Source of the DNA: Halorarum salinum
GTDB taxonomy: Archaea > Halobacteriota > Halobacteria > Halobacteriales > Haloferacaceae
Reading direction: 5' to 3'
DNA: 64,000 nt
Assembly (NCBI RefSeq): GCF_013402875.1
Contig: NZ_CP058579.1
Location: 3,906,001 to 3,970,000 of the forward strand
Shown: in pieces, positions 1 to 64,000 of the stretch
Position numbering within the stretch: position 1 is the stretch's first letter
Layout of the letters: the number at the start of each line of letters is the position of its first letter
Translations under genes and position numbers: made by a program
The notes under the pieces: generated by a model
Told to the model about the DNA's origin: nothing
Database searches by the model: none
Seen by the model: only the letters and a program-made list of their open reading frames with translations

Positions 1-9
1 CGACGACGT

Positions 10-59
10 TCACGAGAGCTGCGCTCTCGTGAGCTCACGAGACGCATGGCGTCTCGTGA
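10..59. repeat. Two tandem perfect hairpins
   Basis: Two perfect inverted repeats lie side by side: 10-19 with 23-32 (10-bp arms, 3-base loop) and 35-45 with 49-59 (11-bp arms, 3-base loop). Both arms share the core TCACGAGA. The run after them (60-180) is low-complexity and rich in CGAGCG/GCGAGG words, as is common between haloarchaeal genes. It could be the 3' terminator or repeat element of a gene lying left of the window; that gene is not visible. Confidence 0.6.
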
Positions 60-265
60 ACGGCGGACCCGTCGAGCACCACGGTGCGAACGAAGTAAGC
101 GCGAGGAGCGCAGGCGTGGTCCCCCGAGTCGAGCGTCACGGGGGCTTTCGAGGTCGCCGTATTTCGACCATGATGAGGCCGCCCGAGACGGATGCCCTCT
201 GCTGCCCGGTCCACGGCTCCCTCCACCCCGCACAGATATCACCTCCAACGACGTTGGACCGACCG
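60..265. other. Gene-free left edge
   Basis: No convincing coding region. Reading frames here translate to arginine/serine-rich nonsense typical of non-coding GC-rich haloarchaeal DNA. No clear TATA box was identified for the gene that follows; an AGATATCACC stretch near 234 is the best candidate. Confidence 0.4.
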
Positions 266-613
266 ATGCTCACCCTCCGCCGGCGGACGCTCGCGGCCGC
301 CCTGCTGGCCGGCAAGGGGCTCGACGCCGTCTCGACGGTGGTCGTGCTCTCGCTGTCGGACTCCGTCCGCGAGGCGGTCCCGCTCTCGCGGGCGCTGATG
401 GCCGCGTTCGGCCCCGTCGGCGGGATGGCCGTCCTCACGGTCGTCACGATGGTCGTGGTCGGCGTCCTCGCCGAGTCGGGCGTGCTCGTGGACCGCCTCG
501 TCGACGGCGGGACGCCCGACTGGTACGTCCCGGGGCTGCGCGCGACGGTGTATCTCGGCTGTGCGGCCTGGTTCGCGCTCGTCGGCCTCTGGAACCTCTC
601 GCACCTGCTGTGA
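266..613 (+). CDS. Small hydrophobic membrane protein, unknown function
   Basis: A 115-residue protein starting at the ATG at 266 (MLTLRRRTLAAALLAG). I do not recognise a named family with confidence. It has about three hydrophobic segments, near residues 8-28, 42-66 and 88-112, separated by short charged loops, and a positively charged N-terminus that fits a cytoplasmic start. The reading frame stays open upstream, but the upstream part is Arg/Ser-rich non-protein-like sequence, so the internal ATG was chosen. It resembles small haloarchaeal integral membrane proteins of the DUF5658 kind, but that is only an impression. The next gene is on the same strand about 100 bases on, without an obvious operon link. 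Confidence 0.6.
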   Translation: MLTLRRRTLAAALLAGKGLDAVSTVVVLSLSDSVREAVPLSRALMAAFGPVGGMAVLTVVTMVVVGVLAESGVLVDRLVDGGTPDWYVPGLRATVYLGCAAWFALVGLWNLSHLL

Positions 614-713
614 TCCCCGTCCCCGACGCGGGGCCGGACCGGCCGGACCGCGTCCGGCGGTGAAATCGGTCGGGAGCCACAGGTTCAAGCGGTCCGCCGC
701 TGCAGGGTGGGCC

Positions 714-1214
714 GTGATACGCTCCTTCGACGGGACGACGCCGCGGGTCGCGGAGTCGGCGTACGTGGACGAAGCGGCGGTCGTCGTCGGCGACGTCGTC
801 CTCGAATCCGGGGCGAGCGTCTGGCCGAACGCGACGCTCCGGGGCGACAGCGGCCGCATCGTCGTCGGCGAGCGGGCGAACGTCCAGGACAACGCCGTGC
901 TCCACGAGGACGCCGTGCTCGAAGCGGAGGCGACGGTCGGCCACGCCGCGGTCGTCCACGCCGCGACGGTCGGGGAGGGCGCGCTCGTCGGGATGAACGC
1001 CGTCGTGCTGGACGACGCCCGCGTCGGCGAGGAGGCGATCGTGGGTGCCGGGTCGGTCGTCACCGAGGGGACCCGGATCGACCCCCGGACGCTGGCCGTC
1101 GGCACGCCGGCCGAGTCGAAGACGGACCTCGGGGATGCGAAGGCGAGGGCGCCGGCCGAACACTACGCGGGGCTCGGGGCGCGGTACGAGGAGACGTCCG
1201 AGCGGGTCGACTGA
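714..1214 (+). CDS. Gamma-carbonic-anhydrase-like hexapeptide-repeat protein
   Basis: A 166-residue left-handed beta-helix protein of the gamma-carbonic anhydrase/YrdA family. Repeated hexapeptide turns run through most of the chain (VVVGDVVLESGASVWPNA near the start, VGEGALVGMNAVVLDDARVG later). The three histidines expected to bind the metal are present in NAVLHED, VGHAA and VVHAAT. The length matches the family. The start is the GTG at 714 (VIRSFDGTTPRVAES), because the frame upstream is not protein-like and family members begin just before the first repeat. Family members trimerise and bind Zn or Fe; many have no proven carbonic anhydrase activity, so catalysis is an inference. It appears to be a stand-alone cytoplasmic gene. 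Confidence 0.9.
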   Translation: MIRSFDGTTPRVAESAYVDEAAVVVGDVVLESGASVWPNATLRGDSGRIVVGERANVQDNAVLHEDAVLEAEATVGHAAVVHAATVGEGALVGMNAVVLDDARVGEEAIVGAGSVVTEGTRIDPRTLAVGTPAESKTDLGDAKARAPAEHYAGLGARYEETSERVD

Positions 1215-1232
1215 TCGGGAGCGGAGTTCGGA

Positions 1233-1242
1233 TTTTTAAATA
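1233..1242 (+). promoter_or_regulatory. TATA box for the 1265 gene
   Basis: TTTTTAAATA sits 23 bases before the GTG start at 1265, the spacing of a leaderless haloarchaeal transcript. Confidence 0.6.
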
Positions 1243-1264
1243 GGAGGGCGCGCTACCCCGGGTC

Positions 1265-1579
1265 GTGTACGAGGTGGAGGTGAAGCCGTCGGCCCGGAAG
1301 GCCAACGGCGCGGTCGGTGGGCTCGTCAACCGCGACGGGATCCGGCACGCGTTCGAGAGCCGAGCGGCCGCCGAAGCCTGGGCGAGCGGGCTCTCCGAGT
1401 CGGGCCGGCGCCCGGTGTGGATCCGGAGCGCCCACCCGACCGACCGGAGCGACGTCGACGGCTACCTCGTGAGCCGCCAGCGGCAGCTGCTCGACCTCGA
1501 GGGCGCCTACGACAAACGCCGGCGACGGCTCCGCGGCGGGTCGAGCGAGCGCGGGACGCTCGCCTCGTACGACCCGTGA
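1265..1579 (+). CDS. Conserved-looking small acidic/basic protein, unknown function
   Basis: A 104-residue soluble protein beginning MYEVEVKPSARKANG at a GTG, right behind a strong TATA box. No domain is recognised. The chain is well mixed (charged, with Trp and hydrophobic positions) and looks like a real folded protein: a first half with GLVNRDGIRHAFESRAAAEAW suggests a small beta-alpha unit, and the C-terminus is Arg-rich. Its stop codon overlaps a GTG (GTGA at 1576), which opens a frame with a hydrophobic start that then runs antisense into the TraB-like gene. That downstream frame is not called here because it has no end before the neighbouring gene. Confidence 0.65.
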   Translation: MYEVEVKPSARKANGAVGGLVNRDGIRHAFESRAAAEAWASGLSESGRRPVWIRSAHPTDRSDVDGYLVSRQRQLLDLEGAYDKRRRRLRGGSSERGTLASYDP

Positions 1580-1785
1580 GCCGACCCCGCGGCCGGGCCA
1601 CGGGAGCCGTATCGGGCGGGGTCGCCGCGTTCCTGCCGTGGGCCGGCGTCGCCGTCGCGGCCGGCGCCGGACTCCTCCGGCTCGCCGTCTCGCCGGTTCG
1701 GGCCGCCGAGGGGACGCCGTCCGACCGGGCGGATGCGTCGGCGACGGATCGACGGTCGGGGACCGATTCGATCGGACTTCGATCG

Positions 1786-2532
1786 TCACCCGAGCGCGGA
1801 GTCGACGCCCGTCGTCACCGGTCCCTCGAGGCGGTCGGCCAGCGGGTCGAGGTGGCCGTCGCCGACGACGGCGACGACGTCGCCCTCGTGGCGGAGCCGT
1901 CCGAGCCGGTTCGACATGTACGACTCGCGCGCCGTGTCGCGGAAACGGACCGCTCGCGGGGGTTCGAGCGCGTTCAGCACGCCCCTGGCCCGCCGGATCT
2001 GGCTCCGCTCGTCGGCGGCCTGTCGCGCGGGGTCGTCGGTCCCGTCGGTCCCGTACTCGATCGGCGGGTCGACCTCCAGCCGAACCGACGTCAGCGAGGC
2101 GAGCGAGGCGGCCGCCCCGCAGGTGACCGCCGTCCTCGTCGCCGTCGCGAGGTACTCGAACACCCGCCGGGCCGTCGCGAACGACGCGCGTTCCCGGAGC
2201 AGGGTCCGCCCGAGTTCGGCGAGGAACCCCGGCGTCGGGCCGTCGACGCCGACGACGCGGTCGGTGGACGCCGCCTGGATGGCGGCGCTCATCTCGCCGC
2301 CGAACGGCGGCGGTGACCGGACGTCACGGGCGTACTGTTCGTAGAGTCGGACGGCGAGCGGGGGGAGTTCCAGCGCGAGCACGTCGGGCTCGAGCGCGGA
2401 GACGACCTCGCTCGCGCGGTACGTGCTCGCCGGGTGATCGTGGACGACTCCGACGAGGGTCACCGTGCCACGCGCTCCCGAGACCTGCCGAAGGCTGTCA
2501 GTCGATAGACGTGGGTCCGTGTCGTGTTCCAT
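1786..2532 (-). CDS. TraB/PrgY-like protein
   Basis: A 248-residue protein resembling the TraB/PrgY/GumN fold. Seen in the sequence: VTLVGVVHDHPAS near residue 25 (the family's G-x-x-H motif), VLALELPPLAVRLYEQY near residue 50 (the E-L-x-x-x-R motif), a long helical middle, and VVAVVGDGHLDPLAD near residue 220 (the closing GxGH motif). Members of this family lacking membrane segments are soluble and may be metal-dependent hydrolases, though activity is poorly established; the original TraB/PrgY proteins block pheromone signalling in enterococci. No membrane helices are evident at the C-terminus, unlike longer archaeal TraB homologues. A TATA-like TTATGGGT lies about 55 bases upstream. Its role here is unknown. 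Confidence 0.8.
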   Translation of the reverse strand: MEHDTDPRLSTDSLRQVSGARGTVTLVGVVHDHPASTYRASEVVSALEPDVLALELPPLAVRLYEQYARDVRSPPPFGGEMSAAIQAASTDRVVGVDGPTPGFLAELGRTLLRERASFATARRVFEYLATATRTAVTCGAAASLASLTSVRLEVDPPIEYGTDGTDDPARQAADERSQIRRARGVLNALEPPRAVRFRDTARESYMSNRLGRLRHEGDVVAVVGDGHLDPLADRLEGPVTTGVDSALG

Positions 2533-3601
2533 GTTGTCGGTCGGCGTCGCGACCGTTCGCGCCTACCCCGTGGTACGGTAAGCTACCCATAAGCCTTGTC
2601 TTCGGCCGGCGAGGCGGGATCGACGGGCGCCGAACGCGGGGCGGCTGACGGGACCGGTCGCACGGGAACGACTTCCGTCCGTAGACCGCCCGTGTCGGAG
2701 TGTGAACGGCTGCTACGAGTATTCAGGACGACGCGCGACCGGTTCCGTCCGGCCGTCCCCGTTCGGTTCGTCGTACCGTCCGCTTCAGGTCCGGCCCGGC
2801 CGGCGTCGTCCGAGATCGCCGAAAGTATAATTCTCGTTACCGGATACTTTTACCATAAACATACAGTCACTTTCCGCGAGCGGGATCGGCGGCCGTCCCC
2901 TGACCGGCGGTGCCGACCCGCGGACCGGTTTCGGTCGCTCCCCCGGACCGTCGGCCGATCCGATCGCGTCGGCACGTTCCTCGGACGGGATCCGCTTCGA
3001 CCCTCGTTCGCCTCGGAGAGGTTCCCCGTGGCGAGGGACCCGATCGCATCCGGCATGGCGATCGCCTCGCGTTCGTGTGATCGACTCCGCCTGGTTCCGA
3101 CGGAGGTGTTCCGGACGGTCGTCGGTTCGGCCGGCCCCGCACACGGCGTGTTCCGAATCGTGTCGCCCCCGACGGCGCCCTCACGACGGTCCGCCTGGAC
3201 GGCCCCCGTACTGACGATACGATCGTCCATCTCCGACGTAACAGTGCGATGTTTTTCATGTATGAGTTTCTGTCTGTTTCCGACGAAACGTTCCGTTCTC
3301 GTCGTGGCAGTGAGCGTCCCGTCCGGGGACGAGCGCGGGTCGACGGCGTTACTCACATAGGGCTGTAACTCCCGGCTTCGCCCCGGGTCCGACGGGCGGG
3401 GTCCGAACGTACGGGACGCCGAGTCGGCGGGGAGACGGCCTCGTGGGCGCCGACTGATCGGCCCCGACGGGGTCGGCGGCGCGTCTCGACGCCCGGAGCG
3501 GCGACGAGACCCGACGGCGGAACGGAGGCGGGCCCGCTACCGGTATCGGCAGATATATCCTAATATGTGGGTTTGAACCCGTCGCGCGCTGTTCGTTAGG
3601 C
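2533..3601. other. 1.07-kb gene-free region
   Basis: No gene is supported. Frames on both strands stay open because of high GC, but give Arg/Ser/Pro-rich sequence without family features. The stretch contains AT-rich islands (2822-2868 and 3235-3270) unlike the coding DNA around it, and ends in the promoter of the IclR gene. It could hold a decayed gene or a small RNA; neither can be shown from sequence alone. Confidence 0.5.
3551..3580 (+). promoter_or_regulatory. Promoter and possible operator of the IclR gene
   Basis: ATATATCC at 3553-3560 is a good TATA box. A short perfect palindrome GGGTTTGAACCC follows at 3569-3580, just where transcription should start, and is a candidate autoregulatory site for the IclR protein encoded 22 bases downstream. 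Confidence 0.5.
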
Positions 3602-4372
3602 ATGGGCAAGGGGATAAAGTCGGTGGCGAAGACGACCGAGACGTCCTTCGAGATCGTGGACGCGCTCGTGGAACTCGACGGCGCGACGATCGACCGACTA
3701 TCCGAGCATCTGGGACTGTCTCCGAGCACGGTCCACCGGCACCTGGCGACGCTTCGAAAGCACAGCTACGTCGTCCAGAACGGGGACGCGTACGACGTCG
3801 GCCTGCAGTTCCTCTCCGTCGGTGGCTACGCACAGCGGCGCGTCACGGCGTATCCGATGATCAAGGAGAAGGTGGACGAACTCGCCGCGGAGACCGGGGA
3901 GCGGTCGCAGTTCATCGTCGAGGAGCACGGGAGGCGAGTGTACCTCTACACCGAGGTCGGCAAGAGCGCGGTCCAGACCGGCGCACACGTCGGCAAGCGC
4001 GGCGACCTGCACGTGAGCGCCGCCGGGAAGGCGATCCTCGCCGAACTCGACCGGGAGCGGGTCGACGAGATCGTCGAGCGGCACGGCCTCTCCAGGCCGG
4101 GACGCGACAGCATCACCGGTCGCGAGGAGCTCCACGAGGAACTGGACCGGATCCGGGACCGCGGCTACGCGTTCAACCGACAGGAGTCGACCGCCGGCGT
4201 CCACGCCGTCGGCGCCGCCGTGACCAGGTCCGACGGGGACGTCGTCGGCGCCCTGAGCGTCTCCGGGCCGGCTAACCGGATGACCGGCGACCGCCTCACG
4301 GAGTCGTTGCCGGGTCCCGTGCTCGGCGCCGTCAACGAACTCGAGTTGCACATCGAACACTCCGTGCGGTAG
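3602..4372 (+). CDS. IclR-family transcriptional regulator
   Basis: A 256-residue IclR regulator of normal length. The N-terminal winged helix-turn-helix spans about residues 10-70 (SFEIVDALVELDGATIDRL, then LSPSTVHRHLATLRKHSYV, the recognition helix). The GAF-like effector domain follows, with the family landmarks HVGKRGDLHVSAAGKAILA near residue 137 and GYAFNRQESTAGVHAVGAAV near 190. IclR proteins bind small organic acids or aromatics and control catabolic operons. Its position at the head of a 20-kb set of transporter, CoA-transferase, dehydrogenase and thiolase genes suggests it is the local regulator; this is an inference from context. Confidence 0.95.
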   Translation: MGKGIKSVAKTTETSFEIVDALVELDGATIDRLSEHLGLSPSTVHRHLATLRKHSYVVQNGDAYDVGLQFLSVGGYAQRRVTAYPMIKEKVDELAAETGERSQFIVEEHGRRVYLYTEVGKSAVQTGAHVGKRGDLHVSAAGKAILAELDRERVDEIVERHGLSRPGRDSITGREELHEELDRIRDRGYAFNRQESTAGVHAVGAAVTRSDGDVVGALSVSGPANRMTGDRLTESLPGPVLGAVNELELHIEHSVR

Positions 4373-4495
4373 CGGGCCGTCGCGTCGCGCGCCCGATCGG
4401 ATTCTCATCCGCCCGATCGCATCGTCATCTCCTCATCCGCCCGGTCACGTCGTCGCCGGCATCCCCGCTACGCCCGCGGATCTCCGCCACCCCGA

Positions 4496-4505
4496 TTCTT
4501 TATCC
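4496..4505 (+). promoter_or_regulatory. TATA box for the MFS gene at 4528
   Basis: TTCTTTATCC centred about 27 bases before the ATG at 4528, consistent with a leaderless transcript. Confidence 0.55.
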
Positions 4506-4527
4506 CCCTGCCACGTCGTGAGGCCAC

Positions 4528-5730
4528 ATGGACGGCAACGACCGGGGACTCGTGAAGTTCACGGTGCTCGGGCACGCCCTCTTTCACACCTACGAGCTGT
4601 CGATCCCGCTTTTCGTCGGGCTCTGGATGGACGAGTTCGGCGTCTCGGCGGCGGCGATCGGCGTCGTCGTCGGCGCCGGCTACGCGCTCATCGGCGTCGG
4701 CGCGCCCGTGAGCGGGGTGCTGGCGGACCGGCTCGGTCCACGACGGCTCATCCTCCTTTCCATCGTCGGGATGGGCGCGGGGTTCGCCCTGGTCGGGTTC
4801 GCCACCGGCCTCGTCTCGCTGGCGCTCGCGGTCCTCGTCTGGGGGACGTTCGCCAGCCTCTACCACCCGGCCGGGCTGTCGCTCATCAGCCGGTCGGCGG
4901 AGGCCCGGGGCACCGTCTTCGCCTACCACGGCGCCGGGGGGAACGTCGGGACGGCGGCCGGTCCGCTCGCGACCGCGCTGCTGCTGCTGGCCGTCGACTG
5001 GCAGGTCGCGGCGGTCGCGCTGGCGGCCCCGGCGGTGCTCGCGCTCGTCGTCGGACTGCGGATCGAGTTCGAGACGGTCGAGACCGACGACGACCGCGAC
5101 GCCGAGACGCTGGTCGAGGAGGTCCGGCGGACGGGCCGGGACTCGCGGGCGCTGTTCACCGTCGCGTTCACCGTCGCCTTCGTCGCGGTCCTCCTGTACG
5201 GGACGTACTATCGCGGGCTGCTCACGTTCCTCCCGGACGTGCTGGCCGAATCGCCGTTCCTGGTTCCCGTCGAACTGCTCGACAGGGAGGTCGACCCCGC
5301 GCAGTACGTGTACACCGCGCTGTTGACCGTCGGCATCGCGGGGCAGTACGCCGGCGGCCGCCTGACGGACCGCCTGCCGAGCACGACCGCGTTCGTGGGC
5401 GCGTTCGCGCTCCTCGCTGGACTGGCGCTGCTGTTCCCGGTGGCGCGGACCGTCGGCCCGGTCGCGCTCGTGGGGGTCTGTCTCGCGCTCGGCTTCTTCG
5501 TGTACGGGACCGCACCCATCTACCAGGTCGTCGTGGCCGAACGGGCGCCAGCCGACGTGCACGGGCTCTCGTACGGCTTCACGTACCTCGCGATGTTCGG
5601 CGTGGGCGCGCTCGGGGCCTCGATCGCGGGCTTCGTGCTCACCCACGCCACGAGCAACGGACTGTTCGTCGTGCTCGCGGGGCTCGCCGTCGCCGGGACC
5701 GGGTTCGTCACGGCGCTCCGTCGCCTGTGA
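4528..5730 (+). CDS. MFS transporter
   Basis: A 400-residue major facilitator with about 12 hydrophobic segments. The loop between helices 2 and 3 carries the MFS motif A form GVLADRLGPRRL (about residues 63-74), and its half-repeat appears in the second half as GGRLTDRLPS near residue 275. A cytoplasmic charged stretch (ETVETDDDRDAETLVEEV) separates the two six-helix halves around residues 190-210. The substrate is unknown; being next to the IclR gene at the start of the catabolic island, uptake or efflux of an organic acid is plausible. The ATG start is well placed behind a TATA box. Confidence 0.92.
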   Translation: MDGNDRGLVKFTVLGHALFHTYELSIPLFVGLWMDEFGVSAAAIGVVVGAGYALIGVGAPVSGVLADRLGPRRLILLSIVGMGAGFALVGFATGLVSLALAVLVWGTFASLYHPAGLSLISRSAEARGTVFAYHGAGGNVGTAAGPLATALLLLAVDWQVAAVALAAPAVLALVVGLRIEFETVETDDDRDAETLVEEVRRTGRDSRALFTVAFTVAFVAVLLYGTYYRGLLTFLPDVLAESPFLVPVELLDREVDPAQYVYTALLTVGIAGQYAGGRLTDRLPSTTAFVGAFALLAGLALLFPVARTVGPVALVGVCLALGFFVYGTAPIYQVVVAERAPADVHGLSYGFTYLAMFGVGALGASIAGFVLTHATSNGLFVVLAGLAVAGTGFVTALRRL

Positions 5731-5790
5731 TCGCGACCCACCGGTCGGCGGCCGCCGCGAACCCGCCCGTAGCGGCCGCGGAGCGACCGT

Positions 5791-5800
5791 GCATTTAAGT
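5791..5800 (+). promoter_or_regulatory. TATA box for the UspA gene
   Basis: GCATTTAAGT about 35 bases before the ATG at 5832 gives a short leader. Confidence 0.6.
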
Positions 5801-5831
5801 TTTCCCGGAGTGACCCCCACACGACATCACC

Positions 5832-6263
5832 ATGACGGTCATCGCGTGCGTCGACAGGAGCGAACAGGCCGCCGAGGTCGTCGCGGAGGCGGCCCGACTG
5901 GGGGAGGCGTTCGGCGAACCCGTCCACGCGGTTCACGTACTCACCCGCGAGGAGTTCGTCGACCTCGAGCGGACGAGCGTCGACGACACCGGCCGCGCAA
6001 TGCCCCTCGACCGGATCAGGGAGGTCGCCGCCCGGATCGCCGAGGAACGGGTCGAGGACGCCGGCGTCACGGCCGAGGCCGTCGGGCTCGTCGGCGATCC
6101 CAGCGACGAGATCGTCAACTACGCCGACGAACACGGCGCCAGTTACGTCGTCGTCGGCGGCCGCAAGCACTCCCCCGTCGGAAAGGCGCTGTTCGGCAGC
6201 GTCGCACAGTCGATCCTCCTCGACGCCCACCACCCCGTCGTCGCGCTCGCGCGCGAGGAGTAA
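5832..6263 (+). CDS. Universal stress protein, UspA family
   Basis: A 143-residue single-domain Usp protein. It begins with the typical first strand MTVIACVDRSEQAAEVVAEA and ends with the ATP-binding signature G-x2-G-x9-G-S, seen as VVGGRKHSPVGKALFGSVAQ, followed by the usual final strand HHPVVALAR. It is cytoplasmic, a likely ATP-binding homodimer. Usp proteins are often placed next to transporters in haloarchaea. It has its own promoter and lies between the MFS gene and the large dehydrogenase; a direct catabolic role is not implied. Confidence 0.95.
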   Translation: MTVIACVDRSEQAAEVVAEAARLGEAFGEPVHAVHVLTREEFVDLERTSVDDTGRAMPLDRIREVAARIAEERVEDAGVTAEAVGLVGDPSDEIVNYADEHGASYVVVGGRKHSPVGKALFGSVAQSILLDAHHPVVALAREE

Positions 6264-6395
6264 GGAGGCAGTCGTGGGAGCGAGGAGGAAGGAGGCAGTC
6301 GAGGGAGAAGAGACCGCGGTCGTGACCCCTTCAGGACCGGTTGCCCGCGAACCGAGCACCGGCTGGAGACCGATCGGGATACCCCAACGACAAAC

Positions 6396-6403
6396 GTTTA
6401 GTA
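6396..6403 (+). promoter_or_regulatory. TATA box for the FAD/Fe-S dehydrogenase
   Basis: GTTTAGTA within CAAACGTTTAGTACGC, about 47 bases before the ATG at 6447, implying a leader of roughly 20 bases. Confidence 0.5.
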
Positions 6404-6446
6404 CGCGACACGGCTACCCCGTCACGGTAACGCTTCCCACTCCACA

Positions 6447-9413
6447 ATGACCGTCGAACCTCGTTCCGAGACCGACCCGGCCGGCGACGCGCGTTCAGAC
6501 TACGACTACGTCACCGACGACGTCGCGCGTCCCGGGCTCGTCGCCGACCTGCGGGACCGGGTCGACGGCGAGGTCCGGTTCGACGAGTACACGAAGCAAC
6601 TGTACGCGACCGACGCCAGCGCCTACGAGGTGACGCCGGTGGGGGTCGTCTTCCCCACCTCGACCGACGACGTGGCCGCGGTCGTCTCCTACTGCGCCGA
6701 GCGCGGGATCGCCGTGTTGCCGCGGGGCGGCGGGACGAGCCTCGCGGGACAGACCGTCAACGAGGCCGTCGTGCTCGACTTCTCCCGGTACATGAACGGC
6801 GTCGTCGACGTCTCCCCCGGCGACCGGACCGCCACCGCGGAGGCGGGCGTCACCCTGGGGAACCTCGACGCCGAACTCGAACCGCACGGGCTGAAGTTCG
6901 CGCCCGACCCCTCGACGGCCGACCGGAGCGCCCTCGGCGGCGCCGTCGGCAACAACACGACGGGCGCACACTCGCTGAAGTACGGCAAGACCGACGCCTA
7001 CGTCGAGGAGCTCGAGGTCGTGCTGTCCGACGGGACGGTCACGACGTTCGGGGAGGTGACGCTCGCGGAACTCCGCGACCGCGCCGACCCGGAGGGCGAC
7101 CTCGAGGCCCGCATCCACGCCGAGGTCGCCCGGATCGTCGACGAGGAGCGGGAGGCCGTCGAGGAGGCGTACCCGGGCATCAAGCGGAACGTCTCGGGGT
7201 ACAACCTCGACGTGCTGCTCGAGGAGGCGGAGGAGGGTGCGGTCAACCTCGCGCGGCTGCTCGTCGGCAGCGAGGGAACGCTGGCGGTCGTCACGGAGGC
7301 GACGGTGTCGCTCGAGCCGATCCCCGAGACCAAGGCGCTCGGCCTGCTGACGTATCACAGCCTCCTGGAGGCGATGGAGGACGTCGGCGCGATCCTCGAA
7401 CACGATCCGGCGGCCGTCGAAGTGCTCGACGGCGTGCTCCTCGACCTCGCGCGCGACCTCGAGGAGTTCACGGACGTCGTCGGCGTCCTCCCCGACGAGA
7501 CCGACACGTTCCTCCTGGTCGAGTTCTACGCCGACGACGACGCCGAGCGCCGCGAGCGGGTCGAAGCGCTGCTCGACGACCGCGTCGGCGACGTCGCCTT
7601 CGACGGACTGGAGGCGTACGACCCCGCGGAGCAGAAGGACTTCTGGAAGATGCGCAAGGCGTCGACGCCCATCCTCCTCTCGCGGACGGGCGACGAGAAG
7701 CACATCGCCTTCATCGAGGACCTCGCGGTCCCCCCCGAGCACCTCCCCGAGTACGTCGCCGACTTCCAGCGGATCTTCGAGGAGCACGACACGTTCGGGA
7801 GCTTCTACGCCCACGCGGGACCGGGCTGTATGCACGTCCGCCCGCTGGTCAACACCAAGACCGCCGAGGGCGTCGAGACGATGGTCTCGATCTCCGACGC
7901 CGCGACCGACCTCGCCGTGGAGTACGGCGGCAGCGTCTCCGGCGAGCACGGCGACGGGCGCGCCCGGACCCAGTGGAACCGGAAGCTGTACGGCGAGCAC
8001 CTGTGGAACGTGTTCCGCGACCTGAAGACGGCGTTCGATCCGGACTGGCTGCTCAACCCGGGGACGGTGTGTGGCGACGTCGACATGAGCGAGAACCTCC
8101 GGTTCGGCCCCGAGTACGAGTTCGACGCCGGCCTCGACCCCGCGCTCGAGTGGGACAACGAGAACGGCTTCCAGGGAATGGTCGAACTCTGTCACGGCTG
8201 CGGGGGGTGCCGGGGCGACCAGCGGACGACCGGCGGCGTCATGTGCCCGACCTACCGCGCCAGCAAGGAGGAGATCACCTCGACCAGGGGGCGGGCGAAC
8301 ATGCTCCGGCAGGCGATGAGCGGCGACCTCCCCGAGGGGGAGCAGTTCGACGTGGAGTTCATGCACGAGGTGCTCGACCTCTGTGTCGGCTGCAAGGGCT
8401 GTGCGAGGGACTGCCCGAGCGAGGTCGACATGGCGAAGCTGAAGGTCGAGGTGGAACACGAACACCACGAGCGAAACGGCGTCCCCCTGCGGACGAGGCT
8501 GTTCGGCCACATCGGGACCCTCTCGGCGGTCGGCAGCGCGCTCGCGCCGGCCTCGAACTGGGCGTCGAAGCTGCCCGGCGCCCGGCTGCTCCTGGAAAAG
8601 ACGGTCGGAATCGCCCGCGAGCGCTCGCTCCCGACGTTCCACCGCGAGTCGCTGGCCGACTGGTTCGACGCGCGCGGCGGGTCGAAGGTGTCCCCCGAGG
8701 AGGCCGAGCGGCGCGTCCTCCTGTTCCCGGACACGTACACGAACTACAGCGACCCCGCGACCGGCAGGAGCGCCGTGCGGGTGCTGGAGGCCGCGGGGGT
8801 CCGCGTCGACGTCCCCGACGGCGTGAACGACAGCGGCCGCCCGGCGTACTCGAAGGGGCTGGTCGACGTCGCCCGGGGTCACGCCGAGGCGAACGTCGCC
8901 GCCCTCGCGCCGAAGGTCCGGGACGGCTGGGACGTCGTCGTCGTCGAGCCCTCGGACGCGGTGATGTTCCAGTCCGACTACCTCGACCTGCTGTCCGGCG
9001 AGGACGCCCGGACGCTGGCGGACGCGAGCTACGGGGTCTGTGAGTACTTCGACGCGTTCCGCCTCGACGGGAACGTCGCGTTCGACGCGCCCGACGAGCG
9101 CCTCACGTACCACGGCCACTGCCACCAGAAGGCGAAGAAGAAGGACCACCACGCGGTGGGCGTGCTCCGCCGGGCCGGCTACCGGGTCGACCCGCTCGAC
9201 TCCGGCTGCTGTGGGATGGCGGGGACGTTCGGCTACGAGGCCGAACACTACTCGATGAGCCGGGCGATCGGGCGGATCCTCTTCGACCAGATCGACGGGA
9301 GCGACGGCGAGGGCGTCGTCGCCCCGGGGGCGTCCTGCCGCACGCAGATCGGCGACGAGTACGGCGGGAAGCCGCCCCACCCCGTCGAGCGGCTCGAGCG
9401 GGCGCTCGCGTAG
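6447..9413 (+). CDS. FAD-linked 2-hydroxyacid dehydrogenase fused to Fe-S/CCG subunit
   Basis: A 988-residue fusion of the two parts that are separate as GlcD and GlcF in many bacteria. Residues about 60-240 form the FAD-binding PCMH domain (PRGGGTSLAGQTVN, GGAVGNNTTGAHSLKYGKT). Residues about 285-540 are the VAO-type C-terminal domain with SGEHGDGRARTQW. Two [4Fe-4S] motifs follow: CHGCGGC near 580 with its distant CP, and CVGCKGCARDCP near 648. The end has CCG-domain motifs, with HCHQK near 887 and SGCCGMAG near 920. Such enzymes oxidise D-lactate, glycolate, D-2-hydroxyglutarate or similar acids and pass electrons to the quinone pool at the inner face of the membrane. The gene leads the catabolic island after its own promoter. 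The substrate is not determined. Confidence 0.93.
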   Translation: MTVEPRSETDPAGDARSDYDYVTDDVARPGLVADLRDRVDGEVRFDEYTKQLYATDASAYEVTPVGVVFPTSTDDVAAVVSYCAERGIAVLPRGGGTSLAGQTVNEAVVLDFSRYMNGVVDVSPGDRTATAEAGVTLGNLDAELEPHGLKFAPDPSTADRSALGGAVGNNTTGAHSLKYGKTDAYVEELEVVLSDGTVTTFGEVTLAELRDRADPEGDLEARIHAEVARIVDEEREAVEEAYPGIKRNVSGYNLDVLLEEAEEGAVNLARLLVGSEGTLAVVTEATVSLEPIPETKALGLLTYHSLLEAMEDVGAILEHDPAAVEVLDGVLLDLARDLEEFTDVVGVLPDETDTFLLVEFYADDDAERRERVEALLDDRVGDVAFDGLEAYDPAEQKDFWKMRKASTPILLSRTGDEKHIAFIEDLAVPPEHLPEYVADFQRIFEEHDTFGSFYAHAGPGCMHVRPLVNTKTAEGVETMVSISDAATDLAVEYGGSVSGEHGDGRARTQWNRKLYGEHLWNVFRDLKTAFDPDWLLNPGTVCGDVDMSENLRFGPEYEFDAGLDPALEWDNENGFQGMVELCHGCGGCRGDQRTTGGVMCPTYRASKEEITSTRGRANMLRQAMSGDLPEGEQFDVEFMHEVLDLCVGCKGCARDCPSEVDMAKLKVEVEHEHHERNGVPLRTRLFGHIGTLSAVGSALAPASNWASKLPGARLLLEKTVGIARERSLPTFHRESLADWFDARGGSKVSPEEAERRVLLFPDTYTNYSDPATGRSAVRVLEAAGVRVDVPDGVNDSGRPAYSKGLVDVARGHAEANVAALAPKVRDGWDVVVVEPSDAVMFQSDYLDLLSGEDARTLADASYGVCEYFDAFRLDGNVAFDAPDERLTYHGHCHQKAKKKDHHAVGVLRRAGYRVDPLDSGCCGMAGTFGYEAEHYSMSRAIGRILFDQIDGSDGEGVVAPGASCRTQIGDEYGGKPPHPVERLERALA

Positions 9414-9492
9414 CCCGTCGGTCCGGCCACGCGACCCGACGGAGGTCGTTCGCGTCCCCGGAGCGCTCGGAAGCGCCGCGTCGGCGTCCGGC

Positions 9493-10698
9493 TCAGTCGG
9501 GGCCGAACGCGTCCCCCTCGACCCACTCGTCGAGCGTCGACTGGTCGCCCGCCACCCCGGCGAACACGTCCTCCGTGTGCTCGCCCAGACGCGGCGCCGG
9601 GGTCCGGACGACGGACTCGTCGTCGTACTCCGGGTACCGGAGCGGGTGGCCGGGGAGGTCGAACTCGCCCCAGTCCGGGTCCTCCACGCGCTCGGTCAGC
9701 CCGCGTGCACGCGTCTGCTCGTGGGTCGCGACGTCCCCCACGTCGTTGATGGGGCCGTTCGGGAAGCCGTACTCGGTGAGCGTCTGGAGCCAGTGGTCGG
9801 TGTCGCGCTCCGCGAACTCCTCCTGGATGATCCCGACGACCGTCTCCCGGTGCTCGCGACGCTCGGCGTTCGTCCCGTACTCCAGGAGCTCCTCGCGGCC
9901 GAGCATGTCGACGAAGTCGCCCCAGCGGTCGTCGCTCGGGACGCCGGTGACGACGGCGCCGTCGGCCGTGTCGAACACCTGGTAGGGGACGAGCGTCTGG
10001 TGGCTCTGCCCCTGTGGACCGGGAACCGACCCGGTCATCGAGTACTCGGTCAGGTACTCGTTGAGCAGCGTCACGATGGCGTCGTACAGGCCGACGTCGA
10101 ACTTGCCGTTGAACTCCCCGGCCGGGGTCCGGTCCCGCTCGTAGAGGCGGCCGAGCACGCCGATGGCCGCGAACATGCCGGCGGTGAGGTCGCCGACGGC
10201 CTGGCCGACCTTCACCGGCTCGCCGCCCTCGGGGCCGGTGACGCTCATGATGCCGCCCTCGGCCTGGAGGATGAGATCGAGGCCGGGCTTCGCCCGCAGC
10301 GGGCCGGTCTCGCCGTACCCTTTGATGCTCGCGTAGACGATGGACGGGTTGCGCTCGGCGACGTCCTCGTAGCCGATGCCCAGTTTGTCGACCACGCCGT
10401 GCCCGAAGTTCTCGACGAACACGTCCGCCTTCCCGAGCAGCGAGAGCGCGGCCTCGGTCCCCGCGTCGGTCTTCAGGTCCAGGGTGACCGACTTCTTGTT
10501 CCGGTTGTTCGCCATGAAGTAGCCGGACCTGCCCTCCGGGCCGACCCCCTGCGAGCGGGCGGGGTCGCCGGCGCCCGGCCGCTCGATCTTGACGACCTCC
10601 GCGCCCATGTCGGCAAGCAGCGCGCCGCAGAACGGCCCGGCGCGGTGGCCGGTCATCTCCACGACCGTCAGGTCAGAGAGGAGCTCGTAGCCCGCCAT
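9493..10698 (-). CDS. CaiB/BaiF-family CoA transferase (first copy)
   Basis: A 401-residue family III CoA transferase of normal length. It opens with LLSDLTVVEMTGHRAGPFCG and has the N-terminal Rossmann half with EVVKIERPGAGDPAR. The catalytic aspartate is expected in KPGLDLILQAEGGIMSVTG (about residue 143), followed by the PVKVGQAVGDLTAG loop. These enzymes move CoA between carboxylic acids through an aspartyl-CoA intermediate. The gene starts one base after the stop of the enoyl-CoA-hydratase-like gene, so the two are co-transcribed: CoA activation of an acid, then chemistry on the CoA ester. A second copy of the family lies at 24373-25641. Confidence 0.95.
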   Translation of the reverse strand: MAGYELLSDLTVVEMTGHRAGPFCGALLADMGAEVVKIERPGAGDPARSQGVGPEGRSGYFMANNRNKKSVTLDLKTDAGTEAALSLLGKADVFVENFGHGVVDKLGIGYEDVAERNPSIVYASIKGYGETGPLRAKPGLDLILQAEGGIMSVTGPEGGEPVKVGQAVGDLTAGMFAAIGVLGRLYERDRTPAGEFNGKFDVGLYDAIVTLLNEYLTEYSMTGSVPGPQGQSHQTLVPYQVFDTADGAVVTGVPSDDRWGDFVDMLGREELLEYGTNAERREHRETVVGIIQEEFAERDTDHWLQTLTEYGFPNGPINDVGDVATHEQTRARGLTERVEDPDWGEFDLPGHPLRYPEYDDESVVRTPAPRLGEHTEDVFAGVAGDQSTLDEWVEGDAFGPD

Positions 10699-10699
10699 C

Positions 10700-11476
10700 T
10701 CACTCGTTGAACTCGTCGACGAGCGTCCGCCGCTCCTCGCTCGCGAACTGGTCCCACCACAGGTCGGCCTCGATCTCGCGGGCCTCCGCCGACGTCTCCG
10801 CCTCGACGGCCGCGTTGATCGCCCGCTTGGAGTTCTTGACCGCCCCCCGGCCGGTGTCCCGGATGCCCGAGACGATGCCGTCGACGGCGTCGTCCAGCTC
10901 CTCGGCGGGAACGGCGTGGTTCACGAGGCCGATCCGCTCGGCCTCGGGGGCGTCGATGTAGCCAGCGGTGAGCACGAGCTCCTTCGCCTTCGCCTCGCCG
11001 ACGAGTTCGACCGCCCGCCGGTTCGACCCGCCGGTCGGGATCTGTCCGATGTCCGTGACGGGGACCGCGAACTGCGCGTCCTCAACGGCGACGCGCACGT
11101 CGCAGTACATCGCCAAGATGAGCCCGCCGCCGACGCAGTAGCCGTTGATCTTCGCGACGACCGGCGCGTGGCACTCGTAGGGCTTCCGGTACATCTCGTA
11201 GAACAGCTCCTGGCGGTCCCGCTGCATCGGGTCGTGGTCCTCGGCCGGACCCGCGTACTGACCGATGTCCGCGCCCGCGGAAAACGCGTCCTCGCCCGCC
11301 CCGGTGACGACGACGGCGTCGATCGAGCGGTCGAGCGCGATCTCGTCGAACGCCCGGGAGAGGTCGAGCATCACCTCGTCGTTCATCGCGTTGTACTTCT
11401 CGGGCCGGTCGAGCGTGATCGTCACCACGCCGTCCGACTCCGAGACGTCCACCGTACTAAACGGTCCGTCTACCAT
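10700..11476 (-). CDS. Enoyl-CoA hydratase/isomerase-fold protein lacking both catalytic Glu residues
   Basis: A 258-residue crotonase-fold protein. The start MVDGPFSTVDVSESDG at 11476 was chosen because crotonases begin this way; the frame continues upstream as non-protein-like sequence. The oxyanion-hole segments are present (AFSAGADIGQYAG and GYCVGGGLILAMYCD). However, the two glutamates used by hydratases (Glu144 and Glu164 in rat mitochondrial enoyl-CoA hydratase) align with Ile120 and Val140 here, so simple hydration is unlikely. Other crotonase members with altered residues are hydrolases, isomerases, dehalogenases or decarboxylases. It lies directly before the CaiB-type gene, so its substrate is probably the CoA ester made by that transferase. 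Confidence 0.9.
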   Translation of the reverse strand: MVDGPFSTVDVSESDGVVTITLDRPEKYNAMNDEVMLDLSRAFDEIALDRSIDAVVVTGAGEDAFSAGADIGQYAGPAEDHDPMQRDRQELFYEMYRKPYECHAPVVAKINGYCVGGGLILAMYCDVRVAVEDAQFAVPVTDIGQIPTGGSNRRAVELVGEAKAKELVLTAGYIDAPEAERIGLVNHAVPAEELDDAVDGIVSGIRDTGRGAVKNSKRAINAAVEAETSAEAREIEADLWWDQFASEERRTLVDEFNE

Positions 11477-11631
11477 ACGGAAAGACGGACACCGGCCGCC
11501 AAAAAGGTTCGTGAGGCGCTGGTCGGCCACACGATCCACACCGCCGTCGCCGGATCGGGTCGGAGTCGCGGTCGCCTCATCCGCGAGCGCCCGGACTACG
11601 GGTCGCCCGGTCCCCGGTCGCCCCCGCCGAG

Positions 11632-12882
11632 TCACGCCTCCGTCACGAACGGGAGGAGGACGATGCCGAGCGCGGCGACCCCCGCGAGCCCGAGGTACGC
11701 GGCGTCGAAGTGGCCGCGCTCTGCGGCCGCGCCGACGAACACCGGGCCCGTCGCGCCGAGCGCGATCTGGCCGGTGCGGAGCAGCCCCAGCCCGCTCCCG
11801 CGCATGTCCGACGGCACCGCGTTGACCAGGTACGTCTGCGTCAGCGGGGTCACGCCGAGCAGCGCGCTCGAGACGGCCGTGACGACCGCGACGCCCACGA
11901 GACCGTCGACGAACGGGAGCGCGGCGAGCGAGAGCGTGGAGACGCCGATGACGACCGCCAGGGTCCGCCGGCTCCCGAGCGTGTCCCGGCCGAACCCGGC
12001 GAGCGGTTGGACGACCACGCCGGCCGCGAAGAACAGGCCGAAGAACGTCGCCGCGAGGCTCGGCGAGAACCCCTTCGCCTCCACGAGGTACGTCGGGTAG
12101 AAGCCGGTGAACCCCTGGTAGACGAAGAAGAGGAACAGGTGGACCCCCGTGACGAGCAGGATCCGCCGCTTCGCGATGCCGCGCGCGACGTATCGGAGCG
12201 TCGAGACGGAGAGCGAGTCGACCGCGCTCCCCTCCGTGAGCCGTCCCGGGACGGCCCGGAACAGCACGACCGCCATCAGGAAGAACAGCGGGACGGTCAC
12301 GCCGAAGCCGAGCCGCCACGACGCCGCGGCCGCGAGCAGCCCCGCGGCGACCGGCAGGGCGGCGTTCCCCAGTTCACCCGCCGAGAGCGTGAGGCCGACG
12401 GCGACCCCCTCCCGGTCGTCGTAGATCGCCGACAGGATGGTGAACCTCGCCGGGCCGAACAGCGCCGTCGAGAAGCCGAACGTCATCGTCGCGGCGAACA
12501 GCATCGGCGCGGACGTCGCCGCGGCGACGAGGGCGACGGTCGTCCCGGAGACGACTGTGCTCGCGACGAGCGCGTTCCCCTCGCCCAGCCTGTCGCCGAG
12601 GATCCCGCCGGGGAACTGGCCGACGGCGTAGGCGACCCAGAGCGACGTGACGAGGAGGCCGGCGACGGTGAGGCTCAGCGAGAACTCCTCGCGGAGGTAC
12701 GGGAGCAGGGCGGGGAAGACGAGACGGACCCCCAGCGAGAGGAACCAGCCGCCGGCGACGGCGACGAGCACCCAGCCGCGCCCGTCGGCGGTCAGGTCGC
12801 GGACGAGCGCCCGCAGTTCGTCGCCACGAAACACGGGTTCGAGGACGGCGAGAGCAGTCTTCACTCTGATGGTTCCGGGCAT
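11632..12882 (-). CDS. MFS transporter
   Basis: A 416-residue major facilitator with about 12 membrane segments. The start MPGTIRVKTALAVLEPVF at 12882 gives a normal N-terminal cytoplasmic stretch of about 35 residues before the first helix. Motif A appears as GILGDRLGEGNAL near residue 100. The C-terminal half contains GFGRDTLGSRRT, the matching loop. Family resemblance is to anion:proton or sugar-acid type carriers, but the substrate is unknown. It lies between the crotonase/CaiB pair and a divergently transcribed tartrate/malate-type dehydrogenase, consistent with import of the island's substrate. Confidence 0.9.
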   Translation of the reverse strand: MPGTIRVKTALAVLEPVFRGDELRALVRDLTADGRGWVLVAVAGGWFLSLGVRLVFPALLPYLREEFSLSLTVAGLLVTSLWVAYAVGQFPGGILGDRLGEGNALVASTVVSGTTVALVAAATSAPMLFAATMTFGFSTALFGPARFTILSAIYDDREGVAVGLTLSAGELGNAALPVAAGLLAAAASWRLGFGVTVPLFFLMAVVLFRAVPGRLTEGSAVDSLSVSTLRYVARGIAKRRILLVTGVHLFLFFVYQGFTGFYPTYLVEAKGFSPSLAATFFGLFFAAGVVVQPLAGFGRDTLGSRRTLAVVIGVSTLSLAALPFVDGLVGVAVVTAVSSALLGVTPLTQTYLVNAVPSDMRGSGLGLLRTGQIALGATGPVFVGAAAERGHFDAAYLGLAGVAALGIVLLPFVTEA

Positions 12883-12970
12883 CGACGGGCGCGACCGGTC
12901 GCGCGACGGCGACCCGGTTCCACGCATCCGGCGCGGGGGCCCCCGGCCGCACCGTGTCACCGCCTCGCAA

Positions 12971-12980
12971 AGTTTTATGA
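12971..12980 (+). promoter_or_regulatory. TATA box for the dehydrogenase at 13003
   Basis: AGTTTTATGA about 27 bases before the ATG at 13003; leaderless or nearly so. Confidence 0.6.
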
Positions 12981-13002
12981 GCGGACCCGGTCTCGTTCCC
13001 CC

Positions 13003-14058
13003 ATGGCCTATCAGATCGCGACCATCCCGGGCGACGGCATCGGCCCGGAGGTGGTCGACGCGACCCTGCCCCTGCTGGAGGACGTCGCCGACGCCGAGGG
13101 GTTCGCCCTCGAGTTCGACCGCTACGACTGGGGGACCGAACGCTACGTCGAACGGGGGTCGATGATGCCCGACGACGCGCTCGCGACGCTCGAGGGGAGC
13201 GACGCCATCCTGCTGGGCGCCGTCGGCCACCCCGACGTCCCCGACCACGTCACGCTCCACGGACTGCTGCTCCCCATCCGGAAGGGGTTCAACCAGCAGG
13301 TGTGCGAGCGTCCCTCGGTGCTCTACGAGGGCGTCGAGAGTCCCCTCCGCGGCTACGGACCGGGCGACATCGACTTCGTCGTGTTCCGGGAGAACACCGA
13401 GGGCGAGTACTCCGACGCGGGCGGCCGCGTCCACGAGGGGTTCGACCACGAGGTGGCGATCCAGAGCGCCGTCTACACCCGCGAGGGGACCGAGGCCATC
13501 GTGCGGGCGGCGTTCGAGGCCGCCACGGAGCGGGAGGGGACGCTCACCAGCGTCACGAAGTCGAACGCCCAGGCGTACGGGATGACGTTCTGGGACGACG
13601 TCGTCGCCGACGTGGCGACCGACTACCCCGACGTGGAGCTCGAGGAACTGCTCGTCGACGCCGCCAGCATGGACCTCGTCCGGCGGCCCGAGGAGTTCGA
13701 CGTGCTCGTCGCGTCGAACCTGTTCGGCGACATCCTCACCGACGTCGGCGCCATCGTCACCGGGAGCATGGGGCTGGCGCCCTCGGGGAACGTCAACGTG
13801 GAGGGCGAGTACCCCTCGATGTTCGAGCCGGTCCACGGGAGCGCCCCGGACATCACCAGCGAGGGGATCGCGAACCCCATCGCGACCGTGCTGTCGGCCG
13901 CGATGCTGTTCGAGAACGTCGGCGAACCCGCAGCGGCCCGACGGCTCGAGACCGCCGTCGAGTCGCTGCTGGCCGACGAGTCGGCGCCGCGGACGCCCGA
14001 CCTCGGCGGGGACGCCACGACGGCGGCGGTCGTCGCGGCGCTCGGCGAGCGCGCCTGA
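13003..14058 (+). CDS. Isocitrate/isopropylmalate-family dehydrogenase, tartrate/D-malate type
   Basis: A 351-residue NAD-dependent decarboxylating dehydrogenase. It begins AYQIATIPGDGIGPEVVDAT and has FRENTEGEYSDAGGRVHEG near residue 129. The E-Y-S-x-A-G-G form is typical of tartrate dehydrogenase/D-malate dehydrogenase rather than LeuB or isocitrate dehydrogenase. The metal-binding and catalytic region DAASMDLVRRP and the C-terminal GSAPDITSEGIANPIA are intact, as is the TKSNAQAYG lysine segment. It would oxidise a (D-)malate-like acid to a 2-keto acid with loss of CO2. It sits in the same direction ahead of a D-2-hydroxyacid dehydrogenase, supporting hydroxy-dicarboxylate catabolism; leucine biosynthesis is less likely because no other leu genes are near. 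Confidence 0.88.
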   Translation: MAYQIATIPGDGIGPEVVDATLPLLEDVADAEGFALEFDRYDWGTERYVERGSMMPDDALATLEGSDAILLGAVGHPDVPDHVTLHGLLLPIRKGFNQQVCERPSVLYEGVESPLRGYGPGDIDFVVFRENTEGEYSDAGGRVHEGFDHEVAIQSAVYTREGTEAIVRAAFEAATEREGTLTSVTKSNAQAYGMTFWDDVVADVATDYPDVELEELLVDAASMDLVRRPEEFDVLVASNLFGDILTDVGAIVTGSMGLAPSGNVNVEGEYPSMFEPVHGSAPDITSEGIANPIATVLSAAMLFENVGEPAAARRLETAVESLLADESAPRTPDLGGDATTAAVVAALGERA

Positions 14059-15150
<1,092 letters not shown>

Positions 15151-15181
15151 GTCCGGTGGTCGAGGGTCCGGGGTTCCCACG

Positions 15182-16195
15182 GTGAGTCTGGGAACCCGGC
15201 TCCGACGGTCGCTCCCCGGTCTCGCCGTCCTCCTGGTCCTGGGTGCAGTCGCCCGACCCCTCGCCGCGCTCTCGCCGTCGGTGAGCGAACTCCTCGTCGC
15301 CGTCGCGCTGGGCGCGCTCGTCGCCAACACGGTGGGCGTGCCGGCGCGCCTGGAACCCGGCGTCGGCGGACACACGCGGCTCCTGGAGGCGGGGATCGTC
15401 CTGATGGGCGCCACGGTCGCGTTGGGCGCGGTGCTCGAGGCCGGACCGGCCGTCCTGGGGCTGGTCGTGGCCGTCGTCGCGTCGACCGTCCTCGTCGTCG
15501 AACTGCTCTCCCGGGCCGTGTTCGGCCTGGACCGCGAACTCGGGTCGCTGCTCGCCGCCGGATCGGGGGTCTGTGGCGTCTCGGCGGTCGTGGCCGTCGC
15601 CGGCGGCATCCGCCCCGACGAGGAGCACGTCGCGTACGCGGTCGGGACGGTGCTGTTGTTCGACGCGGTGACCCTGTTCGCCTACCCGGTCGTCGGGGCG
15701 CTGCTGGCGGTGCCCGACGTCGCCTTCGGGATCTGGGCCGGGCTGACGATGTTCAGCACCGGACCGGTCGTCGCCGCCGGGTTCGAGTACTCCCGGGTCG
15801 CCGGCCAGTGGGCGACGATCACGAAGCTGACCCGGAACCTCCTGATCGGCGTCGTCGTGGTCGCGTACTCGGCGTACTACGTCCGCCGCCGCGGCTCGGC
15901 CGCTGACGCGGTCGGGAGCGTCCGCCTGCTGTGGCGGGAGTTCCCGACGTTCGTGCTCGGCTTCGTCGCCGTCGTGTTGCTCGCCAACGCGGGGGTTCCG
16001 GGCGAGCGCGGGACCGAGGCGATGGACGCCGCGTCCGGCTGGTGTTTCCTCCTCGCGTTCGTCGGCCTCGGCCTCCGGATCCGGCTCGAGGAACTGCTCC
16101 GGACGGGGGTCAGGCCCGCGCTGACGGTGCTCGTCGCCTTTGGGCTGGTCAGCACGACGACGCTCGCCGTGGTCCTGTGGCTGTTCCCGGCGTGA
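15182..16195 (+). CDS. YeiH/UPF0324 membrane protein, putative anion exporter
   Basis: A 337-residue polytopic membrane protein with about 9-10 helices, matching the YeiH/UPF0324 (PF03601) family by AGSGVCGVSAVVAVAGGI near residue 122 and GLTMFSTGPVVAAGFEYS near 190. It starts at a GTG 31 bases after the preceding dehydrogenase, so it is probably in the same transcript. Related proteins next to sulfonate-degradation genes (TauZ/SuyZ) are thought to export sulfite or sulfate; this is recalled family knowledge, not shown here. If it applies, the substrate of the island may be a sulfonated hydroxy-acid. Confidence 0.88.
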   Translation: MSLGTRLRRSLPGLAVLLVLGAVARPLAALSPSVSELLVAVALGALVANTVGVPARLEPGVGGHTRLLEAGIVLMGATVALGAVLEAGPAVLGLVVAVVASTVLVVELLSRAVFGLDRELGSLLAAGSGVCGVSAVVAVAGGIRPDEEHVAYAVGTVLLFDAVTLFAYPVVGALLAVPDVAFGIWAGLTMFSTGPVVAAGFEYSRVAGQWATITKLTRNLLIGVVVVAYSAYYVRRRGSAADAVGSVRLLWREFPTFVLGFVAVVLLANAGVPGERGTEAMDAASGWCFLLAFVGLGLRIRLEELLRTGVRPALTVLVAFGLVSTTTLAVVLWLFPA

Positions 16196-16354
16196 CAGTC
16201 GGCGGACGGGGCGGCCGGTAACGACTCCGGGGCGTTCGGACGAAGCTCCGGCGGAGGACGGGCGGGCAGGGAGAACGAACGAGGCGGGGGAGAACGGCGG
16301 AAGTCGGCGGAGGAGGACGGGGGAGGCGGCGAACGGGGAGGGTCGCGAGCGAGC

Positions 16355-17872
16355 CTACGACCCGACCCTGTCGATCGTCTGCCGGACGTACGGCCCGAGG
16401 AACGGGCCGAACAGCACGACGAAGATGGCGATGACGATCATCAGCGAGAGCGGCCGGTTGACGAAGATGCTCCACGAGCCGCCGGAGATGCTCAGGGATC
16501 TGAACAGGTTCTCCTCGGCGATCGGCCCGAGCACGATGCCGAGCACGAACGCGATGACCGAGTAGTTGTAGCGCACCATGTAGAAGCCGTAGACCCCGAG
16601 CACGAGCACCGCGAGGACGTCGACCCAGTTGTCCGCCAGCGTGTACGCGCCGGCGAACGAGAGGACGACGACCATCGGGATGATGACGTTCGTGTCGAGG
16701 TCGGTGATGCGGCTCGCGTACGGGATGACCGTGTACCCGACCGCGAGGATGGCGAAGTTGCCGAGGAACAGCGAGACGAAGATCGCGTACGTGAACGAGA
16801 GCTGTTCGTCGAACAGCACCGGCCCCGGCTGGAGCCCGTGCATGAGGATGCCGCCGAGGAGGACCGCCGTCGACCCGCTCCCGGGGATGCCGAACGAGAG
16901 CGTCGGGACGAGCGACCCGCTCACCGTCGGGTTGTTCGCGCCCTCCGGGGCGATGATCCCCCGTGGGTCACCCTCCCCGAAGCGGCCCCCGATCCGCGAG
17001 CGGGCCTCCTCGGCGTACGCGACGAACGTGGACGTCGTCGCGCCCGACCCGGGGACCATCCCGATGCCGATGCCGATGAGCAGCGCCTTCACCATCGACT
17101 TCGGGTACTTGAACACCTCCCTGATGCCGGCGCGGATGCTCCCGCCGAGTTCGACCGCCTCGTCGGTGATCGTCTTCTGGGCTGCGAGCTTCATCATCTC
17201 GGCGAACGCGAACATGCCGATGAGCGCCGCGACGAAGTTGATCCCCTCGTACAGCGCGAGGCTGCCGAAGGAGAACCGCGGCGTGGGGCTGAAGATGGCG
17301 ACGCCGATGGTGGAAATCATCAGCCCGAACGCCCCCGACACGAGACCCTTGACGATCGACCCGTCGGTGACGATGGTGATGAGCGAGATGCCGAGCACCG
17401 CGAGGAGGAAGTACTCCGGCGAGCCGAACGCGAGCACCACCTCGATCAGCAGCGGCGAGAGGATGACGAGGATGATCGCCCCGAGGAAGCCGTTGAGCGC
17501 CGAGGACGTCGTGGCGATGGCGAGCGCGTTCTTCGCCAGGCCGTCCTTCGCCATCGGGTAGCCGTCGAGCGTCGTCGCCGCGGCCGACTCCGTCCCGGGC
17601 GCGTTGAGCAGGATGGCGGCGACGCTCCCCCCGTACATCGCCCCGCTGTAGATGGCGACGAGCAGGATGATCGCCGCCTCGGGCGGCAGCGGGATGGTGA
17701 GCGGGAGCGCGATGGCCATCGCGACCGGGGAGCCGATGCCCGGCAGCGCCCCGAGCACCATCCCCGCGGTCAGGCCGAGCAGCATCCAGCCGAGGATCGA
17801 GGGGGTGAGCGCGATGTTGATCCCCTCGAACAGCGACGCGACCGCGTCCTGGAGCAGTATCGGCGTGACCAT
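16355..17872 (-). CDS. tctA: TctA large membrane subunit of a tripartite tricarboxylate transporter
   Basis: A 505-residue membrane protein with about 12 helices and the family's glycine-rich first motif GMVLGALPGIGSPVAMAIAL near residue 35, then SGAMYGGSVAAILLNAPGTE and DGYPMAKDG. The second half repeats the pattern (PGSGATTSTFVAYAEEARS, then GIPGSGSTAVLLGG). It is the transport channel of a secondary, ion-driven importer for carboxylates captured by TctC. It starts directly after the stop of TctB with no spacer, and TctC lies 46 bases before TctB, giving the order tctC-tctB-tctA. Related systems take up citrate, other carboxylates, terephthalate or sulfolactate. Confidence 0.95.
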   Translation of the reverse strand: MVTPILLQDAVASLFEGINIALTPSILGWMLLGLTAGMVLGALPGIGSPVAMAIALPLTIPLPPEAAIILLVAIYSGAMYGGSVAAILLNAPGTESAAATTLDGYPMAKDGLAKNALAIATTSSALNGFLGAIILVILSPLLIEVVLAFGSPEYFLLAVLGISLITIVTDGSIVKGLVSGAFGLMISTIGVAIFSPTPRFSFGSLALYEGINFVAALIGMFAFAEMMKLAAQKTITDEAVELGGSIRAGIREVFKYPKSMVKALLIGIGIGMVPGSGATTSTFVAYAEEARSRIGGRFGEGDPRGIIAPEGANNPTVSGSLVPTLSFGIPGSGSTAVLLGGILMHGLQPGPVLFDEQLSFTYAIFVSLFLGNFAILAVGYTVIPYASRITDLDTNVIIPMVVVLSFAGAYTLADNWVDVLAVLVLGVYGFYMVRYNYSVIAFVLGIVLGPIAEENLFRSLSISGGSWSIFVNRPLSLMIVIAIFVVLFGPFLGPYVRQTIDRVGS

Positions 17873-18460
17873 CTACAGCAACCCCTGCGTGAAGACGTAC
17901 TGCCCCTGATCGAACGGGATGAGCAGGTACTCGATGAAGAGGTAGATGATGGCGGTCGCGAGCGCCGCGAGGAGGAGACTCAGCCACCACCGGACCTTGA
18001 ACCACTGCGTGTACGCGACGACGAACAGCGGCGTGACGTACAGCATGCCGGCGGCGTACCCGGCGGCGAGATAGAGCGTGGAGAGGACCATCATCACCAC
18101 GGTGTCGTTCACGTGGAACCCGTAGTCGGTTCCGAGCGTCTCGCGGCGGACGTCCTCCTTCTCCTCCACCTCCTCGGTCCGCTTCTCCTTCTCGTCCATG
18201 AACTCCTTCGTGGTCTCCCCCGAGGTGATGCTCACCTCCTCGACGACGAAGCTCCGGATCGGCCCGGGGAGGTACGACCCGACCAGCAGCAACGCGGCGC
18301 CGACGACCACGATCGCTCCCGTGTACTGCGGGAAGATCGACGCGTTGCGCGAGTAGTCCTCCAGGTCCGGGATGACGTAGAAGACCGTCCCCAGCACCAT
18401 CAGGGAAACCAGCATCACGTGCTCCGGCGTGATGTTTGCTACCCTGCTCCTTACTGTCAT
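17873..18460 (-). CDS. tctB: TctB small membrane subunit of a tripartite tricarboxylate transporter
   Basis: A 195-residue protein with four hydrophobic segments (about residues 13-28, 36-60, 110-140 and 150-185), the size and layout of TctB. An acidic-basic cytoplasmic loop (EFMDEKEKRTEEVEEKEDVR) lies between helices 2 and 3. The four-helix topology and its position between TctC and TctA identify it; its own sequence is only weakly diagnostic, as usual for this subunit. The start MTVRSRVANITPEH is 46 bases after the TctC stop. Confidence 0.85.
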   Translation of the reverse strand: MTVRSRVANITPEHVMLVSLMVLGTVFYVIPDLEDYSRNASIFPQYTGAIVVVGAALLLVGSYLPGPIRSFVVEEVSITSGETTKEFMDEKEKRTEEVEEKEDVRRETLGTDYGFHVNDTVVMMVLSTLYLAAGYAAGMLYVTPLFVVAYTQWFKVRWWLSLLLAALATAIIYLFIEYLLIPFDQGQYVFTQGLL

Positions 18461-18506
18461 GGACTATATGGCAGATAGCGAAGCCATAAAGATTGTGGTC
18501 CGGAGG

Positions 18507-19679
18507 TTACTCGGAGTTCTGCTCGACGAGTTCGATGATGTTGAACTCGTCGTAGGCGGCGAAGGCGTCGTCGATCCGGGCGTTGGCCGCCTCGGGCCCC
18601 TCGTAGAACGTCGGGTTCCCCGTCTCCTCGGTCCACTGGGAGGTCCGGTCGTCGTTCACCGCCTCCTCCAGCGCGGTCGTCCAGCCCTGGATGATCTCGT
18701 CGTCGGTCTCCGGCGGGGCGTACATCCCACGGCTGAGGCCGCCGACGAAGTCGATCTCCGGGTAGCCGAGGTCGGTCACCGAGTCGATGTCGGGGTAGAC
18801 GTCGGTCCCGTCGCTCACGAAGGAGACGACCGGGTAGATGTTCCCCCCGTCGACGACCGACTGGGTGCCCGCGTCCGTCCCGATGCCGGCCGGCACCTCG
18901 TTGCTGGCCACCGCCTGGGAGATGGGGCCGGTTCCGGTGTAGGTGACGCGCTGTTCCCACTGCCAATCGTACTCCTCGAGCTCGTACTTGGCGAGCAGGA
19001 CGATGACGTCCTGTGAGCTCCCCGGCGACTGGACGCCGATGTTCTGCCACTCGCCCGAGTTGTACTTCTGGATGACGTCGTCGAACGTCTGGACCTCGTC
19101 CTCGTACTGGCTGTTCACGACGAGACACCAGGCCGACTGGCCGAACACGCCGATCCCCCTGGAGTCCCGCTGGTCGAACCCGGGGTCCTCGAGGAGCTGT
19201 GGCGCCACCTCCAGCGGCGTCGCGCTCCCGAGGATGGTGTGGCCGTCGGGCTCGGCCGTCATCAGCTGGCCGAACCCGTTCAGCCCGCCGGCGCCGGGGA
19301 CGTTGTCGATCTGGATCTGCTGACCGGCCGCGTCGATGAGTTGTTCCTGGATACCGCGGGCGTACACGTCCGTGCCGCCACCCTCGTCGTAGGGGACGAT
19401 GTACCGGACGGTCTGTTCCGGTTGCCAGACGTCGGCGCCGCCGTTGCCGTCGCCGTTCCCGCCGCCGTTTCCACCGCCGTTGCCGTCGCCGTTCCCGCCG
19501 CCGTTTCCACCGCCGTTGCCGTCGCCGTTCCCGCCGCCGTTTCCGCCGCCGTTCCCGCCCTCGGAACAGCCGGCCAGCGCCGCGACGGATCCGGCACCCG
19601 TCAGCTTCAGGAACCGACGCCTGCTGGCCGGGGGGGTCTCGGTGCTCGATTCTGCCGTGTCTCGGTGTGGTTCTTCCAT
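18507..19679 (-). CDS. tctC: TctC extracellular binding lipoprotein of a tripartite tricarboxylate transporter
   Basis: A 390-residue Bug-type binding protein. The start MEEPHRDTAESSTE at 19679 was preferred over an upstream GTG at 19778, since that extension overlaps an inverted repeat. A Tat lipoprotein signal follows (SRRRFLKLTGAGSVAALAGC, about residues 20-40), so the protein is exported folded and lipid-anchored. Next comes a 42-residue Gly/Asn spacer encoded by 36-bp tandem repeats. The ligand-binding domain starts at VWQPEQTVRYIVPYDEGGGTDVYARG, the family's N-terminal motif, and includes NVPGAGGLNGFGQLM. It captures a carboxylate outside the cell and delivers it to TctAB. Confidence 0.94.
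   Translation of the reverse strand: MEEPHRDTAESSTETPPASRRRFLKLTGAGSVAALAGCSEGGNGGGNGGGNGDGNGGGNGGGNGDGNGGGNGGGNGDGNGGADVWQPEQTVRYIVPYDEGGGTDVYARGIQEQLIDAAGQQIQIDNVPGAGGLNGFGQLMTAEPDGHTILGSATPLEVAPQLLEDPGFDQRDSRGIGVFGQSAWCLVVNSQYEDEVQTFDDVIQKYNSGEWQNIGVQSPGSSQDVIVLLAKYELEEYDWQWEQRVTYTGTGPISQAVASNEVPAGIGTDAGTQSVVDGGNIYPVVSFVSDGTDVYPDIDSVTDLGYPEIDFVGGLSRGMYAPPETDDEIIQGWTTALEEAVNDDRTSQWTEETGNPTFYEGPEAANARIDDAFAAYDEFNIIELVEQNSE
19441..19548. repeat. Three 36-bp tandem repeats inside tctC
   Basis: Three head-to-tail copies start at 19441, 19477 and 19513; the third differs by one base. They encode the repeating GNGGGNGGGNGD spacer between the lipid anchor and the binding domain. The period is a multiple of three, so copy-number change would lengthen or shorten the tether without breaking the frame. 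Confidence 0.9.
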
Positions 19680-19755
19680 GGGTTCGTCACGCTCCGTGGT
19701 GTTCGCAGTCGACGCCAGCGATGGCGAAGCCACCGTACCGACGTCCGTTCGGTCG

Positions 19756-19779
19756 GGTGATACGCCGTGTGGTATCACC
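19756..19779 (-). promoter_or_regulatory. Inverted repeat in the leader of the tctCBA operon
   Basis: GGTGATAC, 8 bases, GTATCACC: a perfect 8-bp-arm dyad between the TATA box (19820-19829) and the chosen tctC start. It could be the operator of the local IclR or another regulator, or form a stem in the mRNA leader. Confidence 0.55.
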
Positions 19780-19819
19780 TGACATCACTGCATCACAGGA
19801 GTACGATATGGAACGATCA

Positions 19820-19829
19820 TCATAATTGT
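19820..19829 (-). promoter_or_regulatory. TATA box for tctCBA
   Basis: On the minus strand AACAATTATG, an AT-rich patch in GC-rich surroundings. It predicts a start of transcription near 19795 and a leader of about 115 bases before the tctC ATG. Confidence 0.55.
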
Positions 19830-20117
19830 TTCGGTGGTTACCAGTCCACCGAGGAGGCGGGGCGGTCCGGGGTCCACGAGGGGAGGGGAACTCCGGGATT
19901 AGGATTCGATTAATCGAGGCGATACTCGCGACCGTCGAGCCGTCCGACGACGAGCGCGGAACCGGTCAGACCGCGTACGTTCGCCGTCGCTCGGCCCGGG
20001 GACGGACGGGAACCGCCGGCCTCGTGGTCGTGACCGCGCAGAAACCGTTCGTCCCGCCGTTCGACCCCGGGTCCGGATCGGGGTCGGGCGGCGGGACGCT
20101 GATCGAATCGGGGACGG
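19830..20117. other. Intergenic region between the ThDP enzyme and tctC
   Basis: No gene seen. A perfect 12-bp palindrome TCGATTAATCGA is at 19906-19917. Frames here give only Arg/Ser-rich sequence. Confidence 0.5.
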
Positions 20118-21731
20118 TTAGCCGTCGAGGTCCGGCCGGGACAGCTCCGTCTCCTTCGCCGTGATGACCTCGAGCAGGGCGGGCGTCCCCTCCTCCGTCT
20201 CCGCGATCGCACGCTCCAGCGCGGGCGCGACCTCGTCCGGGTCCTCGACGCGCTCGCCGTACCCGCCCAGCGCCGTCGCCACGTCGGCGAAGTCGCCCGA
20301 GAACGGCGTGTCGTACGCCGCCATCTCGTAGTTGTTCAGGTGGATCGACAGGATGGGGATGTCCTCCCTCGCGGCGGTCTCGAAGTCGAGCCCCGTCATC
20401 CCGATCGCGCCGTCGCCCCAGAGGTTGATACAGAGCTTCTCCGGGTGGACCAGCTTCGCGCCCATGGCGAGCCCCAGCCCGTACCCGAGCTGGGTCGTCT
20501 TCCCCCAGCCGATGTACGACAGCGGCTCGGTCGACTCCCAGAACGGCGCGAGGAAGTCGCGCGGGTTCCCGGCGTCGTGGGTGATGATCGCGTCCTCGGC
20601 GTCGACGACCTCGGTCAGCTCGTGGACCACGCGGTACGGGTTGATCGGCGTCTCGTCGGAGGTGAGCTTCGGCCGCCACTCGTCGAGCCACGCATCGCGG
20701 ACCTCCTCGATCTCGGCGGCGACGTCGTCGAACCGGCCGCGCGATCCGCCGTCGAGCCGTTCGCCGACCGCGTCGACCAGCGCCTCGAGGGTCAGCCGGG
20801 CGTCGCCGACGAGCGCGTGGTCCGCGTGGACGTCCTTGTTGACGTCCGTGGAGTCGAGCGTCGAGTGGACGATGGCGTTGTCCTCGGGCACCGTGATGCC
20901 GTACGCGGTCGAGGTGAAGCTACAGCCGACGCCGAAGAGGACGTCCGCCTCGCGGAGGAAGTGCGCGAGCTGGCCGGGCTCGCTCTTGCTCCCGGCGCCG
21001 AGCGACAGCGGATGCGTCTCGGGGAACGCGCTCTTGCCGTTGAGGCTCGTGGCGACCGGCGCCTCGAGCGTCTCCGCCAGCTCGCGGAGCGCGTCCCAGC
21101 CCTTCGCGTAGTGGACGCCCTGCCCCGCGAAGATCACCGGCCGGTCGGCCTCCAGCAGCACGTCGGCGACTTCGTCGACCCCCGACGGGTCGGGACCGGG
21201 CCGACTCACGGAGGGCCGCTCGTACTCGAAGTCGGGCACGTCCTCGTAGAAGACGTCCTTCGGGACCTCCACGACGGCCGGCCGGGGACGGCCGTTCCGC
21301 GCCGCGTTGAACGCACGTCGCATGGTCTCCCCGACGGCGTCGGGATCCGTGAGCTGTTCGCACGTCTTGCTCACGTGCTGGTAGTTGACGAGCGAGTTGA
21401 ACTTCGGGTCGACGTCCGTCTTCGCCCGGTCGTAGCCCGCCGGGATCGCCACGAGCGGCGCGGACTCGCCGTACGCCTGGGCGATCGCGCCGAACGAGTT
21501 CTCCGTCCCGGGCCCGTGCTGGCAGGCGAACGCGGCGATCCCCTCGCCCGACGTCATCCGGCCGACGGCGTCGGCCATGTGTGCGGCCGTCCGCTCCTGA
21601 CGGGTGATGATCGTCCGGATGCCGACCTCCTCGGCGGCCCCCGTGTCGAACAGCGGGTTGCTCGGGAACCCGAACAGGTACTCTACACCTTCCTCCTTCA
21701 GCGATTGTGCGATCGCAGTAGTGACGTCCAT
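20118..21731 (-). CDS. Thiamine-diphosphate-dependent enzyme of the acetolactate synthase/decarboxylase superfamily
   Basis: A 537-residue ThDP enzyme with the usual three domains. The catalytic glutamate is Glu46 in IITRQERTAAHMADAVGRM. The middle domain contains PVIFAGQGVHYAKG. The ThDP-binding motif is WGDGAIGMTG near residue 438, ending at the Asn pair in HLNNYEM. The start MDVTTAIAQSLKEEG at 21731 fits the superfamily. Possible activities are acetolactate synthase-like carboligation, decarboxylation of a 2-keto acid (for example benzoylformate, phosphonopyruvate or sulfopyruvate type), oxalyl-CoA decarboxylation or sulfoacetaldehyde acetyltransferase; the sequence does not choose among them. 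No small regulatory subunit is adjacent, which argues against branched-chain amino acid synthesis. It diverges from the thiolase gene. Confidence 0.88.
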   Translation of the reverse strand: MDVTTAIAQSLKEEGVEYLFGFPSNPLFDTGAAEEVGIRTIITRQERTAAHMADAVGRMTSGEGIAAFACQHGPGTENSFGAIAQAYGESAPLVAIPAGYDRAKTDVDPKFNSLVNYQHVSKTCEQLTDPDAVGETMRRAFNAARNGRPRPAVVEVPKDVFYEDVPDFEYERPSVSRPGPDPSGVDEVADVLLEADRPVIFAGQGVHYAKGWDALRELAETLEAPVATSLNGKSAFPETHPLSLGAGSKSEPGQLAHFLREADVLFGVGCSFTSTAYGITVPEDNAIVHSTLDSTDVNKDVHADHALVGDARLTLEALVDAVGERLDGGSRGRFDDVAAEIEEVRDAWLDEWRPKLTSDETPINPYRVVHELTEVVDAEDAIITHDAGNPRDFLAPFWESTEPLSYIGWGKTTQLGYGLGLAMGAKLVHPEKLCINLWGDGAIGMTGLDFETAAREDIPILSIHLNNYEMAAYDTPFSGDFADVATALGGYGERVEDPDEVAPALERAIAETEEGTPALLEVITAKETELSRPDLDG

Positions 21732-21740
21732 CTGTTCTCG

Positions 21741-21753
21741 TCCTACAGTAGGA
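21741..21753 (-). promoter_or_regulatory. Palindrome between TATA box and start of the ThDP gene
   Basis: TCCTACAGTAGGA, 6-bp arms around a central A, lies 10 bases before the ATG and just downstream of the TATA box: a good repressor position. It does not match the dyad ahead of tctC. Confidence 0.4.
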
Positions 21754-21767
21754 GTCCGCGGAAGTGT

Positions 21768-21778
21768 ACATAAAACTA
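21768..21778 (-). promoter_or_regulatory. TATA box for the ThDP enzyme
   Basis: Minus strand TAGTTTTATGT, about 40 bases before the ATG at 21731, implying a leader of about 12 bases. Confidence 0.6.
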
Positions 21779-21873
21779 GTCCAGCGCCCGATTTCCCGAC
21801 GCGGGAGCCGAGCACGTCGGGGCGTTCGCGGTCGTCACCGCGTATCCGTCCCCTACCCACCCACCCGAACCGC

Positions 21874-21884
21874 AATTATAAATC
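21874..21884 (+). promoter_or_regulatory. TATA box for the thiolase operon
   Basis: AATTATAAATC is 25 bases before the GTG at 21909, giving a leaderless transcript. It diverges from the ThDP promoter about 100 bases away. Confidence 0.65.
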
Positions 21885-21908
21885 GTTGGACACGGTAGAC
21901 GACCCACG

Positions 21909-23111
21909 GTGTCAACGAACGACGGCGGGACCGGTTCGGGAGAGGCGTCCCGACCGGAACCGGTCGTGTCGGCCGTCACCGGGGTCGGGATGACTCCGTT
22001 CGCCGGCCGACACGACCGATCACTCCGGTCGCTCCTGGAGGACGCGGCGGAGCGAGCGCTCGCCGACGCCGCGCTCGCCCCGTCGGCGGTCGACTCGATA
22101 CACGTCGGGAACATGGCGGCGGAGGCGTTCACCGGCCGCTCCGGTCTCGGGAACTCCCTGGCCGGCAGCATCGGCGCGATGGGCGCCTCGGCGCGCCGGA
22201 TCGAGAACACCAGCGCCAGCGGCGCGAGCGCGTTCCTCGACGGCGTCGCCGCGGTCGAGTCGGGGCGCGCCGAGACGGCGCTGGTCGTCGGCGGCGAGCG
22301 GATGTCGGCGGCCGACACGGCGACCGCGACCGAGATCATCAGCCGCATCACCCACGACAGGGAGTACCGGCACGGCGTCACCCTCCCCTCGTTCGCGGGG
22401 CTCGCGGCCGACCGGTACCTGCGGGAGTACGACGCGACCCGCGAGGACCTCGCGCGCGTCGCGGTGAAGAACCACGCCAACGCCGCCGCCAACCCCTACG
22501 CGCAGTTCACCGACCCGGTCGAGGTCGACGACGTGCTCTCGTCCCCGCCGATCGCGACGCCCCTCCGGCTGTACGACTGCTGCCCGACGGGCGACGGCGC
22601 GGCCGCCGTCGTGATCGCGGCCGACGGGCGGGACGGCGACGCGGTCGAGGTGGCCGCCTGCCGGAGCGCCGTCGGCACCCACGCGGTCGCGGACCGGGCC
22701 GACCCGTTGCTGATCGAGAGCGTGCGGCGCGCGGGCGAACGGGCGTACGAGGGCGCCGGAATCGGCCCCGACCGCGTCGACGTCGCCTGCATCCACGACG
22801 CGTTCACGATCCTCGAGTGGCTCGAGATGGAGGAGCTGGGGCTGGCCCCCGCCGGCGAGGCCTGGCGGCTCACCCGGGAGGGCCGTACGGCGGTCGGCGG
22901 CGACCTCCCGGTCAACCCCGGCGGCGGTCTCAAGGCCCGGGGGCACCCGCTCGGAGCCACCGGCGTCTCGCAGCTGGTGGAGTTGGTCTGGCAGCTACGC
23001 GGGGAAGCGCCAGCCGAGCGGTCCGTCGAGGACCCGGAGTACGGGCTCGCCGTCAACGTCGCCGGGTTCGGAAACAACAGCGTGTGCACGATCCTGCGGG
23101 GGCGGCCGTGA
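21909..23111 (+). CDS. SCP2-type thiolase-fold protein with Ser in place of the nucleophilic Cys
   Basis: A 400-residue thiolase-superfamily protein of the archaeal/SCP2 type. The GTG start at 21909 follows the TATA box at leaderless spacing. The active-site segment reads IENTSASGASAF, so the position that is normally the acyl-accepting Cys (as in ENACASG) is Ser102. The other catalytic landmarks are present: H296 in CIHDAFTILEW (normally HDCF) and H346 in LKARGHPLGATG, with the end VAGFGNNSVCTILR. It is translationally coupled to the DUF35 gene (GTGA overlap), the usual partnership for this family. With Ser it may be a weak thiolase, an aldolase-type enzyme or an acyl carrier; aldolases of this fold acting with a DUF35 partner are known in steroid side-chain degradation. 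Confidence 0.9.
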   Translation: MSTNDGGTGSGEASRPEPVVSAVTGVGMTPFAGRHDRSLRSLLEDAAERALADAALAPSAVDSIHVGNMAAEAFTGRSGLGNSLAGSIGAMGASARRIENTSASGASAFLDGVAAVESGRAETALVVGGERMSAADTATATEIISRITHDREYRHGVTLPSFAGLAADRYLREYDATREDLARVAVKNHANAAANPYAQFTDPVEVDDVLSSPPIATPLRLYDCCPTGDGAAAVVIAADGRDGDAVEVAACRSAVGTHAVADRADPLLIESVRRAGERAYEGAGIGPDRVDVACIHDAFTILEWLEMEELGLAPAGEAWRLTREGRTAVGGDLPVNPGGGLKARGHPLGATGVSQLVELVWQLRGEAPAERSVEDPEYGLAVNVAGFGNNSVCTILRGRP

Positions 23112-23440
23112 CGGTCGCGTTCGAGTGTGACGACTGCGGCCGCCGGACCTTTTACGCGAAGCGGCGGTGTCCCGACTGCGGGGGCGACGCGTGGGGGGAG
23201 GTCGACCCCGGAACCGGGGAGCTCCTCGCGACGACGACGGTCCACGTCACGCCGGACGGCGTCCGCGAGCCGAACGACATCGGGCTGGCCGCGTTTCCGG
23301 GCGGCGCGAACGTCGTCGCGCAGCTGGGGGCGGACCTCGCGGTCGGCGACGCAGTACGGCTGGCGGGCGACCACGAACTCCGGAGGGGCGAGGACGGCGC
23401 GCTCCGCGGCGGGCGACTCGTCGCCGCCGACTCCCGCTGA
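23108..23440 (+). CDS. DUF35 zinc-ribbon/OB-fold partner of the thiolase-like protein
   Basis: A 110-residue protein starting at a GTG that overlaps the thiolase stop by four bases. The N-terminal rubredoxin-like zinc ribbon has C7-x2-C10 and C21-x2-C24 (FECDDCG, RCPDCGG). An OB-fold half follows, with the usual GELLATTTVHVTPDG strand and GANVVAQLGADLAVGD. DUF35 proteins bind the pantetheine arm of CoA and bridge thiolase and HMG-CoA-synthase-like enzymes in archaea. There is no HMG-CoA synthase here, so the thiolase-DUF35 pair probably works alone as a CoA-ester enzyme. Confidence 0.9.
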   Translation: MTVAFECDDCGRRTFYAKRRCPDCGGDAWGEVDPGTGELLATTTVHVTPDGVREPNDIGLAAFPGGANVVAQLGADLAVGDAVRLAGDHELRRGEDGALRGGRLVAADSR

Positions 23441-23453
23441 CCCGGCGGGACGG

Positions 23454-23864
23454 TCACTCCCGTTCGGCCTTCAGTTCCTCGAGCGTCGCCACCCGTTCGA
23501 CGGGGTAGCGCCCGTCCGGCGGCCAGCCGACCGCGACGACGCGACACGGCTCCTCGAACGGGTTGTGGACGAGGTGGACTCCGTCCGGGCCGGCGTCGAA
23601 CCTGACGACGGTGTCGGGCTCGGCGACGAACCCGTCGTCGGCCACCTCCACGCGACAGCGTCCGGAGGCGACGTAGACGAGTTCCGCCTGGTTCGGGTGG
23701 TAGTGGAAGTGGTTCTGCGAGAGCCGCTCCCCGGGGTCGAGGACGGCGACGTTGAGGTTGAACGCGTCGATCCCCAGCTCCGGCGACAGCTGCCACCGCC
23801 GTCCGGGTTTCTCCTCGTTGTGCTCCAGTTCGTCCGGGAGAACGCGCTTCCAGCCGTCGGACAT
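23454..23864 (-). CDS. Cupin-domain protein
   Basis: A 136-residue single-cupin protein. The metal-binding first motif is HFHYHPNQAELVYVASG (near residue 52), with His, His and Glu ligands, and the second motif is DGVHLVHNPFEEPC (near residue 95). Small cupins of this kind are metal-dependent isomerases, decarboxylases, dioxygenases or binding proteins. It is convergent with the thiolase-DUF35 pair (13 bases between ends) and lies in line with a VOC protein and a CoA transferase on the minus strand, so it probably belongs to the same catabolic set. No specific activity can be assigned. Confidence 0.9.
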   Translation of the reverse strand: MSDGWKRVLPDELEHNEEKPGRRWQLSPELGIDAFNLNVAVLDPGERLSQNHFHYHPNQAELVYVASGRCRVEVADDGFVAEPDTVVRFDAGPDGVHLVHNPFEEPCRVVAVGWPPDGRYPVERVATLEELKAERE

Positions 23865-23924
23865 GGACGGTCGTTCGTCGGGGGGGTATTAAACTGGTCG
23901 GCGGGCGCCGTTCCGCCGGGCCGA

Positions 23925-24308
23925 TCACTCCCCGTACCGGGCGAGTTCGACGAGGTTGCCGTCCGGGTCGGTGACGTACACGGACTCCATCCGCCCGCGT
24001 GCGCCCGCCTTCTCGACCGGGCCGTGGACGACCTCGACGTCCGATTCCCGGAGCCGTTCGCGCACGGACGCGATCGGTTCGTCCACGACGAGACAGAAGT
24101 CGGCGGTCCCGGGCTCGGGACGGCTGGCGTGGGGCGAGTAGACGTCGTCCGCCGGGTGGAGGTTGAGCTTCGCGTCGCCGAACGAGACGGCCCGACGCCC
24201 GCCGGCGAACGTCTCCGCGGTCCCGCCGATGGCCTCCGTGTAGAAGGCGATCGTTCGCTCGACGTCCGCGACGGTCAACACGAGGTGGTCGATCCCGCTG
24301 ACGGTCAT
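23925..24308 (-). CDS. VOC (glyoxalase/dioxygenase fold) protein
   Basis: A 127-residue vicinal-oxygen-chelate protein of two beta-alpha-beta-beta-beta units: GIDHLVLTVADVERTIAFYT at the N-terminus and VYVTDPDGNLVELARYGE at the C-terminus, with metal ligands expected at His7 and the C-terminal Glu. Families include glyoxalase I, extradiol dioxygenases, methylmalonyl-CoA epimerase and fosfomycin resistance proteins. Its length fits a small lyase or epimerase. It lies between the cupin and CoA-transferase genes, about 60 bases from each. Confidence 0.9.
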   Translation of the reverse strand: MTVSGIDHLVLTVADVERTIAFYTEAIGGTAETFAGGRRAVSFGDAKLNLHPADDVYSPHASRPEPGTADFCLVVDEPIASVRERLRESDVEVVHGPVEKAGARGRMESVYVTDPDGNLVELARYGE

Positions 24309-24372
24309 CCGGGCGATTCCCTCCCCACCTCGGAGGGGTCCCGCGGCGGCACGGGGTCGCCCGGGAACACGG

Positions 24373-25641
24373 CTACTCCCCCGCCGGGGGGATGGCCCCC
24401 TCCGCCTCGAGTTCGGCGATGCGCTCCTCGTCGTAGCCGAGCGCGAGGAGGACGTCGACCGTGTCCTCGCCGAGCATCGGGGGCGCCTCGTCGAAGCCGG
24501 ACCCGGCCCGTTCGTAGTTGAGCGGGTGTTCGATGACCGGGATCTCTCCGGCCGCCGGATGGTCGATCGAGCCGACCACCCCCCGGGCGTCCACCTGTTC
24601 GCTCTCCAGCGCCTCGTCGACCTCGTACACCGGGCCGACGGGGAGGCCGTGTTCGTCGGCCAGGAGGTCGACCCACTCGTCGGTCGTCCGCTCCGCGAGT
24701 TCGGCGGTCAGTTCCGCCTCGAGTTCGTCCATGTGGCTCACGCGGTCGGCGTTGGTTCGGAAGCGGTCGTCCTCGGTGAGGTCCTCCCGATCGATCGCCT
24801 CGCAGAACCCCTCCCACAGCCGCTGGTTCCCGCAGGCGACGTTGAGGTAGCCGTCCGCCGTCGGGTACATCTGGTAGGGCGCCAGCACGGGGTCCTTCGT
24901 CCCCATCCGCCCCGTCTCCTCGCCGACGAACGCCTTCCCGGCCTGCTTCGTGAGCCAGGGGAGCGTCGCGTCGAGCATCCCGAGCTCCACCCGCTCGCCC
25001 TCGCCGGTCCGTTCCCGGTTGTACAGCGCGTTCGTGATGCCGAACGCCGCCCACATCGCCGTGATGAGGTCGGTCTGGGGGAGGCCGACCTTGGTCGGCG
25101 GGTTGTCGGGGTAGCCCGTCACGCTCATGATGCCGCTCATCCCCTGCACGAGGAGGTCGTAGCCGGGTCGCTCGCTCCACGGGCCGGTCTCGCCGAACGC
25201 GGAGATGGAACAGTAGACGAGGTCGTCCCTGCGTCCGCGGAGCGTGTCGTAGTCCACCCCGAGTCGCTCGGCGGTCCCCGGCCGGAAGTTCTCGACGAAC
25301 ACGTCCGCCTCGGCGACGAGGTCGTACAGCGCCTCGAGACCGGCGTCGTTCTTGAGGTTCAGTTCGACGCTCCGCTTCCCGTAGTTCACCGTCCAGAAGT
25401 ACGGCGACTCCCCCTCCGGCGCGGCCGCCCGCCCCGGCCCGTCGTACCCCTCGACGTCGACGAACGGCGGGCCGGAGTACCGGGAGTCGTCGCCCACGCC
25501 GGGCCGTTCCACCTTCACTACCTCCGCCCCCTGGTTCGCCAGCATCAGGGTGGCGAACCCGCCGGTGACGAACGTCGTGAGATCGACCACGGTGACGTCC
25601 TCGAGCAGGCGCGACCGCTCGCGCTGGCCGCTGGTATTCAT
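24373..25641 (-). CDS. CaiB/BaiF-family CoA transferase (second copy)
   Basis: A 422-residue family III CoA transferase. Landmarks are LLEDVTVVDLTTFVTGGFAT at the start, VVKVERPGVGDDSRYSG, and RPGYDLLVQGMSGIMSVTG with the expected catalytic Asp near residue 156, then PPTKVGLPQTDL. It is clearly a paralogue of the copy at 9493-10698, and the two frame the catabolic island. It starts at an ATG 24 bases after a TATA box and appears to lead a unit with the VOC and cupin genes. The donor and acceptor acids are unknown. Confidence 0.94.
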   Translation of the reverse strand: MNTSGQRERSRLLEDVTVVDLTTFVTGGFATLMLANQGAEVVKVERPGVGDDSRYSGPPFVDVEGYDGPGRAAAPEGESPYFWTVNYGKRSVELNLKNDAGLEALYDLVAEADVFVENFRPGTAERLGVDYDTLRGRRDDLVYCSISAFGETGPWSERPGYDLLVQGMSGIMSVTGYPDNPPTKVGLPQTDLITAMWAAFGITNALYNRERTGEGERVELGMLDATLPWLTKQAGKAFVGEETGRMGTKDPVLAPYQMYPTADGYLNVACGNQRLWEGFCEAIDREDLTEDDRFRTNADRVSHMDELEAELTAELAERTTDEWVDLLADEHGLPVGPVYEVDEALESEQVDARGVVGSIDHPAAGEIPVIEHPLNYERAGSGFDEAPPMLGEDTVDVLLALGYDEERIAELEAEGAIPPAGE

Positions 25642-27041
25642 ACCTACGAGTTCCGGGAGGGGAGGTTAAAACTACTGGTGCGATCGACCGGTCACTCCTC
25701 GAAGGTGTCCGTCGCCGCCGCTCACCGTCCTGTGATGGAATCCCGGATGTTCGGATGGTCTGTTCGAGTGGTGCCCGGTCGCTGACGGCGAGCCGCCCTC
25801 CTCGGCGGGCGGAACGGTCGAGGACGAGTCGAGTCCCGCGTTTCCGACGTACCCTCCGCGGACCCCGCGAACCCGCATGTTCGGACCGGACGGCCGCGGA
25901 GCGCCGCTGTCGACGACCGGGACCCGCCGTACCGAGCGACGAGTGGAGCCGGCCCGCCTGCCTCCCTCGTCGGCCGGGTCCGTCGAACGCGTCGCGGGCG
26001 CTCGTCGTCCAGGTAGCCCACGAGCAGCATGGGGTGGGCGACGACACGGGCCACGGGCCGTTCACACCGTTGCTGCGCGAAATCGCCACTGCTTCCCGTA
26101 TGTTAGGATTTCAATCGCGGACGTCGACGTCGGTATTACACAACTACGTTCGTAATTGGCTCGTCCCGCTAACCGATCCGATCTCCCCGTTCGTGGTCGT
26201 TTCGGCCGTCGAGAGCCCCGAACCCCGTTCGTCGGACCGCTACCGCGCGAACCGTGGCGACGCCGGAGCGGACACGGCAGGTCCCGGACCGCGTAGCGTC
26301 CCCTGAGACGCCGCGAGTGCGCCGTCGTCGGGGCGGCGGGGTCGTCCCCGGTTCAGGGCAACATCGGTCCGTCGGGGGAACCGGTTCCGTGATCCACCGG
26401 ACCCCGTCGAACCGATCTGAAACGTACGATGGTTTTCATGATCGAAAAACGAAATTATTTCCGATATGAATCCGGTCCGAACTCGGATCGCCGGGGCGCT
26501 GGAACCACGACGGGTCGGCGACGATCGGGGCGATCGCGCTCTCGACGAAGCACGCCCCGCCACGCGTCGTATCGCGGTTCGGGCCCGGACCGGCCCTCCG
26601 AGCGACGATGAAGCCGGAACGCGGCCGAAGCACCGTCGTAGTCGAACCGCCGTCGTGGCCGAATCACCGTTTCGGCCCTCGAACCCGCCTTCCAGCGCCG
26701 ATGCCTCCGGTGTACGCGCCCGGACGGACCGCGTGGACGTGGCAGGCCGAGACCGAAGGGTGGAAGCCTTGGCTTCGGTCCCTTGGGCGCTCAAGCTCCG
26801 GTTCCGCTGCGCGGACGCCCGTCGGCCGAGTACGCGTCGACCGATTCGCGCGTCCGCCTGTTCTCGGCACACATACCGACATCTAGTGTATTATCGGATT
26901 CTTATCAATCGGCCGCAGCGTCGCCGACGTCGTCACGTCCATCCCGGTTCCTCGACTCCCCGGCCCGGGTCGAACGGGTCGGGGGCGTCGGCCGGCAAAC
27001 GGCCGGCCAACCGGACGGTGAACGGAAGCGCGGACGCCCGG
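25642..27041. other. 1.4-kb gene-free region
   Basis: No gene is supported on either strand. Long open frames give Arg/Ser/Pro-rich sequence with no family features. AT-rich patches lie at 26095-26160, 26425-26470 and 26880-26915, unlike the flanking coding DNA. The region ends the catabolic island and may hold remnants of decayed genes or an unrecognised RNA. Confidence 0.5.
25665..25673 (-). promoter_or_regulatory. TATA box for the second CaiB gene
   Basis: Minus strand AGTTTTAAC, about 24 bases before the ATG at 25641; leaderless spacing. Confidence 0.6.
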
Positions 27042-28319
27042 CTACCCGCGGACCACGAGCCAGGCGCCCGACCCCCAGAGCGCGACGGAGACCGCCAGGG
27101 CGAACAGGTGGAGCTCCGACAGCCAGAAGGGGACCGGAACGACGTGGTGGAGCGCGGCGAGCAGCGCCGACAGGACCGGAACGTCGTGCGACGCGCCCCC
27201 GACGGATCCGTCCCCGACCGTCGAACCGTCGACGTCCCGCTCCAGGCCGGGTTGCTCGCCGTGCGGGAGTACGTCCGCCTCGTAGGGGAGCGCCTCGGTG
27301 GCGTAGCTCCGGACCAGGCTCCCGTTCCCGTCGACGACGACCACGCGGTCGTTCCTGGTGTCGGTGATCACCGTGTTCCCGCTCGGCAGCCGGTCGGCGT
27401 CCCGGGGCCAGTCGAAGGTCATCGCGCCGGTCCCGTACAGCGCCCACGCGACCTCCCACTCGTCGCTGGTCCCGCTCCGGCGGAGTTCGACGACGCGGTG
27501 GTTCTCGGAGTCGGCCACGAGCACCCGGCCGGGACCGATCCACTGGGGGTTGTGCTGGCGGTTCAGCACGTCCGGGTCCTGGTCTGCGTTGATCACCTCG
27601 ACGACCTCGCCCCCGCCGTCGTCGGTCCGCTCGACGATCAGGAGCTGGTTCGCGTTGCGCACTGAGACGAGGTATCGGCCCTCGCCGATGCGGTCGACGT
27701 CGTTGATGTGCAGCCAGTCCTCAGTCGTCGGGTCCGACGGCGCTTCGTAGTGCTCGCTCGCGTTCCAGGTCCAGATACGCTCCCCCGTCGAGTGGTTGTA
27801 CACGAAGATGCTTTCGTACTCCATGTCGGCGACCAGCACGTCGCCGGACGGGAGCCGCTCGGCGTCGTGCACCTCGCTGTCCTTCCGCGTGCGGACCGGG
27901 TAGCTCCACTCGGAGACGACCCGCGGCTCCGGGTCGGGGTCGATGATGCGAACGCCCGTGTGCTTGCACGGCGACTCGTACTCGCCGCACTGCTCGTAGC
28001 CGTCGTCGGCGAACGTCGTCAACACCGTGCCGTCCTCGAGCATCTGGACGTTCTGGTAGCTGATGGCGGTGCCGCCGGTCCCCCCGTCGTACGTCCACGC
28101 GACGGTGCCGTTCGCGTGGAGTTCGGTCACGTTCCCGCGCGGGCCGGGGCCCTGGACCCCGACGAGCACGGAGGTGTCGCTCTCGTCGACCGCGTCGTCG
28201 GGCGCGGGGCTGTTACGGTCGGGCGTGAGCGCCCAGGCTCCGCCGAACACCCCCGCCGAGAGCAGGACTCCGGCGAGGATGAGTGCTCCGCCCCTTCGTA
28301 GCGACGTGCCGCGTTTCAT
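27042..28319 (-). CDS. Membrane-anchored arylsulfotransferase-like beta-propeller protein
   Basis: A 425-residue protein starting MKRGTSLRRGGALILAG at 28319; an ATG six codons upstream is also possible. An N-terminal hydrophobic segment (about 12-30) and a C-terminal one (about 400-420, LFALAVSVALWGSGAWLVV) enclose an outside-facing domain with repeated propeller blades: DAERLPSGDVLVADMEYESI, HNPQWIGPGRVLVADSENHR and DADRLPSGNTVITDTRNDR. This matches the haloarchaeal ASST-like (arylsulfotransferase) group. The catalytic His of true arylsulfotransferases could not be confirmed, so it may be a structural or ligand-binding propeller. It appears monocistronic. Confidence 0.82.
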   Translation of the reverse strand: MKRGTSLRRGGALILAGVLLSAGVFGGAWALTPDRNSPAPDDAVDESDTSVLVGVQGPGPRGNVTELHANGTVAWTYDGGTGGTAISYQNVQMLEDGTVLTTFADDGYEQCGEYESPCKHTGVRIIDPDPEPRVVSEWSYPVRTRKDSEVHDAERLPSGDVLVADMEYESIFVYNHSTGERIWTWNASEHYEAPSDPTTEDWLHINDVDRIGEGRYLVSVRNANQLLIVERTDDGGGEVVEVINADQDPDVLNRQHNPQWIGPGRVLVADSENHRVVELRRSGTSDEWEVAWALYGTGAMTFDWPRDADRLPSGNTVITDTRNDRVVVVDGNGSLVRSYATEALPYEADVLPHGEQPGLERDVDGSTVGDGSVGGASHDVPVLSALLAALHHVVPVPFWLSELHLFALAVSVALWGSGAWLVVRG

Positions 28320-28498
28320 GTCCAATTTCGTCGGCATCCCTTGACCGGTAGTCGTCGGCCCCGGCCGGCCGCGTCGGGGTTCCGTCGGGGTCGGTATCGA
28401 GTGACGCGGCGGACCGGCCTTGTACGTTGACGTTGCAGACGCCGTTTCGACCGCGAGCGGTCGGACGCAGCGGACGAAGCGTCGGAGCGTCGAACCCC

Positions 28499-28517
28499 GG
28501 CGAGCGGGTCGCTCGCC
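28499..28517. repeat. Hairpin downstream of the tRNA gene
   Basis: GGCGAGCG, 3 bases, CGCTCGCC forms a perfect 8-bp stem about 90 bases beyond the tRNA 3' end. The surrounding 28440-28600 is low-complexity GCG/GCGA sequence with a second short dyad at 28448-28463. Confidence 0.5.
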
Positions 28518-28607
28518 CGCACTGTGACGCGTCGGCGCGGCTCTCCCGGAACGTCGTTCGGCGGCGTGGCTTCGCGATTCGCTCGTCGCGTTGCGCCGTC
28601 GGAGAAG

Positions 28608-28692
28608 CGCCGAGGGGGAGATTTGAACTCCCGAGTCCGAATGGACAGCAGATTTCGAATCTGCCGCCTTGGCCAGGCTAGGCTACCTCGGC
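28608..28692 (-). tRNA. tRNA-Ser (anticodon CGA)
   Basis: An 85-base class II tRNA read on the minus strand. The acceptor stem pairs GCCGAGG with CCTCGGC, followed by the discriminator G typical of tRNA-Ser. The anticodon stem GCAGA/TCTGC holds the loop TTCGAAA, giving anticodon CGA (UCG codons). A long variable arm and a T stem GGGAG/CTCCC with TTCAAAT loop complete the fold. CCA is not encoded. No intron is seen. Confidence 0.95.
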
Positions 28693-28716
28693 TCGTTCGA
28701 TGGAAGACGGGACAGC

Positions 28717-28724
28717 GTTTAATC
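28717..28724 (-). promoter_or_regulatory. TATA box for tRNA-Ser
   Basis: Minus strand GATTAAAC (within CGAAACGGATTAAACGC), 25-32 bases upstream of the mature tRNA 5' end, the expected promoter distance. Confidence 0.6.
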
Positions 28725-28808
28725 CGTTTCGGTTTCGGAAACGGGCCGCCGGTCGACCCCGGGGGCCGACCCCCCCAAGTTATTCGTGGCGGCGTGCTCA
28801 CGGCCCGC

Positions 28809-29771
28809 ATGGACGTATCCGACGCGAGCGCGGCCTGTTCGGACGTGCTCTCCGCCCTCCGCGGCGCCATCATCGCCGAAGACGCCTTCTTCGAGGAGAT
28901 CCTCCTCGGACTCCTCTCCGGGGGCCACGTGCTCATCGAGGACGTTCCCGGCACGGGGAAGACGCTCACCGCGCGGTCGTTCGCCACCGCGCTGGGGCTC
29001 TCGTTCTCCCGCGTCCAGTTCACGCCGGACCTCCTCCCGTCGGACGTCACGGGGACGAACGTGTTCGACGAGGGCGCCGGCGAGTTCGAGTTCAGCGAGG
29101 GGCCGGTGTTCGCGAACGTCGTGCTCGCCGACGAGATCAACCGCGCCCCGCCGAAGACGCAGGCGGCGCTGCTGGAGGCGATGGAGGAGGAGCAGGTGAC
29201 CGTCGACGGCGAGACGTACGACCTCCCGTCGCCGTTCTTCCTCATCGCGACCCAGAACCCCGTCGAACAGGAGGGGAACTTCCCGCTGCCCGAGGCACAG
29301 CTGGACCGCTTCAACGTGAAGACCTCGATGGGCTACCCGGAACTCGACGGCGAGGTCGAACTGCTCCGCCGCCGCGCCGGCCGGGTCGAGCGCGACCCCT
29401 CCGTCGAGCGGGTGCTCGACGAGGAGCGCGTCGTCGGCGTCCGGGAGGCGCCCGAGTCGGTGCGCGTGGACGACGACCTGCTGGAGTACATGGCCGCGGT
29501 CAGCGGGGCGACCCGGGAGGACCGGCGGGTCTCGGTCGGCGTCTCGCCGCGGGGCACCCAGCGGCTGTTCGAGGCCGCCCGCTCGGCGGCGGTGCTCTCG
29601 GACCGCGAGTTCGTCACGCCCGACGACGTGAAGCGCATCGCCCAGCCGGCGCTGGCCCACCGCCTGGTGCTCACGCCGGACGCGCGGGTCGACGACGTCG
29701 CGAAGGGCGACGTGCTCGCGGACGTCCTCGACCGGGTCGAGGTGCCCACCGTCCGGAGCGCCGGGGCCTGA
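28809..29771 (+). CDS. MoxR-family AAA ATPase
   Basis: A 320-residue MoxR ATPase of standard length. The Walker A motif is IEDVPGTGKTLTARS near residue 43, Walker B is VVLADEINRAPPKTQ near 103, sensor 1 is FLIATQNPVEQEG near 140, and the lid domain ends with PDDVKRIAQPALAHRL. MoxR proteins act as chaperones, usually with a VWA or DUF58 protein, to mature or assemble partner complexes. In haloarchaea this gene normally sits beside DUF58/DUF4129 genes; here that operon is about 11 kb away at 40537-43977. The start at 28809 (MDVSDASAACSDVLSAL) follows non-coding sequence. Confidence 0.95.
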   Translation: MDVSDASAACSDVLSALRGAIIAEDAFFEEILLGLLSGGHVLIEDVPGTGKTLTARSFATALGLSFSRVQFTPDLLPSDVTGTNVFDEGAGEFEFSEGPVFANVVLADEINRAPPKTQAALLEAMEEEQVTVDGETYDLPSPFFLIATQNPVEQEGNFPLPEAQLDRFNVKTSMGYPELDGEVELLRRRAGRVERDPSVERVLDEERVVGVREAPESVRVDDDLLEYMAAVSGATREDRRVSVGVSPRGTQRLFEAARSAAVLSDREFVTPDDVKRIAQPALAHRLVLTPDARVDDVAKGDVLADVLDRVEVPTVRSAGA

Positions 29772-29792
29772 GGCCGGCGGGGCGTCCGAATC

Positions 29793-32700
29793 CTACTCGA
29801 ACAGCGACTCGCAGCCGTCGACGACGACGCGGGGGCCGTCCTCGAGGTCGATCGCGAGTTCGAGCGAGCCGTCCCCGTCGACGTCCGCGGCCGTGACGGT
29901 GATGGCCACCTTCGCGCCCTCGCCCGCGTCGCCCTCCCCGTCGACCAGCGTGACGTCGACGTCGCCGGAGCGTTTCTCGCCCGCGTCGAACTCGAGCTTC
30001 GAGAGCGGGTTCTCCGACTTCCGGGAGTCGCAGTTCCCGACGGCGACCGTGGCGTCGGTGACGAGCCCCAGAAGCGTGTCGAGGTCGTCGATCCCGAGGT
30101 CGTCGCTCAGCCGGACCGTGGCGGTCCCGTGCTCGTGCTCGTCGTCGTGGAGCGTCCCGACGACCTCGACGTCGGCGCCGGTCAGGTCCGTGATCGACTT
30201 CTCGTCGACCGGGCCGAGGAACACGTACAGCGCCGAGGCGTCCTCGGACCCGCGGACGCTGTCCGGGACGAGGACGACGAGGTCCTTCGTCCCGTCGCCG
30301 GTGAGGTCGCCCCGGGCGGTCACCCAGCCGATCCGCTCGTCGACCGGGATGCCCGTCGCCCGGTCCGGGAGCGGCTGGACCGGCGTCCGAAAGTCCTCGG
30401 GGTCCTCGCGCACCCGGAAGATGCCCCACCAGCCGGCCTCGAGCTTGCGGCGCTGTCTGAGTTCCTGGTAGATGAAGTCGCCCGTGCTCTCGGCCATGCC
30501 GCCGGCGCCGCCGAACGGTTCGATGCGGTCGGGCTTGCCGACCGTGAACCGGTCGTCCACGCCGGCGTCCTCGGACTCCTCGACGCCCCTGAGCTGGTTC
30601 CACTGGTGGGCCGCGAGGTGGAACACGAGCCCGTCGGCCTTGTCCGCGGCCAGGTGGACGTCGAAGGCCACCGGGTCGCCGAGCAGCGCGCGCGGCAGCG
30701 GCGTCGCGGGGTCGCCGTGGACGTCGGAGTCGTACACCTGGTACTGGTCGTCGTCCTCCTCGAACCGCCGGACGAACGGCTCCGAGCGGTAGTCGATGGC
30801 CCAGTAGCCGTGGTCCTCGGGATCGCCGAGTTGGTTGCACGGGTCGTCCGGGTCGACCTCCTCGTCGTGGCCCGGGGGCACCACGCAGTCGTCGGGGTCG
30901 TCCTCGTTCACGATGTACTGTCCGTCCGCGAACGTGAGCGAGAACGCGCGGTAGTCGTCTCCGTCCGGGAGCTTCACCATCGCCGAGGGGGCCCGGCCCT
31001 GTGGCGCCGGTTCGGCCGTCGTGGGGTCGACGTACTCGGCGTTCTCCTCGCTGACGACGATGCGGCCGTACGCGCCGTGGTGGCGGTTGCTCCGGGCGTC
31101 CCCGTGGTCCGTGAGGATGCTCGCCCCGACGTAGCCGTTGGCGTACCATCTGTAGGTGATGGACTCGCCCGGACCGACCGTCTGGTCCCAGTTGAAGCCG
31201 GCCGTCGCCCCGTCGGACCCGAGGACGTTGTACTTTACCCCGGTCGGGTGCAACGAGACGCGCTCGGACCGCTCCCAGTCGACGCCCACGTCGCCCTCGC
31301 CCGTCTGCATCTCGGGGTCCGCGTGGGGGCCCTCGATCGCGTCGTAGTCGACGTCGTTCGTCAGCGTGACCTCGATGCAGTCGTTCGCGTTCGCGCGCAG
31401 CGAGAGCGGCATCGGGGCGCGCGTCCCGTCGCGGACCTCGTCGACGTGCTCATCGAGCTCGTAGATGATCGCGTGGGGGTCGTGGTCACCGTACTCGTTG
31501 TACCGGATATCCGCGTCGATCGCCGACACCTCGAACTGGCGGTGCGTGGCGTCGTCCGGGCACGGATCGCCCGGCCGCGGCGCCGTCGGCGGCGGGTTCC
31601 CGTCGATGGCGTCGTTCCGCCGCGCGTCCTTGTCCGACGGGTACGTCCGGTCGCAGTCCTCGGAGTACAGCAGCCGGGCGAGCTGGCCGTGCTCGCTCCA
31701 GTCGAAGTCGCTGTGGGGCGCCGGGTGCCCCATCTCCTTCAGCTCCTTTCGGGAGATGGAGTCGTCGGGGGCGCCCCGGTCCGGGAGCGGTTCGAGGTGG
31801 TCGACCGCCCCGCCGAACGTGCGGAACAGCCCCCACATCCCGTCCCAGAGGTCGTCGACGACCGTCGATCCGTACAGGTAGTCCCTGATCGGCAACCCGG
31901 ACGGGTTCTCGTATAGCGCCTCGAACAGGTCGCCGTCCTCGGCGTAGTCCTCCTCGGCCATGACGTCCAGCGTGAACGCCTCGGAGGTGCCGATGATCTG
32001 GGAGGTCGCGTCCTGCGGGTCGAGCCCCTCGGGGTCGATCCGACGGCCGTGGAACTCGAAGTTGTGCTGCTCCTCGTAGGCGGCCTGCCAGAGCCGGACC
32101 CTGACGGGGTCGTTCTCGTAGGCCTCCAGCACCGGCGTCGTCGGGTCGCCGTGGACGTACGAGGAGTGGACGTACGCCGGGTCGCTGTCGTCGCGGGTGT
32201 AGTAGGGCGTGTTCCGGTAGTTGATCGCCATCACGCCCGCGTTCTCGTTGTGCTCGGCGTCCTTGTTGACGAGTTCGCCGTCGCGGTCGACGAGCGGGGC
32301 GAAGTCCTGGTAGGCGAGGCAGAACTCGCGGAAGTCCTCGCCGTTCTCGGTCCGGATGATCGCCTGCGTGCCGCTACGGATGGGGTCGCCGCTGTAGGGG
32401 TCGAGCCACTCCGACTCCGGTGGTTCGACCACGAGCGAGGCGAACGGGCCGTGCATCACGTCGTCGATGCCGGTGATGTGGTCGTGGAAGAAGATGGTCC
32501 CCTCCTCGTCCGCATACCAGCGGTAGCGCATCTCCCCGCCGGGTTCGGTGTCCTGGCGGTAGTTGAACCCGGTGGCGAGCGAGTCGGAGCCGAGCACGTC
32601 GTAGGAGACGAAGTGGATGTGGTTCGACTTGCCGCCCTCCTCGATGGGGACGCTCTCGGGGAGCCCCTCGTCGCCCTCCGGGAACCTGTCGGCCGGGATG

Positions 32701-34673
32701 GCGGCGATGTTCTCGTCGGTCACCTCGTTCTTGAAGGTGACGTCGATGCAGTCGCCGACGTTCGCGCGGACGACCAGCGGTTCCGGGTTCATCTTCCCCT
32801 CCCGCACGAGGTCCGCGTGCTCCTCCAGGACGTAGACGATGCCGTTGGGGTCGTGGTGGCCGTCGTCGTTGTAGACGACGTCCGCGGGGAGCGCCACGAT
32901 GGTGTACTCCCGCGTCTCGCCCTCGAAGACCGGTTCGAACCCCTCGATGTCGGGTTCGCAGGGATCGGCGTAGGGCGCGCCGGGGAGGATGTCGTCGCCG
33001 TTGCGGGTGAGCGCCTCCTCCTCGTCGGGTTCGGGGTCGCGGAAGTCGTCGAGGCCCGCGGCGCCGTACGGCGGGTACGGCGGCGCCTCGCCGAACTCGC
33101 CGGGGATGAACTCCGGGAACCCTTCGACGTCCGAGTCCGCCGGAATCGGCGGGTCGTTGTCCGGAAGCTTTTGCAGTCCCTTCCGCTCCTTGTCGAGCAC
33201 GCGCATGAGCCCCCACATCCCGTCTCCGTAGTGGGGGAACAGGTGGCAGTGGAACAGGTAGTCGCCGGGGCTCCCGTGGGCGCCGCCTGCGCCGACTCGG
33301 AACGCATCCTCGAACGGCATGTCCGGGCGGACCGAGGTGAAGTCCCTGATGGCGCCCCGCGGCATGCCGTACGCCGAGATGTACGGGGCGCTGTACGTCG
33401 ACCCCTGCCCGATGGTCTGGGAGTCGACCGTGTCGGACCCGTCGTCCGGCGGCGTCTCCTTCCAGCGGTGGCCGTGGAGGTGGTGGACGTGGTTCTCCTC
33501 GATGGAGGCGCCGACGGCCGTGACCATGACCGGGTCGCCGAGGTACATCGGGTAGGCGTTGTCGCCGCCGCCGGGGTCGCCGTGGACCCACGAGTTGTAG
33601 AACGGATTGTCCTCACCCTCCGGGATGCGGTTGCCGGTGGGGTCCGCGCGGTAGTTGATGGCGTGGACCGTCTGGGGTTCGTCGCTGTCCGGGTACGTGA
33701 GCTGTCCGCCGTCCCGGGTCTCGATCCCCTCCGGGGTGTGGTAGTGGATGAGGAAGTGCCGGAAGCTCAGGTCCGGGACGAACCCGTTCTCCACCGCCAG
33801 GTCGGAGATGTCCTCGGGGACGTGGATGTCGGCCTGCACGCGTCCCTGGGTCTCCTCGCCCGTGTACGGGTCCGTCCAGGTCGTCCCCTTCGGGAGGACG
33901 GTGACCGAGCCGAACAGGCCGCGGGAGACCAGGTTCGCCTTCTGGGGCGGCTCGTCGGCGCTGTCGAACGCCTGGTTCGCGCCGTCCTGGAAGAAGTGCA
34001 CGCCGAAGGCGTCGGCGTGCCACCGGTAGGTGATGGAGTCGCCGGGCGCGACCGTCGTGTCGGGGTTCTCCCCGACGTTCATCCCGTCGGACTCCTTCAC
34101 GTCGTACGGGAGTCCCGCCTGGTGGATGGAGGCGCGTCGGTCGAGGTCGTTGTGGAACTCGACCTCGATCACGTCGCCGAAGTTGGCGCGCAGCGACAGC
34201 GGCTGGAGGACCCGCGTGTCGCCGTCGGCACGCAGTTTCTCCGGGATGTCGTCACAGAAGCAGTCCTCGTCCTCGTCCTCGAAGACGACGTTGTTGCCGC
34301 AGGGAACCTTGCCCGAAAGGTCGCGGATCTCCTTCAGGTCCTCCTTCAGGGCGTACATCACGCCAACCGGCTGGTGGAGCCCGTAGCGATTGAAGACGAT
34401 GTCCACGTCGATGGCGTGGACCTCGAAGTGGCGGACCTGCCCGTCCTCGGGCTCCTCGGGGACGTCGCCCGCGCGGTCGTCCTCGCCCGCGTTCGCGTGG
34501 CCGCTGGCCAGCCCCGCGGTCGTCGCGAGGGCCCCGCTTCCCTTCAGGAACGTCCGTCGTGGCAGCGTCGTTCCGCCGTCGTCGGAGGATGCGGCCCCGT
34601 CGCCGAGGTCGCCGACGTCCGGTAACTTACCACTTCGATTCACCTCGTCCGCGACATCGTTGTCGGGTGGCAT
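29793..34673 (-). CDS. Giant six-cupredoxin-domain multicopper oxidase with split copper ligands
   Basis: A 1626-residue exported protein. A Tat signal is at residues 38-62 (PRRTFLKGSGALATTAGLAS). Three homologous repeats follow, beginning near 82 (FEVHAIDVDIVFNRYG), 589 (YTIVALPADVVYNDDG) and 1046 (FEVSAIDADIRYNEYG); each is two cupredoxin domains. Copper ligands are split. Repeat 1 has H395-x2-H398-x-H400 and H475-C476-H477-x3-H481-x4-M486 but lacks the two N-terminal HxH motifs (HQ at 184, HFF at 226). Repeat 2 has H685-x-H687 and H730-x-H732 but lacks the C-terminal ones. Repeat 3 has only isolated His. A C-terminal domain (about 1440-1626) holds calcium-binding-like DLTGDGTKDLV and DVDGDGSLELA. 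It resembles ceruloplasmin/MnxG-like large oxidases; metal (Mn, Fe or Cu) oxidation outside the cell is an inference. A TATA-like TTATCTATC lies about 40 bases upstream. Confidence 0.92.
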   Translation of the reverse strand: MPPDNDVADEVNRSGKLPDVGDLGDGAASSDDGGTTLPRRTFLKGSGALATTAGLASGHANAGEDDRAGDVPEEPEDGQVRHFEVHAIDVDIVFNRYGLHQPVGVMYALKEDLKEIRDLSGKVPCGNNVVFEDEDEDCFCDDIPEKLRADGDTRVLQPLSLRANFGDVIEVEFHNDLDRRASIHQAGLPYDVKESDGMNVGENPDTTVAPGDSITYRWHADAFGVHFFQDGANQAFDSADEPPQKANLVSRGLFGSVTVLPKGTTWTDPYTGEETQGRVQADIHVPEDISDLAVENGFVPDLSFRHFLIHYHTPEGIETRDGGQLTYPDSDEPQTVHAINYRADPTGNRIPEGEDNPFYNSWVHGDPGGGDNAYPMYLGDPVMVTAVGASIEENHVHHLHGHRWKETPPDDGSDTVDSQTIGQGSTYSAPYISAYGMPRGAIRDFTSVRPDMPFEDAFRVGAGGAHGSPGDYLFHCHLFPHYGDGMWGLMRVLDKERKGLQKLPDNDPPIPADSDVEGFPEFIPGEFGEAPPYPPYGAAGLDDFRDPEPDEEEALTRNGDDILPGAPYADPCEPDIEGFEPVFEGETREYTIVALPADVVYNDDGHHDPNGIVYVLEEHADLVREGKMNPEPLVVRANVGDCIDVTFKNEVTDENIAAIPADRFPEGDEGLPESVPIEEGGKSNHIHFVSYDVLGSDSLATGFNYRQDTEPGGEMRYRWYADEEGTIFFHDHITGIDDVMHGPFASLVVEPPESEWLDPYSGDPIRSGTQAIIRTENGEDFREFCLAYQDFAPLVDRDGELVNKDAEHNENAGVMAINYRNTPYYTRDDSDPAYVHSSYVHGDPTTPVLEAYENDPVRVRLWQAAYEEQHNFEFHGRRIDPEGLDPQDATSQIIGTSEAFTLDVMAEEDYAEDGDLFEALYENPSGLPIRDYLYGSTVVDDLWDGMWGLFRTFGGAVDHLEPLPDRGAPDDSISRKELKEMGHPAPHSDFDWSEHGQLARLLYSEDCDRTYPSDKDARRNDAIDGNPPPTAPRPGDPCPDDATHRQFEVSAIDADIRYNEYGDHDPHAIIYELDEHVDEVRDGTRAPMPLSLRANANDCIEVTLTNDVDYDAIEGPHADPEMQTGEGDVGVDWERSERVSLHPTGVKYNVLGSDGATAGFNWDQTVGPGESITYRWYANGYVGASILTDHGDARSNRHHGAYGRIVVSEENAEYVDPTTAEPAPQGRAPSAMVKLPDGDDYRAFSLTFADGQYIVNEDDPDDCVVPPGHDEEVDPDDPCNQLGDPEDHGYWAIDYRSEPFVRRFEEDDDQYQVYDSDVHGDPATPLPRALLGDPVAFDVHLAADKADGLVFHLAAHQWNQLRGVEESEDAGVDDRFTVGKPDRIEPFGGAGGMAESTGDFIYQELRQRRKLEAGWWGIFRVREDPEDFRTPVQPLPDRATGIPVDERIGWVTARGDLTGDGTKDLVVLVPDSVRGSEDASALYVFLGPVDEKSITDLTGADVEVVGTLHDDEHEHGTATVRLSDDLGIDDLDTLLGLVTDATVAVGNCDSRKSENPLSKLEFDAGEKRSGDVDVTLVDGEGDAGEGAKVAITVTAADVDGDGSLELAIDLEDGPRVVVDGCESLFE

Positions 34674-34787
34674 GCATCAACCGTACCGAATACGTCAGCA
34701 TTGTAATCAGATAGATAACGACCACAAGCGTGACGTTACCGACGAATATGGTCCCTCTACCCGTCGGAACGGCCGCGCCCCGGGGCG

Positions 34788-35777
34788 TCAGCGGATCCCG
34801 CCCGTCCGCCGGCGCAGGTAGGCGTACCCGACGAGCACGGCGGCTCCCCCCACCCCGAGCGGGAGCAGGCTCCCGTTCCCGGGTCGGCCGGGCGCGCCGT
34901 CCTCCCCCGACGGGTCCGACGCGCCGTCGCCCGACTCCTCCCCCTCGCCGGGCGTGATGACGTCCGACTGCGTCGTCCCGGTCGGGGTGTCCGTGCCGTC
35001 CGCCGCGGAGCCGTCGTCGGCGCCTCCCGACCCGCTTCCCGACGCCGAACCGGAGCCGCCCTCGACCGGTTCGTCGGTGACGCGGAGCGCGTGTTCGTCG
35101 CTCGTGCCGAGCGGCTCCTGACGGCCGTAGACCACCCGTTCGCCGTGGGCGGTCGCGACGAGCGTGTACTCGCCAGGGTCGAGGTCGGCGAGGTCGAGGG
35201 TGGCGACGTACCGGCCGTCGCCCTGGCGGTCGGCCACGGCCGAGACCGTCTCCTCGCCGTTCCAGGCGACCACCGTCACGCGGTCCGGGCTCCCGGTCGA
35301 CTGCCCGGGGGCGACCGAGACCGCGACCGACGTCTCGGTCCCGGCCTCCGCCGCCCCGGGCGCGTCCACCTCGACGTCGTAGCCGTCGATCACGACCGGA
35401 TGGACCGCGCGGACCGTCTCCCCGTCACGGAGGACGAGGAGGTACGCGCCCGCCTCGAAGCCGTCGGTCTCGAGTTCCGTCCGCTCGCCCGCCGCCGCGT
35501 CCGCGCGGGTCACGATGCGGCGCTCCGAGTCGTACAGGAGCAGTTCGTACGGGCCCTCGTCCGGCGCCGTGACCTCGACGTCGAGGGCGTCGCCGGGTTC
35601 GACGCTCGCGACCTCGGAGACGGCGAACTCCTCGCCGTCGACCGGAACCGTCCGGTTCGGCGTGTCGACGCTCCCCGCGACGGAGAGCCCGTACTCCGGC
35701 GCTGCGCCGACGCCGCCCGCCGCCAGTACACCGCCCAGAACGCACGCCAGGATGATCGCCGCGGTCGTTCGTCGCAT
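34788..35777 (-). CDS. Surface protein with Ig-like domains and C-terminal anchor
   Basis: A 329-residue exported protein. The start MRRTTAAIILACVLGGVLAA at 35777 gives a Sec signal peptide ending near GVGAAPEYG. Two or more beta-sandwich domains follow (about 35-120 and 125-235), with phrases such as DLDPGEYTLVATAHGERVV. A Gly/Ser/Asp-rich linker (about 245-300) leads to a single C-terminal membrane helix (LLPLGVGGAAVLVGYAYLRRR). It has no PGF-CTERM or LPXTG-like motif; the simple helix plus Arg tail holds it in the membrane. Its function is unknown. It diverges from the ABC exporter operon at 36001, which may be its functional partner, and follows the multicopper oxidase on the same strand. 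Confidence 0.8.
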   Translation of the reverse strand: MRRTTAAIILACVLGGVLAAGGVGAAPEYGLSVAGSVDTPNRTVPVDGEEFAVSEVASVEPGDALDVEVTAPDEGPYELLLYDSERRIVTRADAAAGERTELETDGFEAGAYLLVLRDGETVRAVHPVVIDGYDVEVDAPGAAEAGTETSVAVSVAPGQSTGSPDRVTVVAWNGEETVSAVADRQGDGRYVATLDLADLDPGEYTLVATAHGERVVYGRQEPLGTSDEHALRVTDEPVEGGSGSASGSGSGGADDGSAADGTDTPTGTTQSDVITPGEGEESGDGASDPSGEDGAPGRPGNGSLLPLGVGGAAVLVGYAYLRRRTGGIR

Positions 35778-36000
35778 GGCCGACCGTAGACGCCTCGCCG
35801 TGATTGGAATGACCCGGCTAACCTCCCGTCCCGACGAGCGGCGGTCCGCCCCCCTCCGATCCGACCGACTCCCCTGCGACGGGCACGGTCGCGGACCCGA
35901 CCGGGGAGCCGGCCCGGAAACCACGCGCCGTCCGCGGCCGTCGCGCCGGGGTTACCCGGGCCATACTAACGTCGGTTCGGGGGGACGTCGGGACGACTCG

Positions 36001-36903
36001 ATGTCGAACGCCGAACGACTCCACAGGTCCCGCCGCGAACGGTCCGGCACAGCGGACGCCGACGACGAAGCGCTGGTCCGGTGTCGCGGGCTCACGCGCA
36101 GGTTCCGGCGCGGCGGGGGCGGCCTCCTCGGCCGGTCCGGATCGTCGACGACCGTGACGGCCGTCGACGGCGTCTCGATGGACGTCGCGCCCGGCGAGTT
36201 CGTCGGCGTCGCCGGCCCGAGCGGGAGCGGGAAGTCGACCCTGCTGCACCTGCTCGCGGGGCTCGACGTGCCCACGTCCGGGACGGTGACGCTCGCCGGG
36301 GCGGACACCGGCTCCCTCTCCGAGCGGGAGCGCGCGCGGCTCAGGCTCGACCGCGTCGGGATCGTCTTCCAGCGGTTCCGGCTCCTCCCGGCGCTGTCGG
36401 CGCGTGCGAACGTGGCGGTGCCGCTCGTCGAGCGCGGCGTGCCGAAGGCCGCCCGCCGGGAGCGAGCGACGGAACTGCTCGAACGGGTCGGCCTCGGCGA
36501 CCGCACGACGCACAGGCCGGGGGAGCTGAGCGGCGGCGAACGGCAGCGCGTCGCGGTCGCCCGCGCGCTCGTGAACGACCCGGACCTCCTCGTCGCCGAC
36601 GAGCCGACCGGCGAACTCGACACCGCCGCCGGCGAGCGGGTGCTCGCGCTGTTCGAGGAACTCGCGTCCGACCGTGCGGTCGTCCTCGCGTCACACGACT
36701 CGCAGGCGCTCTCGCGGGCCGACCGGCTCGTCCACCTCAGGGACGGGCGCGTCGTGGACGGCGAGGACCCGGCCGACCGGGCCGGGGACGTCGTGGCCGA
36801 CCGGAACGGGACCGACGCGGACGACCGGGACGCGAACGTCTCCGGCGGCCGGGGGACGAACGGGGTGGCCGGCCGAAACGGGAGCGACGAGGATGCCGCG
36901 TAG
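36001..36903 (+). CDS. ABC transporter ATPase, MacB/LolD type
   Basis: A 300-residue ATPase: Walker A GPSGSGKSTLLHLLAGLD near residue 72, signature LSGGERQRVAVARAL near 176, Walker B DLLVADEPTGELDT near 197, and the H-loop ASHDSQALS. The ATG at 36001 gives an N-terminal extension of about 30 residues and the C-terminus has an Asp/Gly/Asn-rich tail of about 50. The PTGELDTAAGERV form matches the MacB/LolD/FtsE branch, which pairs with FtsX-like permeases for export or envelope remodelling. It overlaps the first permease gene by 11 bases. The substrate is unknown. Confidence 0.95.
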   Translation: MSNAERLHRSRRERSGTADADDEALVRCRGLTRRFRRGGGGLLGRSGSSTTVTAVDGVSMDVAPGEFVGVAGPSGSGKSTLLHLLAGLDVPTSGTVTLAGADTGSLSERERARLRLDRVGIVFQRFRLLPALSARANVAVPLVERGVPKAARRERATELLERVGLGDRTTHRPGELSGGERQRVAVARALVNDPDLLVADEPTGELDTAAGERVLALFEELASDRAVVLASHDSQALSRADRLVHLRDGRVVDGEDPADRAGDVVADRNGTDADDRDANVSGGRGTNGVAGRNGSDEDAA

Positions 36904-38128
36904 GCTCCGGCGGCGGGCCGCGCTCCTCGCGCTCGGCGTCCGGCGCGTCGTCGGCCGCACCCTCGTCGTCTCACCGCGTCGGTTCCTGTCGAGCGTGCTG
37001 GCGGTCGCGATCGCGGTCGGCTTCGTGGTGACCGTCTCGGGGGTCGCGCTGGGGCTCGCCGCGGGATCGACCGTCGAGAGCCCGTCGGTGGACTACTGGA
37101 TCGTCCCGGAGGACGGGGGCGACGGGCCGACGGCCCTGCCGGTCGGCGGGTCGCGGCTCGGCGAGGTCCACGGGACGGCCGCCCGGCTGAACGCCGACGA
37201 TCGGATCGACCACGCGACGCCCGTCCTCGTCGCCCCCCTGGCCGTCGAGAACCCCCGGACCGGCGAACGGGAGTACGTCGTGGCGCTCGGGCTCGTCCCG
37301 GCCGGCGACGGGACGCGCGTCTCCGGGCTCTCGACCGACCACCTCCGACCCGGCGACCCCCACTACGCCGACGGGGGGTACGACGGTGACTGGACCGGCG
37401 AGGCGGTGCTCAACCCCGCCGCGGCCGAGCGACTCGGCGTCGACGCGGGGGACGAACTCCGCGACGGCTCCGGGTCGGGGGACCGTTCGCTCGCCGTGAC
37501 CGCCGTCGACGACGGCCCCGGGGCCGTCGGCGGGGGGATGGTCCCGCTCGCGCTCGTCCACCTGAGCGAGCTACAGGCGCTCACGGGCGCGGACGCGGGA
37601 GACCAGGCCGACCAGCTCCTCGTCCGGACGGACTCGCGGGACGTCAAGCCGACCCTCGCCGCCGCCTACCCGCGGACGAAGGTCGTCCCGAGCGACGGGT
37701 TCTCCGCGACGGCCGTCGCCGAGTCCGAGCGCGCGCTCGCGATCGGCCTCGCGGCCTCCCTCGTCGCGCTCGTCGTCGGCGTCCTCTTCGTGGCCACGGT
37801 GATGGGGCTCGAGGTCACCGCCGACCGGGAGCAGCTCGCCGTTCTCGACGCCGTCGGGTTCTCCCCGGCGTCCCGCGGGCTGGTCGTCCTCGCGGAGACG
37901 CTCGCCGTCGCCGCCTGCGGCGGCGTCTGCGGCGTGCTCCTCGGCGGCGCCGGCATCGTCGCGACGAACGCCGTCGCCGGCCACGTCCTCTCGGTCCCGT
38001 CCGTGGCGCGGTTCCACGTCGCGCTCGTCGGCTACGGCGTCGGCCTCGCCGTGCTCGTGGGGCTCCTCGCCGCGCCGTACCCGCTGTTGCTCGCCCGCCG
38101 GGCCTCGCGGGAGGGGGTGACACGGTGA
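36893..38128 (+). CDS. FtsX/MacB-like ABC permease 1
   Basis: A 411-residue permease with one N-terminal helix (about 28-52), a long extracellular domain (about 55-270) and three C-terminal helices (about 285-310, 330-360 and 375-400), the MacB layout. The start at 36893 (MPRRLRRRAALLALG) overlaps the ATPase end. The outside domain includes HYADGGYDGDWTGEAVLNP and HLSELQALTG, both repeated in permease 2. The FtsX core is ATVMGLEVTADREQLAVLDA and GFSPASRGLVVLAETLAVA. Confidence 0.9.
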   Translation: MPRRLRRRAALLALGVRRVVGRTLVVSPRRFLSSVLAVAIAVGFVVTVSGVALGLAAGSTVESPSVDYWIVPEDGGDGPTALPVGGSRLGEVHGTAARLNADDRIDHATPVLVAPLAVENPRTGEREYVVALGLVPAGDGTRVSGLSTDHLRPGDPHYADGGYDGDWTGEAVLNPAAAERLGVDAGDELRDGSGSGDRSLAVTAVDDGPGAVGGGMVPLALVHLSELQALTGADAGDQADQLLVRTDSRDVKPTLAAAYPRTKVVPSDGFSATAVAESERALAIGLAASLVALVVGVLFVATVMGLEVTADREQLAVLDAVGFSPASRGLVVLAETLAVAACGGVCGVLLGGAGIVATNAVAGHVLSVPSVARFHVALVGYGVGLAVLVGLLAAPYPLLLARRASREGVTR

Positions 38129-39339
38129 CCGCGCGGGCGCTCTCCCGCGTCCGGGGGCTCGTCGGCGTCGCCGTCGCCGTCCTGCGACACGACCGGGGGC
38201 GGACGGCGCTGGCCGTCGCGGGCATCGCGGTGGCCGTCCTCGCCACGACGTCGCTCGCGAGCGTCGGCGTCGGCGTCGTCGAGACCGGGACCGAGAAGTT
38301 CGACGCGGCCGACCGGGACCTCTGGGTGACCGGCGGGCCGGTCGGGCTGGCACCCGGCACGGTCGGCGGCTTCGAGAACACCGTGACCGACGCACACGCG
38401 CTCTCCCGGGACCTCGAACGGCGCGAGGAGGTCCGGTCGGCGGTCCCCATGTCGTTCCAGACCGTGTACGTGGGAACGGACGGCTCGGACCTGGAGACGG
38501 TCGTGGGCGTGGGCGTCCCCGGCGGCGGTCCCTCGGTCGGCGTCTCGGAGGGCCGCGGGTTCGAGCGCGACGACGTCCACTACGCCGACGGGGGCTACGA
38601 CGGGCCGATGACCAACGCCGTCGTCGTCGACCCCCGGACCGCCGAGCGGTTCGACCTCGAACCCGGCGACACGCTCCACGTCGGCGGGACGGTCGCGGCC
38701 GCCCGCTCGAACGAGTTCACCGTCGTTGGCGTCTCGTCGACGTTCTCCGGCTACGTCGGGACGCCGACGGTGGCGCTCCACCTCGCCGAACTACAGACGC
38801 TCACGGGGACGGCCGCGACGGACCGCGCGACGCTCGTCACCGTCCGCCTCGAGGAGGGCGCCGACCCCGCCCGGGTCGAGCAGTCCCTGCAGGAGGAGTA
38901 CCCCGAGTACGAGTTCCGGACGAACCGCGACCAGCTGCGTGCGACGCTCGGCCGGGAGGCGGTCGTGCTCGCCAGCGGCGCGAGCCTCGTCGTTCTCGCG
39001 GTGGTCGCGGGGATCGCGCTCTCGCTCAACCTCCTGCTGTCGTTCTGTCACCAGCAGCGCGAGGAGCTCCGGGCGCTGAAGGCGCTCGGCTGCTCGTCGC
39101 GGACGCTGGTCGGAATCGGGGTCGCCCAGGCGCTCGTGCTCGGCGCGCTCGGCGGCGCGCTCGGGCTCGCCCTCACCTACCCAGCGACGGTCGGGCTCGA
39201 GTTCGCGGTGTCCGCGGCCGTGGGCTACGAGGGGCTGGTCCGGACGCCGACCTCCGTGCTCGCGGTCGGCGCCGGCCTCTCGCTCGGGACGAGTTCGCTC
39301 GGCGCCGCGGTCGCCGCGTGGCAGGTCGGCCGGCTGTAG
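38125..39339 (+). CDS. FtsX/MacB-like ABC permease 2
   Basis: A 404-residue permease paralogous to the gene before it and starting at a GTG that overlaps its stop (GTGA). It has the same topology: first helix about 25-45, outside domain about 50-270, three C-terminal helices. It shares HYADGGYDGPMTNAVVVDP and HLAELQTLTGTA with permease 1, evidence of duplication followed by divergence. The core includes CHQQREELRALKALGCSSRT. With the ATPase it forms a heterodimeric exporter. Confidence 0.92.
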   Translation: MTARALSRVRGLVGVAVAVLRHDRGRTALAVAGIAVAVLATTSLASVGVGVVETGTEKFDAADRDLWVTGGPVGLAPGTVGGFENTVTDAHALSRDLERREEVRSAVPMSFQTVYVGTDGSDLETVVGVGVPGGGPSVGVSEGRGFERDDVHYADGGYDGPMTNAVVVDPRTAERFDLEPGDTLHVGGTVAAARSNEFTVVGVSSTFSGYVGTPTVALHLAELQTLTGTAATDRATLVTVRLEEGADPARVEQSLQEEYPEYEFRTNRDQLRATLGREAVVLASGASLVVLAVVAGIALSLNLLLSFCHQQREELRALKALGCSSRTLVGIGVAQALVLGALGGALGLALTYPATVGLEFAVSAAVGYEGLVRTPTSVLAVGAGLSLGTSSLGAAVAAWQVGRL

Positions 39340-39461
39340 CCGGCGGGCGACCCCCCGAACCGGTCGTCCCGTCGACCGGTCGCCGGCACGTGGACTCGAC
39401 GCGGGGTTACCTTTCCCCTGCAGGGAGACGACACAAGGTCCCCGACACGGAAACAGGTGGT

Positions 39462-40505
39462 ATGAATCAGCGACGACGGCGGTTCCTCGGAGCGGTAGCC
39501 GGCACGGCGACGGCGGGTCTCGTGGGGGTGGCGGGGTACGCGAGACGGTCGAACGCGGGGAGCGGAGCCGCCCGGACGCAGGGCGGGACCGTGCTGATGA
39601 GCGCCCGGCAGGGGAACGTCTACGACCCGGTCGGCCTGTACGTCGAGCCCGGCGCGACCGTCGTCTGGGAACTGGAGAGCGGCGTCCACTCGTCGACGTC
39701 CTACGAGGACAGGATCCCGGAGGGAGCCGAACCGTGGGACACCGGCATCGTCTCGGAACCCGGCGCGACCGTCTCGCGGACGTTCGAGGTGGAGGGAACG
39801 TACGACTACTACTGTCTCCCGCACCGGGCGAACGGGATGGTCGGCCGCATCGTCGTGGGAACGCCCGGCGGCCCGGCCGAGGGGAGCATGCCGACCGACG
39901 GCCCCGTCCCGGAGAGCCAGCGGATCGTCCAGGAGGGGTCCGTCGCGGCCGGCGGCCTGGGGACGGGCAGGATACTGATCACCTACGAGGGGGAGGTCTC
40001 GCCGGGCAACGCCGTCACGATCACCGCGACCCTGGACGGCGAACCCGTCGTCGGCGCGAACGTCTTCCAGCGTGGCGCGGAGGGCGACGACGAGTGGACG
40101 CTCGTGGGGACGACCGACGAGAACGGCCGGCTGCAGGTCACGATCCCGTCGTCGGGCGACCGCGCGGGCGACCTCCGCGTCAGGATCCGCCAGGGCGAGC
40201 GCGAGGGCGAACTCGAGGTGGAGCCCGGCGGCTCGGGCGACAGCCAGGAGGGCCCGATCAGGGTCGACTACAGCGGTACCGTCTCGCCGGGCGCGACCGT
40301 GACCATCACGGCGACCCTGAACGGCGAGCCGGTGGTCGGCGCGGACGTGTTCGTCCGGGACGGGGACGACGAACGGCAGCTGGTCGGGCAGACCGACGAG
40401 AACGGCCAGCTCCAGGTCACGGTGCCGGCCGAGGGGGACAACGCCGGGGAGCTCGACGTCCAGGTGCGACGGGGCGAACTCGAGGGGGAGCTCGAGGTCG
40501 GGTGA
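39462..40505 (+). CDS. Exported blue-copper (halocyanin-like) protein with duplicated C-terminal domain
   Basis: A 347-residue protein. A Tat signal is at the N-terminus (MNQRRRRFLGAVAGTATAGL). The cupredoxin domain (about 40-135) has the full type 1 copper set: H76 in SGVHSST and C118-x2-H121-x4-M126 in YYCLPHRANGM. After a linker come two copies of a 90-residue Ig-like domain (about 160-245 and 255-347), each with VSPGxxVTITATLxGEPVVG and TDENGxLQVT. No membrane anchor is seen after the signal. Halocyanins carry electrons at the outer face of the membrane. It follows the MacB-like genes by about 120 bases and lies near the multicopper oxidase, a plausible redox partner. Confidence 0.9.
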   Translation: MNQRRRRFLGAVAGTATAGLVGVAGYARRSNAGSGAARTQGGTVLMSARQGNVYDPVGLYVEPGATVVWELESGVHSSTSYEDRIPEGAEPWDTGIVSEPGATVSRTFEVEGTYDYYCLPHRANGMVGRIVVGTPGGPAEGSMPTDGPVPESQRIVQEGSVAAGGLGTGRILITYEGEVSPGNAVTITATLDGEPVVGANVFQRGAEGDDEWTLVGTTDENGRLQVTIPSSGDRAGDLRVRIRQGEREGELEVEPGGSGDSQEGPIRVDYSGTVSPGATVTITATLNGEPVVGADVFVRDGDDERQLVGQTDENGQLQVTVPAEGDNAGELDVQVRRGELEGELEVG

Positions 40506-40536
40506 GGACCGGACGGGCGATCGGCCGCCGGCCCCG

Positions 40537-41031
40537 CTACCTGACGGCGCTCGCGAGCGCCACCGCGCCCGCGAGCAGGAACACGAGCGCGACGACGGGC
40601 TGTCCCCCGGTCGCTGCGCCGTACACCGCGAACGCGACGCCCGCCGCGACGGCCCCGACCGAGAGGCTCGCCGCGGTGTGGACCGCGACGTTCCGGGTCG
40701 CGTCAGTCTCCCGTCCGAGCTGCTCGCCGAGCCCGATGGCGTGTTCGCCGAGGTCCCACGCGACCGCGGCGGCGACCGCGCCGGCGAGCGAGACGCCGAC
40801 GCCCGCGCCGCCGGTCCCAGCCGCGAGCAGCACCGCACACGCGAGCAGCACCGCGCCGGCGCCGAGCACGCGGCGCGACGGGCGCACGAGCCCACCGACG
40901 ACGAGGACGGTGCCGACCGCGCCGAGCCCCCCCGCTGCGGGGGAGACGAGCCCGACGACGACGGCCCCCGTGAACGCGGCGATGGCCGCGCCCCAGATTC
41001 CCGCCGCCGGGGGGCGCCGGGTGACGGTCAC
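40537..41031 (-). CDS. Small integral membrane protein of the DUF58 operon
   Basis: A 164-residue protein with about five hydrophobic segments (Ala/Gly/Val-rich). Its GTG start at 41031 overlaps the stop of the DUF58 gene (GTGA), so it is the last gene of the DUF4129-DUF58 operon. This position is filled by a similar small membrane protein (DUF7519-like) in other haloarchaea; that is recalled context, not a domain I can prove. It probably helps hold the DUF58 complex in the membrane. Confidence 0.75.
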   Translation of the reverse strand: MTVTRRPPAAGIWGAAIAAFTGAVVVGLVSPAAGGLGAVGTVLVVGGLVRPSRRVLGAGAVLLACAVLLAAGTGGAGVGVSLAGAVAAAVAWDLGEHAIGLGEQLGRETDATRNVAVHTAASLSVGAVAAGVAFAVYGAATGGQPVVALVFLLAGAVALASAVR

Positions 41032-42323
41032 CGCGACCACCGCGCGGCGGCGCGTTCGAGCTCGGTCGCGAGCGGCTCCTCGCCCCAGTCGAGGACGCGG
41101 ATGCCGGCCCGCCGGAGCCGCGAGAGGCGGTTCGCCCGCTCGACCCGAGCGAGCGTCCGCCCCGGCGTGTCGGCGGCGGTCGGGTCCGGGCTGACGACCG
41201 TCACCGCGTGGCCGTGCGCGTCGAGGCGGCGGGCGACCGTCAGCGCGTAGTCGTCGGCCATCGGCGAGCAGAAGACGACCTGCGCGTCCGCCGGGAGCCG
41301 CCGCCGGAACCGCCGGAACCACGTCGTCGCGAGGAAGCGCTCGGCGGGCGGCGTCGGCGCGAGCGACGGGTGGGTGCCGAGCAGTTCCCGAGCGGCGGCC
41401 GCGTGGTCCGCGCCGCTCCCCGGCGGGAGCCAGCACTCGCCCGGCGCGAACGCGGCGACGCCGACGCGGTCGCCGCTCCCCAACAGCGCCGAGCAGGCCT
41501 GCGTCGCGGCGTCGACGCTCCGCTCGACGGCGTTGGCCGCGTCGGGGTCGGGGGCGAGGTACGACCCCTCCCGCGCGTCGATACAGAGCACGACCGTCGC
41601 GGCCCGCTCCTCGCGGAACAGCAGCGTCGAGAGCTCCCCGGTCCTGGCGTACTGCGCCCAGTTCACGCGCTTTGCCGGGTCGCCGTGGCGGTACTCCCGC
41701 GTCGAGTGGAACTCCAGGCCCGCCCCGCCCACGTCGGTCGCGACCCGGCCCGCGTACTGGGTGGTCAGCCCGCGGAGCGGCAGGGAGGCGCTCGCCTCGA
41801 GGTCGGGCGCACAGCGCATCGTCGTCTCGGCCTCGACCCGCTCGTCGTGCTCCCGCGAGCCGCTGGCGTTCCGGGTGACGACGTGGACCGGGCGCCACTC
41901 GTGGGCGCCCCGGACGGCCGTCACCGTGTAGCGGAGCGTCGCCGCCTTGCCCGGCCGGAGCGCCGTGCCGAGGCGTGCGGACCCCTCCACGGCCAGCGCC
42001 GGGGGAACGCCGTCGATCAGCCGCAGGTCCGGGACGACGCCGTCGCCGGCGTTCACGACGCGGAGCGTGACGGTCACCTCCTCGCCGGGGTCGGGCGTCG
42101 TCGTCGACAGCTCCCGCGTGACCGCGAGGTCCGGATGCGGCGCCGTGTCGGCCCGGGCGTACGCCGCGAACGCGACGCCGACCGCGCCCGCGACGACGAG
42201 CGACGGGCTCTCGAGGAGCGCCCCGAGTCCGACGGGGACCAGCGCGAGCGCGGCCATCCCGGCCCACCGCCCGGTGGGGACGACGCCGCGGGGGCGGAGC
42301 TCCTCCGGGAGGGTCGGCGTCAC
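41028..42323 (-). CDS. DUF58 family protein (VWA-like)
   Basis: A 431-residue protein. Two hydrophobic segments near residues 20-60 anchor it (GMAALALVPVGLGALL). An outside or surface beta domain follows (VTRELSTTTPDPGEEVTVTL). The DUF58 signature is FHSTREYRHGDPAKRVNWAQYARTGELSTLLFREE (split here: EYRHGDPAKRVNW near 218), followed by the VWA-like domain with VVLCIDAREGS. The GTG start overlaps the preceding stop. DUF58 proteins work with MoxR ATPases; here the partner is probably the gene at 28809. Confidence 0.92.
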   Translation of the reverse strand: MTPTLPEELRPRGVVPTGRWAGMAALALVPVGLGALLESPSLVVAGAVGVAFAAYARADTAPHPDLAVTRELSTTTPDPGEEVTVTLRVVNAGDGVVPDLRLIDGVPPALAVEGSARLGTALRPGKAATLRYTVTAVRGAHEWRPVHVVTRNASGSREHDERVEAETTMRCAPDLEASASLPLRGLTTQYAGRVATDVGGAGLEFHSTREYRHGDPAKRVNWAQYARTGELSTLLFREERAATVVLCIDAREGSYLAPDPDAANAVERSVDAATQACSALLGSGDRVGVAAFAPGECWLPPGSGADHAAAARELLGTHPSLAPTPPAERFLATTWFRRFRRRLPADAQVVFCSPMADDYALTVARRLDAHGHAVTVVSPDPTAADTPGRTLARVERANRLSRLRRAGIRVLDWGEEPLATELERAAARWSR

Positions 42324-42997
42324 CGGCCCACCCCCGGCAGGCGGTCCCGAACCGACCGGAGCCGCCGCCGACCGGCCGCGCGAATCGTCGAACCGAGCCC
42401 GCCGCCCGCCCCCGACGGACTCCCGTCGTCCGACGCGTCCTCCGGGACCTCCCCCGAGCGTGCGGCGGCCAGCGCCTCGACGGTCCGCGCGGCGGCGAAC
42501 CGGAACTCCACGTCCGAGCCGAGCAGCCCCCTGAGCCGCACGGCCGCCGGAGCCGGGCGGTCGTCGCCGAGGAACCACGCGGCCACGGGGTCGTCGGTCC
42601 ACGTCCCCTCGCGGAGCGCCGCGGGGAGCTCCGCCTCGTCGTAGTCGCCGCGGGCCCGGAGCGTCTCGCGCGCGGCCCGGTCGAGGCGCGCGTGGAGTTC
42701 GCGCCTGCGCTTGACGCTCACGGTCGAGAGCCCGCCGCCGCTCGCGAGCAGGACGTCGATGTCCTCGCCCGGGAAGGGGACCTCGTACCGGTCCTCCACG
42801 TCGGCCGTCTCGGCCGCGCGGGCCTCCACCCGTCGGGCGTCGTTCAGGATCCGCAGCCCCTGGACGAGCGCCAGCACGCCCACGAGCGTCACGAACACGT
42901 AGCTCATCGAGCCGAAGAGGCCGGCGAGCCCGCGCTCGAACACGACCACGAAGCCGAACAACACCGCGGCCAGTCCGACCGACGCGGTCGCTCTCAC
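42320..42997 (-). CDS. Two-helix membrane protein of the DUF58 operon
   Basis: A 225-residue protein with two N-terminal membrane helices (MRATASVGLAAVLFGFVVVF and YVFVTLVGVLALVQGL) and a soluble cytoplasmic part of about 170 residues containing RYEVPFPGEDIDVLLAS. Its ATG overlaps the DUF4129 stop (ATGA) and its own stop overlaps the DUF58 start, so translation is tightly coupled. It corresponds to the haloarchaeal DUF7269-like gene found in this operon position; function unknown. Confidence 0.8.
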   Translation of the reverse strand: MRATASVGLAAVLFGFVVVFERGLAGLFGSMSYVFVTLVGVLALVQGLRILNDARRVEARAAETADVEDRYEVPFPGEDIDVLLASGGGLSTVSVKRRRELHARLDRAARETLRARGDYDEAELPAALREGTWTDDPVAAWFLGDDRPAPAAVRLRGLLGSDVEFRFAAARTVEALAAARSGEVPEDASDDGSPSGAGGGLGSTIRAAGRRRLRSVRDRLPGVGR

Positions 42998-43977
42998 GCA
43001 TGATCACCCGCCGCGGAGCCGCCGTCCGCGTACCTCGCCTCGATGTGGCGGAGCGCGTCGACCGCGCGCGCCTCCCGCTCGGGCGTCGGCTCGGCGCCGC
43101 CGTACCGCACCTCCTCGAACACCGCCGTCAGCTCCGTCACGTCCCCGCGGTCCATCCCCGCCTCGACGGCGGCGGCGGCGAACTCCGCCGGCGTGGCCGC
43201 CGCCGGGTTCTCGACGTCGAGCCGTCCGGTCATCTCGCTCCACGCGCGGTACACCTCGTTCTCGAGGTCCGAGTCGGCCTCCAGCCTGTCCGCGGCCGCG
43301 CCCGCCGCCGCTCCCAGCGCCGCGCGGCGGTCCGGGGGCGGGAGGTCGGGCTCCTCGTCGGCCGGTTCCTCCTCGTCGTCGCCGGTCGAGACGAACAGGA
43401 GCGCGACGCAGCCGAGCAGCGCCAGCACGAGCAGCAGCCCCACGAGCGCGGTCGGCGTGGAGAGCGCCTCGCCGGCCGCGTTCGTCCCCGCGTCGCCGGC
43501 GCCGGCGCCCAAGCCCGTCTCGTTGGTCGGCGCGCCCGACGCGCCGAACCGCGGATCCAGCGGCGCCGGGTTACAGACGGTGAGCACGACGTATACGACG
43601 GCGAACGGGAACGACGCCGCGCCGACGAAGATCCCGCTCAGCAGCTTCGAGCCGGTCGTCCGATACATCGCGTAGAAGAACAGGCCGACGACGGCGAGCA
43701 GTCCGAGCCGGACGAGCGGCCTGGTGAGGAACGCGACGCACGTCGAGAAACTCAGTTCGATCCCGCCGGCCGAGGCGTTCCCGCCGAACTCGATCTCGCC
43801 GGCGTCCCGCTCGCCGATACCCGCCTCGTCCTCGGTGGAGCCGACGCCGAACCCGCCGGCGTTCGACGTCGTCGCGGAGTCGATCGTCGCGGCCGCGACA
43901 CCGAGCGCGAGGACGGCGAGAACCGCGAGGAGGGCGGTGGCGGCGGTCCGTCGGTCTACCACGTCGTCCCGTATCAC
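42994..43977 (-). CDS. DUF4129-domain membrane protein
   Basis: A 327-residue protein with helices near residues 12-30, 80-108 (LVRLGLLAVVGLFFYAMY), 115-135 and 178-200, and a C-terminal soluble domain (about 235-315) matching DUF4129: VYRAWSEMTGRLDVENPAAATPAEF. First gene of a four-gene operon. The TATA box lies only about 10 bases before the ATG at 43977, so translation may really begin at the GTG at 43962 (codon 6, VVDRRTAATALLAVL) on a leaderless transcript. DUF4129 has been linked to transglutaminase-like and DUF58/MoxR envelope systems; mechanism unknown. Confidence 0.85.
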   Translation of the reverse strand: MIRDDVVDRRTAATALLAVLAVLALGVAAATIDSATTSNAGGFGVGSTEDEAGIGERDAGEIEFGGNASAGGIELSFSTCVAFLTRPLVRLGLLAVVGLFFYAMYRTTGSKLLSGIFVGAASFPFAVVYVVLTVCNPAPLDPRFGASGAPTNETGLGAGAGDAGTNAAGEALSTPTALVGLLLVLALLGCVALLFVSTGDDEEEPADEEPDLPPPDRRAALGAAAGAAADRLEADSDLENEVYRAWSEMTGRLDVENPAAATPAEFAAAAVEAGMDRGDVTELTAVFEEVRYGGAEPTPEREARAVDALRHIEARYADGGSAAGDHA

Positions 43978-43984
43978 CCGTCGG

Positions 43985-43994
43985 TTGATAAATG
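43985..43994 (-). promoter_or_regulatory. TATA box for the DUF4129-DUF58 operon
   Basis: Minus strand ACATTTATCA. Its distance suggests transcription from about 43962, where a GTG codon in frame could be the true start. Confidence 0.55.
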
Positions 43995-44070
43995 TTCGAC
44001 GGAAATCATTCGGCCGGGCCCACAGGTGGGGGCAGTCGGCCGCGGTCGCGCGGCGGTTCCGGCGGGCGCC

Positions 44071-45813
44071 TCACTCCGAGAACGGCGAGTCGGCGCCGTC
44101 GGGCTCCTCGCCCGGGAGCGTGATGACGTTCCCCCGACCGACGTTGATCTTCGTCACCCGTCCGTCGTCGGCCATCCGGGAGAGCACCCGGCTCACCTTC
44201 GACTTCGACCAGCCCGTCTCCCGGACGATCGCCGACTGGCGAACGCGGCCGCCGTTCCGCCGGAGCACGGCCAGCACGGCGTCCTCGTTGCTCAGCATCT
44301 CGAGCGGGACCTCGGTCGGGCCGTCGTCGGGCGACGGTTCGGGGTACTCCCGCCCGTCCGAGCGGGCGCCGTCCGCCTCCCCGGTCCCTGCCTCCCCCGG
44401 TAGCGCCGACGCACGACGCGTCGCCGCGTCCCGCACCCGCCCGGTCCACGCCGCCGCCCGCGTCCAGACCGCCGACTCCCGCACCCGGCCGGGGACGTAC
44501 GGGAGCCAGCGGCCGCGCGTGGTCCAGAGGGCGCCGACGACTGCGAGTCCGGCCAGCGGGACCACCAGCAACAGCGCGAGCGGCGCGAGGCGCTCGCCGG
44601 CGTTCACGCCCGCCGCGTCGCCGACGCCGTCGCCGTCCGTGTCGGGGTCCGTCGGGTCGGTGCCGTACCGATTCACCTCGGGGCCGTCGTCCAGCCCGTC
44701 GCCGTCCGTGTCCGCGCGGTTCGGGTTCGTCCCGTGACTGTCCGCCTCCGCGCCGTCCTCCAGGCCGTCGCCGTCCGTGTCGGGGTCCGTCGGGTCCGTC
44801 GAGGCGCCGTACACCTCGTCCCCGTCGCTCAGCCCGTCGTCGTCCGTGTCCGCGCGGTTCGGGTCCGTCTCGAACGTGTACGCCTCGAGCGCGTCGCTCA
44901 GCCCGTCGTCGTCCGTGTCCGACTTCGTCGGGTTCGTGTCGTGTTCGCGGACCTCGTCCGCGTCGCTCAGCCCGTCCCCGTCCGTGTCGGGGTCCGTCGG
45001 GTCCGTCTCGTGGGTGTTGACCTCGAGGGCGTCGGCCAGCCCGTCGCCGTCCGTGTCGGGGCTGTTCGGGTCCGTGCCGTGGCGGTTCACCTCCGCGTCG
45101 TCCTCCAGGCCGTCGCCGTCCGTGTCCGCCTCGGTCGGGTCGGTCCGGTACTCGCGCACCTCGGGACCGTCGTCCAGGCCGTCGCCGTCCGTGTCCGTCT
45201 CGGTCGGGTCGGTCCCGTACGTGTCCAGTTCGAGCCCGTCGCTCAGCCCGTCGTCGTCCGTGTCGGAATCAGTGAAGTTCGTCCCCTCGTCGAGCTCGCG
45301 CCGGTTCGTGGCGCCGTCGCCGTCCTCGTCGCCGCCCTTCTCGATGACCGAGACGTCGTGGGTCGCGCGCGCCGCCTCGTCGCGGCTCAACGTGTCGGCG
45401 GTGACGACGACGCTCACGGTCTGCTGGCCGTACAACCCCTCCGGCCACTCCTCGAACGTGAACGTCAGTTCCTCCGTGCTGTTCCCGGCTAGCTTCACCG
45501 ACCGACACTCCAGGTCGGTCGCGGAGCGGTCGTCGGCCGGTTCGGAGCGGACGCAGGCCTCGTAGTGCCCCTCCCTCCCGCTGGCGTTCGTCTCCAGGGT
45601 CACCGTGAGCGTCGACTCCTCGCCGGCCCAGAGGAACTGCGTGTCGCCGCGCTCGGCGACGACGTCGCCGTCGCCGAAGCCGCTCCCCGCGACGCTGATC
45701 TGCTCCGCCTCCTGAGCCGTGGCCGCGACGCCCGGGGCGAGGACGGCCGACAGCAGCAGGGCTCCGAGCACGAGCACGCGGGCGGCAGTCTCGATGGAGT
45801 AGTCGGTGCGCAC
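44071..45813 (-). CDS. Membrane protein with ten extracellular calcium-binding repeats and a cytoplasmic winged helix
   Basis: A 580-residue protein: signal sequence (about 1-33, [22 protein letters not shown]), an Ig-like domain (about 35-160), ten thrombospondin type 3-like repeats of 22 residues (about 175-395, DTDGDGLxD), one membrane helix near 405-430 ([22 protein letters not shown]), and a cytoplasmic tail ending in a MarR-like winged helix near 500-570 ([40 protein letters not shown]). The order implies a calcium- or wall-sensing outside domain coupled to a DNA-binding domain inside: a membrane-tethered one-component regulator. Such topology is inferred from hydrophobicity. Its promoter has a CGTTTCGTCG dyad, possibly its own target. 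Confidence 0.88.
44623..45285. repeat. 66-bp tandem repeats encoding calcium-binding loops
   Basis: Ten diverged 66-bp units in frame, each coding a 22-residue loop with DTDxDGLxD. Divergence between units is moderate, so they are old rather than recent expansions. Not a CRISPR: they lie within one reading frame and have no spacers. Confidence 0.85.
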
Positions 45814-45850
45814 TTGGCGAGCACCAGGTTCGTTCGGGCGTTTCCGTTGT

Positions 45851-45910
45851 GTAACTTAACCTTTTCGCGCCGCGTTTCGTCGTCTCGAAACCGACGAAAC
45901 GAACGAAACG
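45851..45910 (-). promoter_or_regulatory. Promoter and CGAAACG dyad of the calcium-repeat regulator gene
   Basis: TATA-like GTTAAGTTAC (minus strand) at 45851-45860. Just upstream is a perfect inverted repeat, CGTTTCGTCG at 45873-45882 and CGACGAAACG at 45892-45901, with further CGAAAC copies in the spacer and at 45903-45909. Similar CGAAAC runs precede the genes starting at 46735 and 48082. Confidence 0.6.
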
Positions 45911-46135
45911 GTAAGGATCGGATAACCACCCAGTCGGACGAAGTACGGCGTTTTTCCGCGAAACAGTAACGGTCCAGATACGATGGCCGACGGGAGAGCG
46001 ATTTACGACTCAGATACGATGGCCGGCAGGAGAGCGGTTCGACCGGCCACGTCCCCCCGAACGCGGCCGGCGATCGGCTGCGGGGTGTGAGCCACGTCGG
46101 AACGAGTGGGTGCCCATGGACTCGGTGCTCGACCG
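45911..46135. other. Intergenic region
   Basis: No gene. Two near-copies of ATACGATGGCCG(A/G)C occur at 45977 and 46015, a short direct repeat (about 38 bases apart) of unknown meaning. Confidence 0.5.
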
Positions 46136-46735
46136 TCAGCGGCGGCGGACGACGCGCGCCCCGTCGTCGTCCACGCGGACGACGGCGTCCATCAGCGACG
46201 CGAAGGTGTCGACGGTCATCCCCTCGTGTGCCCCCGTCGTGAGATGGTAGTGGGCGAACGCGTCCGCGGACGCGAGTCGGTTGGCCACGGCGTTACAGAA
46301 CCGGTAGCCACGCTGTCGGTCGACGTACTGGAGCAGCGCGGTGAGCGACGGCAGACAGCAGTCGAGCCGCCCGTCCGCGTCCCCCGCGCGGTCGAGCAGC
46401 TTGTCGAGCGCCACGCCCACCTCGGTGAGGTTCGACGGCGCGGACGCCGACTCGACCGCGAGCCGGTCGGCGTCCGCCTCGGCGGCGACTCCCTGCGGGG
46501 TCGCATCGACCACGTACCGCTCCCGGCCCGTACCGGGTCGTCGCTCCAGTCGTCGCACGTCGGCCCCGGTGAACGCGACCAGCAGCAGCGGGCCGTCGGT
46601 CGCGACCCCCGGGCAGCGGTGGTTCCTCGCGGACGCCCGCCGGTCCTCGAGGACCAGCACGTTCGCGGCGTCCGCGAGCCCGCGCGGCCGCGAGTCGAAC
46701 TCGGCGGCCGCCGACGTGTGCGACGTTCCTGACAT
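46136..46735 (-). CDS. Haloarchaeal regulator-like protein, possibly DUF7504-type
   Basis: A 199-residue soluble protein. Segments PLLLVAFTGADVRRLERRPG, GVALDKLLDRAG and FCNAVANRLASADAFAHYHL resemble the C-terminal pattern of haloarchaeal DUF7504/KaiC-like RecA-fold proteins, which lack a clear Walker A motif; none is seen here. Assignment is weak. The end (MDAVVRVDDDGARVVRRR) is like the final strand of such proteins. It stands alone with a TATA-like TTTTAGT at 46763-46770 and CGAAAC repeats upstream, and lies between the calcium-repeat regulator and another envelope protein. Confidence 0.6.
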   Translation of the reverse strand: MSGTSHTSAAAEFDSRPRGLADAANVLVLEDRRASARNHRCPGVATDGPLLLVAFTGADVRRLERRPGTGRERYVVDATPQGVAAEADADRLAVESASAPSNLTEVGVALDKLLDRAGDADGRLDCCLPSLTALLQYVDRQRGYRFCNAVANRLASADAFAHYHLTTGAHEGMTVDTFASLMDAVVRVDDDGARVVRRR

Positions 46736-47167
46736 GGCGTTTCCGGGGAGGGCGAGTTCGGACTAAAAGCCGGACACCCGTCCCGTGGCGTTTCCCGTCC
46801 GCCGGGGGACGGTTTCGTTTCGTTTCGCCGTTCTCCGAATCGATACTCGGCGGGGCGGCGGTGACGACGACGAAACGGTCCCCGGCGGATCGCGACGGTC
46901 CGACGAAACAATGAGCCACAGTCCTGCGGTTTCGCCGTTCGGATCCGAGGCCGACCGTTCACGGGAAGGAGTTCGCCGGCCGGCGGCTAGCGGGGGGCAG
47001 GCGGAACGGGGTGGGCCGGACCGGGACGGCATCACGGCCGCACCCACCGGCCACGCGATCACGCCCGTCGTCGTGCGGACGGTCACCGGCCTCGTGCCGC
47101 CGCTCCGGAGGCGACCGGACGCCGCATCGCGTGGCGGTGGTCGCAGCGTCGCGTGGCGGTCCCGGTC
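46736..47167. other. Intergenic region with CGAAAC repeats
   Basis: No gene supported. It contains the promoter of the 46735 gene. A run GGTTTCGTTTCGTTTCG at 46811-46827 is three direct copies of GTTTC (CGAAAC on the other strand), and GACGAAAC occurs at 46871-46878 and 46902-46909. The remainder (46920-47167) has no recognisable feature. Confidence 0.5.
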
Positions 47168-48082
47168 TCAGCGGTCGGCGAACGGTTCGAGAGCGGGCGT
47201 CCCCTCGTCCGTCGTCTCGTTGCCGTCGGCGTCGTCCCCGTCGCCGGCGAGTCCGCCGGTGGCCGCGCCGTCCCCGGTGGCGCCCTCGGAGGTGACGGTC
47301 ACTTCCGAGGCCTCCGTCACGGCCTCACCGTCGACCGTGTACGGGCCGTCCTGTGCGCCGTCGGAGCTCACGAAGCCGTAGGTCGTGTCGTTGTTCGTCT
47401 CCCGGTGGGGCATCGCGATGAGCTGCTGGCTCCCGTTCAACGACGTCTCCTCGAACTGGGCGCCCTCCACGTCGAACAACTGGATCGTGACGTTCTGGTG
47501 GTAGCCGGGCTCCAGGTACTCGGAGACGCCGACGACGCTGCCGAGCGCGTCGCCCTGGAGGAGGCTCTCGTCGTGGATGGTGACGTAGCCGCCCTCGGGG
47601 ACGAACGTCGACTCGACGACGACCTGGGTGCCGTCGCTCTCCTGGGCGTCGAAGTCGACGAGCGCGTCGCGCGTCACGTCGAGGTACGTGAGGTTGCTGC
47701 TGTTCCGGGTCGTCACGCCGTGGATGTAGTCGCCGGTGCCGAAGTTCGTCGCCTCGAGGGTGAACTCGACCGTCCCGGTGCCGCCGGGCGCGACCGTGAC
47801 CTCCTGGTGCCGGACGACGTCCTGCTCCTCGCCGTCGAGCCGGTAGGCCACGTCCTCGGTGAGTTCGCCGTCGGTCGGGTTCGAGATCGTCGCCGTCACC
47901 GTGATCGACCCGTTCGGCGCGACGGCCGCGGGCGCGTCGATCGAGTCGACGACGAGCCCCGTCGGTTCGGCCTGCTGAGCGCCGTCCTCCTGCTGTGCGC
48001 CGACGGTCAGCGCCGCCGTGGCGAACACCGACAGGACGACGAGCGCCGCGACGAGCGATACGACCGTTCTCCGCTTGGTCAT
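47168..48082 (-). CDS. Secreted protein with CARDB-like and DUF7282-like domains
   Basis: A 304-residue exported protein. The start MTKRRTVVSLVAALVVLSVF at 48082 gives a clean Sec signal; the frame extends 45 codons upstream but would bury it. After the signal comes a CARDB-like beta-sandwich (about 38-130: APNGSITVTATISNPTDGEL) and a second domain (about 140-265: VVVESTFVPEGGYVTIHDES, then YLEPGYHQNVTIQL), which resembles the haloarchaeal surface domain DUF7282. The acidic C-terminus (GDDADGNETTDEGTPAL) lacks a membrane anchor. Cell-surface or secreted; function unknown. Confidence 0.82.
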   Translation of the reverse strand: MTKRRTVVSLVAALVVLSVFATAALTVGAQQEDGAQQAEPTGLVVDSIDAPAAVAPNGSITVTATISNPTDGELTEDVAYRLDGEEQDVVRHQEVTVAPGGTGTVEFTLEATNFGTGDYIHGVTTRNSSNLTYLDVTRDALVDFDAQESDGTQVVVESTFVPEGGYVTIHDESLLQGDALGSVVGVSEYLEPGYHQNVTIQLFDVEGAQFEETSLNGSQQLIAMPHRETNNDTTYGFVSSDGAQDGPYTVDGEAVTEASEVTVTSEGATGDGAATGGLAGDGDDADGNETTDEGTPALEPFADR

Positions 48083-48120
48083 GCGCGTCCCTCCATCGCG
48101 CCGACCGACGCCCCCGAAGG

Positions 48121-48154
48121 TGATAAACCATGGAAACGATAAAGCCACGAAACG
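48121..48154 (-). promoter_or_regulatory. Promoter with CGAAACG motif for the secreted protein
   Basis: TATA-like GGTTTATCA (minus strand of 48121-48128) about 40 bases before the ATG, with GGAAACG at 48132-48138 and CGAAACG at 48148-48154 immediately upstream. Shares the CGAAAC element with the genes at 45813 and 46735. Confidence 0.5.
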
Positions 48155-48313
48155 TACGATTACGGGCGAGTAAGCAACGGTGCGTACGGTTCGCGGTTTC
48201 GGGTTAGCCGACACCAAGCGGGGGAACAGCGACCGCCTTCGACGCGCGTTCCCGGCGCCGGCCCGGACGCCGGCGGGGTTCGAGGGCGCCGCCGACCCCC
48301 GGCGGTGGGACCG

Positions 48314-49882
48314 TCACAGCACGAGGAACAGCAGGACGGCGGCGACGAGTCCCACGACCCCGAACAGGAGCGCCGTGAGCAGCCGCGGGTCCAGATCGAG
48401 TTCGCGTCCGGCACGCCGCATCCTGCGTCGGAACCGGTATCTCCACCGCCGCAGCGCGTACCGGACGCGGAAGACGCCACGGCGGAACCGCCAGATCGCC
48501 GACTCGACGCCGTAGGCGACGAGGTGGCTCGCCTCCAGCACGATGTCCTCCTCGGCGTCGCTCCGGTTCCGCCGGCGCTTCCGGCGATCGGGTCGACTCG
48601 GCGCCTCCGGCCGCTTCGGCGCGGGCGGTTTCCGGGGGAGGTCGTCCGCGCTGGCCCTCCGTCGATCCGTGGCGACCACCTCCGTCGTCGACCCGCCGCC
48701 GGAAGCGGCGGCGAGCGGGTCCGACATCGTCATCGCCCCGGACGCCGTTCCGTCCCCCGGCGTCGCCCCGCTGCCGGAGTCGGCCGGCCTGTTCTCGACG
48801 TCCGCCGACCCGTCCCCGACGTCCGCCGTCCCCGACGTCCCGGCGTCCGCGGTCGTCCCCGTCGAGTCGGCGCCGTCCCCCGAACCCCCGTCGTCGTCCG
48901 GGTCGGTCGGGGACGCGGCGGCCTCGAGGCCGCCCGACCCGGACGTCGACCCCGCGCCGGAACCGCCGGCCGAGTCGCCGATCGTTTCGACGTCGTCCGC
49001 GGGGTGTGATCCGGGGCCCGCGGAGGGATCGATGTTCTCGAGTTCCTCCTCCAGATCGACGCTGATGCTCCGGAAGTCCGGGCGTTCGACGTCCTCCAGC
49101 CCCGGCGTCGCGCCCGCGTCGAACGTCTTCTTCCGGCGGAACTGGACCCGCGACACCTGCTCGTCCCAGTCGGTCACGACGATGGCCTCCCCGTCGTTCA
49201 GTTCCTCGACCATCTCGGCGTACTCGTTGTCGAGGAAGCGTCCGACGACCTTCGTGTCGTTCTCCCAGGTGAGCCGGTGCCAGACGAGCCAGTCGCACTG
49301 GGTGATGAAGTCCTTGTCCACCGCGGCCGGCCGCTGGGACATGCCACAGAGGCCGAGCCCCCGCTTCCGGCCGCGCTTGGCGACCTGCAGGAGGATCTCG
49401 CCGACCTCGTCGAGGCCGCCCGACTCGGGGAGGTACTCGTGGCACTCCTCGACCAGCAGCATGAACGGCTTCTTCGCCTTCTTCTCCCGGACGAACAGCG
49501 TCTTCACGACGCCGTGGATCAGCTGTCGGGCCTCGTCGACGTCGAGGTACTCGGAGACGTCGAGGATGACGGGGACGTTCTCCTCCAGCGCCAGGGTCGC
49601 GATGCGCTGTGCGTGCGTGGGCGACACCTGCACGTCGCACAGTTCGCCGGCGCCGACGTGGAGCAGTTCGTAGCGCTCCTTCAGTCCGTAGTACTCCCCG
49701 TCGGTGTCGACGATGAGCATCGGGAGGTCCAGTTCGAGCAACTCCTCCGCGACGACGCTGGCCGTGTTCGACTTGCCGCTCCCGGACTTGCCGGTGACGA
49801 ACCCGCGTCCCGTGAGGAGTTCGATGACGGGGACCGTCGTACCGTCCTCCGAAATCTTGATCTCGTCCGGGATGTCGCTCAT
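48314..49882 (-). CDS. HerA-like P-loop ATPase with C-terminal membrane anchor
   Basis: A 522-residue protein. Residues 1-290 are a HerA/DUF87 ATPase: GRGFVTGKSGSGKSNTASV (Walker A, Lys37), LPMLIVDTDGEYYGL, FMLLVEECHEYLPESGG (Walker B, near 140) and LCGMSQRPAAVDKDFITQCD. Residues about 290-425 are a Ser/Gly/Asp/Thr-rich disordered linker. Then comes a strongly basic stretch (DRRKRRRNRSD, later RFRRRMRRAGRELDLDP) and a single C-terminal helix (LLTALLFGVVGLVAAVLLFLVL). The start MSDIPDEIKISEDG at 49882 was chosen over an upstream frame extension. HerA-type ATPases pump DNA; a membrane tether is unusual and could place it at the envelope for DNA transfer or segregation. Confidence 0.9.
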   Translation of the reverse strand: MSDIPDEIKISEDGTTVPVIELLTGRGFVTGKSGSGKSNTASVVAEELLELDLPMLIVDTDGEYYGLKERYELLHVGAGELCDVQVSPTHAQRIATLALEENVPVILDVSEYLDVDEARQLIHGVVKTLFVREKKAKKPFMLLVEECHEYLPESGGLDEVGEILLQVAKRGRKRGLGLCGMSQRPAAVDKDFITQCDWLVWHRLTWENDTKVVGRFLDNEYAEMVEELNDGEAIVVTDWDEQVSRVQFRRKKTFDAGATPGLEDVERPDFRSISVDLEEELENIDPSAGPGSHPADDVETIGDSAGGSGAGSTSGSGGLEAAASPTDPDDDGGSGDGADSTGTTADAGTSGTADVGDGSADVENRPADSGSGATPGDGTASGAMTMSDPLAAASGGGSTTEVVATDRRRASADDLPRKPPAPKRPEAPSRPDRRKRRRNRSDAEEDIVLEASHLVAYGVESAIWRFRRGVFRVRYALRRWRYRFRRRMRRAGRELDLDPRLLTALLFGVVGLVAAVLLFLVL

Positions 49883-50022
49883 CGGTCGTCCACACGTGAG
49901 AGGGGGTCCGGCATATGCCTTCTGTCGTGGGAGCGACTCCGGGGGCCGTGAGAAGGGGGAGCCTACCGGGGGCGCGGAGCGCCGTCGGTACCTTTTTCGC
50001 ACCCAGGGGGCTGTCCCTGCAT

Positions 50023-50478
50023 ATGTCTAGCCGGTGGTTCGACGGCCAGCTGAAACAGGTCGCCTCGCTGGTCGGCGTCTCGACGGTGCTGCTCACCGCC
50101 GACTTCGTGGGGGTGCTCGCGCTCGTGACCGGGAACGCGGCCGGGTTCGGCGACCGCTTCCCGGCGTACGTGCTCGTGATGGCGATCGCCTTCGTGATCA
50201 CCATCGTCGGGCTGTCCCACTACGGACTGGAGGGCCGCACGGTGCTGTCCGCCTCGACCGGCGTGAGCGTCCTCGCGCTCGTGACCGGCACGCTCGCCGG
50301 CGAGGGGCTCCGGTACGCCGTGGTCGAACCCGCGACGGTGTTCGACGTCCAGTTGCTGTTCTATCTGCTCGCGGCCGGACTCATCGGGACGGGCCTCAGC
50401 TTCTGGACGGTCAACCACTGGCGGGAGTTCGTCCGGGGCCGGACGGTGGAGTCGGACGCGCACGTCTCGGTCGAGTAG
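50023..50478 (+). CDS. Four-helix membrane protein, unknown function
   Basis: A 151-residue protein with four predicted helices (about 13-35, 46-64, 74-92 and 105-128) and a short acidic tail. The ATG at 50023 (MSSRWFDGQLKQVASLVG) is well placed 140 bases from the divergent HerA-like gene; a stretch ACCTTTTTCGC at about 49990 may serve as promoter. The repeated ALVTG/LVTG phrases in helices 1 and 3 suggest an internal two-helix duplication. No family recognised. Confidence 0.75.
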   Translation: MSSRWFDGQLKQVASLVGVSTVLLTADFVGVLALVTGNAAGFGDRFPAYVLVMAIAFVITIVGLSHYGLEGRTVLSASTGVSVLALVTGTLAGEGLRYAVVEPATVFDVQLLFYLLAAGLIGTGLSFWTVNHWREFVRGRTVESDAHVSVE

Positions 50479-50509
50479 GGCGGGTGTCGGGGCGGCCCCG
50501 CCGGGGAAC

Positions 50510-50983
50510 TCACCCGTCGTGCTCGCCCTCGTAGGTCACGTCGACGACCGCCGCCAGGCCGTTCTGTACCTCCACGTTGTCGACGATCACCCGGACGTTC
50601 GCGACGTCCGGGGCGTCGTCGTCGCCGAGTCCGAGCCTGAGCCCGTCGCTGTCCGCCTCGGCCCCGTGGTCGTCGACCCGGCCGATGACTGACCACTCGC
50701 CCGCCCCGGTGATCACCCCGTCCCACTCCCGCTCGTCGCCGCCGTCGAGTTCGATCGTCTCCCCGAAGACGACCTCGTCCTCCCAGGTCCGGGTCACCTC
50801 GATCCCGAGACCGTAGGTCGTCCCGCTCAGGTTCCGGGCGAGAATCCCGTAGGAGTCGGTTCCCGCGTCCGGGTCGTCCGGGTCCGGCGTCGACCCGTCG
50901 CCGGCGGAGGAACAGCCCGCGAGCGTCGACGCGAGTGCCGTGGCGGTACGGAGGACGCGTCGCCGCGTTCGGGGGGAGGGCAT
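50510..50983 (-). CDS. Tat-exported lipoprotein, unknown function
   Basis: A 157-residue protein with a twin-arginine lipoprotein signal: TRRRVLRTATALASTLAGC, lipobox TLAGC with the Cys near residue 24. A short Gly/Asp/Pro spacer leads to one beta-rich domain (about 42-155) with TYGLGIEVTRTWEDEVVFGE and ANVRVIVDNVEVQNGLAAVV, of the kind seen in FxLYD-like or similar small beta domains. Anchored to the outer face of the membrane. Convergent with the four-helix protein gene; function unknown. Confidence 0.8.
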   Translation of the reverse strand: MPSPRTRRRVLRTATALASTLAGCSSAGDGSTPDPDDPDAGTDSYGILARNLSGTTYGLGIEVTRTWEDEVVFGETIELDGGDEREWDGVITGAGEWSVIGRVDDHGAEADSDGLRLGLGDDDAPDVANVRVIVDNVEVQNGLAAVVDVTYEGEHDG

Positions 50984-51240
50984 CGTCTCGGGCGACGGGG
51001 AGGACCGCCGTAAGCGTTGCTCAGGCTGAAATTCCGCCTTCAGTCATCCGGGCCCGCTCCAGCCCGACGGACATCGCACGTATCGGACGCCGCGTGTACC
51101 CTCCTTCGTCATCGGGATCGCCCACGAGGTGCCCATCTGTCGTTCGGTTAGCACGTTGACTCAAGCCACGTCGCCCCATAATTATTGTATTATTTACACT
51201 TATTACCGTCGACCGCCGTTTCGAACGGGAGGAGAAGGTG
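50984..51240 (+). promoter_or_regulatory. Intergenic region with strong AT-rich promoter for the CheF-like gene
   Basis: A 20-base AT-rich run at 51178-51197 (ATAATTATTGTATTATTTAC) includes one or two good TATA boxes. A strong Shine-Dalgarno (GGAGGAGAAGG, 51228-51238) precedes the ATG at 51241. Nothing else is seen. Confidence 0.6.
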
Positions 51241-51318
51241 ATGAGAACAAGCGTACGGTACGTGGATCACGCGTCGGTGCCCGCCCCGAACGGGTCGAGC
51301 ACCGAGTCCGGAACGTGA
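51241..51318 (+). CDS. Possible 25-codon leader peptide ahead of CheF
   Basis: ATG at 51241 right behind a strong Shine-Dalgarno opens a 25-residue frame (MRTSVRYVDHASVPAPNGSS...) whose TGA at 51316-51318 overlaps the GTG start of CheF. Translation of the short frame could deliver ribosomes to the GTG, which has no Shine-Dalgarno of its own. No similarity is recognised. It may alternatively reflect a second small indel at the true N-terminus of CheF. Confidence 0.4.
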   Translation: MRTSVRYVDHASVPAPNGSSTESGT

Positions 51319-52341
51319 GCGAGGAACCGATCGCCGACTTCACCGCCCAGGTCTGGGACAGCTACGCCGGCGCCGAACTCGTCCCCGGACGCGTCGTGAC
51401 GAGCGAGCGGCGCGTCGTCCTCGCGACGGAGGAGTCGCGGACCGCCGTCCCGCTGTCGTCCGTCTTCGACGTCACGCCGGGACGGGCGCCCGCACACCTC
51501 GATGCCGAGTCGGACTCCGTCCTCACCGTCGGCTGTTTCCTCGACCAGACGCGGCACGCCGCGACGGTCGAGGCCGACCGGAAGCTCGTCGACCGGCTGG
51601 CGACGGCGCTGTTCAGGCTGATCCTCGGTGACGCCGACGTCATCGTCACCCACCCGTCGAAGGTGGACGGCGTCCGGCAGGACGAGTCGCCCCTGAACGG
51701 GACGCTCGACGCCGCGCCCACGCGCGTCCGGTTCGAGTTCGAGGCCGCCGCCAGGAGTCCCCACGGACGAGATCGTCGAGTTCGGCCGGACGAAGTCCGA
51801 CGGCGGCCTGCCCATCACCGTCCGGATCGCCCACCAACGGGGCGACGTCACCGTCGAGACCGACGTCACGTTCGACTCACAGCGCGTCGCCAACGTGTTC
51901 GGCCGCTACCTCCGGGAGTACTCCGAGGCCCGCGGCGAGGGACCGACCTCGATCACGGTGCTGTTCGTCGACGACGAGCAGGTGTTCCTCGACCTGTTCA
52001 CCGGGCAACTCGCCGAGTTCCGCGACGTCGAGACGCACGCGGTCACGAGCGGGGTGGACGCGCTGGAACACATGAGCGAACACCCCGACACGACCTGCGT
52101 CGTGAGCGACTACAGGATGCCCGGGATGAACGGGATCGAACTCCTGACGGCGATGCGGGAGGTGCGGCCGAACCTCCCGTTCGTCATCCTGACCGGTATG
52201 GGGAGCGAAACGGTCGCCGAGGAGGCGCTGGCCGCGGGCGTCACCGACTACCTGCGGAAGGAGACCATCGCGTCGAACCCGAAGATGCTCGGGCGCCGCA
52301 TCGAACGCGCGGCGTCGGACCACCGGCCACACACGGCCTGA
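51315..52341 (+). pseudogene. CheF-like taxis protein fused to a receiver domain, interrupted by a frameshift
   Basis: The first part, from GTG 51315, reads as CheF, the archaeal adaptor between chemotaxis and the archaellum: VVLATEESRTAVPLSSVFDV, GDADVIVTHPSKVDG, then RVRFEFEA near 51745. That frame then turns into Arg-rich nonsense, while the frame one base later continues the protein: PTDEIVEFGRTKSDGGLPIT and VANVFGRYLREYSEA. The switch lies in the CCGCCGCC run at 51741-51760 and needs a net +1 shift (one extra or two missing bases). The same second frame continues into a complete receiver domain (VLFVDDEQVFLDLF, phospho-acceptor Asp in VVSDYRMPGMNG, Thr in LTGMG, Lys in LRKE). CheF normally ends in other sequence, so a CheF-receiver fusion is unusual. 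Sequencing error, true mutation or programmed shift cannot be told apart. Confidence 0.8.
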
Positions 52342-52432
52342 ACGACCCCGAGGCCTCCGGCGGTCTCGAACCCCAACGGAGCGTCCCGACCGAGACGTGG
52401 GCGGGTGGCTCACGGGTTACTTGATGACCGCC

Positions 52433-53659
52433 TCATCGCGCCGGGACGTCCGCCACGTCGGGGTTCAGTTCGCCGGTGTAGCGGTACGTCCCCGCGAGGA
52501 GGACGATCCCGGCCGCCAGCGGGATGACCGCACAGGCCGCGTAGACGGGGACGAACCCCAGCGCCTCGACCGCCGGGAGCGAGACGATGGGGCCGAGGCC
52601 GCCGCCGACGTCGCCGAGGACGTTGTTCGTCCCGGTCGCCCGCCCCATCCGTTCGGTCGGCGTGAGGTCGGCGAGCAGCGCCATCAGCGGGCCGCCGACG
52701 CCGCCCTGGCCGGCGCCGATGGCCAGACAGCCGAGGAGCAGGCCGACCCGCGACTCCGTGACGGCAAGTTGCAGGAACCCGACGCACGCGAGCAGCAGGA
52801 AGCCGAGCAGCACCGGCATCCGGGCGCCGAGTCGGTCGCTGGCCGTGCCGCCGACGAGCATGAACACCGACCCCGCGAGCACGGTCGCGGCCATGAGAAA
52901 TCCCGAGGTCCCCTGCGCCGAGTAGTCGAGGACGGTGATGCCGCGCTCGCCGAGCAGCAGCACCAGGGTGGCGAACAGCACCCCGGCGTACGAGAAGTAG
53001 AGCCCGAAGTTCACCAGCCCCGCCGTCAGGGCGGGCGTGCTCCGGTCGATGTCCCACGGTCGCACCGTGGAACCCGCCTCGCTCGCGTGGGTCTCGGGGA
53101 CGGTGAGGAACGCGAGGCCGCCGGAGACGAGCGCGAACGCCGCCGCGAGCGCGAACGCGACGGCGACGCTGTACAGGTCGCTCACCACCCCGCCGAGGAC
53201 GAGGCCGGCGGGGAAGCCGAAGGTGATGCCCGCGCGGACGAGCCCCATGCTCGTCCCGCGGGAGGTCGACTCGCTCACGTCGGCCGTGATGGTGTAGGCC
53301 GTCGCGAACACGAGCGCGCTGCCGAGCCCCCAGGCGAACCGCGAGAGGAGGAACCAGACCTCGGGCAACTCGGAGGCGAGCGCGACGTTGTAGCCGAGCG
53401 TCGCGACGCCCTCGATCAGCAGGCCGGCGATGAACGGCGTCCGGGTGCCGATCCGGTCGACCAGCGCCCCAGCGGGCGCGTTCGCGACCATCCGGACGAA
53501 CCGGTTCGCGCTCAGGATGAGGCCGACGAGGAACGGCGAGATGCCGAGCACCGCCCCGAGGTTCGGGAGGATGGGGAAGACGACGCCGCCGCCGAAGCCG
53601 ACGAAGAACGTGCACGCGATGACCGCGAGCACCACCGCTCGCGGGCGCACCTCGTCCAT
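52433..53659 (-). CDS. MFS transporter
   Basis: A 408-residue major facilitator with 12 segments. Motif A is in APAGALVDRIGTRTP near residue 60 and its repeat VGGTASDRLGARMPV near 265. The long first helix holds FFVGFGGGVVFPILPNLGAV, as in drug:proton or sugar efflux families. The start MDEVRPRAVVLAVIACTFF at 53659 fits. No neighbour indicates a substrate; the gene stands alone. Confidence 0.92.
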   Translation of the reverse strand: MDEVRPRAVVLAVIACTFFVGFGGGVVFPILPNLGAVLGISPFLVGLILSANRFVRMVANAPAGALVDRIGTRTPFIAGLLIEGVATLGYNVALASELPEVWFLLSRFAWGLGSALVFATAYTITADVSESTSRGTSMGLVRAGITFGFPAGLVLGGVVSDLYSVAVAFALAAAFALVSGGLAFLTVPETHASEAGSTVRPWDIDRSTPALTAGLVNFGLYFSYAGVLFATLVLLLGERGITVLDYSAQGTSGFLMAATVLAGSVFMLVGGTASDRLGARMPVLLGFLLLACVGFLQLAVTESRVGLLLGCLAIGAGQGGVGGPLMALLADLTPTERMGRATGTNNVLGDVGGGLGPIVSLPAVEALGFVPVYAACAVIPLAAGIVLLAGTYRYTGELNPDVADVPAR

Positions 53660-53836
53660 TCAGGACCACCCGCGGGGGGCGCGAACGGGGAGCGAGCGGG
53701 GACCGTGACCGCCGCTCCACGGCGTCGAGGACCGGGTCACACGGACCACTCGGTCGGGTTTCCGTATGAGTGGTTCGGTCCCAGCAGTCGGGGCCGGTAC
53801 GTGCGAAATCCCGGGATCGCGTGGCCGCCGCCGAGG

Positions 53837-54048
53837 TCACTCGGCAGGCGTGTCGGTGGGCGTCTCCGTCGGCGTGTCGGTGGGGGTATCAGTCGGCGTC
53901 TCCGTCGGAGTGTCGGTCGGAGTGGCCGTCGGCGTGTCCGTGGGCGTCCCCGTCGGCGTGTCGGTCGGAGTTTCGGTCCGTGTCTCGGTGGGGGTTTCGG
54001 TCGGCGTACCGGTCCCGGTGGGCGTCCCCGTCGGGGTCGCGGGTGCGC
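53837..54048. repeat. Degenerate 12-base repeats encoding the Thr-Pro tail
   Basis: Variants of GTCGGCGTGTCG repeated about 15 times, coding TPTD, TPTE, TPTG or TPTA. All units keep the frame. Such tracts are prone to length change. Confidence 0.85.
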
Positions 54049-55654
54049 AGTCGTCGACGTCGGGGTTCACGAGGTTGAAGAACACGTCGCCGTCGTCGGC
54101 CGCGAGCTGGAGGCGTTCGATGACCTTCCCCTCGTGCTCGCCGGTGCCCCGGAACGTCTCCGGCGCGGTGAACTCGTCCGGCCCGAACTGGTCGCCGAAC
54201 CGCTGATCGGTCCCGTCCGCGAAGACGAGCGTCGCCATGGCGAACTCCGGGGGGAGGCTGCCGAACTCCTCCTCCCCGACGGTCACCTCGGTACACTCGA
54301 ACGTCGTCGCGGGGTCGCCCGGATCACAGGACGTGTCGTCGTTCGGGATGACCACCTCGTCGGGCGTGTCGAAGCTGGCCCTGTCGAACACCCGGCCGGG
54401 CGAGCCCAGGACGAGCGGGCTCGGCCTCACGTCGTCGATGCCCTTGACGCTCCCGTCCGTGAAGTAGACGTTCACGTCGACGTTCACGCGGTCCGGGTGC
54501 TCCATCGTGACCGACGAGCAGTCGCGGGTCACGTCGAGACAGCGCCGCTCGGTGCGCGTCGAGGCGGTCGCGTCGCCGTCCGAGACCGTGACGCGTCGGA
54601 TCCACCCGTGGAACTCCTCGAAGCTCTCGTCGTCCGACCTGATCTGGCCGCTCCCCTCGAAGCCGAAGCGGAGCCGCCCGCCGTAGCTCCCCGTGAAGCG
54701 CTGAGTTGTGCCGTCGCTCATCCCCAGGCGCACCTCGTCGTACGACTCGGCGTCGACGGTGACGTAGTAGCAGGAGGGCCGGACGTCGGGGTCGAACTCC
54801 TCCGCCCCGTCCTCGTCGTCACGGTCGTCCCCGTCGTCACGGTCGTCCCCGTCGTCTCGGCCGTCGCCGTCCCGGCCGTCGCCGTCCCGGTCCCGGAGCA
54901 GGCTGTCGGTCACGTCGTCGCCGTTCAGGAACAGCCGGAACCGTGGGTGCTCGTCCGTCTTGAACTCGAACTCGGTGATCCCGCCGTACACGTAGAACGC
55001 GTCGCCGGAGCCGTCGCCCGTCGACCCGAGGACGCCCCAGCTGCCGTCGCGGAACCGGTCCACGTCGTCGTCCCGGTCGGCCGAGCCGTCGCCCCGGTCG
55101 AACGCCTTCGTGATCCGGCCGTTCGCGACGAACTCGTAGGACAGCGTCCCCTCCCCCCGGGTCCGGATCTCGAACAGGTCGCGGCCCTGCTCCGCGTCGG
55201 GGGTGTCGAGCGCGGTAACGCGGTCGGTCACGTCCTCGCCGTCGAGCAGCATCGCGAACGGCGGGGCGCTCTCGTCGTTGTACTCGAAGTCGACGATCGG
55301 GCCCCGGATCCGGTAGGCGTCCCCACGGCCGTTGGCGGTCTCGCCCGTCACGGTGACGAGCCCCGACCGCAGGGTTCGCAGGTCGTCGTTCCGCAGTTCC
55401 GCGGAGTTCGGCCCGCGGTCGAACGCCTTCCGCACCGGCCCCGCGACGTCGAACTCGTAGAACAGCGTCCCGTCGTCATCGGTCACGATCTCGAGGAGTG
55501 CGCCGCGTTCGACCCCCGGACCCACCTGCTCGGCCCGCCGCTTCACCCCCGAACCGGAGGTCCCCTGTACGGCGTCGCGACCGAGGCCCGCCGCGAGGCC
55601 GCCCACCGCTGCCACGCCGAGGAACGCGCGTCTGGAGAGATCTGATGCGTTCAC
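53837..55654 (-). CDS. Secreted protein with duplicated domain and Thr-Pro-rich tail
   Basis: A 605-residue exported protein. A Tat signal opens it (SRRAFLGVAAVGGLAAGLG). Two copies of a 95-residue beta domain follow (about 50-145 and 160-255): LLEIVTDDDGTLFYEF with VRKAFDRG, and LFEIRTRGEGTLSYEF with ITKAFDRG, each ending in DGEDVTD/NGDDVTD. An acidic Asp/Arg/Gly linker (about 258-290) leads to a third beta region (about 300-530). It ends in about 70 residues of TPTD/TPTE repeats. The tail usually precedes a PGF-CTERM anchor in haloarchaea, but here the protein stops directly (TPTDTPAE), so it is probably released or bound non-covalently. Function unknown. Confidence 0.82.
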   Translation of the reverse strand: MNASDLSRRAFLGVAAVGGLAAGLGRDAVQGTSGSGVKRRAEQVGPGVERGALLEIVTDDDGTLFYEFDVAGPVRKAFDRGPNSAELRNDDLRTLRSGLVTVTGETANGRGDAYRIRGPIVDFEYNDESAPPFAMLLDGEDVTDRVTALDTPDAEQGRDLFEIRTRGEGTLSYEFVANGRITKAFDRGDGSADRDDDVDRFRDGSWGVLGSTGDGSGDAFYVYGGITEFEFKTDEHPRFRLFLNGDDVTDSLLRDRDGDGRDGDGRDDGDDRDDGDDRDDEDGAEEFDPDVRPSCYYVTVDAESYDEVRLGMSDGTTQRFTGSYGGRLRFGFEGSGQIRSDDESFEEFHGWIRRVTVSDGDATASTRTERRCLDVTRDCSSVTMEHPDRVNVDVNVYFTDGSVKGIDDVRPSPLVLGSPGRVFDRASFDTPDEVVIPNDDTSCDPGDPATTFECTEVTVGEEEFGSLPPEFAMATLVFADGTDQRFGDQFGPDEFTAPETFRGTGEHEGKVIERLQLAADDGDVFFNLVNPDVDDCAPATPTGTPTGTGTPTETPTETRTETPTDTPTGTPTDTPTATPTDTPTETPTDTPTDTPTETPTDTPAE

Positions 55655-55706
55655 CGGGAGGGCTACGACGGCACGGCGAGTATAGGGCCCGCATCGTTGA
55701 CACCCT

Positions 55707-55740
55707 TGTCGGTGAAACCGACAGCCGTAGGACTGGATTT
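55707..55740 (-). promoter_or_regulatory. Promoter and hairpin of the secreted-protein gene
   Basis: TATA-like GATAAATCC (minus strand) at 55732-55740, then a perfect dyad TGTCGGT, 3 bases, ACCGACA at 55707-55723, close to the expected transcription start. It could be an operator or the base of a leader hairpin; the ATG follows about 50 bases on. Confidence 0.5.
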
Positions 55741-56108
55741 ATCGGCACAACGGGGGAGTCGCGCAGGGCGACGTCGACCGCCCGACCGCGTGCGTTTGCG
55801 AGCGACTAACGGTCGCCCCACAGCGCCGTTCGCGTCTCCGCACAGGACCGCGGGGCGACCCGTACAGCGCCACCACCAGGTCCTCCGCCGGGGTCGACGC
55901 CTTCACGGGGGCGGTTCGTCGGGGGCCGACGTCGGCGCAGTGGTCGAACGGGTCTCGGCGTGCCGTCGCACTCCGTCGTCCACGCGCCCGACCCACACGC
56001 GAACGGGGGATGGATTCCGGCCAGGCGCGATGGACGCGGAGCGGGCCGAGGGTCGGCGGGACGCCCGCCGGGGAAACCGCTTTCGGCGCTCGCCGTGACC
56101 CCCCGAGC
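55741..56108. other. Gene-free region
   Basis: No gene supported; frames give Arg/Pro-rich sequence. The end of the region (56085-56108) is the upstream of the SDR gene, without an obvious TATA box. Confidence 0.45.
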
Positions 56109-56846
56109 ATGGAGGACATCCAAGGCGACACGGTCGTGGTGACGGGGGCGAGTTCGGGGATCGGAGCGGCGACGGCGCACGCGCTCGCCGCGGACGGGGC
56201 GAACCTCGTGCTCGCCGCCCGTCGGGAGGGCAGACTGGAGGAACTGGCCGGCGACCTCGAGGTCGAGCACGGCGCGGCGGCGGTCCCGGTGCCGACCGAC
56301 GTGACCGACCGCGAGGCGGTGGACGGCCTCGTCGACACTGCGGTCGCGCAGTTCGACTCGCTCGACGCGCTGGTGAACAACGCCGGCGTCGGCCTCGGCG
56401 ACGACGTCGCGGACCTGACCGACGAGGAGTACCACACGATGATGGACGTGAACGTCGACGGCGCCTTCTACGCGACCCGCGCGGCGCTGCCGCACCTCCG
56501 GGAGTCCCGGGGGACGGTCACGTTCGTCGGCAGTTTCGCCGGCCAGTACCCCCGACCCGGCAACCCGGTGTACGCCGCGACCAAGTGGTGCGTCAGGGGG
56601 TTCGCCCACAGCCTCGCCGCCCGGGTCGGCGACGAGGGCGTCGCGGTGTCGGTCGTCAACCCGACGGAGGTGCGGACCGAGTTCGCCTCCGAGCAGGGCG
56701 ACCCCTTCGAGGAGCGGTTCGACTCCGAGGACGTGACCGACCCCGAGGCGGTCGCCGAGGCCATCCGCTTCACGCTCCGACAGGACGCGACCGACGCGGT
56801 GAACGAGATCGACCTCTACCGGCGGGACAAGTTCGCGCACTTCTGA
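56109..56846 (+). CDS. Short-chain dehydrogenase/reductase
   Basis: A 245-residue classical SDR: cofactor motif VVTGASSGIGAATAHAL near residue 10, NNAGVG near 95, catalytic Ser in VTFVGSFAGQ near 140, and Y-x3-K in VYAATKWCVRG near 155. The residues AARREGRLEEL after strand 2 suggest NADP(H) preference. The C-terminus ends with an alpha/beta pattern typical of SDRs acting on small carbonyls. Substrate unknown. The gene is alone, 113 bases before the glycosyltransferase gene. Confidence 0.94.
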   Translation: MEDIQGDTVVVTGASSGIGAATAHALAADGANLVLAARREGRLEELAGDLEVEHGAAAVPVPTDVTDREAVDGLVDTAVAQFDSLDALVNNAGVGLGDDVADLTDEEYHTMMDVNVDGAFYATRAALPHLRESRGTVTFVGSFAGQYPRPGNPVYAATKWCVRGFAHSLAARVGDEGVAVSVVNPTEVRTEFASEQGDPFEERFDSEDVTDPEAVAEAIRFTLRQDATDAVNEIDLYRRDKFAHF

Positions 56847-56910
56847 CTCCCGCCCGGCGGGCGCCTGCGGAATCCGCCCGAACATCGGTCGAACGCCCCG
56901 TGAGCCGGCG

Positions 56911-56934
56911 TTTTTGGCTAACCTAAAACTTAAG
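56911..56934 (+). promoter_or_regulatory. Candidate DtxR/IdeR-type iron box at the GT2 promoter
   Basis: The minus strand of 56913-56928 contains TTTTAGGTTAGCCAAA, close to the DtxR/IdeR/SirR consensus (TTAGGTTAGCC...). It overlaps the TATA-like AAAACTTAAG at 56925-56934, where bound repressor would block the glycosyltransferase gene at 56960. A related dyad is at 60026-60041. Confidence 0.5.
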
Positions 56935-56959
56935 TGAGTTCCGGTCCGCGGACGAGGTG

Positions 56960-57745
56960 ATGAACGAGGCAGTGCGGTCGGAGGCGGGGTCGCGACCTGA
57001 CGACCGGGACGGGTCCGGCGGGGACGCGCCCGGAACGGACGCGACGTCGACGGGCACCGACGGGGACGGCTACACGTTCGACGACGTGAGCGTCGTGATG
57101 GGCACCTACGACGAGGAGGCCGCGGTCGGCGCCGTCCTCGACGACGTCGACCGGGTCACGGACGGCCGCGCCGAGGTCGTCTGCGTCGACGGCTCCAGCG
57201 ACCGGACGCCCGAGATCGCCCGAGAGCGGGGCGCCCGCGTCGTCGAACAGGAGCCCCGGGGGTACGGCGTCGCCGTCCGCGCCGCCCTGCGAGCCGCCGA
57301 CCGGCCGATCGTCGTCACCACGGACTGTGACGACACCTACCCGATGGAGAAGCTCCCCGACTTCCTCGCGGCCGTCAACGACGGCGCGGACGTCGTCAGC
57401 GGCGATCGACTGTACCACGGCGCCGGAGCGATGCCCGCGTTCAACCGGGCCGGCAACCGGGCGTTCGCCCTCCTCGCGAGCGCCCTGACGGGCGGGCGGG
57501 TTCACGACACGACCACGGGGATGCGGGCGTACCGCCGCGAGGTGGTCGAATCGATCGAGTGGACCGAGAACACCGGGCTCTCCGCCGAACTGCTGATCCG
57601 CCCGCTGATGCGGGGGTACGCGGTCCGCGAGGAGCCGATCCCGTACCGCGAGCGCGCCGGCGAGACCAAACTCGACCCGCTCTCGGGCGGGGCCGCCATC
57701 GCGAAGTCCATCGTGAAGGTCGGCCTCGAGGAGCGCCTGCGATAG
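56960..57745 (+). CDS. Family 2 glycosyltransferase
   Basis: A 261-residue GT-A glycosyltransferase resembling dolichyl-phosphate sugar synthases. It starts at the ATG at 56960 (a GTG just before is possible); the first 40 residues are acidic. Motifs: VSVVMGTYDEEAAVGAVLDD near residue 43, VVCVDGSSDRTPEIA near 77, EPRGYGVAVRAALR, TDCDDTYPMEKLPD (the Asp-rich metal site) near 128 and TTTGMRAYRREVVES near 187. No membrane helices are evident, so it would work at the inner membrane surface on a polyprenyl phosphate. Possible role in glycoprotein or cell-wall sugar precursor synthesis. Confidence 0.9.
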   Translation: MNEAVRSEAGSRPDDRDGSGGDAPGTDATSTGTDGDGYTFDDVSVVMGTYDEEAAVGAVLDDVDRVTDGRAEVVCVDGSSDRTPEIARERGARVVEQEPRGYGVAVRAALRAADRPIVVTTDCDDTYPMEKLPDFLAAVNDGADVVSGDRLYHGAGAMPAFNRAGNRAFALLASALTGGRVHDTTTGMRAYRREVVESIEWTENTGLSAELLIRPLMRGYAVREEPIPYRERAGETKLDPLSGGAAIAKSIVKVGLEERLR

Positions 57746-57792
57746 GCCGTCCCTCCCCCGTTTCCCGCGGTTCCGAACCCGCCGCATCGCCG

Positions 57793-59484
57793 TCACGACC
57801 GTCGTAGCTGCTCGTCCATCGAGTCGACCGCCCGGAGCGCGAGCGCGGCGATGGTGAGCGTCGGGTTCATCGCGCCGCCCGTGACGAACGCGCCCGAGGA
57901 GGGGATCCAGAGGTTCGAGAGGTCGTGGGTCCGCAGTTCGGGGTCGACGACGCTCGTCGCCGGGTCGGTCCCCATCCGGGTCGTCCCCATGTGGTGGGCC
58001 GCGGGGCCGGTGTCCTCGGGACCGACCGACCACTCGATCTCGACCCCGAGCGCCTCCAGCACCGCCCGCTGGATCTCGTTCGCCCGCTGGAGCGTCCGCC
58101 GGGTCCGGTCGTCGAGCCGCCAGTTCACCTCCGGCACCGGGTTTCCGTGGTCGTCGGTCGTCGACGGGTCGAGTTCGATCCGGTTTTCGGCCCGCGGGAG
58201 CTGGCCGACCAGCGCGCCCATCGCCACGTGGTTCCCGTACCCGTCCCGGAGCCGGTCGAGCAGTTCGTCACCCCACGTCTCCGCCGAGAGGGCCATCTCG
58301 ACCGGCGACGGCCCGGCGTAGTTGAGCAGTTCCAGCTTTATCGGCCCGAGGTCCCCGTCGGCGGCTGGAACCGCTCCGTCGGTCCCCTCCGCACCCGCGC
58401 CGGGGTCGTCGTAGAACTGGTGGCTCTCGGTCGTGACGAAGCCGACGTGGTTCTGCCGCGTCGGCCGGTCGAGCGTCCCGCCCATCCCGGCGAATAGGTG
58501 CTCCATGAAGTAGCGGCCGACCGCGCCCGAACCGTTCGCCAGCCCGTCGGGGTACGTTTCGGAGTCCGAGAGGAGGAGCAGCCGCGGGCTCTCGACCCCG
58601 CCCGCCGCGAGGACGAACGCCCGGGCGGCCTGCTCGTGCTCCTCGCCGTCGGGCGTCGCGTACCGGGCGACCGTGACGCGCTCGCCCGCCTCGTCGTGTT
58701 CGAGCCGCTGGACGGGGACCCGGTCGAGCACCCGCGCACCGGCCGCCTCCGCGCGGGCGACGTGGCGCTCGGCGGTGTACTTCGCGCCCGAGGGGCAGAC
58801 CGGCTGGCACGTCCCGTAGCCGACGCAGGCCGACCGCCCGTCGCGCCGCTCCGAGTTCCGGGCGTTTCCCGCCGAGTGGGTCGTCACGCCCACGCGCTCG
58901 CAGGCCTCGGCGAACAGCGAGTCGCTGTGGGAGGGCGGGAACGCCGGCATCGGGTGTGGCTCCTCGCGCGGGGGCCCGAACGGGTCGTCCGACGCGCCGG
59001 CGACGCCCAACTCGGCCTCCGCCTCGGCGTAGTACGGCCGCAGGTCCCCGTAGGAGATGGGCCAGTCCTCGCCGACGCCGTCGCGCGTCCTGCGCTCGAA
59101 GTCCGCCTCGTGGAGCCGCATCACCATCCCCTGCCAGTGGAGCGTCGACCCCCCTACGCCCTTCACGCGGGTCGCGTTCAGCGGGTAGAACCGCTCGCCT
59201 GCGGAGGTGTAGGCGTCGCGCGGGCCGCCCGTGCCCCAGACCGACCCGCCGTCCCCCGCCGGACGGATCGACCGCTCCATCCGGTCGAGGCGGTCGTCGG
59301 GGTCGAACCGGGGACCGGCCTCCAGGACGACCACGTCGTGACCGCGCTCGGCGAGCCGCGCGGCCACGAGCGCGCCCGCCGGCCCGGCGCCGACGACGCA
59401 GACGTCCGCGGCGGAACGGGGGCTTCGGTCGACGTCGGCGACCGCGTCCCCGTCACCCTCCCGGCCGCCGTCGGTCCCGTTCAC
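57793..59484 (-). CDS. GMC-family FAD dehydrogenase, gluconate/glucose dehydrogenase-like large subunit
   Basis: A 563-residue flavoprotein. FAD motif: VCVVGAGPAGALVAARLAER near residue 28. The central part has C220-x5-C226-x3-C230 (ACVGYGTCQPVCPSGAKY), like the cysteine cluster that holds a [3Fe-4S] centre in the glucose dehydrogenase alpha subunit. The C-terminus has the GMC block AAHHMGTTRMGTDPA (active-site His pair) and GGAMNPTLTIAALALR. The GTG start overlaps the stop of the small-subunit gene by four bases. It oxidises a sugar, polyol or sugar acid outside the membrane as part of a complex with the Tat-exported small subunit. Confidence 0.93.
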   Translation of the reverse strand: MNGTDGGREGDGDAVADVDRSPRSAADVCVVGAGPAGALVAARLAERGHDVVVLEAGPRFDPDDRLDRMERSIRPAGDGGSVWGTGGPRDAYTSAGERFYPLNATRVKGVGGSTLHWQGMVMRLHEADFERRTRDGVGEDWPISYGDLRPYYAEAEAELGVAGASDDPFGPPREEPHPMPAFPPSHSDSLFAEACERVGVTTHSAGNARNSERRDGRSACVGYGTCQPVCPSGAKYTAERHVARAEAAGARVLDRVPVQRLEHDEAGERVTVARYATPDGEEHEQAARAFVLAAGGVESPRLLLLSDSETYPDGLANGSGAVGRYFMEHLFAGMGGTLDRPTRQNHVGFVTTESHQFYDDPGAGAEGTDGAVPAADGDLGPIKLELLNYAGPSPVEMALSAETWGDELLDRLRDGYGNHVAMGALVGQLPRAENRIELDPSTTDDHGNPVPEVNWRLDDRTRRTLQRANEIQRAVLEALGVEIEWSVGPEDTGPAAHHMGTTRMGTDPATSVVDPELRTHDLSNLWIPSSGAFVTGGAMNPTLTIAALALRAVDSMDEQLRRS

Positions 59485-60017
59485 GGCTCCGGCCCTCGTC
59501 GGTAGCTCTCGATCCCGCCGGGGTGACCCTGCGGGTTCTCGATGCCCACGAGTTCCCCGCCCGTCGGCGACGTGTAGAGCGCGTACTGGAGTTCGTTCAC
59601 GACGTAGCGACGGACGCGCTCGGGGTCCGTCCCCTCCGGGTCGGCCGCGGCCGTCTCGACGCCCATCTGGCGGAGGAGCGCGTCCCGGTCCCCGGCCGAC
59701 AGCTCCGCGACGGGCGCGTCGAACCAGTTCTCGGCGTAGGCGTCCAGCGTCGCGGCCGCCTCCCGCACGCCCGACGCGTACGCCGGTCCGTCGACCGCGC
59801 GGCCGACGACGTACGTCTCGACGAACTCGGGAACCCCCTCGACCGCGGAGGGGTAGACGACCTCGGCGACGGCGACGAGCACGCCCCCGACGTTCACCCC
59901 GGAGCCGTTCGACCCCCCCGCCGCTCCCGGATCGAACTCCTCCCACGCGAACGCTCCGGCGGCGCCGGCGCTCCCGACGCCGAGCGCCGCGAGCGCGTCC
60001 CGCCGGGTCAGCTTCAC
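59481..60017 (-). CDS. Gluconate 2-dehydrogenase subunit 3-like protein
   Basis: A 178-residue protein with a Tat signal (MKLTRRDALAALGVGSAGAA) and the subunit 3 fold: VNVGGVLVAVAEVVYPSAV near 42, DRDALLRQMGVE and YVVNELQYALYTSPTGGEL near 135, ending PQGHPGGIESYRRGPEP. The short subunit escorts the large FAD subunit through the Tat pore, so the two are coupled by overlapping stop and start. No cytochrome subunit gene lies nearby; electron transfer may use another carrier. The GTG start at 60017 sits just behind a DtxR-like dyad. Confidence 0.9.
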   Translation of the reverse strand: MKLTRRDALAALGVGSAGAAGAFAWEEFDPGAAGGSNGSGVNVGGVLVAVAEVVYPSAVEGVPEFVETYVVGRAVDGPAYASGVREAAATLDAYAENWFDAPVAELSAGDRDALLRQMGVETAAADPEGTDPERVRRYVVNELQYALYTSPTGGELVGIENPQGHPGGIESYRRGPEP

Positions 60018-60025
60018 GGCCCCGT

Positions 60026-60041
60026 TTTAGGACGACCTAAA
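60026..60041 (-). promoter_or_regulatory. Candidate DtxR-type dyad at the GMC operon promoter
   Basis: TTTAGG, 4 bases, CCTAAA (TTTAGGTCGTCCTAAA on the minus strand), only 9 bases before the GTG start at 60017 and overlapping the probable TATA/transcription start. Same arms as the box at 56911-56928. Confidence 0.5.
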
Positions 60042-60097
60042 CAAATGCGTTGTGCTTCGGGCGTCGCTCACCCGGGCCCGAGGGTCGTACCGTTCGC

Positions 60098-62362
60098 TCA
60101 GGCCGCCGGGTTCGCCCCGGAGGCGGCGTCCGCCTCGGTCGACGCGCTCGGTTGAGCCGTCGCGTTCGTCCCGACTGCCGCGTCCGCCTCCACGGAGACG
60201 CCGTCGAGGTAGTCCCCGCCGGGGCCGACCCACGTCCCCTCCCTTCCGCAGTCGGTTTCGAGCCGGCAGACCCGCGTCTCGGGCGGCCAGAGCACCCGCA
60301 CGGCCCCGCCGTCGCGCTCGACCGTGAGCGCCTGGCGGTACGTCACCGACTCGCCGGTCCGCCCGGCGAACGTCACGACGAGATCGACCTCGCTCGCGCC
60401 CGCCGGAAGCGGGACGTCCCCGGTCTCACCGCTCGACCCGTTCGGACCGCCGGAGTGACTGTCCCCCGTCCGGTCGAGGTTCCCGACCCGGACGCCCGAC
60501 GGCCCGACCGACCAGTTCACCGCGACGCGGCCGTCGAGATCCTCCACCGAGTAGCGCGCGTAGCCCTCGCCGGTCTCGACCCGCACCGACGCACCCGTCG
60601 ACCCGGCCGGCACGCCGACGACCGTGCGCGCGTCGACCCGGTCGCCGGTCAGGACGCGGAGGCGCCGGAGGTCGGGGTCGACCGGTCGAACCGCGCCGGT
60701 CCATTCGCCGCGGTAGGTGAACCGATAGAGCTGCCGGTCGCCCGCGGCGTCGACCGTCCGCAGGTCCCGGTCGGGTTCCCCGTCCACGGCGTAGATCGGC
60801 CCGTCGTCGAAGCCCGGTTCGTTCCGGAGGCGCTGGAACGGGTGGGCGGTCCAGTCGCCGTACGGGTCTGGCACGAACACCAGCGCGTTTTCGAGGTCGG
60901 CCCCCTCGAACGGCTCGTAGGTCGCGGCCAGGTTCCCCGTCCGCTGTCGGTTCTCCCCGTAGGGGTCGGCGACGACCGAGGCCTCCGCGGCCGCGACGAG
61001 CGGGAGCGAGACGACGAGCAGCGTGGCGAGCGCGACCCGGGCGGCCCGGCGGTCGAATCGCCCGGCGAGCAGGGACGCGAGCGCCTCGCCGCCGCGGACG
61101 ACGCCGACGGCGGCGAAGACGCCGAACGGGACGAGCAGGTCGAGGTGGTAGTACGGGCCGAGCAGGTCGAACAGCCCGTTCGCGAGGCCGTTGTACACGC
61201 CCCAGAACGCGACGTTTCCGAGCGCGACCGAGGCGCCGACGCCGGCGAGGAGCCCCGTGACCTCGCCGTCGCCGAGTCCGTCGATTCTCGGTCGGAGTCG
61301 GGCGCCGCCGCGCCACCACCGCTCGAAGAACAGCACGAGGCCGGCCGCCGCGAACCCGGTGCCGAGCCATCCCGCGGCGACCCATCCGCCGAACAGCATC
61401 GAGAGCGCCCGGCCGGAGCTCTCGACGCCCAGCGCCGGCGTGTAGTCGAGCTCGTGGCCGAGCAGTTCGCGCTCGCCGAAGCCGAGGCCGTCCCGCGGGG
61501 CGAACGCCTCGTACGGGAAGACGAGCGGGTCGCCCGTGACCGTCCAGTTGTAGCCCAGCGCGAGCGCGACCCCGGCGAGTCCGAGCGTCGCCATGACGGC
61601 GTACCGTTCGAACACGGCCCGACGGACCGACCGGTCGACCCGCCCGTCTCTGGCGGCCCGCGCGAGCACGGCGAGCGCGTGCAGGAGGAACGGGGCGGCG
61701 AAGCAGACGGCGGTGTACGGTCGGCTGAAGAAGGCGAGTCCCACCGCTGCGCCCGCCAGCGCGGCCCAGCGTCGGCGTCCGGTGCGGGCCGCCCGGACGT
61801 AGCCGACGGCGAAGAGGAGGTTCAGCAGCATCGTCGGCGCGTACGGGAGGAAGACGGACGAGGGGAAGAGGAACAGCGGCGACGCGAGGACGAACGCGGC
61901 GGCCAGGAGGCCGACGCGGGCGTCCGCGGCGTCCCGGCCCAGGAGTGCGACGAGGCCGACGACGCCCGCCGCGACGGCCGCGAGCGCCGGGTCGTAGCTC
62001 CCGGTCAGCGCCCGCGCCGCCGCGAACGTCGCCGGCACGACCGGACTGTACTTGCCGTACATGACGGTCCCGCCGCCGCGCTCGCCGGCGACGAAGAACC
62101 ACGGCCTGACGGCCTCCGCGAGCGGGCCGGGCCGGAGGAACAGCCGGCCCTCGAGCAACATCGCGGCCTGCAACAGGTAGACCCCCTCGTCGTCGTTCAC
62201 CGAGCGGTACGCGAACAGGTCGGTCGCGAGCCACCAGACGACGGCGCCCGCGAGGAGCGCCAGCGCGACGGCGCCGAGCTCGAACCGGCGGGCCGCGGCG
62301 ATCCGGGCGGACCGCTCGCGCACGCGTCGAACGCGGTCCGCCACCGCCACGCCCCCACTCAT
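60098..62362 (-). CDS. Large polytopic membrane protein, ArnT/PMT-like glycosyltransferase candidate
   Basis: A 754-residue protein. About 11-13 membrane segments in residues 25-470 and a C-terminal extracellular beta-rich domain (about 480-754). The start MSGGVAVADRVRRVRERSAR at 62362 follows an ABC gene end by 7 bases. Near residue 55 it has AYRSVNDDEGVYLLQAAMLL, the D-D/E motif of the first extracellular loop in GT-C glycosyltransferases such as ArnT and PMT. GT-C enzymes use lipid-linked sugars as donors. The C-terminal domain has RVAVNWSVGPSGV and a pair of Cys (VCRLETDCG). Assignment as glycosyltransferase is an inference from topology and this motif. Confidence 0.75.
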   Translation of the reverse strand: MSGGVAVADRVRRVRERSARIAAARRFELGAVALALLAGAVVWWLATDLFAYRSVNDDEGVYLLQAAMLLEGRLFLRPGPLAEAVRPWFFVAGERGGGTVMYGKYSPVVPATFAAARALTGSYDPALAAVAAGVVGLVALLGRDAADARVGLLAAAFVLASPLFLFPSSVFLPYAPTMLLNLLFAVGYVRAARTGRRRWAALAGAAVGLAFFSRPYTAVCFAAPFLLHALAVLARAARDGRVDRSVRRAVFERYAVMATLGLAGVALALGYNWTVTGDPLVFPYEAFAPRDGLGFGERELLGHELDYTPALGVESSGRALSMLFGGWVAAGWLGTGFAAAGLVLFFERWWRGGARLRPRIDGLGDGEVTGLLAGVGASVALGNVAFWGVYNGLANGLFDLLGPYYHLDLLVPFGVFAAVGVVRGGEALASLLAGRFDRRAARVALATLLVVSLPLVAAAEASVVADPYGENRQRTGNLAATYEPFEGADLENALVFVPDPYGDWTAHPFQRLRNEPGFDDGPIYAVDGEPDRDLRTVDAAGDRQLYRFTYRGEWTGAVRPVDPDLRRLRVLTGDRVDARTVVGVPAGSTGASVRVETGEGYARYSVEDLDGRVAVNWSVGPSGVRVGNLDRTGDSHSGGPNGSSGETGDVPLPAGASEVDLVVTFAGRTGESVTYRQALTVERDGGAVRVLWPPETRVCRLETDCGREGTWVGPGGDYLDGVSVEADAAVGTNATAQPSASTEADAASGANPAA

Positions 62363-62369
62363 CGCCGCG

Positions 62370-63641
62370 TCACCCGTCGACGACCGTCTCGGCCCCCTCG
62401 GGGAACCACGAGAGGTCGTGGTCCGCCACGAGCGAGAGCGCGACGCGCCGCCCCCGTTCGAGGCGGACGTCATGGTTGTGCATGCAGGTGACGTGCTCGC
62501 CCGTGTCGAGCGCCACCTCGTACAGCACCGTCGGTCCGAGGTACCGGCGGGCCGCGACGGCGCCGTGGCCGGGCGGGCCGGAGCCGTTCCCCTCCCCATC
62601 GACCGGCTCGGCGCGGAGGTCGTCCGGGCGGACGAGCACCTCCACGTCGGAGCCGCCGTACTCGGGCGCGAGGCCGTGGATGCGGTCGGCCGGGACGTCG
62701 CCGATGCCCAGTTCGACGGCCCCCTCGCGGACGGTTCCCCCGAGGAAGCTCGCGTGTCCGAGGAAGCCGGCGACGAAGCGGGACTCCGGGTGCTGGAACA
62801 CCCGTTCGGGCCGGCCGACCTGCTCGATGCGGCCGTCGTTCATCACGGCGACCCGGTCGCTCATCGACATCGCCTCCTCCTGATCGTGGGTGACCGAGAC
62901 GGCGGTGACGCCGGCCCCCTTGAGGATGGAGCGCACCTCCTCGCGCATCCGAACCCGGAGGTCGACGTCCAGGTTCGAGAACGGCTCGTCGAGCAGCAGT
63001 ACGTCCGGTTCGGGGGCGAGCGAGCGGGCGAGCGCGACGCGCTGTTGCTGGCCGCCCGACAGCTCGTCGGGGTGGGAGTCTCGCTGGTCGGCCAGCCCGA
63101 CGAGCGCCAGCAGTTCGGTCACCCGGCGCTCCCGCTCGGCGTCGGAGCGGTCCTGCAGACCGAAGCCGACGTTCTCCGCGGCGGTGAGGTGCGGGAACAG
63201 GGCGAACTCCTGGAAGACGACGCCGACGCCCCGGTTCTCCGGCTCCCTGAAGGTGCCGTTCCCGGCGACGACGTCGCCCCCGATGCGGACCTCGCCGGCG
63301 TCGAGCCACTCCAGCCCGGCGACGAGCCGGAGCGTCGTCGTCTTCCCGCAGCCCGACGGCCCCAGCAGCGTGAGGATCTCGCCCTCGCGGACCGACAGCG
63401 AGAGGTCCTCCACGACCGTCTCGTCGCCGAAGCGCTTCCCGGCGCCGTCGAGTTCCAGGATCGGTTCCCTCCCGGCGCCCTCCGGCGTCTCCGTCCCGTC
63501 CGCCCCCGGCCACTCCCGGGTTCCGACGGTCTCGACCGACTCGGCGGTCGAACCCGTCGTGGAGGACGCATCGCCCGTGGTTTTCGTGGCGCTCGCGGCG
63601 TTCGTTCCGGACGCGGTTCCCGAGTTGGAGTCACCTGACAT
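62370..63641 (-). CDS. fbpC: ABC transporter ATPase, iron(III)/polyamine type
   Basis: A 423-residue ATPase. Residues 1-58 are a Ser/Thr/Ala-rich extension; the ATPase follows: Walker A LLGPSGCGKTTTLRLVAGLE near 92, signature SGGQQQRVALARSLA near 193, Walker B VLLLDEPFSNLDVDLR near 213, and SVTHDQEEAMSMSDR. A C-terminal TOBE-like domain (about 295-423) is the regulatory part. The FbpC/PotA/PhnT group energises periplasmic-binding transporters for Fe3+, polyamines, 2-aminoethylphosphonate or thiamine. Its N-terminus overlaps the permease gene by 11 bases. Confidence 0.93.
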   Translation of the reverse strand: MSGDSNSGTASGTNAASATKTTGDASSTTGSTAESVETVGTREWPGADGTETPEGAGREPILELDGAGKRFGDETVVEDLSLSVREGEILTLLGPSGCGKTTTLRLVAGLEWLDAGEVRIGGDVVAGNGTFREPENRGVGVVFQEFALFPHLTAAENVGFGLQDRSDAERERRVTELLALVGLADQRDSHPDELSGGQQQRVALARSLAPEPDVLLLDEPFSNLDVDLRVRMREEVRSILKGAGVTAVSVTHDQEEAMSMSDRVAVMNDGRIEQVGRPERVFQHPESRFVAGFLGHASFLGGTVREGAVELGIGDVPADRIHGLAPEYGGSDVEVLVRPDDLRAEPVDGEGNGSGPPGHGAVAARRYLGPTVLYEVALDTGEHVTCMHNHDVRLERGRRVALSLVADHDLSWFPEGAETVVDG

Positions 63642-64000
63642 CGTACCCCTCTCGTGAGACGATGACGGCCATCGAGAGCGCGGAGACCCCGAGCAGGATG
63701 AGCGCGGGCGCCGCCGCGTAGCCGAAGTAGCCCTGGCTGTACGCCGACCAGATGCGCGTCACGAGCGTGTCGAAGCCCGTGGGCGCGAGAAACAGCGTCG
63801 CGTCGAGTTCCTTCATCGTGGTGAGAAAGACCAGCGCCATCCCGCCGAACAGCCCCGGCGCGACCAGCGGGAGCGTCACCTCCCGGAACGCCCCCGTCGA
63901 GGTCCGCCCGAGCGTCCGGGCCGCCTCGGGGAGCGCCGGGTCCACGCGGACGAACGACGCCCGGAGCGAGCCCACGGCCTGCGGGAGGAACCGCACGACG
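63631..64000 (-). CDS. fbpB: ABC permease, FbpB type, truncated by the window edge
   Basis: Only the C-terminal 120 or so residues are in the window; the gene continues beyond 64000. The conserved permease loop is present: EAARTLGRTSTGAFREVTLP (EAA motif), followed by VAPGLFGGMALVFLTTMKEL. Two or three membrane helices end the protein (YAAAPALILLGVSALSMAVIV). The TTMKELDATLFLAPTG phrase is typical of FbpB-type iron permeases. It forms an operon with the ATPase; the binding-protein gene should lie to the right. Confidence 0.9.
   Translation of the reverse strand, partial: VVRFLPQAVGSLRASFVRVDPALPEAARTLGRTSTGAFREVTLPLVAPGLFGGMALVFLTTMKELDATLFLAPTGFDTLVTRIWSAYSQGYFGYAAAPALILLGVSALSMAVIVSREGYDVR

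Follow-up and report, generated by a model that had tools for sequence, protein, structure and literature searches.

A six-domain multicopper oxidase of Halorarum salinum with one split set of copper ligands is a probable Tat-exported member of the MnxG-type family

The locus raises the question of how to read a large predicted copper protein in which three tandem cupredoxin repeats share a single set of copper ligands between two of them. In multicopper oxidases, electrons enter at a type 1 copper, cross a His-Cys-His link and reduce O2 at a trinuclear cluster, and in the trimeric two-domain laccases adjacent units build this cluster jointly, one with its C-type domain and the next with its N-type domain. 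A preliminary description of the window (the whole 64,000-nucleotide stretch of DNA analysed here) had proposed that the protein is a covalently fused trimer of this kind, with one of its three interface sites surviving.

The gene and its parts are listed in Table 1. The three two-domain repeats that had been described are mutually homologous by BLASTP (repeats 1 and 2, 28%, E = 3e-32; repeats 1 and 3, 29%, E = 7e-35; repeats 2 and 3, 37%, E = 3e-48), and Pfam places four Cu-oxidase_3 and three Cu-oxidase_2 matches in the protein. The N-terminus carries a Tat-type leader, with a Pfam TAT_signal match slightly below the cut-off (E = 0.00098, 19.4 bits against 22.7), and a Tat motif is found in 31/36 haloarchaeal sequences of the six-domain oxidase. 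The C-terminal tail, in which FG-GAP scores below the Pfam cut-off, occurs in most haloarchaeal relatives; its DxTGDG motif is found chiefly in close relatives.

The copper motifs had been placed at residues 395–400, 475–486, 685–687 and 730–732, and they are found exactly there: both C-type motifs of repeat 1 fall in domain 2 and both N-type HxH pairs of repeat 2 in domain 3. With the roles of H395, H398 and H400 assigned from the canonical multicopper oxidase motif, the complete ligand set predicted from sequence adds up to a single type 1 site, located in domain 2, and a single trinuclear cluster, to which domains 2 and 3 would contribute four His each. The claims that repeat 2 keeps only N-type motifs and repeat 3 keeps neither type hold for complete motifs, but not for single residues, as vestigial His remain in both (H870 in repeat 2; H1142, H1352 and H1356 in repeat 3, kept in 37/47, 36/47 and 41/47 aligned sequences, respectively). 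H184 is likewise kept, in 44/47. We also observed that H870 is invariant although the type 1 site of domain 4 has no Cys; it may have another role, such as binding of a metal substrate.

Table 1. Features of the oxidase gene, its surroundings and the second copy in the same genome (window positions, except for the second copy).
Feature	Residues	Position	Strand	Remarks
Six-domain multicopper oxidase, probably MnxG-type	1626 aa	29793..34673	minus	ATG start, no internal stop
Twin-arginine (Tat) signal, RRTFL	38–56	34506..34562	minus	Pfam TAT_signal and motif count
Repeat 1, cupredoxin domains 1 and 2	about 80–510	33144..34436	minus	
Repeat 2, domains 3 and 4	about 583–975	31749..32927	minus	
Repeat 3, domains 5 and 6	about 1039–1445	30339..31559	minus	no complete copper motif
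C-terminal tail	about 1446–1626	29796..30338	minus	two FG-GAP-like DxxGDG motifs
HxxHxH, domain 2	395–400	33474..33491	minus	H395 type 1; H398 and H400 trinuclear cluster
HCHx3Hx4M, domain 2	475–486	33216..33251	minus	H475 and H477 trinuclear; C476, H481 and M486 (axial) type 1
HxH, domain 3	685–687	32613..32621	minus	trinuclear ligands
HxH (FFHDH), domain 3	730–732	32478..32486	minus	trinuclear ligands
H870, vestigial His at the type 1 position in domain 4	870	32064..32066	minus	kept in 47/47 sequences
Window neighbours				arylsulfotransferase-like gene, MoxR-type ATPase, unrecognised ORF 34788-35924
Second full-length six-domain copy		own genome contig 1, 333179-338143 (L077:7117-12150)	plus	76% identical

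Whether this distribution is a peculiarity of one protein was judged from homologues. We aligned 47 sequences, comprising the window protein and 46 homologues from haloarchaea and several bacterial phyla, taken from haloarchaeal genomes, named genomes and plasmids. Within the haloarchaeal class, 25 of the 391 genomes drawn encode a six-domain oxidase, and the other hosts are Priestia, Rubrobacter, Nonomuraea, Pseudonocardia, Hymenobacter, Microvirga, Indioceanicola and Sorangium. All eleven His and Cys ligands occupy the same positions in 46/47 sequences, and the axial Met is kept in 45/47; none of the aligned sequences has a complete copper motif in any other domain. Ligands therefore sit in the same two repeats throughout rather than at random, a comparison that the preliminary description had itself suggested, and given the 46/47 conservation the split, as read from the alignment, is far beyond chance. 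The one exception, on Pseudonocardia plasmid pBCI2-1 (L052:3842-7756), is missing the HCH motif as well as one domain 3 His; from its sequence it looks degraded and is probably inactive.

Among solved structures, the closest relative is the MnxG from Bacillus sp. PL-12 (PDB 9bxa), which matches collinearly over residues 81–1427 (E = 4.9e-183), while the next PDB matches, factor V and two-domain laccases, reach only E = 8e-12 or weaker. AlphaFold models built with 8–9 sequences had mean pLDDT values of 51 (residues 80–1000) and 44 (residues 270–1440), too poor for interface distances, and were used for fold comparison only; in Foldseek, the low-confidence model of domains 1–4 retrieved 9bxa first (E = 1.6e-52), followed by factor VIII and ceruloplasmin. 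MnxG shares the six collinear cupredoxin domains, with C-type motifs in domain 2 and N-type motifs in domain 3. Its aligned ligands are identical except for Ala340 at the position of the type 1 ligand H481. We considered an absent type 1 His as a family difference and ruled it out, since the PDB title identifies the entry as a mutant (‘Mnx H340A complex from Bacillus sp. PL-12’) and the wild-type Bacillus sequence encoded by published mnxG primers is HCHLYPH (PMC3039467).

The best NCBIfam match is likewise MnxG (NF041487, the copper_ox_MnxG equivalog; E = 2.8e-55), with 187 bits against a cut-off of 3100 bits for a model 1894 positions long. This shortfall counts against an MnxG-type reading, as do the failure to detect MnxE and MnxF, for which single, distant query sequences were used, and the lack of a gene family that consistently accompanies the haloarchaeal genes. 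NF041487 probably represents the long Pseudomonas type, judging by published lengths (PMC3600357), and a Priestia homologue accompanied by MnxE and MnxF genes also falls below the cut-off, at 353 bits. As the protein combines three tandem repeats, ligands in domains 2 and 3 and collinear homology to MnxG, we consider it a Tat-exported haloarchaeal member of the known MnxG-type six-domain multicopper oxidases, with a probability of about 0.88. Calling MnxG-like enzymes the nearest concept was thus right about the relationship but understated it, as the protein belongs to the family itself.

The fused trimer with a single surviving interface site is supported by the homologues, which carry ligands in the same two repeats, and by MnxG as the top relative; the same model was published in 2013 (Vasin et al, 2013; PMC3600357). 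That study described 23 prokaryotic six-domain copper proteins, two of them haloarchaeal. It located the trinuclear site at the junction of domains 2 and 3, an arrangement shared with Chlamydomonas Fox, and mononuclear sites in domain 2 only, and it traced all six-domain proteins back to an ancestor that had three trinuclear sites, no more than one of which has been retained (PMC3600357). The domain 2/3 cluster and the type 1 site of domain 2 were reported for the proteins of Halorubrum lacusprofundi and Haloterrigena turkmenica too; Hlac_1576 and Htur_3146 (1525 and 1476 aa, compared with 1626 aa here), which we liken to our protein by their published description, were placed in an MnxG-like cluster with this site (PMC3600357). 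The preliminary observation is therefore correct and its fused-trimer reading sound, but not new: the split is the normal state of the MnxG-type family, and since prokaryotic six-domain multicopper oxidases are normally built this way, it implies no new principle.

Other systems resemble the protein less closely. Ceruloplasmin and hephaestin are structural relatives with the same fused ring of three two-domain units, but their trinuclear cluster lies between domains 1 and 6, whereas the haloarchaeal protein has no HxH pairs in domain 1 and no HCH in domain 6. Trimeric two-domain laccases are assembled from three unlinked chains and have three active sites, and their sequence matches are weak (E about 1e-10). 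In Chlamydomonas Fox1 the trinuclear cluster likewise sits where domains 2 and 3 meet (PMC3600357), but Fox1 is a eukaryotic ferroxidase that keeps additional mononuclear sites.

By analogy with multicopper oxidase biochemistry, the type 1 copper of domain 2 would take up electrons one at a time from a metal or other reductant. The electrons would then cross the His-Cys-His bridge to the trinuclear cluster between domains 2 and 3, and O2 would be reduced to water there. At the two remaining interfaces of the ring the copper has been lost, and these probably have a structural role or bind substrate. The role of the secreted enzyme is most likely extracellular metal oxidation. Mn(II), favoured because of the closeness to MnxG, is the leading candidate substrate at roughly even odds; the alternatives are Cu(I) and Fe(II).

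Cu(I) is favoured by the copper or heavy-metal genes that lie near several bacterial relatives. On this account, the protein would be a cuprous oxidase or copper-tolerance enzyme that oxidizes extracellular Cu(I) and so protects from copper, making no Mn oxide. CopC/CopD are encoded near the Priestia and Rubrobacter homologues, a heavy-metal P-type ATPase near that of Hymenobacter and CusA/CzcA near that of Microvirga, and one haloarchaeal copy adjoins a plastocyanin-like gene. However, the scanned adjacent genes of the window included no recognisable copper gene, no family lies consistently beside the haloarchaeal copies, and the Priestia locus with CopC/CopD also encodes relatives of MnxE and MnxF, so that Mn oxidation is compatible with copper genes nearby. 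We regard this account as rather unlikely.

A laccase or ferroxidase acting on phenolic substrates or Fe(II) would share its chemistry with two-domain laccases and ceruloplasmin, but these are more distant matches, and MnxG is far closer in the PDB (E = 5e-183 versus 8e-12 or weaker), and we consider such an enzyme unlikely. The loss of two of the three interface sites, together with the Pseudonocardia homologue that has lost ligands, could also suggest a degenerate, catalytically dead copper protein kept for structure, like factor V. We consider this very improbable, as neither the axial Met nor any of the eleven His and Cys ligands has been lost here, and the eleven are kept in all but one aligned sequence; a protein without function would not be expected to show such conservation across archaea and bacteria.

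Bacillus MnxG (1227 aa) works with MnxE3F3, and MnxE and MnxF are required for its activity (PMC5622069), whereas the longer haloarchaeal protein has a Tat signal and a C-terminal tail. Using the Priestia MnxE and MnxF as single, distant queries, we found no significant match in the H. salinum genome; among the genes beside the haloarchaeal oxidase copies, no relative of either was recognised. The source of these queries, Priestia megaterium plasmid CP109763.1, was an observation in its own right: two ‘hypothetical’ genes (L046:3614-3901 and 3935-4258) directly upstream of its MnxG-like gene, near CopC/CopD, are relatives of MnxE and MnxF (E = 7e-28 and 1e-17 against the 9bxa chains), so that by sequence the plasmid carries an mnxEFG-like set. 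The animal haem peroxidases are the other family of Mn oxidases; a search for them gave no match in the H. salinum genome, but none in the control genomes either, so that this negative does not show absence.

Neighbouring genes were clustered over 38 loci excluding the window, whose neighbours were read separately (Table 1; FtsX/MacB-type permease genes lie beyond the unrecognised ORF). The commonest other family occurs in 10/38 loci at scattered positions, and a conserved operon around the haloarchaeal copies was rejected, as no family recurs consistently. Several of these copies, though not most, lie near genes for secreted proteins with a CHRD domain (L047:10674-11330, L048:1958-2764, L049:11260-11955). 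The second copy in the same genome has an intact ligand set and adjoins an integrase-family gene. In the tree it falls outside a clade (support 0.945) that unites the window copy with those of other genera, so the two do not stem from a recent duplication in this genome; the topology suggests an old duplication or a separate acquisition.

Considering that MnxE and MnxF were not detected with these queries, that no neighbour recurs, and that the Tat motif and C-terminal tail are widespread among the haloarchaeal sequences, a stand-alone, exported form of the MnxG-type enzyme is plausible. More tentatively, and at clearly less than even odds, the haloarchaeal proteins may be a sub-kind in which Tat-exported enzymes oxidize Mn(II) or another metal without MnxE and MnxF, the tail doing part of the partners’ work, with two diverged copies in this genome. 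Among the papers searched, none mentioned both MnxG and haloarchaea, and our literature search found no study of Mn oxidation by such enzymes. The locus does point to a set of secreted MnxG-type enzymes in haloarchaea (25/391 class genomes drawn), and these enzymes could test whether MnxG chemistry runs without MnxE and MnxF.
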